DNA of 32,912 nt from Accumulibacter sp. (GTDB taxonomy: Bacteria > Pseudomonadota > Gammaproteobacteria > Burkholderiales > Rhodocyclaceae), in assembly GCF_023806635.1 (NCBI RefSeq), contig NZ_JAMTDQ010000020.1, forward strand, positions 1-32,912, in the 5' to 3' direction. Positions 1 to 32,912 of this stretch are shown piece after piece. Position 1 is the stretch's first letter. Every line of letters begins with the position of its first letter. The position numbers were made by a program, and so were the translations under genes. Under the pieces are notes generated by a model. That model was not told the DNA's origin. It did no database searches and saw only the letters and a program-made list of their open reading frames with translations.

Positions 1-1086
1 ACCGGTGCCGGTCAGGCCTTCCTTCGCGTTCAAGGGGGCTTCTTTCACATTAAGCCCATCCTGGTTGATAGTGTGCTGTCCGGCGGACGTCTTGCGGTGC
101 TTCGCGATCTCGCGTTTCCCGTGCGACCCGTTCAATAGAAGAGCGAGAAATACACCATCCACGCTTGCAGCGTCGATCCGCACGCGCATCACATGATCGT
201 TGAAGTAGACACGTTCCGGATACCCGGCGAAGAGCGCGCACCGGCCAACATATTCCGGGTTTCCGTTCACGCGTATGAACAGCAGATCGCCCGGTACAAC
301 TTCGTACTTCTCCGCTTCGGTCGGACTCAGTGTGATTCGATTAACCTCTGAGAAGTCAATCCAACCTTCACGGATATCGCGAAGGCGGAGCACGATGCTC
401 TGACCTACCTCGGACTCTGGTCTCCGGCGCGTCATGCCGTTCGTCACATCGCGGAGCAAAGTGCCTAGTTCGGAAAGCGGCCACCCCTTCGGGTTCGTGG
501 CGGAGTCGCCGAACATGTCGAGGAAGATGGATTGGGTGAGGGTGTCGAGCTGAGCGAGGGCGGCGCGGCGCTTGGCCCGCAGCGCGTCCGCCTTGTCCAG
601 GATCTCCGCAATCCGTCGCTGCTCGGGCAAGGGTGGCAGCGGGACGGCGAGGCCAGCAAGGAAGTGTTCGGGAACGCGGCGTTGGCCCGCGCTTCCCGTC
701 ATCCGGCTCTCGCCTTGCTTGCGGACGCGGTCTTGACGAAGGAAATGCGTCAAGTACCGCGCGTCAGCTCGATCGCCGCGCGGTCTGACGACGTGAAACT
801 CGGTTGACCCGAAGCCGTATCGGAGCGAGAGGCGCGCTTGCGCGATCTTCCCGTTCTCGAAGCATGGCGTGATTTTCGCCACCAGGACATCCCCGTTCAG
901 GAAAGGCGTGTAGCCCTTGCTGACCTCGGAGTAAGCGCGCGTCTCGCGATCCGCCGCCGTCAGCGAATCTGCATCGACCGCCGCCATCGGCATGAAAGAC
1001 ACAGCCTCGTCATTGCTCAGCGAAGCGGCAAGCGGAGGGTTCAACTCAGCGACGTCTGCAAGCTTCGCAGTTGGCACTGTGCGCAT
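1..1086 (-). CDS. hsdS: Type I restriction-modification specificity subunit HsdS (partial, C-terminus beyond window)
   Basis: This is the DNA-recognition subunit of a type I restriction-modification complex; it places the HsdM methylase, and HsdR when present, on a two-part target site. The frame starts at 1086 in a TGATG overlap with the hsdM stop and stays open for 362 codons to the window edge. The first target-recognition domain covers about residues 1-150. The central conserved spacer, with PLPPLPEQRRIAEIL at about 149-163 followed by the charged helix, is clear. A second recognition domain begins at about residue 200 and is cut by the edge. DNA for the second domain (about 1-480) looks poorer in G+C than the neighbours, as is common for exchanged recognition domains. 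HsdR is not in the window and may lie to the left. The family call is secure; the target sequence cannot be read from this. Confidence 0.93.
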   Translation of the reverse strand, partial: MRTVPTAKLADVAELNPPLAASLSNDEAVSFMPMAAVDADSLTAADRETRAYSEVSKGYTPFLNGDVLVAKITPCFENGKIAQARLSLRYGFGSTEFHVVRPRGDRADARYLTHFLRQDRVRKQGESRMTGSAGQRRVPEHFLAGLAVPLPPLPEQRRIAEILDKADALRAKRRAALAQLDTLTQSIFLDMFGDSATNPKGWPLSELGTLLRDVTNGMTRRRPESEVGQSIVLRLRDIREGWIDFSEVNRITLSPTEAEKYEVVPGDLLFIRVNGNPEYVGRCALFAGYPERVYFNDHVMRVRIDAASVDGVFLALLLNGSHGKREIAKHRKTSAGQHTINQDGLNVKEAPLNAKEGLTGTG

Positions 1087-2624
1087 CACCGCAGCATCCC
1101 CTCCAATTCCTTCATCCCCCGCTGAATCTCCTCCTCCAGCCTCGCCAGCTCGGCGAGGATCTCCTTCGGCGCGCGGTGCTCGACGGCCTCGTGCACCACT
1201 TCCTTGTAGCGATTGAGCGAGAGGTCGTATGCCTGCGCGGCGATGTCGGCCTTGGGCACGCAGAAGCTCTGCGCGGTGCGTGGGCGTTCGCGCTCGCCGG
1301 CTGAACGCTCGGCCCAGCGCGCCAGCACGTCGGGCAGATTGTTCTTCGCGTGCTCGTCCGCGCCGAGCGCGACGCGCGGCACCGGGCCGAGCTTGTCGTC
1401 CGACAGCAGTGGCGCGCGCTTGTCGTCGAGGCTCCAGCCGTCGACCTCGACGTCGTAAAACCACACCTGGTCGGTGCCGCCGGAGTTGGTCCTGGTGAAG
1501 AGAAGGATCGCGGTGGACACGCCGGCGTAGGGCCGGAACACGCCGCCCGGCAGCTTCACCACCGCGTCGAGCTTCTGGTCTTCGACCAGCATGCGGCGCA
1601 GTTCCTTGTGCGCGGTGCTGGAGCCGAACAGCACGCCGTCGGGCACGATCACCGCTGCACGGCCACCGGGCTTGAGCAGGCGCAGGAACAGCGCCAGGAA
1701 CAACAGCTCGGTCTTCTTGGTCTTGACGATCTGCAGCAGGTCCTTGGCGGTGTTCTCGTAGTCGAGGCTGCCGGCAAAGGGCGGATTGGCCAGCACCAGC
1801 GTGTACTTCTCCTCCTCGCCGGCGTGGTCCTGGGCCAGCGAGTCGCGGTAGCGGATGTCGGGGTTCTCCACGCCGTGCAGCAGCATGTTCATGCTGCCGA
1901 TGCGCAGCATGGTGTTGTCGAAGTCGAAGCCGTGGAACATGCGGTGGTGGAAGTGCTCGCGCAGCCTGGCGTCGTGCAGGAGGTTCGGGTGGCGCTCGCG
2001 CAGGTGCTCGCCGGCGGCGACCAGAAAGCCCGCGGTGCCGCAGGCCGGATCGCAGATCACGTCACCGGGCTGCGGTGCGGTCAGCTCCACCATCAGCCGG
2101 ATGATGTGGCGCGGCGTGCGGAACTGGCCGTTCTGCCCGGCGCTGGCGATCTTGCCGAGCATGTACTCGTAGACGTCGCCCTTGGTGTCGCGGTCTTCCA
2201 TCGGCACGGCGTCGAGCAGGTCCACCACCTTGGCCAGCAGCGCCGGCGTCGGGATGGTGAAGCGCGCGTCCTTCATGTGGTGACCATAGGTGGAGTCGTC
2301 GCCGCCGAGCGTGCGCAGGAAGGGGAAGACGTGCTCGCCGATCACGACGTACATGTCGCCCGGGGCGAAGTGTTTGAAGCGAGACCAGCGCAGGCAGTCG
2401 TATGGGCGCCCCCTGGGGTCGATACCCTCGGGGAAGACGCGGCGCGCCATCGGCTTCTTCAGCCGGACGGACTTGTTCTCTTCCAGCGTATGCAGGTCGT
2501 CCAGCCGGCGCAGGAAGAGCAGGTAGGTGATCTGCTCGATCACCTCCAGCGGGTTGGCGATGCCGCCGGACCAGAAGACGTTCCAGATCTGGTCGATTTG
2601 GCTCTTGATGGCGCCGGTGATCAT
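1086..2624 (-). CDS. hsdM: Type I restriction-modification DNA methyltransferase subunit HsdM
   Basis: This protein transfers a methyl group from S-adenosylmethionine to adenine N6 as part of the HsdM2-HsdS complex. It has 512 residues, a usual length for the family. An N-terminal helical HsdM_N region (about 1-130) precedes the catalytic domain. The conserved QFRTPRHI stretch lies at about 167-174, the SAM-binding DPACGTAGF motif at 192-200 and the catalytic NPPF motif at 280-283, so the enzyme looks intact. The ATG at 2624 has a GAAGGA-like ribosome site just upstream. Its stop overlaps the hsdS start by one base, so the two are translationally coupled. A 349-base gap with no gene separates it from leuB upstream and must hold its promoter if it has its own. 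Confidence 0.95.
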   Translation of the reverse strand: MITGAIKSQIDQIWNVFWSGGIANPLEVIEQITYLLFLRRLDDLHTLEENKSVRLKKPMARRVFPEGIDPRGRPYDCLRWSRFKHFAPGDMYVVIGEHVFPFLRTLGGDDSTYGHHMKDARFTIPTPALLAKVVDLLDAVPMEDRDTKGDVYEYMLGKIASAGQNGQFRTPRHIIRLMVELTAPQPGDVICDPACGTAGFLVAAGEHLRERHPNLLHDARLREHFHHRMFHGFDFDNTMLRIGSMNMLLHGVENPDIRYRDSLAQDHAGEEEKYTLVLANPPFAGSLDYENTAKDLLQIVKTKKTELLFLALFLRLLKPGGRAAVIVPDGVLFGSSTAHKELRRMLVEDQKLDAVVKLPGGVFRPYAGVSTAILLFTRTNSGGTDQVWFYDVEVDGWSLDDKRAPLLSDDKLGPVPRVALGADEHAKNNLPDVLARWAERSAGERERPRTAQSFCVPKADIAAQAYDLSLNRYKEVVHEAVEHRAPKEILAELARLEEEIQRGMKELEGMLR

Positions 2625-2973
2625 ATCGGGGTCCTTCAGGTGAGTCGTGCTCCAGGCCGTCGGCGGTCAGAATCGCCGCGCTCGGCTGTCACGGTGGCGC
2701 GAGGCCCGGAACCCGGACTGGAACGGAGTCCTTCCTTGCGGATCCTTGACGTTTCAGGCGCGAGCGCGCCTTGTCCTGTCGGAGACAACGACGAGCAACG
2801 AGACCAGGAGCGAGGCGCGAGCAACTCGCGAAAGGCAGGCTACCCCTGTCACCGCTCGCGTGCCGCACGACTCGGCCTGGTCAGCACTCCGACCACTCGC
2901 CGGATCGCCCGCTCGCCCGGCGGACAGACTCGAGGCGAGCGGCGAGGGCCTTTGTGAATCAAGTATACGGTTC
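2625..2973. other. 349-base gap between hsdM and leuB, no gene seen
   Basis: I find no convincing coding region on either strand. A short perfect hairpin CGCGAG-CAA-CTCGCG lies at 2816-2830, without a T tract. The end next to leuB (about 2951-2970) is locally AT-rich. An hsdMS promoter is expected here on the minus strand, but I cannot point to a good -35/-10 pair. Confidence 0.5.
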
Positions 2974-4032
2974 CTACAACCGGGCGATGATCTCGTCCGC
3001 CATGCCGGTCGTGCCCAGGCTGCCGCCGAGGTCGGCGGTACGGGCGCCGGCGGTGATGGTGGCGTCGACCGCCTGCTCGACGGCGGCGGCTTCCGCCTCC
3101 AGTCCGAACGAGTGGCGCAGCAGCATGGCGGTGGACAGGATCATGCCGATCGGGTTGGCGATGCCCTTGCCGGCGATGTCCGGGGCGGAACCGTGGATCG
3201 GCTCGTAGAGGCCGACACGGCCCTGGCCGAGGCTGGCGGAGGGCAACATGCCCATCGAGCCGGCGAGCACCGACGCCTCGTCGGTCAGGATGTCGCCGAA
3301 CATGTTTTCCGTCACCACGACGTCCATCGCGGCCGGGCCGGTGATCAGGCGCATCGCGGCGGTATCGACGAGGACGTGCTCGAGAGCGATGTCCGGGTTG
3401 GCGGCGCCGACCTCGACGGCGATCTGCCGCCAGAGCCGCGATGACTCGAGGACGTTCGCCTTGTCCACCGACGTGAGCTTGCGCTGGCGGCCGCGGGCGA
3501 GGCCAAAAGCCAGTTCCATGACGCGCCGGACCTCGTAGTCGTAGTACTCGAGGGTGTCGACGGCGCGCTCGCGGCCGTCCTTGCGGTCGCGCCCCTTCGG
3601 CCAGCCGAAATAGAGGCCGCCGGTCAGCTCGCGGATGACCAGGATGTCGACGCCGCGCAGCTTCTCCGGCTTCAGCGGCGACGAATCGAGCAGCGCCGGG
3701 TGCACCTTCACCGGCCGCAGGTTGGCGAAGACACCGAGTCCCTTGCGCAGCGCGAGGAGGCCGCGCTCGGGACGATCCTTCGCCGCCGGGTCATCCCATT
3801 TCGGCCCGCCGACAGCGCCGAGCAGGACGGCATCGGCCGCCTGACAGTCGGCGAGCGTCTCTTCGGTCAGCGACGAGCCGAAGCGGTCGATCGAACAGCC
3901 GCCCATCAGGCATTCCTGGTATTCCCACTGGTGCCCGTAGCGGCCGGCTACGGTGTCGAGGACGCGGACCGCCTCGCGCACGACTTCCGGACCGATCCCG
4001 TCACCGGGAAGCAAGACGATTCTGGCTTTCAT
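2974..4032 (-). CDS. leuB: 3-isopropylmalate dehydrogenase LeuB
   Basis: LeuB oxidatively decarboxylates 3-isopropylmalate with NAD+ in leucine synthesis; the same class of enzyme acts on methylmalate in the citramalate route to isoleucine. The 352 residues match the usual length. Visible landmarks are the nucleotide-fold start [10 protein letters not shown] (7-16), the substrate-binding arginines at about 96, 106 and 134, the Tyr141 and Lys191 positions, metal-binding aspartates near 223, 247 and 251, and the NAD-specific loop [14 protein letters not shown] (281-294). The ATG at 4032 has a GGAAG ribosome site 4 bases upstream. It follows cimA with a 67-base gap on the same strand, so the two are probably co-transcribed. 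leuC and leuD are not in the window. Confidence 0.97.
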
Positions 4033-4099
4033 GATTCTTCCATTTCACTGGGGCGCAGCAGCAGTGCGCCGGGACACGGGAGGACTGCCGTCGGCGCGA

Positions 4100-5659
4100 T
4101 CATTGCGCCACCGACAGCCCGTACTCGACGGCATCGACGAGCGCCTGCCACGATGCCTCGATGATGTTGGCGCTGGCACCGACGGTACTCCACACCTTGT
4201 CGGCACTGCGCGTGTCGATCAGCACGCGGGTGATCGCCTGCGTGCCATCGCGACCGTCGAGGATGCGAACCTTGTAGTCGGCAAGATGAAACGCGGCGAT
4301 CTCCGGGTAGTGCCCGAGCAGCGCCTTGCGCAAGGCGATGTCGAGGGCGTTCACCGGACCGTTGCCCTCGGCGGCGGTGTGCAGCACCTCGCCGTTCACC
4401 TTCACCTTGACCATCGCCTCGGCGAAGATGCCGCGCCCCTGGCGGTGCTCGACGTTGACCAGGAAATCGACCAGCTCGAAGGGGGCGGCGTAGTCGGGCT
4501 GCTGCCGCTTGAGCATCATGGCGACCGACGCCTCGGCGGCCTCGAACGAGAAGCCGCGCGCTTCGAGTTCCTTGACCTCGTTGAGGACGCCGACGACGTC
4601 GTCGACACTGGCGACATCGACACCGTGCTCCTCGGCCTTGCTGAGGATGTTGGCGCGCCCCGACAGCGCCGAGACGACGACCCGCATGCGGTTGCCGACC
4701 CGTTCCGGCGCGACGTGCTGGTACGACTGTTCGGAGCGGCGCATCGCCGCCACATGGACACCGCCCTTGTGCGCGAAGGCACTCCGGCCGACGTACGGCA
4801 GGTGGTCGTTGGGGGTGATGTTGGCCACCTCGTCGACGACGTGCGACAGCTCGTACAGCCTCTGCAGGCGGCCTTCCGGCAGGCAGCGGCGACCCATCTT
4901 GAGTTCCAGGTTGGCCATCACCGAGCACAGGTTGGCGTTGCCGCAGCGCTCGCCGACGCCGTTGATCGTTCCCTGCACCTGCACCGCACCCAGCCGCACC
5001 GCCGTCAGCGCGTTGATCACCGCGCAGTCACCGTCGTTGTGGGTGTGGATGCCGAACGGGTGAGCGATCGACTCCCGCATCTCGCCGATCGTCTTCTCGA
5101 CCTCCCACGGCATGCTGCCGCCGTTGGTGTCGCAGAGGACCACCGTCTCGGCGCCGCCGCGAATCGCCGCCTGCAGCGTCGCCAGCGCGTACAGCGGATC
5201 GGCGCGGTAGCCGTCGAAGAAGTGCTCGGCGTCGTAGATGACCCGCCGGCCGGCGGCACGCAGGTAGGCGACCGACTGCTCGATGATGCGCAGGTTGTCG
5301 TCGAGCGTCGTCAGCAGGACGTCGGTGACGTGCAGCGTCCAGGTCTTGCCGAAAATCGTGCACACCTGGGTCCGTGCGTCGAGCAGCGCGCGGATGTTGG
5401 CATCCTCTTCCGGACCACCCTTGACCCGGCAGGTCGAGCCGAAGGCCGTGATCAGCGCGTTCTTCCAGTCGATGTCGCGGGCGCGTTCGAAGAACTCGGC
5501 GTCCTCGGGATTGGAACCGGGCCAGCCCCCTTCGATGAACGCCACACCGAGATCGTCCAGCCGCTGCGCGAGGCGGATCTTGCTGTGACCGGACAGGGAA
5601 AAGCCCTCGCTCTGGGTGCCATCGCGCAGGGTGGTATCGTAGATCTGGACGGCAGGCAT
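4100..5659 (-). CDS. cimA: (R)-citramalate synthase CimA, LeuA/homocitrate synthase superfamily
   Basis: The likely reaction is condensation of pyruvate with acetyl-CoA to citramalate, the first step of threonine-independent isoleucine synthesis. The 519-residue protein has the TIM-barrel start YDTTLRDGTQ (7-16), the metal-binding HTH motif at 205-207 and the GTINGVGERCGNAN signature at 230-243. A C-terminal LeuA-type regulatory dimer domain follows at about 375-510. The long GKTWTLHVTDVL-type insert and the DGDCAVIN run after the HTH resemble the CimA-type subgroup rather than classical LeuA. I take the ATG at 5659 because homology begins there, and a GGAG lies about 10 bases upstream. The frame stays open upstream to 6262, but that part is low-complexity Arg/Ala/Pro sequence. 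2-isopropylmalate synthase is the main alternative function. Confidence 0.9.
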   Translation of the reverse strand: MPAVQIYDTTLRDGTQSEGFSLSGHSKIRLAQRLDDLGVAFIEGGWPGSNPEDAEFFERARDIDWKNALITAFGSTCRVKGGPEEDANIRALLDARTQVCTIFGKTWTLHVTDVLLTTLDDNLRIIEQSVAYLRAAGRRVIYDAEHFFDGYRADPLYALATLQAAIRGGAETVVLCDTNGGSMPWEVEKTIGEMRESIAHPFGIHTHNDGDCAVINALTAVRLGAVQVQGTINGVGERCGNANLCSVMANLELKMGRRCLPEGRLQRLYELSHVVDEVANITPNDHLPYVGRSAFAHKGGVHVAAMRRSEQSYQHVAPERVGNRMRVVVSALSGRANILSKAEEHGVDVASVDDVVGVLNEVKELEARGFSFEAAEASVAMMLKRQQPDYAAPFELVDFLVNVEHRQGRGIFAEAMVKVKVNGEVLHTAAEGNGPVNALDIALRKALLGHYPEIAAFHLADYKVRILDGRDGTQAITRVLIDTRSADKVWSTVGASANIIEASWQALVDAVEYGLSVAQ

Positions 5660-6280
5660 CGCTCTAGCTCCGGGCTTCGAAGGCGGCAGTCCCGGCCGCA
5701 CGGCCGAGGATTTGACCCGGCTCGTCGAAGCCGTTGCGGAGACAGGTGTTTGCGCGAAGTGTGGTTGACATGGGCAGTCGGAGACAGTGGGGTGAACCGC
5801 GACTCCCGGTATCTTCCCGGGGCGATCATGGCGCGGACGCCGACCGTTCGCTGGCTGCTCGCTGCGGCAGCTTCGTGCGGATCGGCGCGGATGCGGATTT
5901 TCCCATGCTTTGCCGATCGGCGATAGCCGGCAAAGCGACGTCCGGCGACGTCCGGCAGCGGCCGGTGACCACGGGCGAGCCACACCCCCTGCCGGCGAGC
6001 GGCGCCTGTGCCACCGCGGCGCCCCGCTGGCGGTTCCCTTGTCAGGGAGCCGGGCCGGCGACCCGGTTGGCCGCAACCCGCTGCCGCGCCGGAGCGGAAC
6101 ACCGGGCGCTGCCGGGCCGTCCAAACGATCATGGCGACGACCGCGCCGAGGCCGTCTGCCAGAGCGCAGCGGACCCCCCGCGCAAGCACCGAAGTTCGCC
6201 GCCAGGCTTGTCCGGGTGGTGTCGCCGCAGGCGCCCGCGAGCGTCCACTCTCGGCGTTTCATCGATCGAGGAGAAGCATC
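5660..6280. other. 621-base gap between divergent cimA and the 410-residue gene
   Basis: I see no credible gene here. Frames on both strands stay open for long runs only because the DNA is GC-rich; the translations are Arg/Ala/Pro-rich. Promoters for cimA (minus) and for the gene at 6281 (plus) must lie here, but no clear -35/-10 pair stood out. A 9-bp hairpin is listed separately. A tandem 9-base repeat around GACGTCCGG occurs near 5938-5955. Confidence 0.5.
5907..5936. other. 9-bp inverted repeat (hairpin) upstream of cimA
   Basis: GCTTTGCCG at 5907-5915 pairs perfectly with CGGCAAAGC at 5928-5936 around a 12-base loop. No T run follows on either strand, so it is not a standard intrinsic terminator. 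It sits about 250 bases upstream of the cimA start; a leader structure or protein-binding site is possible. Confidence 0.35.
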
Positions 6281-7513
6281 ATGAGCACTGCACTCAGTGG
6301 CATCACCATCGATGCCGCCTGCCGGCTGACCGCCGGCAAGGCCCAGTATCAGACCCCGACCGTCGTCACCTCACCACAGTCACCACACGTCGGCCCCGAC
6401 TTCGCCGGCCCGTTCTCGACCCCCGAACCCGGGCCCAATCCAGCCATCGAGGTCAAGCAGGAGTGGACCGCGATGCGCATCGACGCCAGACGCGACCTGT
6501 TGGCCGATGTGGCGATTGCTGTCCTCGACACGATCGCCAGCTTCAACCCGCGCACCGCGAGTGGCGCGCGCGAAGCGCTGGCAGCGGTGATCGCTTTCAA
6601 GGATCGCCTGATCGGCCTGCTCGAGGAAGGCACCTGGACGATCAGCCAGGACTGGTCGTTCGACTTCAAGATCGAGGGCAGCCACTGCTGCATCGTGCAG
6701 CCGACACTGATGGCGCGGGCCTGGAAGAACGACAGCTACTTCAAGTGGGACGTCCGCCTGGAAACCCGGCTGAACGGCGCCTCCGTCGTGGCCGAAGACC
6801 ATTCGCGCGACGAGACGCGTGCGCTGAGCGTCATCGGACTCGCCCCCGAACCGGTTTTCGCCTCCATGGCACAACCAGGCGTCAATACCGTCACCCAGTC
6901 GATCACCGCCAACGTCCGTTTCCAGGGCTACATGGACGAATTCCGCGACACCGTGGCGGCACTCGATCGTGCGGTATCCTTCCTCGGCGAGCAAATCCAG
7001 AAGATCTGGGAGTGGTTCAGCGAACGCCTCGACGACATCATGTCCGACGACAGCAAGACGGATCAGCAGAAGCAGGAGGAGGAACGGCGCGCCGAGCAGG
7101 AAAGGCTGCGCCGCGAACGCCGTGCCGCCGAACGCGGCGCCGAGCTCGCCGAGCAGGCGAAACCGTCGGCAACCTCGGCGATCAATCGGCTGCGCAGCCA
7201 CATCGCGTATTTCGACGTCGACTACAGCCGTGTGCGCGTCACCGGGGTCAGCGGCAGCGTCGAGCAGAACCAGGGGATGATCGATCGCAACCAGCGCAAT
7301 GCAAGTGCCGAGAACCGCATCAAGGACGGCGAGCAGCGGTTGCGCGATGCGCTCGAGCTGCCGCCGGCCGGCAAGCACGGCGAACTGCCCCTGCGCGGCA
7401 TCGACCAGCGCTTGCGCCAGGAACTCGCCGCCTGGTCCTACAAGGAAGTCCTGCGCCACCAACTGGCAATCCGCCGCCTCGTCTTCGAGCAGCTGCCACA
7501 CGACGCGGGCTGA
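6281..7513 (+). CDS. Hypothetical protein, 410 residues, with charged coiled-coil segment
   Basis: I do not recognise this protein. The ATG at 6281 has a strong GAGGAG ribosome site at 6268-6273, and normal codon use supports real coding. No signal peptide or membrane helix is evident. Residues 1-60 are Pro/Thr/Ser-rich and look flexible. Residues 65-255 form a mixed Trp/Phe-rich region. Residues 258-292 are an unbroken Gln/Glu/Arg-rich stretch expected to form a coiled coil. Residues 300-405 look helical, with several Arg/Gln-rich heptad-like runs. It stands alone: cimA diverges upstream, and the hydrolase starts 154 bases downstream. A structural or scaffolding role could fit the coiled coil, but that is only a guess. 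Confidence 0.75.
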   Translation: MSTALSGITIDAACRLTAGKAQYQTPTVVTSPQSPHVGPDFAGPFSTPEPGPNPAIEVKQEWTAMRIDARRDLLADVAIAVLDTIASFNPRTASGAREALAAVIAFKDRLIGLLEEGTWTISQDWSFDFKIEGSHCCIVQPTLMARAWKNDSYFKWDVRLETRLNGASVVAEDHSRDETRALSVIGLAPEPVFASMAQPGVNTVTQSITANVRFQGYMDEFRDTVAALDRAVSFLGEQIQKIWEWFSERLDDIMSDDSKTDQQKQEEERRAEQERLRRERRAAERGAELAEQAKPSATSAINRLRSHIAYFDVDYSRVRVTGVSGSVEQNQGMIDRNQRNASAENRIKDGEQRLRDALELPPAGKHGELPLRGIDQRLRQELAAWSYKEVLRHQLAIRRLVFEQLPHDAG

Positions 7514-7667
7514 ACTCGCGGCCGGCGGGCAGCCTCGCCAGCGGCGGATCCGGGGCACCGCGGGAAACCCGGAAGGCGGCGGCGGGCCGGTCGGCGGCCG
7601 GATCCCGGACGCGGGCACGGTGTTACCATTGACCATCGCCCGCATCGTACCCGTCCGGAATCCCAGG

Positions 7668-8408
7668 ATGTTCTCCGTCGTCAATGACCGCGACCCGCCG
7701 CCGCAAGCCGATGCCCCCAGCGCCAGCGACGCCCTGCGTCCCGCCGTGCGGCCGCTACCGCGGCCGCCAGCGGCGACCGTCATCCTGGTGCATGGCCTGT
7801 GGACACCGTCCGCGGTCTGCAGCCTGCACGCCCGCTGGCTGGCGCAGCGGGGCTACCGCACGCTGCGCTTCGGCTACCCGAGCGTCCGCCGGACGCTGGC
7901 GGAAAATGCCGACAGCCTGCAGCGCTTCGTCGCCGCGACGCCTGCGCGCGACATCCACCTCGTCGGTCACAGCCTTGGCGGCCTGCTGATCCTCGAGATG
8001 CTCGCACGGGCGAGCGATTCCAGACTGCAGCGTGTGGTGCTGCTCGGCACTCCTTGCCAGGGCAGCCATTGCGCGCGCCGGCTGGCGGCGGTGCCGGGGA
8101 TGCCGGTTCTGCTCGGGCGCTCGATCATGCAGTGGCTGGCAGGGCCAGCCGGATGGACGGCGGCGCCTGCGGCCGTGGCGGTCGGCGTCATCGCTGGCAC
8201 GCGCAGCTGCGGCCTCGGCCGCGTCGTTCCGGGGCTGCCGCGACCCAACGACGGCGTCGTGACGCTGGCGGAAACGCGACTGCCCGGCGCTGCCGATTCC
8301 CTGACACTGCCGCTGGCGCACTCGCAACTGCTGGTCGCCCGATCGTGCACGCAGCAGATCGCGTCCTTCCTCGCCAGTGGCCGTTTTCAGCATGCGCTGG
8401 CGCCATAG
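7668..8408 (+). CDS. Alpha/beta-hydrolase (esterase/lipase-like, AB hydrolase fold)
   Basis: A serine hydrolase of 246 residues with the alpha/beta-hydrolase fold. The oxyanion-hole motif VHGLW lies at 41-45 and the nucleophile elbow GHSLGG at 100-105, with Ser102. The likely acid is Asp195 in PNDGVV and the base His218 in LAHSQ, so the triad looks complete. The substrate cannot be named; similar proteins include PGAP1-like and LipA-type esterases. No clear signal peptide is seen, suggesting a cytoplasmic enzyme. I take the ATG at 7668; the upstream ribosome site is weak and an earlier start is possible. Its 3' end overlaps the aminopeptidase gene, so the two are likely translated together. 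Confidence 0.85.
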   Translation: MFSVVNDRDPPPQADAPSASDALRPAVRPLPRPPAATVILVHGLWTPSAVCSLHARWLAQRGYRTLRFGYPSVRRTLAENADSLQRFVAATPARDIHLVGHSLGGLLILEMLARASDSRLQRVVLLGTPCQGSHCARRLAAVPGMPVLLGRSIMQWLAGPAGWTAAPAAVAVGVIAGTRSCGLGRVVPGLPRPNDGVVTLAETRLPGAADSLTLPLAHSQLLVARSCTQQIASFLASGRFQHALAP

Positions 8409-9543
8409 GGCGGCGGCGCCGCGGCGCGCAGCCGCCTTCCTGCTGGCTGCCGGGCTCGCTGCCGGCGTCGCCGCGTGCCACCCGATGGGCTACTACGGCC
8501 AGGCGATCGGCGGCCATCTCGAGCTGATGCGGGCAAGAACGCCGATCGACGAGCTGCTGCGTGCACCTACGACCGATCCCGATCTCCGGCTCCGGCTGAC
8601 CGAGGTGCAGGCGATCCGCGACTATGCCAGCAGCGACCTCGGACTGCCAAACAACGGCAGCTATCGCAGCTACGCCGACCTTGGTCGCCCCTACGTCGTC
8701 TGGAACGTCTTCGCCGCGCCGGAACTGTCGCTGCGGGCGAAAGACTGGTGCATGCCGATCGTCGGCTGCGTCAATTATCGCGGCTACTACGAGCGCCGCG
8801 CCGCCGAGGAGTTCGCCGCCGGGCTGCGACGCGACGGCTACGACACCTACGTCGCCGGCGTGCCGGCCTACTCGACGCTCGGCCACTTCGACGACCCGGT
8901 GCTCAACACCTTCCTGCAGCAGGGAACGCTGGCGGTCGCGCGCACCGTCTTTCACGAGCTGGCGCACCAGCTCGTCTTCGTGCCGGGAGATACCCGGTTC
9001 AACGAGTCGTTCGCGACGGCCGTCGAAGAGGAGGGGCTGCGACGCTGGCTGCACGCGCACGGCAGCAGCGAGCAGCGGGCAGCCGACGCGACGCAGCGGC
9101 AACGGCGAGCAGCCTGGCTGGCGCTGCTGCAGAGCTGTCGCCAGCGCCTCGCGGCGCTCTACGCGAGCGAGCTGCCGGCTGCCGACAAACGCGCTGCCAA
9201 GGCCGCCCTGCTGGCCGCACTGGGCCGCGAGCGGAGCGCCCTGCGGGCGGCGTGGGGCGGCCATGCCGGCGACGAGCGCAGCGACGACGACGATCTGAAC
9301 AACGCCCGGCTGGCTTCGCTCGCCCTCTACAGCGAGCTGGTGCCGGCCTTCGAGCAACTCCTCGCCAGCCAGGATCGGGACCTGCCGCGCTTCTATCGCG
9401 AGGTTGCCGGCCTCGCCGCGCTCGCCGCCGGCGACCGGGACGCCGCTCTGCGCGCACTGCTGCCACCGGCTGACGGCGGCAACGGAGCCATCGGCGCTGT
9501 CGCGGGCGGCAGTGAAGACGAAAACCGTTTGCCAGTCCGTTAA
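8392..9543 (+). CDS. Predicted zinc aminopeptidase, putative lipoprotein (COG4324 / PF10023-like)
   Basis: A metallopeptidase of 383 residues in the 'predicted aminopeptidase' family found in many proteobacteria. Residues 1-28 are a signal peptide with Arg-rich start, hydrophobic core and a VAAC lipobox, so Cys29 is probably lipidated and the protein anchored in the envelope. The zinc motif HELAH is at 188-192, and NESFATAVEEEG (204-215) supplies the likely third ligand region. The ATG at 8392 lies inside the end of the hydrolase gene (17-base overlap); a GTG at 8377 would add five residues and cannot be excluded. The biological substrate is unknown to me. The stop at 9541-9543 is also the first arm of the dyad that overlaps the cbiM promoter. 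Confidence 0.87.
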   Translation: MRWRHRAAAPRRAAAFLLAAGLAAGVAACHPMGYYGQAIGGHLELMRARTPIDELLRAPTTDPDLRLRLTEVQAIRDYASSDLGLPNNGSYRSYADLGRPYVVWNVFAAPELSLRAKDWCMPIVGCVNYRGYYERRAAEEFAAGLRRDGYDTYVAGVPAYSTLGHFDDPVLNTFLQQGTLAVARTVFHELAHQLVFVPGDTRFNESFATAVEEEGLRRWLHAHGSSEQRAADATQRQRRAAWLALLQSCRQRLAALYASELPAADKRAAKAALLAALGRERSALRAAWGGHAGDERSDDDDLNNARLASLALYSELVPAFEQLLASQDRDLPRFYREVAGLAALAAGDRDAALRALLPPADGGNGAIGAVAGGSEDENRLPVR

Positions 9544-9558
9544 GAAGCATTCTAGAAT
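9529..9558 (+). promoter_or_regulatory. Sigma-70-type promoter for cbiMQO
   Basis: TTGCCA at 9529-9534 (five of six consensus) is followed after 18 bases by TAGAAT at 9553-9558 (five of six). Transcription would begin near 9565, about 45 bases before cbiM. The -35 lies inside the end of the aminopeptidase gene. Confidence 0.65.
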
Positions 9559-9565
9559 CTTCTTA
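9541..9565. promoter_or_regulatory. AT-rich near-perfect dyad overlapping the cbiM -10 (candidate operator)
   Basis: TAAGAAG (9541-9547) pairs with CTTCTTA (9559-9565), and inside it ATTCT pairs with AGAAT (9549-9558); one unpaired C at 9548 breaks exact symmetry. It covers the whole -10 and the expected start of transcription. Placement fits a repressor site. The alternative is a hairpin ending the upstream message, but no T run follows. Confidence 0.5.
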
Positions 9566-9609
9566 CACGATGGCTGCAGCCGCCGGGTCCGACAAAGGGA
9601 GGATTCCCC

Positions 9610-10677
9610 ATGCACATGGCAGACGCACTGATTTCGCCGCTGGTCGGCGGCGTGATGTGGGCGGCCACGGCCGCCATCACCGCCTACAGCGCCAGGAAGC
9701 TCGATGCCGGCGGCGACGATCGCGTGGTGCCGCTGATGGGGGTGCTCGGCGCCTTCATCTTCGCCGCGCAGATGATCAACTTCAGCATCCCGGGAACCGG
9801 TTCGAGCGGCCACCTCGGCGGCGGCATGATCCTCAGCATCCTGCTCGGACCGTACGCCGCCTTCCTGACGATGGCATCGGTGCTCACCGTGCAGGCGCTG
9901 TTCTTCGCGGATGGCGGCCTGCTCGCGCTCGGCTGCAACATCTTCAACCTCGCCTTCTTTCCCTGCTTCGTCGCCTACCCGCTGCTCTACCGGACGATCG
10001 CCGGCGCCCACGCGAGCGAGAAGCGCATCCTCGTGGCTTCGCTCGTCGCCGTCATCGCCGGACTGCAGCTCGGCGCCCTCGCGGTCGTTCTGCAGACCTT
10101 CTTCTCGGGGGTCTCGGAACTACCGTTCGCAACCTTCCTGCTGCTGATGCTGCCGATCCACCTGGCGATCGGCATCGTCGAGGGGCTGCTGACGGCCGCC
10201 ATCGTCACCGTCGTCGGCCGGGCGCGCCCGGAAGTGCTGGCCAGCGCTGCCGCGCTTCCGGCAACACCGCGGCCTGGCCGCGGCAGGCTGCTGGCGCAGT
10301 TGCTGCTGCTGACCGCGGTCACCGGCGGACTCCTCTCGTGGTTCGCGTCGACCCGGATGGACGGCCTCGAATGGGCGATCTTCCACAGCAGCGGCAAGGA
10401 AGCCCTGCCCGCGCCGGCGACCGATGCCCACGCCCTGGCCGCCACGCTGCAGGAGAGGACGGCGCTGCTGCCCGACTATGCCTTCCGGCCCGCGGCGGAA
10501 GAGGGCGACGCCGCGGAGCCCGCCGCCGAGGTCGCCGCAGCGGGCAGCGGGAAGGAGAAGGAGTGGCCCGATGTCAGCGCTGGAACATCGTTCGCCGGCC
10601 TGCTCGGGGCGACCCTCAGCATGCTCCTCGCCGGGCTGCTCGGCTTCGCCCTGCTGCGTCTCCGGCAGCGCCGCTAG
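9610..10677 (+). CDS. cbiM: ECF transporter substrate-binding membrane protein CbiM with fused PDGLE (CbiN/NikN-like) domain
   Basis: CbiM/NikM binds Co2+ or Ni2+ in the inner membrane and gives specificity to an ECF-type importer. In this family the metal is held by the extreme N-terminus, so the start matters: the ATG at 9610 gives MHMADALISP with His2, preceded by a GGGAGG ribosome site. A second likely ligand is His68 in SSGHLGGG. About six membrane segments span residues 10-205. After a linker at about 206-226 a further helix leads to MDGLEWAI (250-257), the PDGLE-type signature of CbiN/NikN. A last helix at about 331-349 and an Arg-rich end follow. No separate cbiN exists here, consistent with fusion. 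cbiQ begins 80 bases downstream. Cobalt versus nickel is undecided. Confidence 0.9.
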   Translation: MHMADALISPLVGGVMWAATAAITAYSARKLDAGGDDRVVPLMGVLGAFIFAAQMINFSIPGTGSSGHLGGGMILSILLGPYAAFLTMASVLTVQALFFADGGLLALGCNIFNLAFFPCFVAYPLLYRTIAGAHASEKRILVASLVAVIAGLQLGALAVVLQTFFSGVSELPFATFLLLMLPIHLAIGIVEGLLTAAIVTVVGRARPEVLASAAALPATPRPGRGRLLAQLLLLTAVTGGLLSWFASTRMDGLEWAIFHSSGKEALPAPATDAHALAATLQERTALLPDYAFRPAAEEGDAAEPAAEVAAAGSGKEKEWPDVSAGTSFAGLLGATLSMLLAGLLGFALLRLRQRR

Positions 10678-10757
10678 GCGGGACGCGAGTCACCCGACCG
10701 CGCTCACCGCGCCCGCGCGGCGGATGACGGCAGCGATCACCGGCGCAACGAGCAGCC

Positions 10758-11573
10758 ATGGCAAGGATCGACTCCTCGTTGCCCGACCTGAGTGACCTGG
10801 ACGGTCTCGCCTGCCGCGACTCGCCGATCCATCGCCTGGATCCGCGGATCAAGCTGCTCACCACCCTGCTCTTCATCGTCTGTGTCGTCTCCTTCGACAA
10901 GCATCAGCTTTCGGCACTGCTGCCCTTCGCCGCCTACCCGGTCGTCCTGCTCATCCTGGCCAGGCTGCCGCCAGCGTGGATCCTGCGCAAGCTGCTGCTG
11001 GCGGTGCCGTTCGCCCTGTGCGTCGGCATCTTCAATCCACTCTTCGACCGCACGACGCTGCTGCACATCGGCTCGCTCGAGATCTCCGGCGGCTGGGTTT
11101 CCTTCGCCTCGATCATGCTGCGCTTCGCACTCACCGTCAGTGCCGCCCTGATCCTCGTCGCCAGCACCGGTTTCGATGCGCTCTGCCTGGCGCTCGCGCG
11201 CCTCGGCGTGCCGCGCCCCTTCGTCGTCCAGTTGCTGTTGCTCTACCGTTATCTCTTCGTTCTCGTCGATGAGGCGCTGCGGCTCTCGCGGGCGCGGGCG
11301 CAGCGCTCCTTCGCTGGGCGCGGCATGGAGCTGACGGTCGTCGCCAGCCTGCTGGCACAACTGCTGCTGCGCACGCTCGATCGCGCGCAACGCATCTACC
11401 TGGCGATGCAGTGCCGCGGCTTCGACGGCGAAGTGCGCCTGCTGCGCCGGCTGCGCATCGGCGCGAGCGATGTGCTCTTCCTGACCGGCTGGACGGCGAT
11501 CCTGCTCGCGCTGCGCTTCCTCGCTCCGGCGCCCACCCTCGGCCAAGCCATCGGCCGGCTGTTGCCATCGTGA
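10758..11573 (+). CDS. cbiQ: ECF transporter transmembrane coupling protein CbiQ
   Basis: The T component connects the metal-binding CbiM to the ATPase. The 271 residues carry a conserved N-terminal stretch with SPIHRLDPRIKLL (22-34), hydrophobic segments from about 35 to 135, and the cytoplasmic helices that grip the ATPase. These include SRARAQRSFAGRG (177-189) and the Arg-Gly coupling motif MQCRGFDGEV (217-226). A last membrane helix lies near 245-262. The ATG at 10758 lacks a strong ribosome site. Its stop TGA shares bases with the GTG start of cbiO (GTGA), giving translational coupling and equal supply of the two partners. Confidence 0.92.
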   Translation: MARIDSSLPDLSDLDGLACRDSPIHRLDPRIKLLTTLLFIVCVVSFDKHQLSALLPFAAYPVVLLILARLPPAWILRKLLLAVPFALCVGIFNPLFDRTTLLHIGSLEISGGWVSFASIMLRFALTVSAALILVASTGFDALCLALARLGVPRPFVVQLLLLYRYLFVLVDEALRLSRARAQRSFAGRGMELTVVASLLAQLLLRTLDRAQRIYLAMQCRGFDGEVRLLRRLRIGASDVLFLTGWTAILLALRFLAPAPTLGQAIGRLLPS

Positions 11574-12352
11574 CACGCCCGCTGGTCGTCGTCAGCGATC
11601 TCCGGCATGCCTACGCCGATGGCCAGACGGCGCTGCACGGCGTCTCGTTCCAGGTCGGCAGCGGCGACAGGCTGGCGATCGTCGGCGCCAACGGCGCCGG
11701 CAAATCGACCACCCTGCTGCACCTCGCCGGCTGCCTGCTGCCACAGGCCGGCAGCGTGCGCGTCGCCGATCTCCTCCTGTGCCGCGAAAACCTGTCGCAA
11801 CTGCGGCGCAGCGTCGGCATGCTGTTCCAGAACCCCGACGATCAGCTGTTCATGCCGCGCGTCTTCGACGACGTCGCCTTCGGCCCGGTGAACCTCGGTT
11901 TGCCGGCCGACGACGTACAGCAACGGGTGATGCACGCGCTCGCGGTGGTCGGCGCGACGCATCTGTCGCACCGCCAGCCGCACCGGTTGTCAGGCGGCGA
12001 GAAGCGCGCCGTCGCCATCGCTTCGGTGCTCGCGCTGTCGCCCGCCGTCCTCCTCATGGACGAGCCGACGTCCAGCCTCGACCCCGCTTCGCGGCGGCAA
12101 CTGATCGAGCTTCTGCAGACCTTCGAGCAAACCCTCATCATCGCCACGCACGATCTCGACATGGTCCTCGATCTCTGCCCGCGGACACTGGTGCTCGGCG
12201 AAGGAAGGATCATCGCCGACGGCGCCAGCGCCGTCATCCTGAGCGATGCGGCGCTGCTCGCGGCGGCTCGTCTCGAGCAGCCACTGCGGTTGCAGGCCTG
12301 CCCGGTGTGCAGCGGCGCCGCCCGCCGGCCCTCGCCGCCGCCCGGGCGATGA
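11570..12352 (+). CDS. cbiO: ECF transporter ATP-binding protein CbiO
   Basis: The ABC ATPase drives metal uptake by CbiM-CbiQ. The GTG start at 11570 gives 260 residues and a four-base overlap with cbiQ; longer frames from 11411 run inside cbiQ. Walker A is GANGAGKST (39-47), the Q-loop glutamine Gln87 in FQNPDDQLF, the signature LSGGEKR (140-146), Walker B VLLMDEP (160-166) and the switch histidine His194, so the enzyme looks complete. The FQNPDDQ stretch is typical of ECF ATPases. Only one ATPase is present, consistent with a dedicated group I ECF transporter using a homodimer. A GC-rich hairpin lies just beyond the stop. Confidence 0.95.
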   Translation: MTRPLVVVSDLRHAYADGQTALHGVSFQVGSGDRLAIVGANGAGKSTTLLHLAGCLLPQAGSVRVADLLLCRENLSQLRRSVGMLFQNPDDQLFMPRVFDDVAFGPVNLGLPADDVQQRVMHALAVVGATHLSHRQPHRLSGGEKRAVAIASVLALSPAVLLMDEPTSSLDPASRRQLIELLQTFEQTLIIATHDLDMVLDLCPRTLVLGEGRIIADGASAVILSDAALLAAARLEQPLRLQACPVCSGAARRPSPPPGR

Positions 12353-12364
12353 GCCTCGGGTTGC

Positions 12365-12383
12365 CGCCCGGTCAGCCCGGGCG
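12365..12383. terminator. GC-rich hairpin between convergent cbiO and the 285-residue gene
   Basis: CGCCCGG at 12365-12371 pairs with CCGGGCG at 12377-12383 around a 5-base loop, in the 19-base gap between convergent genes and across the stop of the minus-strand gene. It has no T run, so it is only a candidate bidirectional terminator. Confidence 0.35.
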
Positions 12384-13229
12384 ATCGGCCGGCCGCCCGT
12401 CCCCCGACGGCAGGCAGCTCTCCCAGGGCCGCTCGCAGGGCAGCTCGGCCGCTCGGATGTGCGCGCCGTCAGCGGCGGTATAGGTTGCGGCAAAGGCATC
12501 CGGCGACACCGAACGCACCTCGCGCTCGCCGCTTTCGCGGTGGCCCGAGACCAGCAGGAAGACGCCACCTTCAGCGCCGAGATGCAGGTCACCGACGCGT
12601 GCCGGCCCGGGCACGAAGACGGCGTACACACTCTCGCCGACACGCAGGTGCAGACCGAAGGCACTGATGCCCGTCGCCGTGTCGGCGACCACCGCCAGCG
12701 ATCTCGCGACATAGGCGCGCCGCGAGTCGTAGCGGTCGTCGAGACCGATCCGCTGGGCGTGCTCGAGCACCAACAGCACCCGCTCGACCGAATCGAGCGC
12801 CGCCGGCCCGCCCATACCCAGCACGAAGCCCTGCAGCGCCTGCGCCTGCGCGGCGGTCGGTCGGTCGAAGATGAGGACACCATCGCCCGCACTGCTCACC
12901 CCCTGGAAGATGGCGTCCTCGTAGTTGAAGAAGACGACGCCCCTGGGCACCGATCCGTCCACCGCGAGGATCGGCCGTCCGCGCCAGCCTTCGAGGGGTT
13001 GTCCCGCCTTCGGATGCGGCACTGCCGCCAATGGGTGCGGCGCTCCGTCCCGCCGCCGCATGTCGGGCGGATAGCGCGCGGGGTAGCGCAGCTCCTCGCC
13101 CGGGAACGCTGGGATCGGCAGCACGAAGCGGGAAGCCTCCTGCCGGTCGCGGCGGGGCAGTACAACCGCCGCCGGATCGAAGCGGATGGCGTCGATTGAA
13201 AAACTCGGTACCGCGGTGCCGCTACTCAT
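12372..13229 (-). CDS. Unrecognised protein, 285 residues, downstream partner of the phosphatase-SLOG-NMNAT fusion
   Basis: I do not recognise the family. The ATG at 13229 has a GGGAG ribosome site about 10 bases upstream and lies 34 bases after the stop of the fusion gene, so the two are almost certainly one operon. No signal peptide or membrane helix is visible. The first ~75 residues are Pro/Arg-rich. Residues about 83-215 look like a compact globular domain with beta-strand-like runs such as ILAVDG and GVVFFNYEDAIF. The last ~15 residues are Pro/Gly/Asp-rich and probably disordered. Longer frames upstream run inside the fusion gene. The pairing suggests a role tied to the nucleotide chemistry of that protein, but no catalytic motif can be pointed to. 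Confidence 0.8.
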   Translation of the reverse strand: MSSGTAVPSFSIDAIRFDPAAVVLPRRDRQEASRFVLPIPAFPGEELRYPARYPPDMRRRDGAPHPLAAVPHPKAGQPLEGWRGRPILAVDGSVPRGVVFFNYEDAIFQGVSSAGDGVLIFDRPTAAQAQALQGFVLGMGGPAALDSVERVLLVLEHAQRIGLDDRYDSRRAYVARSLAVVADTATGISAFGLHLRVGESVYAVFVPGPARVGDLHLGAEGGVFLLVSGHRESGEREVRSVSPDAFAATYTAADGAHIRAAELPCERPWESCLPSGDGRPADRPG

Positions 13230-13263
13230 GGCAAGCTGTCTCCCTGTCGGCCCCTGTCGCGTG

Positions 13264-15951
13264 TCACGATGGATCCACCTGCGTACATGTGCCAGCAGGA
13301 TAGAGGCCGTGCATCCGGATGTAGTCCACCAGCCCTGGCGGCAGCCCGACCACTGGTCGATTGGCCTGAAGCGCCTGCCGGATCGCCGTCGACGACAGGC
13401 CGCGGTCGAGGTCGTCAATGGTGTGCACCGGCTGCCCGTCCACGAGAGACGGAAGCGATGCTCCGTCGTGGCGGTCGTTTGCCAGGATCTGGACGCCCGG
13501 CAGCCGCTGCTCCGGCGGCAAGCCGGCATACCAGCGCAAGGCGTCACTGCCCAGCAGGGCAAAGACCTTGGCCCGCGGGTGACGTTGCCGTACTCCCGCC
13601 AGCAGCTCCGACAACTCACCACCGCCGAAGCGGTCGTCAGCGTCCGCCTGCAGCACCTGGACGCACGCTTCACCATCGAACAGCAAGCGCGTCATCGCCA
13701 TGCGGTGCGCGAGCGGCAGCATGCGCTTGTAGCTGGGCACGATGTCGGGCACGACATACACCAGGTCCAGTGCGAACTGCTCCCGCATGCGCCGCACCAG
13801 GTCGCGGTGGCCTGCGTGCGGCGGGTCGAAGGAGCCAGCGAATACCCCGACGCGCTGCGGACCGGCAGCCGGTATCGCCTCGGTCCCGCCGGCCGCAACG
13901 CTCACCGCCGGGTGCCGTCGCGCGGCAGCCAGATCGTGCAGGGTATCGAGAACCCGCCATCGCCGCTCGGCTGCCGGCAGCATGCTCGCGGCGTGCGCCG
14001 AGGCGCCGCCGTCACCGACGGCGTCGGCAGAGCGGCGAACCAGGAAATGCGGCAGGCCGATCTGCGCGGCGTGCGCGATACCCTCGCTGACGATGCTGCC
14101 GCCACCGACGAACACCGCGTAACCGCCGTGTTCCTCGGCGAGGGTCAGCGCCGCCAGCAGGGGCGCCGACCAGTCCTGATGGGCGCCGGCAAACGCCACC
14201 GTGTCGACCAGATCGATCTCGCCGGCGATCGCACCTTGCTGGATGAAGCCGATGATCTCGTAGCCACTGGCACGCGCCAGGCGGTGGACGGCTCGTTCGA
14301 AGCCGAGGTCGGTGCCCCCGGTGATCAGGATGTCTCGCAGCGGCGACGCGAGTTGCGCCACCAGGGCGAGCGCCTCATCCTCGACGCGTCCTTCGGCGAA
14401 GGGCGAATGACCGAACTTCGAGAAGCCGGAAACGACGACCGGCCTGCGATCGCCGATCAGTGCCTCGACGGCACCGAGCGTCAGGACTCGTTTACCCCTG
14501 CGCTGCAACTCGGTGACGAGCAGATCGAAATGGCGCCGCGGATCCTCGAGCTCGGAGCGTGCGACCGCAGCCTCGGGCTGCATGCTGGCGAGCGTGGCAC
14601 GATCGACGAGCTGGTCACGGATGTTGTGGCCATCGAAGTACTTGCTGACGAGGAAGCGCGTACCGCCGTCCACGCGCGTCCTGCCGACGACGGTATAGCG
14701 CTCCACACGCGTCACCATGCCGATCGGCGGCGGGCTGTTCGCCGCGACACGGTAGGCAATCGAGATACCGCGCGAAGTCATCCCCCTCACCCGGATGCCC
14801 CCGCGCACATCGATGCTGATCGTCGACCGGGCGCCGGCTCGTCGATGCGAGGTGTCCGCCATCAGGCGCAGGAAACCATCCGCCTTCAGCGGTCCCGGCA
14901 GGTCACCAAAAGGCGAATGACCGACGATCTCGGTGTCGATGCCGGCGTCACGCAGGTAGGCGATCGCCGCCTCGTCGGGCACGCGGAAGTTGCCGCGCTC
15001 GCGCTGGCGAAACGGGTAGATCAGGCTCACGTCGTTCATGAACAGTGCGCCGGAACCTTCGCGGGCATTCGCATCCCAGATGGCATCGGCATAGCGGATG
15101 AAGGCGTCGGGAAAGCTGCCGTCGCCCCCCGGCGAACGGATGGCCCGTTCGATCAGTCCCATCTGCTCGCGCCCATAGGCGTTCAGCGCCGTGATCCACT
15201 GCCGCGCATGCGCGATCCGGCTGGTGGCGCCCGGAACGAAACCAATGTTCGACTGCGAGACCCCGCCGTGGTCGATGAGGACGTTGCCGTGCAGGATGGC
15301 GACCTGTCCGAGGCGCAGGAACTCGAACATGCTGCCACCCGGTTGCAGCCGCGCGACGTAGTCCTCGGCGGCCTCGCCGCGTGTGACGGGTCGTCCATGA
15401 ATCTCGCCGAGTTCCTGCCAATGGAATTCGAAAGCCCGCGCAGCGCCCTGTCGCGTCAGCCAGTAGTCGATGCGACGGTCGAGGGTGTTGCACCCGCCGC
15501 CGCGAGCAGGACCGCCACTGCCCTCGACCACTGGTACCGCGCCGGCGACGCCGCTGTCGGGCTGGCCGCACAGCCACGCTTCGTAGTCCGGCGTGCCGCG
15601 CTCGAGCAGCGGCAGATCGCGCAGCAATACCAGGTTCTTGAGGTCCAGGTTGCCATGCGCCCAGGCGACGCGGCCGGGATGGCGTCGCCTGAGCGCGAGC
15701 AGCATGTCGACGAGCCGGATCGTGTACGGCCCGCGGTCGGTCACATCGCCAGCGAAGTACAGCCCGTCGTACGGATCGACGAAATCCAGGGCACCATCGA
15801 CGAGGCGCATCCTGCCCGCGTCGACCAGATCATCGATCGCGTCACGCCTGCCCTCGAGGTCGGTGACCACATGGACAGTCCGGCAGCAGGCGGCCGGTCC
15901 CAGCGGGAGCGGATCACTCGGCGCTCCCCCTGGCATGGGCAACGGGTACAT
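13264..15951 (-). CDS. Three-part fusion: PPP-like metallophosphatase, SLOG-like domain, NMN adenylyltransferase (NadD-like)
   Basis: A large protein of 895 residues, taking the ATG at 15951; a GTG at 16065 would add 38 poorly conserved-looking residues. Residues ~25-350 resemble calcineurin-type phosphatases: VTDLEG (29-34), GDVTDRGP (68-75), HGNLD (99-103), HGNVLIDHGG (221-230) and VGHSPFGD (343-350). Two normally conserved histidines are replaced, by Glu33 and Leu102. Residues ~350-500 are unassigned. Residues ~503-645 resemble the SLOG Rossmann-like nucleotide-binding fold, with ITGGTDLGFE (543-552) and FVGGGSIVSEG (614-624). Residues ~700-885 are an adenylyltransferase with GSFDPPHAGH (706-715) and SSTAIR (853-858), intact for making NAD or its acid form from the mononucleotide. 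The combination is unusual; function is inferred as NAD or related nucleotide metabolism or sensing. It diverges from a Nudix gene. Confidence 0.85.
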   Translation of the reverse strand: MYPLPMPGGAPSDPLPLGPAACCRTVHVVTDLEGRRDAIDDLVDAGRMRLVDGALDFVDPYDGLYFAGDVTDRGPYTIRLVDMLLALRRRHPGRVAWAHGNLDLKNLVLLRDLPLLERGTPDYEAWLCGQPDSGVAGAVPVVEGSGGPARGGGCNTLDRRIDYWLTRQGAARAFEFHWQELGEIHGRPVTRGEAAEDYVARLQPGGSMFEFLRLGQVAILHGNVLIDHGGVSQSNIGFVPGATSRIAHARQWITALNAYGREQMGLIERAIRSPGGDGSFPDAFIRYADAIWDANAREGSGALFMNDVSLIYPFRQRERGNFRVPDEAAIAYLRDAGIDTEIVGHSPFGDLPGPLKADGFLRLMADTSHRRAGARSTISIDVRGGIRVRGMTSRGISIAYRVAANSPPPIGMVTRVERYTVVGRTRVDGGTRFLVSKYFDGHNIRDQLVDRATLASMQPEAAVARSELEDPRRHFDLLVTELQRRGKRVLTLGAVEALIGDRRPVVVSGFSKFGHSPFAEGRVEDEALALVAQLASPLRDILITGGTDLGFERAVHRLARASGYEIIGFIQQGAIAGEIDLVDTVAFAGAHQDWSAPLLAALTLAEEHGGYAVFVGGGSIVSEGIAHAAQIGLPHFLVRRSADAVGDGGASAHAASMLPAAERRWRVLDTLHDLAAARRHPAVSVAAGGTEAIPAAGPQRVGVFAGSFDPPHAGHRDLVRRMREQFALDLVYVVPDIVPSYKRMLPLAHRMAMTRLLFDGEACVQVLQADADDRFGGGELSELLAGVRQRHPRAKVFALLGSDALRWYAGLPPEQRLPGVQILANDRHDGASLPSLVDGQPVHTIDDLDRGLSSTAIRQALQANRPVVGLPPGLVDYIRMHGLYPAGTCTQVDPS

Positions 15952-15985
15952 GATTTCGAAAGCCTCGCTGGTTCGGGATCCGCTT

Positions 15986-16007
15986 GCACCCCGATCGGGA
16001 TGGGTGC
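15986..16007. promoter_or_regulatory. Nested dyads in the divergent promoter region (candidate operator)
   Basis: GCACCC (15986-15991) and GGGTGC (16002-16007) flank a perfect 10-base palindrome CCCGATCGGG (15990-15999). They lie in the 192-base region between the divergent fusion and Nudix genes, about 35 bases upstream of the fusion start. A shared regulator site is possible; no strong -35/-10 was found for either gene. Confidence 0.35.
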
Positions 16008-16143
16008 GTGCAGCAAGGATAGCAGGCCGGGGCGAAGCTTGCCCAGGATGGCTGCCGCGCCACACCTGCCGGCGAAAATGCGCTACCGTTCAGCGTTTCC
16101 GCGGCGGACGGGCAGCCGGCCCGCCCGGGCAGACCGACCGGAC

Positions 16144-16575
16144 ATGAAGACAGACATGAAGAGACAGCGCGCCACCATCATCGTCGAGCTTGACGGCGGC
16201 ATCCTGCTGGTCGAGAACCGGGGCGGACTCGTCCTGCTGCCGGGCGGCGGTTTGCACGCGGACGAATCCCGCCTGCAGGCAGCAGCCCGCGAGCTCGCCG
16301 AGGAAACGCGCCTGGTGGCGCAATCGCTGCTCTTCCTCTTCGAGCATGAATCGGCAACCAATCGCCATTCGGTGTTCTGGGCCGCCGCGTCGGGGACCGC
16401 ACTCGCCGGCGACGACGCCACCGCGCTGCACCGCTTCGTCGCCGGCGACACGGCGCTGAACGGGCGCATGTCGTTGGCCAGCCAGCAGATCATCGAGCGT
16501 TTCCTGGAGCTGCCACGCGACGCAAGCGGCGTTCCCGGGTTGCCCGGCAGCGGGCACGGCCCGCTCCAGGCTTGA
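16144..16575 (+). CDS. Nudix hydrolase
   Basis: Nudix enzymes split nucleoside diphosphates linked to another moiety, for example ADP-ribose, NADH or dNTPs. The 143-residue protein has a beta-strand start followed by the Nudix box at 35-57: Gly35, Glu41, then REL at 49-51 and the metal-binding Glu53-Glu54. The usual Gly after these glutamates is Thr55. The length is close to a minimal Nudix fold, so there is no extra specificity domain. I take the ATG at 16144; an ATG at 16156 is equally placed, and neither has a strong ribosome site. It diverges from the phosphatase-SLOG-NMNAT gene and may share its control region. Substrate unknown; an NAD- or ADP-ribose-related one would fit the neighbours, by inference only. 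Confidence 0.87.
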   Translation: MKTDMKRQRATIIVELDGGILLVENRGGLVLLPGGGLHADESRLQAAARELAEETRLVAQSLLFLFEHESATNRHSVFWAAASGTALAGDDATALHRFVAGDTALNGRMSLASQQIIERFLELPRDASGVPGLPGSGHGPLQA

Positions 16576-16637
16576 GTCTGGCCGCGGCGCCGCGGGGAGT
16601 CGTCGGGAGTCGTCCCGCCGGCCCGCCCCGGCGAGCG

Positions 16638-16643
16638 TATAAT
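16638..16643 (+). promoter_or_regulatory. Perfect -10 element upstream of prfB
   Basis: TATAAT at 16638-16643, 33 bases before the prfB ATG, is an exact sigma-70 -10 in a very GC-rich setting. No good -35 lies 16-18 bases upstream. It probably drives prfB-lysS and the genes behind them. Confidence 0.55.
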
Positions 16644-16676
16644 GCGGGGCTCATCGATCAAGCGAGCGACACCACC

Positions 16677-17781
16677 ATGGAAGCCGAACAACTCAACAGC
16701 ATCGAAAACCGCATCGCCGACGTCGGCGAGCGTGCCGGCGAACTGCGGAGGTATCTTTGACTACGATCAGAAGGCCGACCAGCTGAAGGCAGTCGCGCGC
16801 GAACTCGAGGACCCGCGGGTCTGGGACAACGCGGAGCGCGCGCAGGAACTCGGGCGGCAGAAGCGCTCGCTGGAAAACGTCGTCCTCACCCTCGACCGCG
16901 TCGGCGACGGCCTGCGTGACGCCGGCGAGCTGTTCGCCATGGCGCGCGACGAAGGGGACGACGAGACGCTGCAGGCGGTCGTCGCCGACATCGAGGGCAT
17001 CGAGAAGGAGGTCGCCGCGCTCGAGTTCCGGCGCATGTTCAACAACCCGGCCGACCCGCTCAACTGCTTCCTCGACATCCAGGCCGGCGCCGGTGGCACC
17101 GAGGCGCAGGACTGGGCGGCGATGCTGCTGCGCATGTACCTGCGCTACGCCGAACGCAAGGGCTACGCCGTCGAGGTGCTCGAGGAATCCGAAGGCGAGG
17201 TCGCCGGCATCAAGACGGCGAGCATCCGGATTTCCGGCGACTACGCCTACGGCATGCTGCGCTCGGAGACCGGCATCCATCGCCTGGTGCGCAAGTCGCC
17301 GTTCGACTCGAACGCCCGCCGCCATACCAGTTTCTGCTCGGTCTCGGCCTACCCCGAGATCGACGATTCCTTCGCCATCGAGATCAACCCGGCCGACCTG
17401 CGCATCGACACCTACCGCGCCTCGGGTGCCGGCGGCCAGCACATCAACAAGACCGACTCGGCGGTGCGCATCACGCACCTGCCGAGCAACATCGTCGTCC
17501 AGTGCCAGAACGACCGCTCGCAGCACCGCAACCGCGCCGAAGCGATGGCGATGCTGAAGTCACGCCTCTACGAGGCCGAGATGCGCAAGCGGCAGGCCGA
17601 GCAGCAGAAACTCGAGGACGCCAAGTCCGACATCGGCTGGGGCCACCAGATCCGCTCCTACGTCCTCGACCAGTCGCGCATCAAGGATCTGCGCACCAAC
17701 GTCGAGGTCGGCAACACGCAGGGCGTGCTCGACGGCGACCTCGACCAGTTCATCGAGGCCAGCCTCAAGCAGGGAGTCTGA
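16677..17781 (+). CDS. prfB: Peptide chain release factor 2, expressed by programmed +1 frameshift
   Basis: RF2 releases finished proteins at UGA and UAA codons. Translation starts at ATG 16677 and meets TGA at 16758-16760 after 27 codons; a +1 slip on CTT-T continues in the next frame to 17781, giving 367 residues, the usual size. The stop-recognition motif SPF is at 207-209 and the catalytic GGQ at 252-254, both intact. The arrangement is the classical autoregulation: when RF2 is scarce, ribosomes pause at the early UGA and slip into the productive frame. lysS follows 69 bases downstream in the standard prfB-lysS order. Reading either frame alone would wrongly suggest a broken gene. Confidence 0.97.
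16747..16761 (+). promoter_or_regulatory. prfB programmed frameshift site
   Basis: The internal Shine-Dalgarno-like GGAGG (16747-16751) lies three bases before the slippery CTT (16755-16757) and the in-frame stop TGA (16758-16760), followed by C. This is the canonical RF2 recoding arrangement, with TGAC as a poor termination context. Confidence 0.95.
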
Positions 17782-17850
17782 ACCGCGCCCGCCCGGGCGC
17801 GGCGACCGGCACTGCACCATGTTCCCCTGATCGCACGAAAGCCGCAGACC

Positions 17851-19371
17851 ATGCAACCCGACAAGCAGCAGGACAACCCGGCCGCCGTTCCGGCCGACGA
17901 CGACAACCACATCATCGCCGAACGGCGCGCCAAGCTCGCCGAACTGCGCCAGTTCGGCCCGGCGTACCCGAACGATTTCGCGCGCGAGAACACCGCCGGC
18001 AAGATCAACGATCTCTACGACGGCAAGCGCAGCGAGGAGCTGGCCGAGGTGCCGGTCGAGGTTCGCGTCGCCGGCCGCATCATGCTGAAGCGGGTGATGG
18101 GCAAGGCGTCGTTCATCACCCTGCAGGATCTCTCCGGCCGCATCCAGGCCTACGTCAGCCGCGACGACATCGGCGAGGACCTCTACGCGGCTTTCAGGCG
18201 CTGGGACATGGGCGACATCGTCGGCGTCGTCGGCACCCTCTTCCGCACGCGCACCGGCGAACTGACGATCCGCTGCTCGGCGATCCGCCTGCTGACCAAG
18301 TCGCTGCGGCCGCTGCCGGAGAAGTTCCACGGCCTCACCGACCAGGAACAGAAGTACCGCATGCGCTACGTCGACCTGATCACCAGCGAGCAGTCGCGCT
18401 TCACCTTCGCCGTGCGCAGCCGCATCGTGCAGTCGATCCGCAGCTACATGGTGCAGCATGGCTTCCTCGAGGTGGAGACGCCGATGATGCACCCGATCCC
18501 CGGTGGTGCGACGGCGCGGCCGTTCCGGACGCACCACAACACCCTCGACATGGATCTCTTCCTGCGCATCGCGCCGGAGCTCTATCTCAAGCGGCTGGTC
18601 ATCGGCGGTCTCGAGAAGGTTTTCGAGATCAACCGCAACTTCCGCAACGAGGGCATCAGCCCGCGCCACAACCCCGAGTTCACGATGATGGAGTTCTACG
18701 AGGCCTACTCGGAGTACCGGCAGCTGATGGACTTCACCGAGGGGCTGCTGCGCCAGAGCGCACGCGAGGCGCTCGGCTGCGAGGTCTTCGAATACCAGGG
18801 CCGCACACTCGATTTCGCGCGCCCCTTCGCCCGCCTGACGATCGTCGAGGCGATCCGCCAGAGCCATCCCGGCTTCAGCGTCGAGCAACTGGGCGACGCC
18901 ACCTGGCTGCGAGACCGGCTGCGCGCGATGCAGGTCGACTGCCCACCCAGCGCCGGCCTCGGCGCGCTGCAACTGCAGCTCTTCGAGGAGACGACCGAAG
19001 CCGACCTCTGGCAGCCGACCTTCATCATCGACTACCCGGCCGAGGTCAGCCCGCTGGCCCGCCGCAGTGACCGCAACCCGGAGATCGCCGAGCGCTTCGA
19101 GCTGTTCATCGCCGGGCGCGAGATCGCCAACGGCTTCTCCGAACTCAACGACCCGGAAGACCAGGCGGCGCGCTTCCTCGAGCAGGCGCGGGCGAAGGAA
19201 GCAGGCGACGAGGAAGCGATGTACTACGACGCCGATTACGTGCGTGCGCTCGAGTACGGCCTGCCGCCGACCGCCGGCTGCGGCGTCGGCATCGACCGCC
19301 TGGTCATGCTGCTGACCGACGCGGCGAACATCCGCGACGTCATCCTCTTCCCGCAGATGCGCCCCGAGTAG
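17851..19371 (+). CDS. lysS: Lysine-tRNA ligase, class II
   Basis: LysS charges tRNA-Lys with lysine using ATP. The 506 residues match bacterial class II enzymes. A charged N-terminal helix leads to the anticodon-binding OB fold (about 65-155), then the catalytic domain. Class II motif 2 is seen around [19 protein letters not shown] and motif 3 around [13 protein letters not shown] near the C-terminus; [18 protein letters not shown] is a typical LysRS stretch. The start at 17851 gives the expected N-terminus, though its ribosome site is weak. It sits behind prfB and 29 bases ahead of the MnmC2-like gene, so the four genes up to 21136 probably form a translation-related transcription unit. Confidence 0.97.
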
Positions 19372-19400
19372 GCCAGCGGCGGCGACGCATCCGGCGGCTG

Positions 19401-20606
19401 GTGGAACCTCACGCGATCGTCATCGGCGCCGGCCTCGCCGGCAGCAGCGCCGCCGAACGGCTGGCAGCACGCGGCTGGCGAATCAGCCTGATCGACCGTG
19501 CGGCAGCGCCCGGCGAGGGCGCCTCGGGCAACCGTGCCGGCGTCCTGCGACCGCTGCCCTCGCTCGACGACAACCGCCTGGCACGACTGACACGGGCGGC
19601 TTTCACGTACGCCCTCGCCCACCTGCAGGCGCTCACGGCTGCCGGCCTGCCGCTGCGCTGGGGACAGACCGGAGTCCTGCACCTGGCCCGCGACGAGCGG
19701 CACGCGGCCACGCAGCAGCGCGTCGTCGCCGAGCAGGCACCGGCCGACGGCTATCTCCGCTGGCTCGATCGCGAGGCCGCCAGCGAACTCGCCGGCTGGC
19801 CGGTGGCCTGCGGCGGCTGGTGGTTTGCCGGCGGCGGCTGGGTCGACCCGGCGTCGCTGTGTCGCGCCAACCTCGCCCGGCACGGCGCTGCCGTGCAGCC
19901 ATACTACCGGCGTCAGGTCGAGCGCATCGAGCGCGATGGCGGCTGCTGGCGATGCTTCGCCGGCAACGGCGAGCTCATCGCCGCGGCGCCCGTCCTGGTC
20001 CTCGCCAACGCCGGCGAGGTCCGCCGCTTCGCTGCCGCCAGCCACCTGCCGCTGCGCCGGGCACGCGGGCAGGTGTCGCATCTGCCGGCAGTCGCTGGCT
20101 CGCCACCGGCGATCGTCGTCTGCCGCCTGGGCTACGTGACGCCGGCGATCGATGGCCTGCGCTGCGCCGGCGCCAGCTTCGCGGTCGACGACGACGAGGC
20201 GGAACTGCGTGCCACCGACCACGCCGAGAACCTGGCGCGGCTCGAGTTCATCCTGCCCGGCTACAGCCGCCACTTTGACGCCGCATCGCTCGACGGCCGC
20301 GTCGGCTTCCGCCCGCTGTCGCCGGATCGGCTGCCGATGGTCGGTGCCCTCGCCGACGCGACAGCGGTCGACGCCGCGTGCGCCGCCTCGTCGCCCGGCG
20401 AGCTGCGTCGCCTGCCGGGACTGTACCTGTGCAACGGTTTCGGCGCGCGGGGCATCGTCTGGTCGGCGCTCGCCGGCGAACTGCTCGCCTGCCTGGTCGA
20501 CGGCAGCCCGCCGCCGCTCGCCGCCGATCTCGTCGCCGCCGTCGACCCCGGCCGTTTCCTGCTGCGCGGCCGGCGGCAGCGGCGGGCCGCTGGCGGGCCG
20601 CGATGA
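19401..20606 (+). CDS. FAD-dependent oxidoreductase, stand-alone MnmC2-like (cmnm5s2U34 tRNA modification)
   Basis: MnmC2 domains oxidatively remove the carboxymethyl group of cmnm5(s2)U at the wobble position of certain tRNAs. The GTG start at 19401 gives 401 residues. The FAD-binding start AIVIGAGLAGSSAAERLAAR (5-24) is followed by GASGNRAGVLRPLPS, a typical MnmC2 stretch. GGWVDPASLCRAN (about 148-160), RARGQVSHLP and the C-terminal GFGARGIVWSALAGELLA also match MnmC2 better than generic D-amino-acid oxidases. The methyltransferase half (MnmC1) of the usual two-domain MnmC is absent and not found nearby. Position directly behind lysS supports a tRNA role. A related amino-acid oxidase function is the alternative. 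The stop overlaps the next gene. Confidence 0.8.
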   Translation: MEPHAIVIGAGLAGSSAAERLAARGWRISLIDRAAAPGEGASGNRAGVLRPLPSLDDNRLARLTRAAFTYALAHLQALTAAGLPLRWGQTGVLHLARDERHAATQQRVVAEQAPADGYLRWLDREAASELAGWPVACGGWWFAGGGWVDPASLCRANLARHGAAVQPYYRRQVERIERDGGCWRCFAGNGELIAAAPVLVLANAGEVRRFAAASHLPLRRARGQVSHLPAVAGSPPAIVVCRLGYVTPAIDGLRCAGASFAVDDDEAELRATDHAENLARLEFILPGYSRHFDAASLDGRVGFRPLSPDRLPMVGALADATAVDAACAASSPGELRRLPGLYLCNGFGARGIVWSALAGELLACLVDGSPPPLAADLVAAVDPGRFLLRGRRQRRAAGGPR

Positions 20607-21136
20607 GCGGGCGACGCGAGCCTGGCGCCATGGACTTCAGCTTCCACTACAGCGAGAGCGAGGATCGCATCGCCCTGCAGGCACCGACCGACGGCGAGGA
20701 GACCGTGGTCTGGCTGACACGGCGGATGACCGCAGGCCTGCTGCTGGCGCTGGCGACGCTGCTCGCACGCAGCAACCCGAACGCCTTGCTCGCCCCCGAG
20801 CACGCCGCCGAGATCCTCGGCTTCGAACATCAGAACGCGCTCGTCGTCGCCAGCGGCGGCCAGGAACTCAGACTGCTGGCCAGCCGCTTGCCGAAAAGGC
20901 TGCCGCTGCGCCTCGTCGAGCACATCGAACTGACGGCCCTGAGCAACGGCCGCGGACGCATCGCGCTGCGCGCCGGCGAGCATCGCCTCCGCCTCGAGCT
21001 GCCGCGCGAGAACCTGCACCTGCTCTACGATCAGGTGATGGGCCTGGCGAAACACGCGCACTGGAATCTCGAGGTCGGCGAGCCGTGGCAGGAATCTGCG
21101 GCGACCAGCGACAGCCAGCCGCGCGTCACCCACTGA
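20603..21136 (+). CDS. Hypothetical protein, 177 residues, coupled to the MnmC2-like gene
   Basis: I do not recognise this family. The ATG at 20603 overlaps the preceding stop in ATGA, which argues for real translation; an internal ATG at 20630 would give 168 residues and cannot be excluded. The protein looks soluble and mostly helical, with a hydrophobic stretch MTAGLLLALATLLA at about 42-55 that is more like a buried helix than a membrane span. Two beta-rich runs follow (RLPLRLVEHIELTAL and RIALRAGEHRLRLELP). There are no catalytic motifs or cysteines. It is the last gene of the prfB-lysS unit. Confidence 0.75.
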   Translation: MSGRREPGAMDFSFHYSESEDRIALQAPTDGEETVVWLTRRMTAGLLLALATLLARSNPNALLAPEHAAEILGFEHQNALVVASGGQELRLLASRLPKRLPLRLVEHIELTALSNGRGRIALRAGEHRLRLELPRENLHLLYDQVMGLAKHAHWNLEVGEPWQESAATSDSQPRVTH

Positions 21137-21205
21137 GCGCGACCTGCCCGTTCCCCGGACGCAGCCAGACGCGGCGACACGCTCCGGCCGGCCTGCGGCA
21201 GGGCG

Positions 21206-21228
21206 GCGAACGCGCCGGCGCGTTGTCG
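21206..21228. terminator. Strong GC palindrome after the prfB-lysS-mnmC2 unit
   Basis: AACGCGCC (21209-21216) is followed directly by its reverse complement GGCGCGTT (21217-21224), a perfect 16-base palindrome; outer bases GCG and CGC extend it imperfectly. It lies 70 bases after the last gene of the unit. There is no T run, so terminator versus binding site is open. Confidence 0.3.
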
Positions 21229-21283
21229 CTGACCGCCCGCGCCGCCGGCTGAGGGATGCGGCCGGCCCGGCGACGCGGAACTT

Positions 21284-21328
21284 CAGTTTTTTCGATGATT
21301 GCCCATTCTTATATCTGTTTGTATCGAA
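21284..21328 (+). promoter_or_regulatory. AT-rich promoter-like region upstream of the HPF-like ORF and terC
   Basis: A sharp AT-rich patch in GC-rich surroundings. TTGCCC (21299-21304) and TATCGA (21322-21327) are 17 bases apart; TATATC at 21310-21315 is another -10-like hexamer. TTCGAT (21291-21296) and ATCGAA (21323-21328) form an inverted repeat around the region. Probably the promoter of the 21384-24086 chain; the exact boxes are uncertain. Confidence 0.4.
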
Positions 21329-21383
21329 GCTTTTCCTGGCCCAGAATGCGCCGGTCTTGATCCCGAGCAGAGCGAGGAACAGC

Positions 21384-21557
21384 ATGAACCTGCACATCCG
21401 GTCGCACGACTTCGTCCTCACCGACGGGCTGCGGCAACCTGTGGCGACGCGCCTCGCCTGCACCCTGAATGATGGCCGGGAGTTCGTCACGCGGGTGGTC
21501 GCGCGTCTTGCCGATGTCCTGGAGCTGACCCGCGGCCGCACGCGGCGACCGGCATGA
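21384..21557 (+). CDS. Short HPF/RaiA-like ORF, N-terminal fragment, translationally coupled to terC
   Basis: The 57-residue product begins MNLHIRSHDFVLTDGLRQPV, close to the start of hibernation-promoting factor / RaiA proteins, which bind stationary-phase ribosomes. The similarity appears to continue as a degraded strand (EFVTRVVARLADVLE), and then the frame stops; the second half of the roughly 100-residue fold is missing and not found downstream. A CGAGGAA ribosome site precedes the ATG at 21384. The stop overlaps the terC ATG in ATGA. It may be a decayed gene kept because its translation feeds terC, or a genuine small protein. The homology is by eye on a short stretch. Confidence 0.55.
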   Translation: MNLHIRSHDFVLTDGLRQPVATRLACTLNDGREFVTRVVARLADVLELTRGRTRRPA

Positions 21558-22534
21558 GCGCCAGCGTCGACAGTTTCGCCACCGGCCCGATGTGGGCCGG
21601 CTTCATCGTCTTCGTTCTCGGCATGCTGGCGCTCGACCTGTTCGTCCTCGGTGGCAACCGGGCACGGCGGGTGGCGGTCCGGGAAGCACTGGCCTGGGTG
21701 ATCGCCTGGTTCTGCCTGGCACTCTCCTTCGCCGGCCTGCTCTGGTGGTATCTGAACGGCACCCAGGGCGCCGAGGTGGCGCAGCGCAAGACGCTCGAGT
21801 TCCTCACCGGCTACCTGATCGAACAGTCGCTGTCGATCGACAACATGTTCGTCTTCGTCATGATCTTCAGCTACTTCGCGGTGCCGCCGGAGTTGCAGCG
21901 CCGCGTGCTGCTGTACGGTGTCCTCGGGGCCATCGTCATGCGTGCCGGCATGATTCTCGCCGGCGTCTGGCTGGTGACGGAGTTCGCGTGGGTGCTGTAC
22001 GTCTTCGGCGCCTTCCTGGTGATCACCGGCATCAAGATGCTGATCTTCGCCGAGCACGATCCCGACCTCGAGAAGAACCCGCTGCTGCGCTGGCTGCGCG
22101 GGCATCTGCGCATCACGCCGGGCTTCCACGGCGAATCCTTCTTCGTCCGCCAGAACGGGATCGTGTGGGCAACGCCAATGTTCCTCGTGCTGGTGCTGAT
22201 CGAGGCCAGCGACCTGGTGTTCGCGGTCGACAGCATCCCGGCGATCTTCGCCGTCACCACCGACCCATTCATCGTGTTCACCTCCAACATCTTCGCCATC
22301 ATGGGCCTGCGCGCGCTGTATTTCCTGCTTGCCGACATGGCCGACCGCTTCCACCTGCTCAAGTACGGGCTGGCACTGGTATTGGTCTTCATCGGCGGCA
22401 AGATGCTGGCGGCGCCGTGGTTCCACATGCCGATCCAGTGGTCGCTGGCAATCGTTGCCGGAACCATCCTCGTTTCGGTGGTCGCCAGCCTGCTCCTGAC
22501 GAAGCCGCGGCTGGCGCCGGGAGAAGTGGAATGA
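21554..22534 (+). CDS. TerC/Alx family integral membrane protein
   Basis: TerC/Alx proteins are inner-membrane proteins linked to metal (notably manganese) efflux, tellurite resistance and pH response. The 326 residues contain about nine hydrophobic segments. Conserved features are ALDLFVLGG near residue 30, EQSLSIDNMFVFVMIF around 90-105, and EASDLVFAVDSIPAIFAV around 217-234; the intramembrane acidic residues of the family are present. The length matches Alx-type members. The ATG at 21554 overlaps the preceding short ORF (ATGA), and its own stop overlaps the sodium-channel start (ATGA). I looked for a yybP-ykoY manganese riboswitch, common ahead of such genes, and saw none. Confidence 0.93.
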   Translation: MSASVDSFATGPMWAGFIVFVLGMLALDLFVLGGNRARRVAVREALAWVIAWFCLALSFAGLLWWYLNGTQGAEVAQRKTLEFLTGYLIEQSLSIDNMFVFVMIFSYFAVPPELQRRVLLYGVLGAIVMRAGMILAGVWLVTEFAWVLYVFGAFLVITGIKMLIFAEHDPDLEKNPLLRWLRGHLRITPGFHGESFFVRQNGIVWATPMFLVLVLIEASDLVFAVDSIPAIFAVTTDPFIVFTSNIFAIMGLRALYFLLADMADRFHLLKYGLALVLVFIGGKMLAAPWFHMPIQWSLAIVAGTILVSVVASLLLTKPRLAPGEVE

Positions 22535-23421
22535 GCCGGCCGATGGACCGGCCCGCCACCGCGGGTGGCCTGCGCGTGCGCACCTGGATCGAGCAGCCGC
22601 GCGTGCAGAACTTCATCATCGGCCTGATCGTCGTCAACGCCGCCCTGCTCGGCCTGGAGACCTCGGCCAGCGCGATGGCCGCGGCCGGCGGGCTGATCAT
22701 CGCGCTTGACCGGGCCATCCTGGCCGTGTTCGTCGGTGAAATCGCCCTCCGCCTCTACGTCCACCGTGCGGCATTCTGGCGCGACCCGTGGAGTGTCTTC
22801 GACTTCGCCGTCGTCGCCATCGCCCTGCTTCCTGCAACCGGGCCACTCGCCGTCCTGCGTGCGTTGCGCGTGTTGCGCGTGCTGCGCCTCCTGACGATGG
22901 TGCCTTCGATGCGGCGGGTGGTCGGGGCCCTGCTGGCGGCGATTCCCGGGCTTGGCTCGATCGCCATGGTGCTGCTGATCGTCTACTACGTCTTCGCGGT
23001 GATCGCCACCAAGCTGTTCGCTGCAACCCACCCGGAATGGTTCGGCAGTCTCGGCCGTTCGCTGTATACGCTGTTCCAGATCATGACCCTGGAAAGCTGG
23101 TCGATGGGTATCGCCCGGCCGGTGATGGAGAACTTCCCCTACGCCTGGATATTCTTCATCTGTTTCATCCTGGTGGCGACCTTCACCATGCTCAACCTGT
23201 TCATCGCCATCATCGTCAACGCCATGCAGAGCTACACCGAGGCGGAGCAGCACGACACGAAACGGGCCGTCGAAGCGGCGCGCGAGCACATCGAGGCCGA
23301 TCTGCACACCGAGATGCGCAGCCTGCGCGACGAAATCCGCGCCCTGAAATCGATGCTGTCCGGCAGCGCGACCATCCCGCCGGCGCTGGCGCCAGGGCGC
23401 ACCGCCGGCACAGAAGGATGA
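22531..23421 (+). CDS. Bacterial voltage-gated sodium channel (NaChBac/NavAb type ion_trans protein)
   Basis: A single-domain, six-helix cation channel that would work as a tetramer in the inner membrane. The 296 residues contain S1-S4 at about 28-125, including the voltage sensor with Arg110, Arg113, Arg116 and Arg119 spaced by three. The pore follows, with the selectivity filter TLESW at 186-190 (FQIMTLESWSM), matching the sodium-selective bacterial channels. S6 runs about 205-230 with an IAIIVNAM end. A charged C-terminal tail at about 235-282 should form the tetramer coiled coil. The ATG at 22531 overlaps the terC stop, and the channel stop overlaps the next ATG, so three membrane proteins are translated in a chain. 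Confidence 0.95.
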   Translation: MSRPMDRPATAGGLRVRTWIEQPRVQNFIIGLIVVNAALLGLETSASAMAAAGGLIIALDRAILAVFVGEIALRLYVHRAAFWRDPWSVFDFAVVAIALLPATGPLAVLRALRVLRVLRLLTMVPSMRRVVGALLAAIPGLGSIAMVLLIVYYVFAVIATKLFAATHPEWFGSLGRSLYTLFQIMTLESWSMGIARPVMENFPYAWIFFICFILVATFTMLNLFIAIIVNAMQSYTEAEQHDTKRAVEAAREHIEADLHTEMRSLRDEIRALKSMLSGSATIPPALAPGRTAGTEG

Positions 23422-24086
23422 AGCAGGGACGGCGGCATCCTTTTCCTCCTCACGCCGACAGCACGCCAGGCAGCGTGTCCGAGCCTGCATCGCCTGCCCA
23501 GGCCGACGACAGGGTACCCTGGCACGCCCGCTCCGCAACGACCGCCGCCAGCGAACTGGGTGTCGATCCTGCTGCCGGCCTCGCTGCCACTGCGGCGGCG
23601 GCCAGGCTCGCCCGCCACGGTCCAAACCAGTTGGTCGGCAAGGCGCCGCGCCCGGCATGGCAGAAGCTTCTCGACCAGTTCCGCAGTTTCCTCGTCCTCG
23701 TGCTGCTCGGCGCAGCCATCCTGGCGGCAATGCTGGGCGATGTCGAGGACGCCGTGGTCATCGCCATCGTCGTCATCCTCAACGCGACGCTGGGTTTCCT
23801 GCAGGAACACCGCGCCGAAGCCGCGCTGGCGGCGCTGCAGAGCGAGTTCTTCACCAACGGCAAGCTCTGGCTGGCACTCGCCGGCGTCGTCGCCCTGCAG
23901 GTGGTCGCGGTGCATTGGGGGCCGGCACAGGCGGTGTTCGACACCGTCGACCTGAGCCTCGACGACTGGCTGCTGGCGACGGCGATCGCGTCGACGACGC
24001 TGCTCCTGGAAGAGGCGCGCAAGCTGTTGATCGTGATCGGCGGCGCTCTTTCGGCAAAGATCGAGAACGCACTCGGCCACACGTAG
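23418..24086 (+). pseudogene. P-type (P2, Ca2+-ATPase-like) ATPase remnant with large in-frame internal deletion
   Basis: The 222-residue frame joins the two ends of a cation-transporting P-type ATPase. Residues ~35-140 match the N-terminal domain and first two membrane helices, ending at the GFLQEHRAEAALAALQ stretch that normally leads into the actuator domain. From about residue 142 the sequence resembles the last membrane helices of the family, ending EEARKLLIV. The actuator domain, the phosphorylated DKTG site, the nucleotide domain and middle helices, roughly 600-700 residues, are missing, so ATP-driven transport is impossible. The frame is kept across the junction and the ATG at 23418 overlaps the channel stop, so a four-helix protein could still be made. 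It is either a decaying gene or a re-used membrane protein. Confidence 0.8.
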
Positions 24087-24132
24087 TCCGGAAGTCCGGA
24101 TTTCCAGCCACGGATCCTTTCGTGACAGGCTC

Positions 24133-24162
24133 TTGCCACCGATCCCGATTCGGGACTATGCT
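24133..24162 (+). promoter_or_regulatory. higBA promoter with operator between -35 and -10
   Basis: TTGCCA (24133-24138) and TATGCT (24157-24162) are 18 bases apart. Between them TCCCGA (24143-24148) and TCGGGA (24150-24155) form a perfect dyad around one base. The dyad is well placed for autorepression by the HigA antitoxin. Only five bases separate the -10 from the higB ATG, so transcription should start at or near that codon. Confidence 0.6.
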
Positions 24163-24167
24163 GACGC

Positions 24168-24473
24168 ATGCGAATCATTGCCGTCAGCTACCTGCGATCA
24201 TTCTGGGAGAGCAATCCGGACGCGGAGCAGCACTTGAAATCGTGGGCAGATGAGGCCAGGAAGGCCAGTTGGAGGCAGCCGGCGGACATCAAGGCTCAGT
24301 ACCGAAACGCCAGCATCCTCAGGAATCGCCGGGTCGTGTTCAACATCAAGGGCAATGACTGTCGCCTGGTGGCCTCGGTAGCGTATCGCTACCAGGCTGT
24401 CTACGTGAAATTCGTCGGCACACACGCCGAGTACGACTTGATAGACGCCGAAACCGTCGCAATGGATCGCTGA
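24168..24473 (+). CDS. higB: HigB-family toxin (mRNA interferase) of a type II toxin-antitoxin pair
   Basis: HigB toxins are RelE-fold ribonucleases that cut mRNA on the ribosome. The 101-residue product begins MRIIAVSYLRSFWESNPDAE, as in the family (PF09907 type), and ends with the typical VKFVGTHAEYDLIDAETV stretch at about 80-97. Conserved basic residues in ASILRNRRVVFNIKG (about 48-62) fit the RNA-binding surface. No ribosome site precedes the ATG, and the predicted transcript starts almost at the ATG, so translation may be leaderless. The antitoxin follows after one base. Local G+C is lower than in the surrounding genes, consistent with acquisition by transfer. Confidence 0.93.
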   Translation: MRIIAVSYLRSFWESNPDAEQHLKSWADEARKASWRQPADIKAQYRNASILRNRRVVFNIKGNDCRLVASVAYRYQAVYVKFVGTHAEYDLIDAETVAMDR

Positions 24474-24474
24474 C

Positions 24475-24855
24475 ATGGACATCCGCCCGATTCACACCGA
24501 TACCGACTACAAGGCTGCCCTGCGCGAGCTATCGGCATATTTTGATGACGAACCGGAACCGGGCACACCGGATGGAGATCGGTTCGAGGTGCTGTTGACG
24601 TTGGTCGAAGCCTACGAAGCCAGACACTTCCCCATCGACCTTCCCGATCCGGTGGAAGCCATCAAGTTCCGCATGGAGCAGGCCGGGCTGACAGCGAAGG
24701 ATCTGGTTCCAGCCATTGGTCGCTTGAACCGGGTCTATGAAATCCTCGCCCGCAGGCGTCCTTTGACGCTCAACATGATCTGGCGGCTGCACGACAGATT
24801 CGGCATTCCTGCCGAGAGCCTGATTCGTCCGTCCAAGCCATCTGCTGCCGCCTGA
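24475..24855 (+). CDS. higA: HigA-family antitoxin with C-terminal helix-turn-helix
   Basis: HigA binds and blocks HigB and represses the shared promoter. The 126 residues show the usual layout: an N-terminal helical part (about 1-60, with DTDYKAALRELSAYFDDEPEPGTP split over 9-32) that contacts toxin, then an XRE-like helix-turn-helix at about 63-115. The DNA-binding part includes EQAGLTAKDLVPAIG and ARRRPLTLNMIWRLHDRFGI. In many relatives the recognition helix reads R-VSEVLN; here it is NRVYEILA, a modest change. It is separated from higB by a single base. The dyad in the promoter is its likely target. Confidence 0.92.
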   Translation: MDIRPIHTDTDYKAALRELSAYFDDEPEPGTPDGDRFEVLLTLVEAYEARHFPIDLPDPVEAIKFRMEQAGLTAKDLVPAIGRLNRVYEILARRRPLTLNMIWRLHDRFGIPAESLIRPSKPSAAA

Positions 24856-25119
24856 CCGGCGGGGAACGCCAGGATGCTGCCGGTTCGCATCCTGAAGATC
24901 GGATGGCAGCGGCGGCGAGGGCGATCTGACACTCCCTCCCCGGCAGACGATCCCCTTCGACGTCGCCGTTCACACCGACCGGACGGTCTGGCGTTTCCAT
25001 CATGTGTCGCTGGCCTACACGCTTCGGCTGCGGGCGCCCGGCGACATCAAGGCGATCAAGCAATAGGCCCGTGCAAGGCACGCGAGGAGGCGGCCTTCCG
25101 GCAAACCGCTTCGACAAGC

Positions 25120-25129
25120 GGGGGGGGGG
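25120..25129. repeat. Ten-base G homopolymer
   Basis: An uninterrupted run of ten G in noncoding DNA. Such runs are prone to length change by slippage and also to sequencing error. Confidence 0.9.
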
Positions 25130-25335
25130 CTCGCTGTCGATGGCCGCCGAAAGGCCTGCCTTCGCTTGCTGCCGCCGCCAGTGGCGGCACGGACTACAGA
25201 CGGTTCCAGCGGGAATCGTCGGGCCGGACAACGCCCGCAGCCTTGGCTGGCGGTCCGATCCCGCCACGGGCCGATACACCGACTGCAAGCGGCAAACAGC
25301 TTCAGTGGCTATAAAGCACGATCCGTGCCAAAAGG

Positions 25336-25367
25336 AAAAAAATCATTAAAGCAGGGCCGCGTGCCTG
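25336..25367 (-). terminator. Candidate intrinsic terminator of the DUF1538/P-II/CBS operon
   Basis: Read on the minus strand, GCAGGC pairs with GCCCTGC (one extra C) across 25367-25351, and after eight AT-rich bases a run of seven T follows (25342-25336). The stem is short and the spacing longer than ideal, so this is tentative. It lies about 90 bases beyond the stop of the last gene. Confidence 0.35.
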
Positions 25368-25459
25368 CGATCGCGAGCACTGTGTAAGAAAGGCCGACAG
25401 ACGGGTGGGCGCTGGCAGACCTCGCCCTCCGGTTCGCCCGGCCGGCCGCCTTCCCCGTC

Positions 25460-25897
25460 CTACTCGCTGACGACCACCGTCAGCGGCTCCATCTCCCGAT
25501 ACAGCAGCCCCAGCGGCGGCTTGCTCGAGACGGTGATGATGCGCGTCCCCGGCGGGTAGATCAGGTGATAGGTGAGGAACATGTGCGCCTCGTCGCAGCC
25601 GAGCAGCAGCGCGCGCAGGGCCGCGTAGCCGGCGGTCGCCAGCACCTCGACCTCGTCGTAGTCGCGCTTGTTGAGACGAATCGAACGCTGATGGAACTCG
25701 ACCTCGGGATGCTTTTCCGCCAGCAGCTCGCGCATCAGCCAGTGCCGCACCTCGGGCAGGACGATGACGCCGACGCTGTCGGCACCGACCACCCACTCGA
25801 CGGCGCGGGCCTCGCCAAACGGATCGGGAACGTGGTCGCCGAAGGCCTGGCACCAGCGCGGGAAGAAGGCCGAGTAGCGGCGCAGGAGCTTCTCCAT
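25460..25897 (-). CDS. Unrecognised protein, 145 residues, last gene of the DUF1538/P-II/CBS operon
   Basis: I do not recognise this family. The ATG at 25897 has a GAGG ribosome site just upstream and lies 13 bases after the CBS-protein stop, so it belongs to that operon. The protein looks soluble: Trp/Phe-rich at its N-terminus, then strand-like runs such as VGVIVLPE, EVEVLATAGYAALRALLLG, EAHMFLTYHLIYPPG and RIITVSSKP. No signal peptide, membrane helix or metal motif is evident. Its neighbours point to a regulatory or accessory part in the transport unit, but this rests on position only. Confidence 0.78.
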   Translation of the reverse strand: MEKLLRRYSAFFPRWCQAFGDHVPDPFGEARAVEWVVGADSVGVIVLPEVRHWLMRELLAEKHPEVEFHQRSIRLNKRDYDEVEVLATAGYAALRALLLGCDEAHMFLTYHLIYPPGTRIITVSSKPPLGLLYREMEPLTVVVSE

Positions 25898-25910
25898 GAT
25901 GCCTCGCGGG

Positions 25911-26306
25911 CTAGCGCCCGCCGACGGCGCGGTCGATCAGGCTGCCGACGACGTCGGTATCCGAGACATAGCCCTCGAGTTCGTTGTTGTCGATCACCAG
26001 CACGCTCTTGACCGAATACTGGATCATCAGGCGCGCCAGGTAACGTACTTCGAGATGCTGCGACACCTGCAGCGCCGGCTTCTGGGCGATGTCGTAGACA
26101 TTCAGCAGGTCGATGTCGCCGTCGTCGGCGATCACTGCCCGCGCCACGTCGCGATACGAGATCAGCCCGTAGGCATCACCCGAGTGGCGCTTTTCGACGA
26201 CCAGCGACTTGACGCCGCGGTCCTTCATCATCATCAATGCCTCGCGGACGGTCGCCAGCGGGCTGATGGTGACGACCTTCTTCTTCATGATTCCGGCAAC
26301 CAACAT
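25911..26306 (-). CDS. CBS-domain-pair protein
   Basis: A stand-alone Bateman module of 131 residues. CBS pairs bind adenine nucleotides or SAM and act as regulatory switches. The first CBS motif covers about 5-60 (VAGIMKKKVVTISPLATVREAL and the ISYRDVARAV end), the second about 70-128 (QHLEVRYLARLMIQYSVKSV and YVSDTDVVGSLI). The frame is open to 26435, but the ATG at 26306 has an AAGGAG ribosome site and gives the normal family start. It lies between the P-II-like gene (64-base gap) and the 145-residue gene. A role in sensing energy or nucleotide state for the DUF1538 transporter is an inference. Confidence 0.92.
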   Translation of the reverse strand: MLVAGIMKKKVVTISPLATVREALMMMKDRGVKSLVVEKRHSGDAYGLISYRDVARAVIADDGDIDLLNVYDIAQKPALQVSQHLEVRYLARLMIQYSVKSVLVIDNNELEGYVSDTDVVGSLIDRAVGGR

Positions 26307-26370
26307 GGCAAGGACTCCTTCAGTCAACGACGGGACGGGCAGGGAAGCGGGAAAGCAGGCTCCGGGCGGC

Positions 26371-26718
26371 TCACAGCTCCTCCTCGACTTCGCGCCGGAA
26401 AGCCTGCATCTGCGCCAGGCCGATGCCGACGACACTGCCCAGCGGCAGCGAGAAAGCCAGTCCGCCGCCCGGCAGGTCCAGCTTCATCTGCATCTTGACG
26501 GCGCGCAGGATGCGCATCGCGAGCTGCTTCTCGACGACGCACAGCAGCAGCGACTCCTTGCGCTCGAGCCCGAGGCCGAGGAAGGTCTTGCGCTCGTTGT
26601 GCCGCAGCCCCTTGCCCTTGAGAATGGTGATGCCGGTGGCGCCCGCTTCCTTGAGGATATCGACCGCGCGGTTCTCGTCTTCGTCGGGAACGATCAGTAC
26701 GACGGCGGAAAACTTCAT
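26371..26718 (-). CDS. P-II-like (GlnB-fold) regulatory protein
   Basis: P-II proteins are trimers that bind ATP/ADP and often 2-oxoglutarate or another small molecule, and control transporters or enzymes. The 115-residue product has the ferredoxin-like start MKFSAVVLIVPDEDENRAVDI, an early ATGITILKGKGLRHNERK region and a T-loop-like segment leading to ERKESLLLCVVEKQLAMRIL. It lacks the classical GlnB/GlnK T-loop with the uridylylated Tyr51 and the usual C-terminal signature, so it belongs to a divergent P-II-like branch. The ATG at 26718 overlaps the DUF1538 stop (ATGA) and has an AAGGAG site. The direct coupling to a membrane protein mirrors amtB-glnK and sbtA-sbtB pairs. Confidence 0.82.
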   Translation of the reverse strand: MKFSAVVLIVPDEDENRAVDILKEAGATGITILKGKGLRHNERKTFLGLGLERKESLLLCVVEKQLAMRILRAVKMQMKLDLPGGGLAFSLPLGSVVGIGLAQMQAFRREVEEEL

Positions 26719-28223
26719 CGTGTTTGCTCCTTGGCAGGTTTCGCGGCACGCTGCAGCCAGCCGGCGAGCATGCCGTAAGACATGACGATGATCATCGGCA
26801 GCAGCGAGGCAAAGGCGATCAGGCCGAAGCCGTCGATCATCGGGTCGCGCCCCGGCGTGCGCTCGGCCAGCCCGACGCCGAGTGCGGTGACCAGCGGCAC
26901 GGTCACCGTCGACGTCGTCACGCCGCCGCAGTCGTAGGCGATCGGGATGATGAACTTCGGTGCGAAGCGCGTCATCAGCAGCACCAGCAGGTAGCCGGGA
27001 ATCAGCCAGTAGGCGATGTTGGTGCCATCGACGATGCGCGCGCAGCCGATGACGATGCCGATGCCGACGCCGATCGACACCAGGGTGCGCAACCAGAAAC
27101 CCTTCAGCTGGCCGAGGCTGACCTCGTCGGCCTTGATCGACAGCGCGATCAAGGCGGGTTCGGCCATCGTCGTCGCGAAACCGATCAGGAAGCCGTAGAG
27201 GTAGAGCACCCACATCGCCACGCCGTCACGCATCAGGCCGCTGGTCATTTCGTCGCCGAGCGGGAAGAGCCCGACCTGCAGCCCCTCGTCGAACATGAAC
27301 AGGCCGACCGCCACCAGCACCATGCCCACCGCCAGCCCCCGCGGATCGGCGAGCGGCCGGCGCAGGATGACGAAACTCGAGAACAGGACGACGGCGATGA
27401 TCGGCAGCAGGTTACGGACCATGATCAGGAAGTCGAGCAGCAACTCGAGCGCGGCGTACTTGTGCTGATCGTCGCTCGGCAGCAGCAGCACCGCGCTGCC
27501 CGCCTCGGCGGGAACGAAGAAGACGATGCCGTAGAGCTGGATGATGATCATCGGCGCCAGCGCGCCGAAGGCGATCAGGCCGAAACCGTCGAGCATCGGG
27601 TTGCGACCGCGGATGCTGATCGCCAGGCCGACGCCGAGCGCGGTCAGCAGCGGCGCGGTGACGGTCGAGGCGACGACGCCGCCGGAATCGAAGGCGAGGC
27701 CGACCAGTTGTGGCGGCGAGAAGATCGTCAGCATGATGACGATCAGATAACCGGGAATCAGGTAGTTGCCGATCGAGTGGCCGAGGACGATGCGCCAGAC
27801 GCCGACGACGACCGCCAGCCCGACGCCGAGCGCCGCCACCATGCGCAGCGTCAGCGCGCCCATGCTGCCACCCGACACCGCCTCGGCCTTGTAGGCGACC
27901 GCCATCAGCGCCGGCTCGGCGGCGACCGAGGCGAAGCTGACGCAGAAGGCGAAGAACATCAGCCAGAGGAAGGAGCCGCGCCGGGCGAAGTCGAAAGCCA
28001 TCGTCTCGCCGGCGGGGAAGATCGCCGCGTCCAGCCCCTTGACGAACAGCGCCAGGCCGAGCAGGACGACGGCAAAGCCACCGATCAGCGCCGCCGGGCT
28101 GTCGGGCATGCGCTGGATGAAGAAGACCTGGAAGATGAGGACGACGATCAGCGTCGGCGCCAGGTCGCGCGCCGCTTCGTGCAGCAGCTCGCGGATGACG
28201 CGGACGAGCGAACCGAGACGCAC
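26715..28223 (-). CDS. DUF1538 family membrane protein with two tandem DUF1538 repeats
   Basis: A 502-residue inner-membrane protein with two homologous halves (about 8-245 and 255-490), each with several hydrophobic helices. The halves share matching stretches such as AEPALMAVAYKAE / AEPALIALSIKAD, YLIPGYLIVIMLT / WLIPGYLLVLLMT and DSGGVVASTVTAPLLTALGVGLA / DCGGVTTSTVTVPLVTALGVGLA read in parallel. DUF1538 proteins (UmpAB of Halomonas, from memory) have been reported as Na+/K+-proton antiporters, so cation exchange is a reasonable but unproven role. The GTG start at 28223 has a GGAGG site. The stop overlaps the P-II-like gene. Located head-to-head with trkH across 437 bases. Confidence 0.9.
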   Translation of the reverse strand: MRLGSLVRVIRELLHEAARDLAPTLIVVLIFQVFFIQRMPDSPAALIGGFAVVLLGLALFVKGLDAAIFPAGETMAFDFARRGSFLWLMFFAFCVSFASVAAEPALMAVAYKAEAVSGGSMGALTLRMVAALGVGLAVVVGVWRIVLGHSIGNYLIPGYLIVIMLTIFSPPQLVGLAFDSGGVVASTVTAPLLTALGVGLAISIRGRNPMLDGFGLIAFGALAPMIIIQLYGIVFFVPAEAGSAVLLLPSDDQHKYAALELLLDFLIMVRNLLPIIAVVLFSSFVILRRPLADPRGLAVGMVLVAVGLFMFDEGLQVGLFPLGDEMTSGLMRDGVAMWVLYLYGFLIGFATTMAEPALIALSIKADEVSLGQLKGFWLRTLVSIGVGIGIVIGCARIVDGTNIAYWLIPGYLLVLLMTRFAPKFIIPIAYDCGGVTTSTVTVPLVTALGVGLAERTPGRDPMIDGFGLIAFASLLPMIIVMSYGMLAGWLQRAAKPAKEQTR

Positions 28224-28660
28224 CCTAGGCCTCCACCGCCGTCAGCGAGCGGCGGCGGGCCTGGAAAACGGCGACGAGGCGACGGTGAAAATATGCTGCA
28301 GGAAACGGGTCGGAATCAGTCGTCTTCGCCATGGGCCATGATCATGCCCGAGATCGTCGGCGGCGACAAGACTTGCAGGTCAAATCACCCTGGCATGGCC
28401 GGGTGCCGCCGTCCTCGTTCGCGGAAGGCTGCTGCAGCCCGTCGGCAGCGGCGATCGTGATTGACGGCTGCGGCCACGAAAGGCCATACTCATGTCCGCA
28501 TCATCGACCGGGCCGGGGCGCCGGGGCCTGCGGCAAAGAGCGCCATGCGGAGGGTCGGCGCGACGTGCCGCCGGCGGCCGCGCGCCCGGATCCGGTCGCC
28601 AAGCCGCCGATCCCGCGCCCCACACTTGGATCGGTTTTCCGCCGCAGGCAGGGCCCGCAG
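28224..28660. other. 437-base divergent region between DUF1538 operon and trkH
   Basis: No gene is seen. It should hold promoters in both directions; a good plus-strand candidate is listed separately. On the minus strand TTCCGA and TATTTT, 16 bases apart near 28286-28315, could be a weak promoter for the DUF1538 operon. The last ~160 bases before trkH are very GC-rich and may form a structured leader. Confidence 0.45.
28461..28490 (+). promoter_or_regulatory. Sigma-70-type promoter candidate for trkH
   Basis: TTGACG (28461-28466, five of six consensus) and CATACT (28485-28490) lie 18 bases apart. Transcription would start near 28497, leaving a GC-rich leader of about 165 bases before trkH. 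Confidence 0.5.
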
Positions 28661-30121
28661 ATGATCGACCGCTTCGCACCCGTAATCTACATTCTCGGCA
28701 TCCTGATCGTCGGCTTCGGCGGGCTGATGCTGCTACCGCTCAGCCTCTCCTGGCTGAGCGACGATGGCGCGCACAGCGCCTACGACGAAGCCGTCCTGAT
28801 CACCGTCGCCGTCGGCGCCGCGCTGACTTTCTCGGTGCGCCACCGGCGGCGCGAGATGCGCGTGCGCGAGAGCTTCCTGCTGGTGGCGCTGATCTGGTCG
28901 CTGCTGCCGGCCTTCGGCGCGCTGCCGCTCTACCTGCACATCGACGGACTGTCGTGGACCGACGCCTATTTCGAAGCCGTCTCGGGACTGACGGCGACCG
29001 GGGCGACGGTTCTTTCGGGGCTCGACCACCTGCCGCTGTCGATCAATTTCTGGCGCACCTTCATGCACTGGATCGGCGGCCTCGGCGTCGTCGTCCTCGC
29101 CGTGGCGATCCTGCCGCTGCTCGGCTTCGGCGGCCGCAGCATGCTCAAGGCGGAAACGCCGGGGCCGATGAAGGACAGCAAGATCACCCCGCGCCTGACC
29201 GAAACGGCCAAGGGTCTGTGGGTGGTGTATGTGATCCTGACGACGGCCTGCGGCATCAGCCTCTACCACGTGGGGATGAGCCCCTGGGATGCGATGATGC
29301 ACGCCTTCTCGATCATGGGCCTGGGCGGCTTCTCGACCAAGGACGCCAGCCTCGGTCATTTCGACAGCGTCGAGATCGAACTCGTCGTCACCTTCTTCGC
29401 CCTGCTCGCCGGCATCAATTACAGCACCCACTTCCTCGCCCTGGCGAAGCGATCGCTGCGCGTCTACCGCTCCGACGTCGAGGCGCACTACTTCCTCGGC
29501 TTCCTCGCACTGAGCAGTCTCGCGCTGACCCTCTACCTGATGCCCGACGGAATCTACGACGATTTCCTGACGACCTTCCGCTACGTCGCCTTCCACTCGG
29601 TATCGCTCGCCACCTCGCTCGGATTCGCCACCACCGATTATGCGCAGTGGCCGCTGTTCGCACAGTTGTGGATCCTCTTCCTCGGCAGCTTCGTCGCCTG
29701 CTCGGGATCGGCCGGTGGCGGCATCAAGATGATGCGGGCGGTGATCCTCTACAAACAGGTGTTCCGCGAGCTGATGCGGGCGATGCACCCACACGGCCTG
29801 CAGAGCGTGCGCTTCGGGACGAGCATCGTTCCCGACCACGTGCTGCACTCGATCCTCGGCTTCCTCTTCATCTACGTCGTGTCGATCGTCTCGCTGACGC
29901 TGCTGATGGTCGCGACGCGGCTCGACGTGATCACCGCCTTTTCCGCCGTCGTCGCCTGCATCAACAACACCGGCCCCGGCCTCAACCTCGTCGGACCGGC
30001 GACGACCTACGCCGTGCTCAGCGACTTCCAGACGTGGATCTGTACGTGGGCCATGCTGCTCGGCCGCCTCGAGATCTTCACGCTGCTGGTCCTGCTGATG
30101 CCGGCTTTCTGGCGGCGCTAG
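28661..30121 (+). CDS. trkH: Potassium uptake protein TrkH
   Basis: TrkH is the membrane channel-like subunit of the Trk potassium importer and works with the cytoplasmic NAD/ATP-binding gate TrkA. The 486 residues match the usual 483. Four repeated pore loops with their filter glycines are visible: around SGLTATGATVLSG, GLGGFSTKD, ATSLGFATTDY and NNTGPGLN. A typical HWIGGLGVVVLAVAILP stretch and a C-terminal LLGRLEIFTLLVLL are also present. The ATG at 28661 gives the standard N-terminus; the ribosome site is weak. trkA is not in the window. The neighbour in the divergent direction is the DUF1538/P-II operon, also a likely cation transporter. Confidence 0.96.
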   Translation: MIDRFAPVIYILGILIVGFGGLMLLPLSLSWLSDDGAHSAYDEAVLITVAVGAALTFSVRHRRREMRVRESFLLVALIWSLLPAFGALPLYLHIDGLSWTDAYFEAVSGLTATGATVLSGLDHLPLSINFWRTFMHWIGGLGVVVLAVAILPLLGFGGRSMLKAETPGPMKDSKITPRLTETAKGLWVVYVILTTACGISLYHVGMSPWDAMMHAFSIMGLGGFSTKDASLGHFDSVEIELVVTFFALLAGINYSTHFLALAKRSLRVYRSDVEAHYFLGFLALSSLALTLYLMPDGIYDDFLTTFRYVAFHSVSLATSLGFATTDYAQWPLFAQLWILFLGSFVACSGSAGGGIKMMRAVILYKQVFRELMRAMHPHGLQSVRFGTSIVPDHVLHSILGFLFIYVVSIVSLTLLMVATRLDVITAFSAVVACINNTGPGLNLVGPATTYAVLSDFQTWICTWAMLLGRLEIFTLLVLLMPAFWRR

Positions 30122-30133
30122 CTCCACCGGGAA

Positions 30134-30172
30134 GCCGGCGCCGGCGGAACATGGTCCCGCAACGGCGCCGGC
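30134..30172. terminator. Hairpin terminator candidate between convergent trkH and CNNM gene
   Basis: GCCGGCGCCG (30134-30143) pairs perfectly with CGGCGCCGGC (30163-30172), with an inner GCGG/CCGC pairing (30144-30147 with 30157-30160). It fills the 56-base gap between convergent genes. There is no long T run, but the very stable stem and position suit a bidirectional terminator. Confidence 0.55.
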
Positions 30173-30177
30173 GCCTT

Positions 30178-31425
30178 CTACCAGCGGATCTGGACTTCCT
30201 GGATGACCTGCGGTGTCGCGCGCTGAATCGTGAACTTGATTCCTTCGACCTCGATCGTCGTTCCCGGCTTGGGAATCTCGCGCGCAAACTCGAGCAGGAA
30301 GCCGGACAGCGTATCGTAGCTGCCCTCGCCCGGCAGTTTGAGGCCGAGCTTCTCGAGCAGCAGCGTCGGGTTGGCACGCGCGCTGACGAGGTAGTCGTGA
30401 TGGCCGATCTTGCGGAACCATTCGGCCGGCTTCTCCTGGCGGTCGTACTCGTCCTCGATGTCCTCGACCACTTCCTCGATGATGTCCTCGATCGTGACGA
30501 TGCCCTCGGCACCGCCGAATTCGTCCATCACCACCGCCATCGCGTCGCCATCCTTGCGCAGCTCGACGAGCATCGACTCGGCGCTCTTGCTCGTCGGCAC
30601 ATAGCGCGTCGGGCCGATGAATCCCTCGATCGGCGTCGCCGGGTCCACACCGAGCAGGTCCATCGTGTTGAGCACGCCGATGACGCGGTCGATCCGCCCG
30701 TCGTAGACCGGCAGGCGGACGTGCGAGCACTGCACCGCCAGACGCACCGCCTCACCGACGGTGCAGCGCCGATCGACGGCGTTGACGTCGATCAGCGGCA
30801 CCATCACCTTGTAGACCGTGGTCTCAGAGAAGTTGAACATGCGGCGGATCATCGTCTTCTCGATCTGCTGGATGTCGCCGCCCTCCTGCGGCGGCATCTG
30901 CACCATGCTCTGGATCTGTTCGCGCAGCGTGAACGGGTTGTGCTCCTCGCGCGCGCCGGCGAGGCGCGAGAGGAACTTCGACAGGGTGACGAAGAAGATC
31001 AGGATCGGCGCGAAGAGGATCGAGAAGAAGCGCAGGATGTAGATGACGTAGGGCGTGATCACATCGGCGCGCTGCTGGAAGACGCTCTTCGGCACGATCT
31101 CGCCGAACACCCAGATCAGCGGCGCGACGAGGACGACCGCGAGCCAGCTGCCGGACTCGCCGAAGAGCTGGATCATCAGCGCGGTGGCAATCGTCGAGTT
31201 GGCAACGACGGCGATGTTGGTCCCGACGAGCGTCGTCGACAGCAGCCACTCGGGCCGCTTCTCGAGCATTTCGAGCGCCATCCGCGCGCCCCGCGATCCC
31301 TTGGCCGCGTCGTGGCGCAGCTTCATGCGGTCGGCGCTGACAACGCCCAGTTCGGAGCCGGAAAAGAAGCCCTCGGCAAGCAGGCAGACGACCATCAGCA
31401 GGGCCGTGAGCAGAATATCAGGCAT
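30178..31425 (-). CDS. CNNM/CorC-type membrane protein (DUF21-CBS pair-CorC_HlyC), hemolysin family
   Basis: These proteins are linked to Mg2+/Co2+ or Na+/Mg2+ transport and were formerly called hemolysins. The 415 residues show the standard order: an N-terminal DUF21 domain with about four membrane helices (about 1-185, starting MPDILLTALLMVVCLLAEGF and with SGSELGVVSADR near 22-33), a CBS pair (about 200-325, with MVPLIDVNAVDRR and a DEFGGAEGIVTIEDIIEEVV end), and a C-terminal CorC_HlyC domain (about 335-412). Its ATG at 31425 directly abuts the stop of the upstream paralogue with no gap, so the two are co-translated. Magnesium transport or efflux is the likely field. Confidence 0.92.
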   Translation of the reverse strand: MPDILLTALLMVVCLLAEGFFSGSELGVVSADRMKLRHDAAKGSRGARMALEMLEKRPEWLLSTTLVGTNIAVVANSTIATALMIQLFGESGSWLAVVLVAPLIWVFGEIVPKSVFQQRADVITPYVIYILRFFSILFAPILIFFVTLSKFLSRLAGAREEHNPFTLREQIQSMVQMPPQEGGDIQQIEKTMIRRMFNFSETTVYKVMVPLIDVNAVDRRCTVGEAVRLAVQCSHVRLPVYDGRIDRVIGVLNTMDLLGVDPATPIEGFIGPTRYVPTSKSAESMLVELRKDGDAMAVVMDEFGGAEGIVTIEDIIEEVVEDIEDEYDRQEKPAEWFRKIGHHDYLVSARANPTLLLEKLGLKLPGEGSYDTLSGFLLEFAREIPKPGTTIEVEGIKFTIQRATPQVIQEVQIRW

Positions 31426-32826
31426 TTAGGCACCCTCCCCCTTGTTGTCCGATTTGGCCTCGTTCGACGCTGCGGCCGCATCCACCGCAGCGGCCGCCGG
31501 TGACGTTTCGCTGCCGGCAGCCGGGTCAGCGGCGTCAGCCACCGCCGGCGCGCTCGGTACCGGCAGACGTTCGACGAGAACGCGCGTGATGCGGTTGTGT
31601 TCCAGGTCCTCGACGGTGAACCTGAGGCCGCAGAGTTCGATCGTCGCGCCGCTCGCCGGCAGCTCGCCGAAGGCCTGCAGCAGCGCCCCAGCGAGGGTTT
31701 CGACTTCCTCGCTCTCGATCCGCACGCCGAACTCCTGGCTGAAGTCGTCGAGCGGCATGCTGGTGTCGATCAGGCGGCGGCCGTCCGCGAGGTCGCTCAT
31801 CAGGTGCCGCGGCACGACGTCGCTGTCGGAAGGACTGGCGATCTCGCCGAAGACGCATTCGAGCAGGTCCTCCATCGTCACCAGGCCCGTGACGCCGCCG
31901 TACTCGTCGACGATCAGCGCGAACGACAGCTTGCGCTGGCGGAAGGTGTGGAACAGCTCGACAGCCGGTTTCGATTCCGGGAAGAAGTGCGGCTGCCGCA
32001 GCAGCTTGCGGAGTCCCTGCGGATCGCGCTCCAGCCGGGCGAGATCGACGCCGAGCAGGTCGCGCGTATGGAGAATGCCGAGAATGGTGTCGCGATGCCC
32101 CTTGAAGACCGGATAGCGCGACTGCCGCGTCGCCCGGATCTGCGCCAGCAGTTCGCTCACCGGCAGGTCGGCCGCGAGGAACTGGATGTCCGAGCGTGGC
32201 CGCATGATGTCGCTCAGCGACTTGTTGCCGAAGTCGAAGATCTTCTCGATGTACTGCGCTTCCTGGCTGTCGAGTGCGCCCTCGCCGACGGCGTCATGTA
32301 CCAGCGTGCGGATCATGTCCTCGGTGACCAGATTGCCCTCCGAGCGCTGCTTGCCGACGATCAGCGTGATGAAGAAATCGGCGATGTGCCGGATGACCTC
32401 GCGCAGCGGCGTGATCAGTCGTGCGAACAGCGCGATCGGCCGACACTCCGCATTGGCAAAGGCGACGTTGTTGCGGATCGCCAGCACCTTCGGCGTGATC
32501 TCGCCGAAGAGCAGCAGGATCGGCACCATCACCAGCAGGTTGATCATCTCGTTCTCGGCGCCGAAGAGGTGGATGATCATCGCCGCCGAGATCACCGACG
32601 CCGACACGTTGACGAATTCGTTGCCGATCAGGATGGTGACAATCAGCCGCCGCGGCTCGCTGCGCAGGCGTTCGATGAGCTCGATGCGCGGGTTCTTCGC
32701 CGCGCGCATCTGGTCAAGCTGAAACTGGCTGAGCGAGAACAGCGAGGTTTCAGTGCTCGAGAAGAAACCCGAAAAACCGAGCAGGACGACAAAGACAATC
32801 AGTTCGATCCATAGGGCAGGATCCAT
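31426..32826 (-). CDS. CNNM/CorC-type membrane protein, second copy, with acidic Ala-rich tail
   Basis: A 466-residue paralogue of the downstream gene with the same layout: a DUF21 membrane domain (about 1-190, SGFFSSTETSLFSLS near 20-34), a CBS pair (about 205-330, with IMRPRSDIQFL and a DEYGGVTGLVTMEDLLECVF end), and CorC_HlyC (about 345-425). It differs by a final ~40-residue Ala/Asp/Glu-rich tail that looks disordered. The ATG at 32826 has a strong GGAGGAAGG ribosome site (32835-32843 read on the minus strand). Paired copies may form a heteromer, since these proteins dimerise; that is an inference. Nothing is seen in the remaining 86 bases at the right edge. Confidence 0.92.
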   Translation of the reverse strand: MDPALWIELIVFVVLLGFSGFFSSTETSLFSLSQFQLDQMRAAKNPRIELIERLRSEPRRLIVTILIGNEFVNVSASVISAAMIIHLFGAENEMINLLVMVPILLLFGEITPKVLAIRNNVAFANAECRPIALFARLITPLREVIRHIADFFITLIVGKQRSEGNLVTEDMIRTLVHDAVGEGALDSQEAQYIEKIFDFGNKSLSDIMRPRSDIQFLAADLPVSELLAQIRATRQSRYPVFKGHRDTILGILHTRDLLGVDLARLERDPQGLRKLLRQPHFFPESKPAVELFHTFRQRKLSFALIVDEYGGVTGLVTMEDLLECVFGEIASPSDSDVVPRHLMSDLADGRRLIDTSMPLDDFSQEFGVRIESEEVETLAGALLQAFGELPASGATIELCGLRFTVEDLEHNRITRVLVERLPVPSAPAVADAADPAAGSETSPAAAAVDAAAASNEAKSDNKGEGA

Positions 32827-32912
32827 GGTTCACACCTTCCTCCAGTCAGAGACCACAATTGTTACGTCTTCCTCTCCCAGAGGGCTGAGGCGCTCGCTCA
32901 TCCCGCGAACGG

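What the first reader, a model, noticed from the sequence alone, without database searches (positions are those of the whole stretch)
13264..15951. Metallophosphatase-SLOG-NMN adenylyltransferase fusion
One 895-residue protein joins a PPP-like phosphatase (GDVTDRGP, VGHSPFGD), a SLOG-like nucleotide fold (ITGGTDLGFE, FVGGGSIVSEG) and an intact adenylyltransferase (GSFDPPHAGH, SSTAIR). SLOG folds elsewhere generate or sense NAD-derived nucleotides, including in anti-phage and stress systems. An enzyme that makes NAD attached to such a domain suggests NAD repair, nucleotide-signal turnover or regulated salvage. I know of no described protein with this arrangement.
Basis: partly seen in the sequence, partly recalled or inferred. 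Interest (0 to 1): 0.82.

Follow-up and report, generated by a model that had tools for sequence, protein, structure and literature searches.

The report
Phosphatase–nucleotide-fold–adenylyltransferase fusion with unknown partner
A rare accessory gene pair in a few related bacteria encodes one long protein joining a phosphatase-like, a nucleotide-binding-like and an NAD-enzyme-like domain, plus a partner protein that matched no known family; it may make, break or sense a dinucleotide, and is probably not an ordinary NAD-making enzyme.

Summary
In detail: 13264-15951(-) is one 895-residue ORF with a PPP-type metallophosphatase domain (~25-395), an unassigned linker, a SLOG-like Rossmannoid domain (~501-660) and a NadD-like adenylyltransferase domain (~698-885). 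Full-length homologues occur in Candidatus Accumulibacter iunctus (77% identity) and a Propionivibrio MAG (59%), so it is no chimera; a further Accumulibacter copy is decayed. It is rare: 4 of 395 family genomes. The pair fills a slot between cbiO and a Nudix gene that is empty in two relatives and holds a toxin-antitoxin pair in a third. The genome has another NadD-like gene. The fusion's adenylyltransferase keeps the ATP motifs (3 of 3) but lacks two motifs common in NadDs (0 of 3), so NAD synthesis is not established. The phosphatase carries DxE and GNLD instead of DxH and GNHE. The SLOG call is probable but below cut-offs; structure could not be tested. Best reading: a dinucleotide make-and-break module. 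Function unproven.

The parts
13264..15951 (-). Fusion gene, 895 codons plus stop (ATG at 15951; upstream GTG at 16065 also in frame)
   Evidence: homologues
14767..15879 (-). PPP-type metallophosphoesterase domain, residues 25-395: D31-L-E33-G, G68-D-V-T-D-R-G-P75, G100-N-L-D103, H228-G-G, G344-H345-x-P-x-G-D-x-P
   Evidence: (Metallophos E 1e-5 on residues 1-450)
14452..14766 (-). Conserved linker, residues 396-500, no assigned family (window copy: Glyoxalase_6 E 0.05, below cut-off; Propionivibrio copy: no match; A. iunctus copy not scanned)
13972..14451 (-). SLOG-like Rossmannoid domain, residues 501-660: ITGGTDxGFE and FVGGG..V.EG
   Evidence: for; weak or contrary: (NYN)
13297..13860 (-). 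NadD-like adenylyltransferase domain, residues 698-885: GSFDPPHxGH, S[SA]TxIR; lacks YTxxT and W[HQ]xW
12372..13229 (-). Gene B, 285 residues, no significant family match; its ATG lies 34 bases after the fusion's stop codon; in one frame with the fusion in Propionivibrio
12347..16053 (.). Accessory block: homology to two relatives with an empty slot (G027, G003) stops at 12313-12346 and resumes at 16053-16054
16144..16575 (+). Divergent Nudix gene; a match in 26 of 28 genus genomes (25 strong), so a neighbour, not a member of the pair
11504..12352 (+). cbiO-like gene (name by recall), left neighbour of the block, also beside the Nudix gene in three relatives without the pair

Best explanation
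An accessory two-gene nucleotide-processing module. Shown by sequence: one chain carries a PPP-type phosphoesterase, a probable SLOG nucleotide-binding domain and an adenylyltransferase of the NadD group; a partner, B, is next to it in each of the four genomes where either was found and is in one frame with it in Propionivibrio. Inferred: the C-terminal domain transfers AMP from ATP to a sugar-phosphate acceptor, making a dinucleotide (NAD-like, but the acceptor need not be nicotinate mononucleotide because the usual motifs are absent). The N-terminal domain, whose nearest named relatives beside Ser/Thr phosphatases are ApaH and PrpE, cleaves the same or a related dinucleotide or removes a phosphate. 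The SLOG-like domain between them binds (or deglycosylates) the nucleotide and so sets the balance. B modifies or uses the product. Synthesis and breakdown in one chain recalls NadM-Nudix and NadD-YqeK. The rarity, decay in one species and placement in a variable slot suggest a conditionally useful (stress or conflict) role, not core metabolism.
For: Domain calls: 5, 20, 23, 70, 82, 85, 86. Same order in three separate assemblies: 12, 47, 53. B in the same 3 of 61 genomes and next to the fusion: 12, 34, 39. Fusion and B in one 1212-residue ORF: 51. Purifying selection in the four regions and in B: 87. Another NadD-like gene in the genome: 3, 9. ATP motifs kept, two NadD motifs lost: 89, 102. 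Motif variant DxE plus GN[LR][DE] shared with a distant standalone homologue, which suggests inheritance and not random decay: 61, 72, 97. Slot empty or filled by a toxin-antitoxin pair in relatives: 88, 105. Weak PrpE and ApaH matches: 20 (E 0.011, 0.24), 70 (E 0.048, 0.0057). NadD and YqeK annotated under one match on a Bacillus plasmid: 13.
Against: No activity is shown for any domain. The phosphatase lacks the His of motif I and of motif III, so it may be altered or inactive. Its best solved relatives are protein phosphatases, so its substrate could be a protein. The SLOG call is sub-threshold, NYN scored about as well on a longer fragment, the LSDAT_prok model did not ring in the own genome at E 0.001, and in a profile-to-sequence test a dihydrolipoamide dehydrogenase-like (probability 68) and an FdhD-like protein (13) scored above a LOG-like protein (9). 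The in-frame join in Propionivibrio keeps an ATG behind a Shine-Dalgarno-like AGGAG at the start of B, so B may also be made separately there. B could not be assigned any function.
Confidence: 0.38

Rival explanations
1. NAD salvage or repair enzyme: the phosphatase and SLOG-like domain convert a damaged or degraded NAD product (such as phosphorylated or cyclic ADP-ribose) into a mononucleotide that the adenylyltransferase turns back into NAD.
For: Best family of the C-terminal domain is TIGR00482 nicotinate(nicotinamide) nucleotide adenylyltransferase over its full length and its best solved relative is B. subtilis NadD, 1kam, E 1.7e-14. Phages rebuild NAD from ADP-ribose products (abstracts of PMC13232231 and PMC12774641).
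Against: Curated NadD cut-off not met; two NadD motifs missing in 3 of 3; the Pfam and NCBIfam scans of the pair showed no nicotinamide phosphoribosyltransferase, kinase or NADase; the rest of the genome was not searched for these.
Confidence: 0.25
2. Anti-phage or other conflict system: the pair makes or destroys a nucleotide signal, with B as effector or signal-modifying enzyme.
For: Patchy distribution (4 of 395), insertion in a slot that elsewhere holds a PIN/Phd-YefM toxin-antitoxin pair, lower GC3 than three neighbours (0.81-0.83 against 0.90-0.93), decay in G015. In Propionivibrio it follows a patatin-like gene and a TPR-S gene, both with PADLOC effector matches. SLOG domains sense or may process ADP-ribose signals in conflict systems (PMC9503650, passages).
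Against: No PADLOC match for the window fusion or B and only E 0.024 for the Propionivibrio protein. The defence-like neighbours occur in one genome only; in the three Accumulibacter loci the neighbours are cbiO and Nudix genes.
Confidence: 0.2
3. A regulator whose phosphatase acts on a protein; the nucleotide domains only sense metabolic state.
For: Best sequence matches of the phosphatase among solved structures are eukaryotic Ser/Thr phosphatases (BSU1 E 1.7e-7, PP2A 7e-7 to 8e-7).
Against: These matches cover mainly the GDxxDRG to GNxx stretch; the Ser/Thr-phosphatase His of GNHE is absent in the fusions. I saw no kinase gene among the immediate neighbours, but did not search the whole window for one.
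Confidence: 0.1

Closest known systems
NadD, bacterial NaMN adenylyltransferase (TIGR00482; B. subtilis 1kam)
   Same: C-terminal domain aligns end to end; GSFDPPHxGH and SxTxIR present
   Different: Fused to two other domains; below curated cut-off; YTxxT and W[HQ]xW absent in 3 of 3; another NadD-like gene is in the genome
NadM-Nudix and NadD-YqeK type proteins (adenylyltransferase coupled to a hydrolase; NadM-Nudix from PMC9503650 passages, NadD beside YqeK, NadD-HD fusion recalled)
   Same: Adenylyltransferase physically coupled to a hydrolase
   Different: Hydrolase is PPP-type, not Nudix or HD; extra SLOG-like domain and partner B
ApaH, PrpE and PPP phosphatases (PF00149)
   Same: GDxxDRGP, GN-x-[DE], HGG and GH motifs; Pfam cut-off met
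   Different: DxE in motif I instead of DxH or DxQ, GN[LR][DE] instead of GNH[DE]; shared with a distant standalone homologue (L049)
ThsA of Thoeris (SIR2-SLOG)
   Same: A SLOG-like domain in a multidomain protein
   Different: No SIR2 or TIR match; adenylyltransferase and phosphatase instead
ADP-ribosylglycohydrolase-centred systems with coupled phosphatases (PMC9503650, section 31)
   Same: Phosphatase coupled to domains that handle ADP-ribose-type nucleotides
   Different: No ARG, Macro or NADAR match in the pair; adenylyltransferase present

Membership tests
NadD (TIGR00482) | Score above the curated cut-off (112.45 bits) | tested here: not met
   63.3 bits; Propionivibrio 65.2 bits; A. 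iunctus copy not scanned
NadD (TIGR00482) | ATP-binding GxFDPxHxGH and SxTxxR motifs (role recalled) | tested here: met
   3 of 3 fusions for both
NadD (TIGR00482) | Y[TM]xxT and GxDxF..W[HQ]xW motifs (role in the nicotinate pocket recalled) | tested here: not met
   0 of 3 fusions; 16 of 18 and 18 of 18 NadD-like proteins of the genome and its relatives
NadD (TIGR00482) | Makes NaAD or NAD | not testable with these tools
   needs enzyme assay
SLOG superfamily | Pfam SLOG-family match above cut-off | tested here: not met
   LSDAT_prok 18.3 bits against 25.4; a LOG-like protein of a relative scored 20.4, also below
SLOG superfamily | SLOG families are the best matches in an all-family search | tested here: met
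   Isolated domain: only LSDAT_prok (3 of 3 copies), YAcAr (2) and LDcluster4 (1). On longer stretches NYN also appears just behind LSDAT_prok
SLOG superfamily | Closer to a SLOG protein than to other Rossmann folds in profile comparison | tested here: inconclusive
   Probabilities: dihydrolipoamide dehydrogenase-like 68, FdhD-like 13, LOG-like 9, five others 0-5; the first two had been picked as weak matches to the same region
SLOG superfamily | SLOG fold | not testable with these tools
   structure prediction switched off
PPP metallophosphatase (PF00149) | Pfam score above cut-off | tested here: met
   24.2 bits against 21.5; Propionivibrio 26.4; distant homologue 41.3
PPP metallophosphatase (PF00149) | DxH motif I and GNH[ED] motif III | tested here: not met
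   DLEG and GNLD in 3 of 3; DSEG and GNRE in L049
NadM-Nudix or NadD-YqeK fusion | Adenylyltransferase with Nudix or HD hydrolase in one chain | tested here: not met
   No Nudix or HD match in the chain
Thoeris | SIR2-SLOG effector plus TIR protein | tested here: not met
   No SIR2 match in the fusion at E up to 1; no TIR match in B
NARP1 NAD reconstitution | Adps plus Nampt-like Namat | tested here: not met
   No Nampt-like match in the fusion or B; genome not searched for it

The most novel reading that the evidence does not exclude
The fusion both builds and destroys a new, non-NAD adenylylated dinucleotide signal: a diverged NadD-type domain adenylylates an unusual sugar phosphate, a DxE-type PPP domain cleaves the product, the SLOG-like domain reads it, and B, a protein family for which no relative was found outside these loci, is the effector or second modifying enzyme. 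It would be a self-contained nucleotide-signalling cassette carried as an accessory island.
Probability: 0.18. Interest if true: 0.85.

Novelty: new variant of a known kind. Interest (0 to 1): 0.52.

Why it matters
Fusions of adenylyltransferases with hydrolases mark places where cells make and break nucleotides in a controlled way. This one adds a probable nucleotide-sensing fold, a phosphatase with a rewritten metal motif and a partner family that matched nothing known, all under purifying selection. The changed motifs give a concrete, cheap question: what does this NadD-like enzyme adenylylate? A non-NAD answer would reveal a new dinucleotide; an NAD answer would reveal a regulated second NAD enzyme.

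Tried and rejected
Housekeeping NadD: rejected, since another NadD-like gene exists and the fusion is in few genomes. Assembly chimera: rejected. Nudix neighbour as third member of the module: rejected, since it has a match in 26 of 28 genus genomes while the pair is in 3 of 28. Weak hits read and discarded as other proteins (identified by eye from the ORF): L032 (dihydrolipoamide dehydrogenase-like) and L035 (FdhD-like), L058 (LeuC-like), the G028 hit (Tex-like). Not read: seven of the nine weak hits, nine of the 17 weak places, the G244 hit. Seven of the 17 weak places had their phosphatase motifs checked. Mobile or viral copies: no relative of residues 1-690, of B or of the distant phosphatase in plasmids, of B in phages, or of these parts in the pattern-based scans of viral contigs (the distant phosphatase was not scanned there); the full protein met only stretches of residues 690-889 in 6 plasmid and 6 phage records. 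Function of B from Pfam, NCBIfam, PADLOC, PHROGs and PDB sequences: nothing significant. Direct or inverted repeats at the block's borders: none beyond chance. First genome-contig scan with the single sequence found nothing; the alignment-based second one found two loci.

Weaknesses of my own computations: my Nudix query was translated one base out of frame, so its Nudix rows are not used; the cbiO, cbiQ, prfB and fusion rows and the independent nucleotide comparison are. In one search my ORF rule clipped the N-terminus of three NadD-like proteins (L011, L013, L015), hence 15 of 18 for the first motif; these 18 were picked by similarity to the own NadD-like ORF, which is one of them, and one (L015) has YM in place of YT. 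The SLOG profile test rests on three sequences. The genome search scored only a capped number of first-look candidates per genome (2, 6, 12), so distant relatives may be missed. Gene B was looked for in fewer genomes (61 and 190) than the fusion.

Full report
WHAT IS THERE. The window is a whole contig of a genome (G000:C20) placed in the same genus as Candidatus Accumulibacter iunctus: handle G023, listed as same genus, has a contig of the same length (24063), with the same hit, as the named record DDUX01000141.1. On the minus strand, 13264-15951 encodes 895 residues without a stop. Pfam gives CTP_transf_like at 703-859 (E 1.9e-11) and Metallophos at 26-113 (E 5.4e-5), both above cut-off, and, below cut-off, LSDAT_prok, a SLOG family, at 523-632 (E 0.056) and NYN at 541-575 (E 0.076). 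On a fragment of 273 residues LSDAT_prok rises to E 0.003 and NYN to 0.0048; on the isolated domain LSDAT_prok is at 0.0014 and NYN is absent.

REAL AND CONSERVED AS A UNIT. Of 61 genomes (own, 27 of the genus, 9 of the family, 24 of the order), 48 match the protein. Only the own genome, G023 and G015 match the phosphatase part; in the other 45 the listed matches start at residue 647 or later and include part of the adenylyltransferase domain, except in G028, whose one match (578-662) is to a Tex-like protein. G023 is intact at 77% identity. G015 has fragments only, one with a stop: no match was found to residues 30-107 (with the first three phosphatase motifs), to about 391-559 (linker and front of the SLOG-like domain) or to about 664-741 (with GSFDPPH). 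The second genome-contig scan added a Propionivibrio MAG at 59% over residues 24-884. With a three-row profile, 4 of 395 family genomes have it: own, G023, the decayed G015 and G1088, whose contig length and ORF length equal those of the Propionivibrio locus. 398 phylum genomes searched with residues 1-690 of the single sequence, 399 order genomes with a two-row profile of residues 400-690 and 312 class genomes with the three-row profile gave no other full-length member. dN/dS between the window and A. iunctus copies is 0.19 (phosphatase), 0.28 (linker), 0.17 (SLOG-like) and 0.37 (adenylyltransferase); against Propionivibrio 0.12-0.24, with near-saturated silent sites; the short stretch 661-697 gave 0.20, saturated and 0.46 in the three comparisons.

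GENE B. Directly downstream, same strand, 12372-13229 encodes 285 residues; its ATG lies 34 bases after the fusion's stop. It has no Pfam match up to E 10, none in NCBIfam or PADLOC up to E 1, nothing in PHROGs better than E 0.36 and nothing in PDB sequences better than E 0.08. It occurs in the same 3 of 61 genomes, next to the fusion in each; of 190 phylum genomes only the own one has it, apart from one unread 43-residue hit at E 0.005. In Propionivibrio the two are one open reading frame of 1212 codons; the join keeps an ATG behind an AGGAG, so B may also be started separately. B is under purifying selection (0.14-0.27 in five of six pairs, saturated in the sixth) and is still open in G015, where the fusion is decayed.

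NEIGHBOURHOOD. The order Nudix, fusion, B, cbiO, cbiM is kept in the three Accumulibacter loci (gene names by recall apart from the Nudix Pfam match). prfB follows the Nudix gene in the window and G015; the G023 contig ends before it; cbiQ is mostly missing in G015. The Nudix gene has a match in 26 of 28 genus genomes, 25 of them strong, so it is a neighbour. Of the 25 loci with strong matches, which reach at most 1500 bases to either side, three hold the fusion and three show cbiO next to the Nudix gene without the pair: in G027 and G003 about 130-220 bases separate the two homologous stretches, in G025 about 900, holding a PIN and a Phd/YefM gene. In the other 19 the neighbours were not identified. 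Homology to the window breaks at 12313-12346 and resumes at 16053-16058. The slot is therefore variable, as for accessory genes. GC3 of the pair is 0.81-0.83 against 0.90-0.93 for three neighbours. In Propionivibrio the fused gene follows a patatin gene and a TPR-S gene, both with PADLOC effector matches; this context is seen once only.

PHOSPHATASE DOMAIN. Conserved in the three fusions: D31-L-E-G, GDxTDRGP, GNLD, HGG, GHSPFGD. A standalone 500-residue homologue in another family of the class (L049; E 2.3e-21, 28% identity) has DSEG, GDLTDRGP, GNRE, HGG, GHQPCGD, so the DxE variant is probably ancestral to both. Eight other phosphatase-type hits have DxH or DxQ and GNH[DE]. L049 is convergent with a NudC-like (NADH pyrophosphatase-type) gene, seen once. 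The solved relatives by sequence are Ser/Thr phosphatases and Rhizobiales-like phosphatase 2; PrpE and ApaH models match weakly.

SLOG-LIKE DOMAIN. On the isolated domain the only Pfam families met by any of the three copies are SLOG families, and a LOG-like protein of a relative scores about as low with the same model (20.4 against 18.3 bits). Against this: none passes its cut-off; NYN scores almost as well on a longer fragment; the LSDAT_prok search over 150 order genomes did not ring for the own genome at E 0.001; the PDB profile search gave no SLOG structure by title; and in a profile-to-sequence test of eight proteins a dihydrolipoamide dehydrogenase-like (68) and an FdhD-like (13) protein scored above the LOG-like one (9). 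I put SLOG at about 0.75 and Rossmannoid at about 0.9; these are judgements.

ADENYLYLTRANSFERASE DOMAIN. It aligns over its length with B. subtilis NadD and best with TIGR00482, but at 63.3 bits against a cut-off of 112.45. The ATP motifs are kept in 3 of 3 fusions; Y[TM]xxT is in 0 of 3 fusions and 16 of 18 NadD-like proteins, and GxDxF..W[HQ]xW in 0 of 3 and 18 of 18. The genome's own NadD-like protein also lacks the first motif but keeps the Trp motif. That these motifs line the nicotinate pocket is recalled, not taken from a call. The genome's other three nucleotidyltransferase matches, CoaD-, NadD- and HldE-like by eye, are separate genes.

HOW IT MIGHT WORK. A chain that can join AMP to something and also carries a phosphoesterase, with a nucleotide-binding fold between them, most resembles make-and-break enzymes. 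NadM-Nudix couples an adenylyltransferase to a hydrolase (PMC9503650, passages), and NadD and YqeK are annotated under one match on a Bacillus plasmid. The literature treats SLOG domains as sensors of, or predicted glycosidases for, ADP-ribose-type nucleotides (PMC9503650, passages), and phosphatases are coupled to predicted ADP-ribose-processing systems (same paper, section 31). Rebuilding NAD from such products is known in phages (abstracts and outlines only). The lost NadD motifs make me prefer an unusual acceptor over plain NAD synthesis. No step of this is shown experimentally.

VERDICT. It is a new combination of known domains with one unassigned partner family: interesting, narrow in distribution and directly testable.

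Noticed in passing
L044:2995-5522: In the Propionivibrio MAG a patatin-like phospholipase gene and a TPR-S (Tetratricopeptide Repeats-Sensor) gene, both with PADLOC effector matches, lie just upstream of the fused gene on the same strand.
   Followed up: partly
L064:607-1256: In G025 the slot that holds the fusion and B elsewhere carries a PIN-domain gene and a Phd/YefM antitoxin gene, so the cbiO-Nudix gap looks like a small insertion hot spot.
   Followed up: partly
L059:2694-5044: A distant standalone homologue of the phosphatase domain, with the same DxE motif, is convergent with a NudC-like (NADH pyrophosphatase-type) Nudix gene.
   Followed up: partly
L041:3194-5782: In the single-contig genome G015 the fusion gene has lost internal stretches in all three domains while gene B next to it stays open, so B may outlive the fusion or be decaying later.
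   Followed up: partly
L002:1273-2025: The genome's own NadD-like protein lacks the Tyr of the YTxxT motif (PSRTV), unlike 16 of the 18 NadD-like proteins compared.
   Followed up: no
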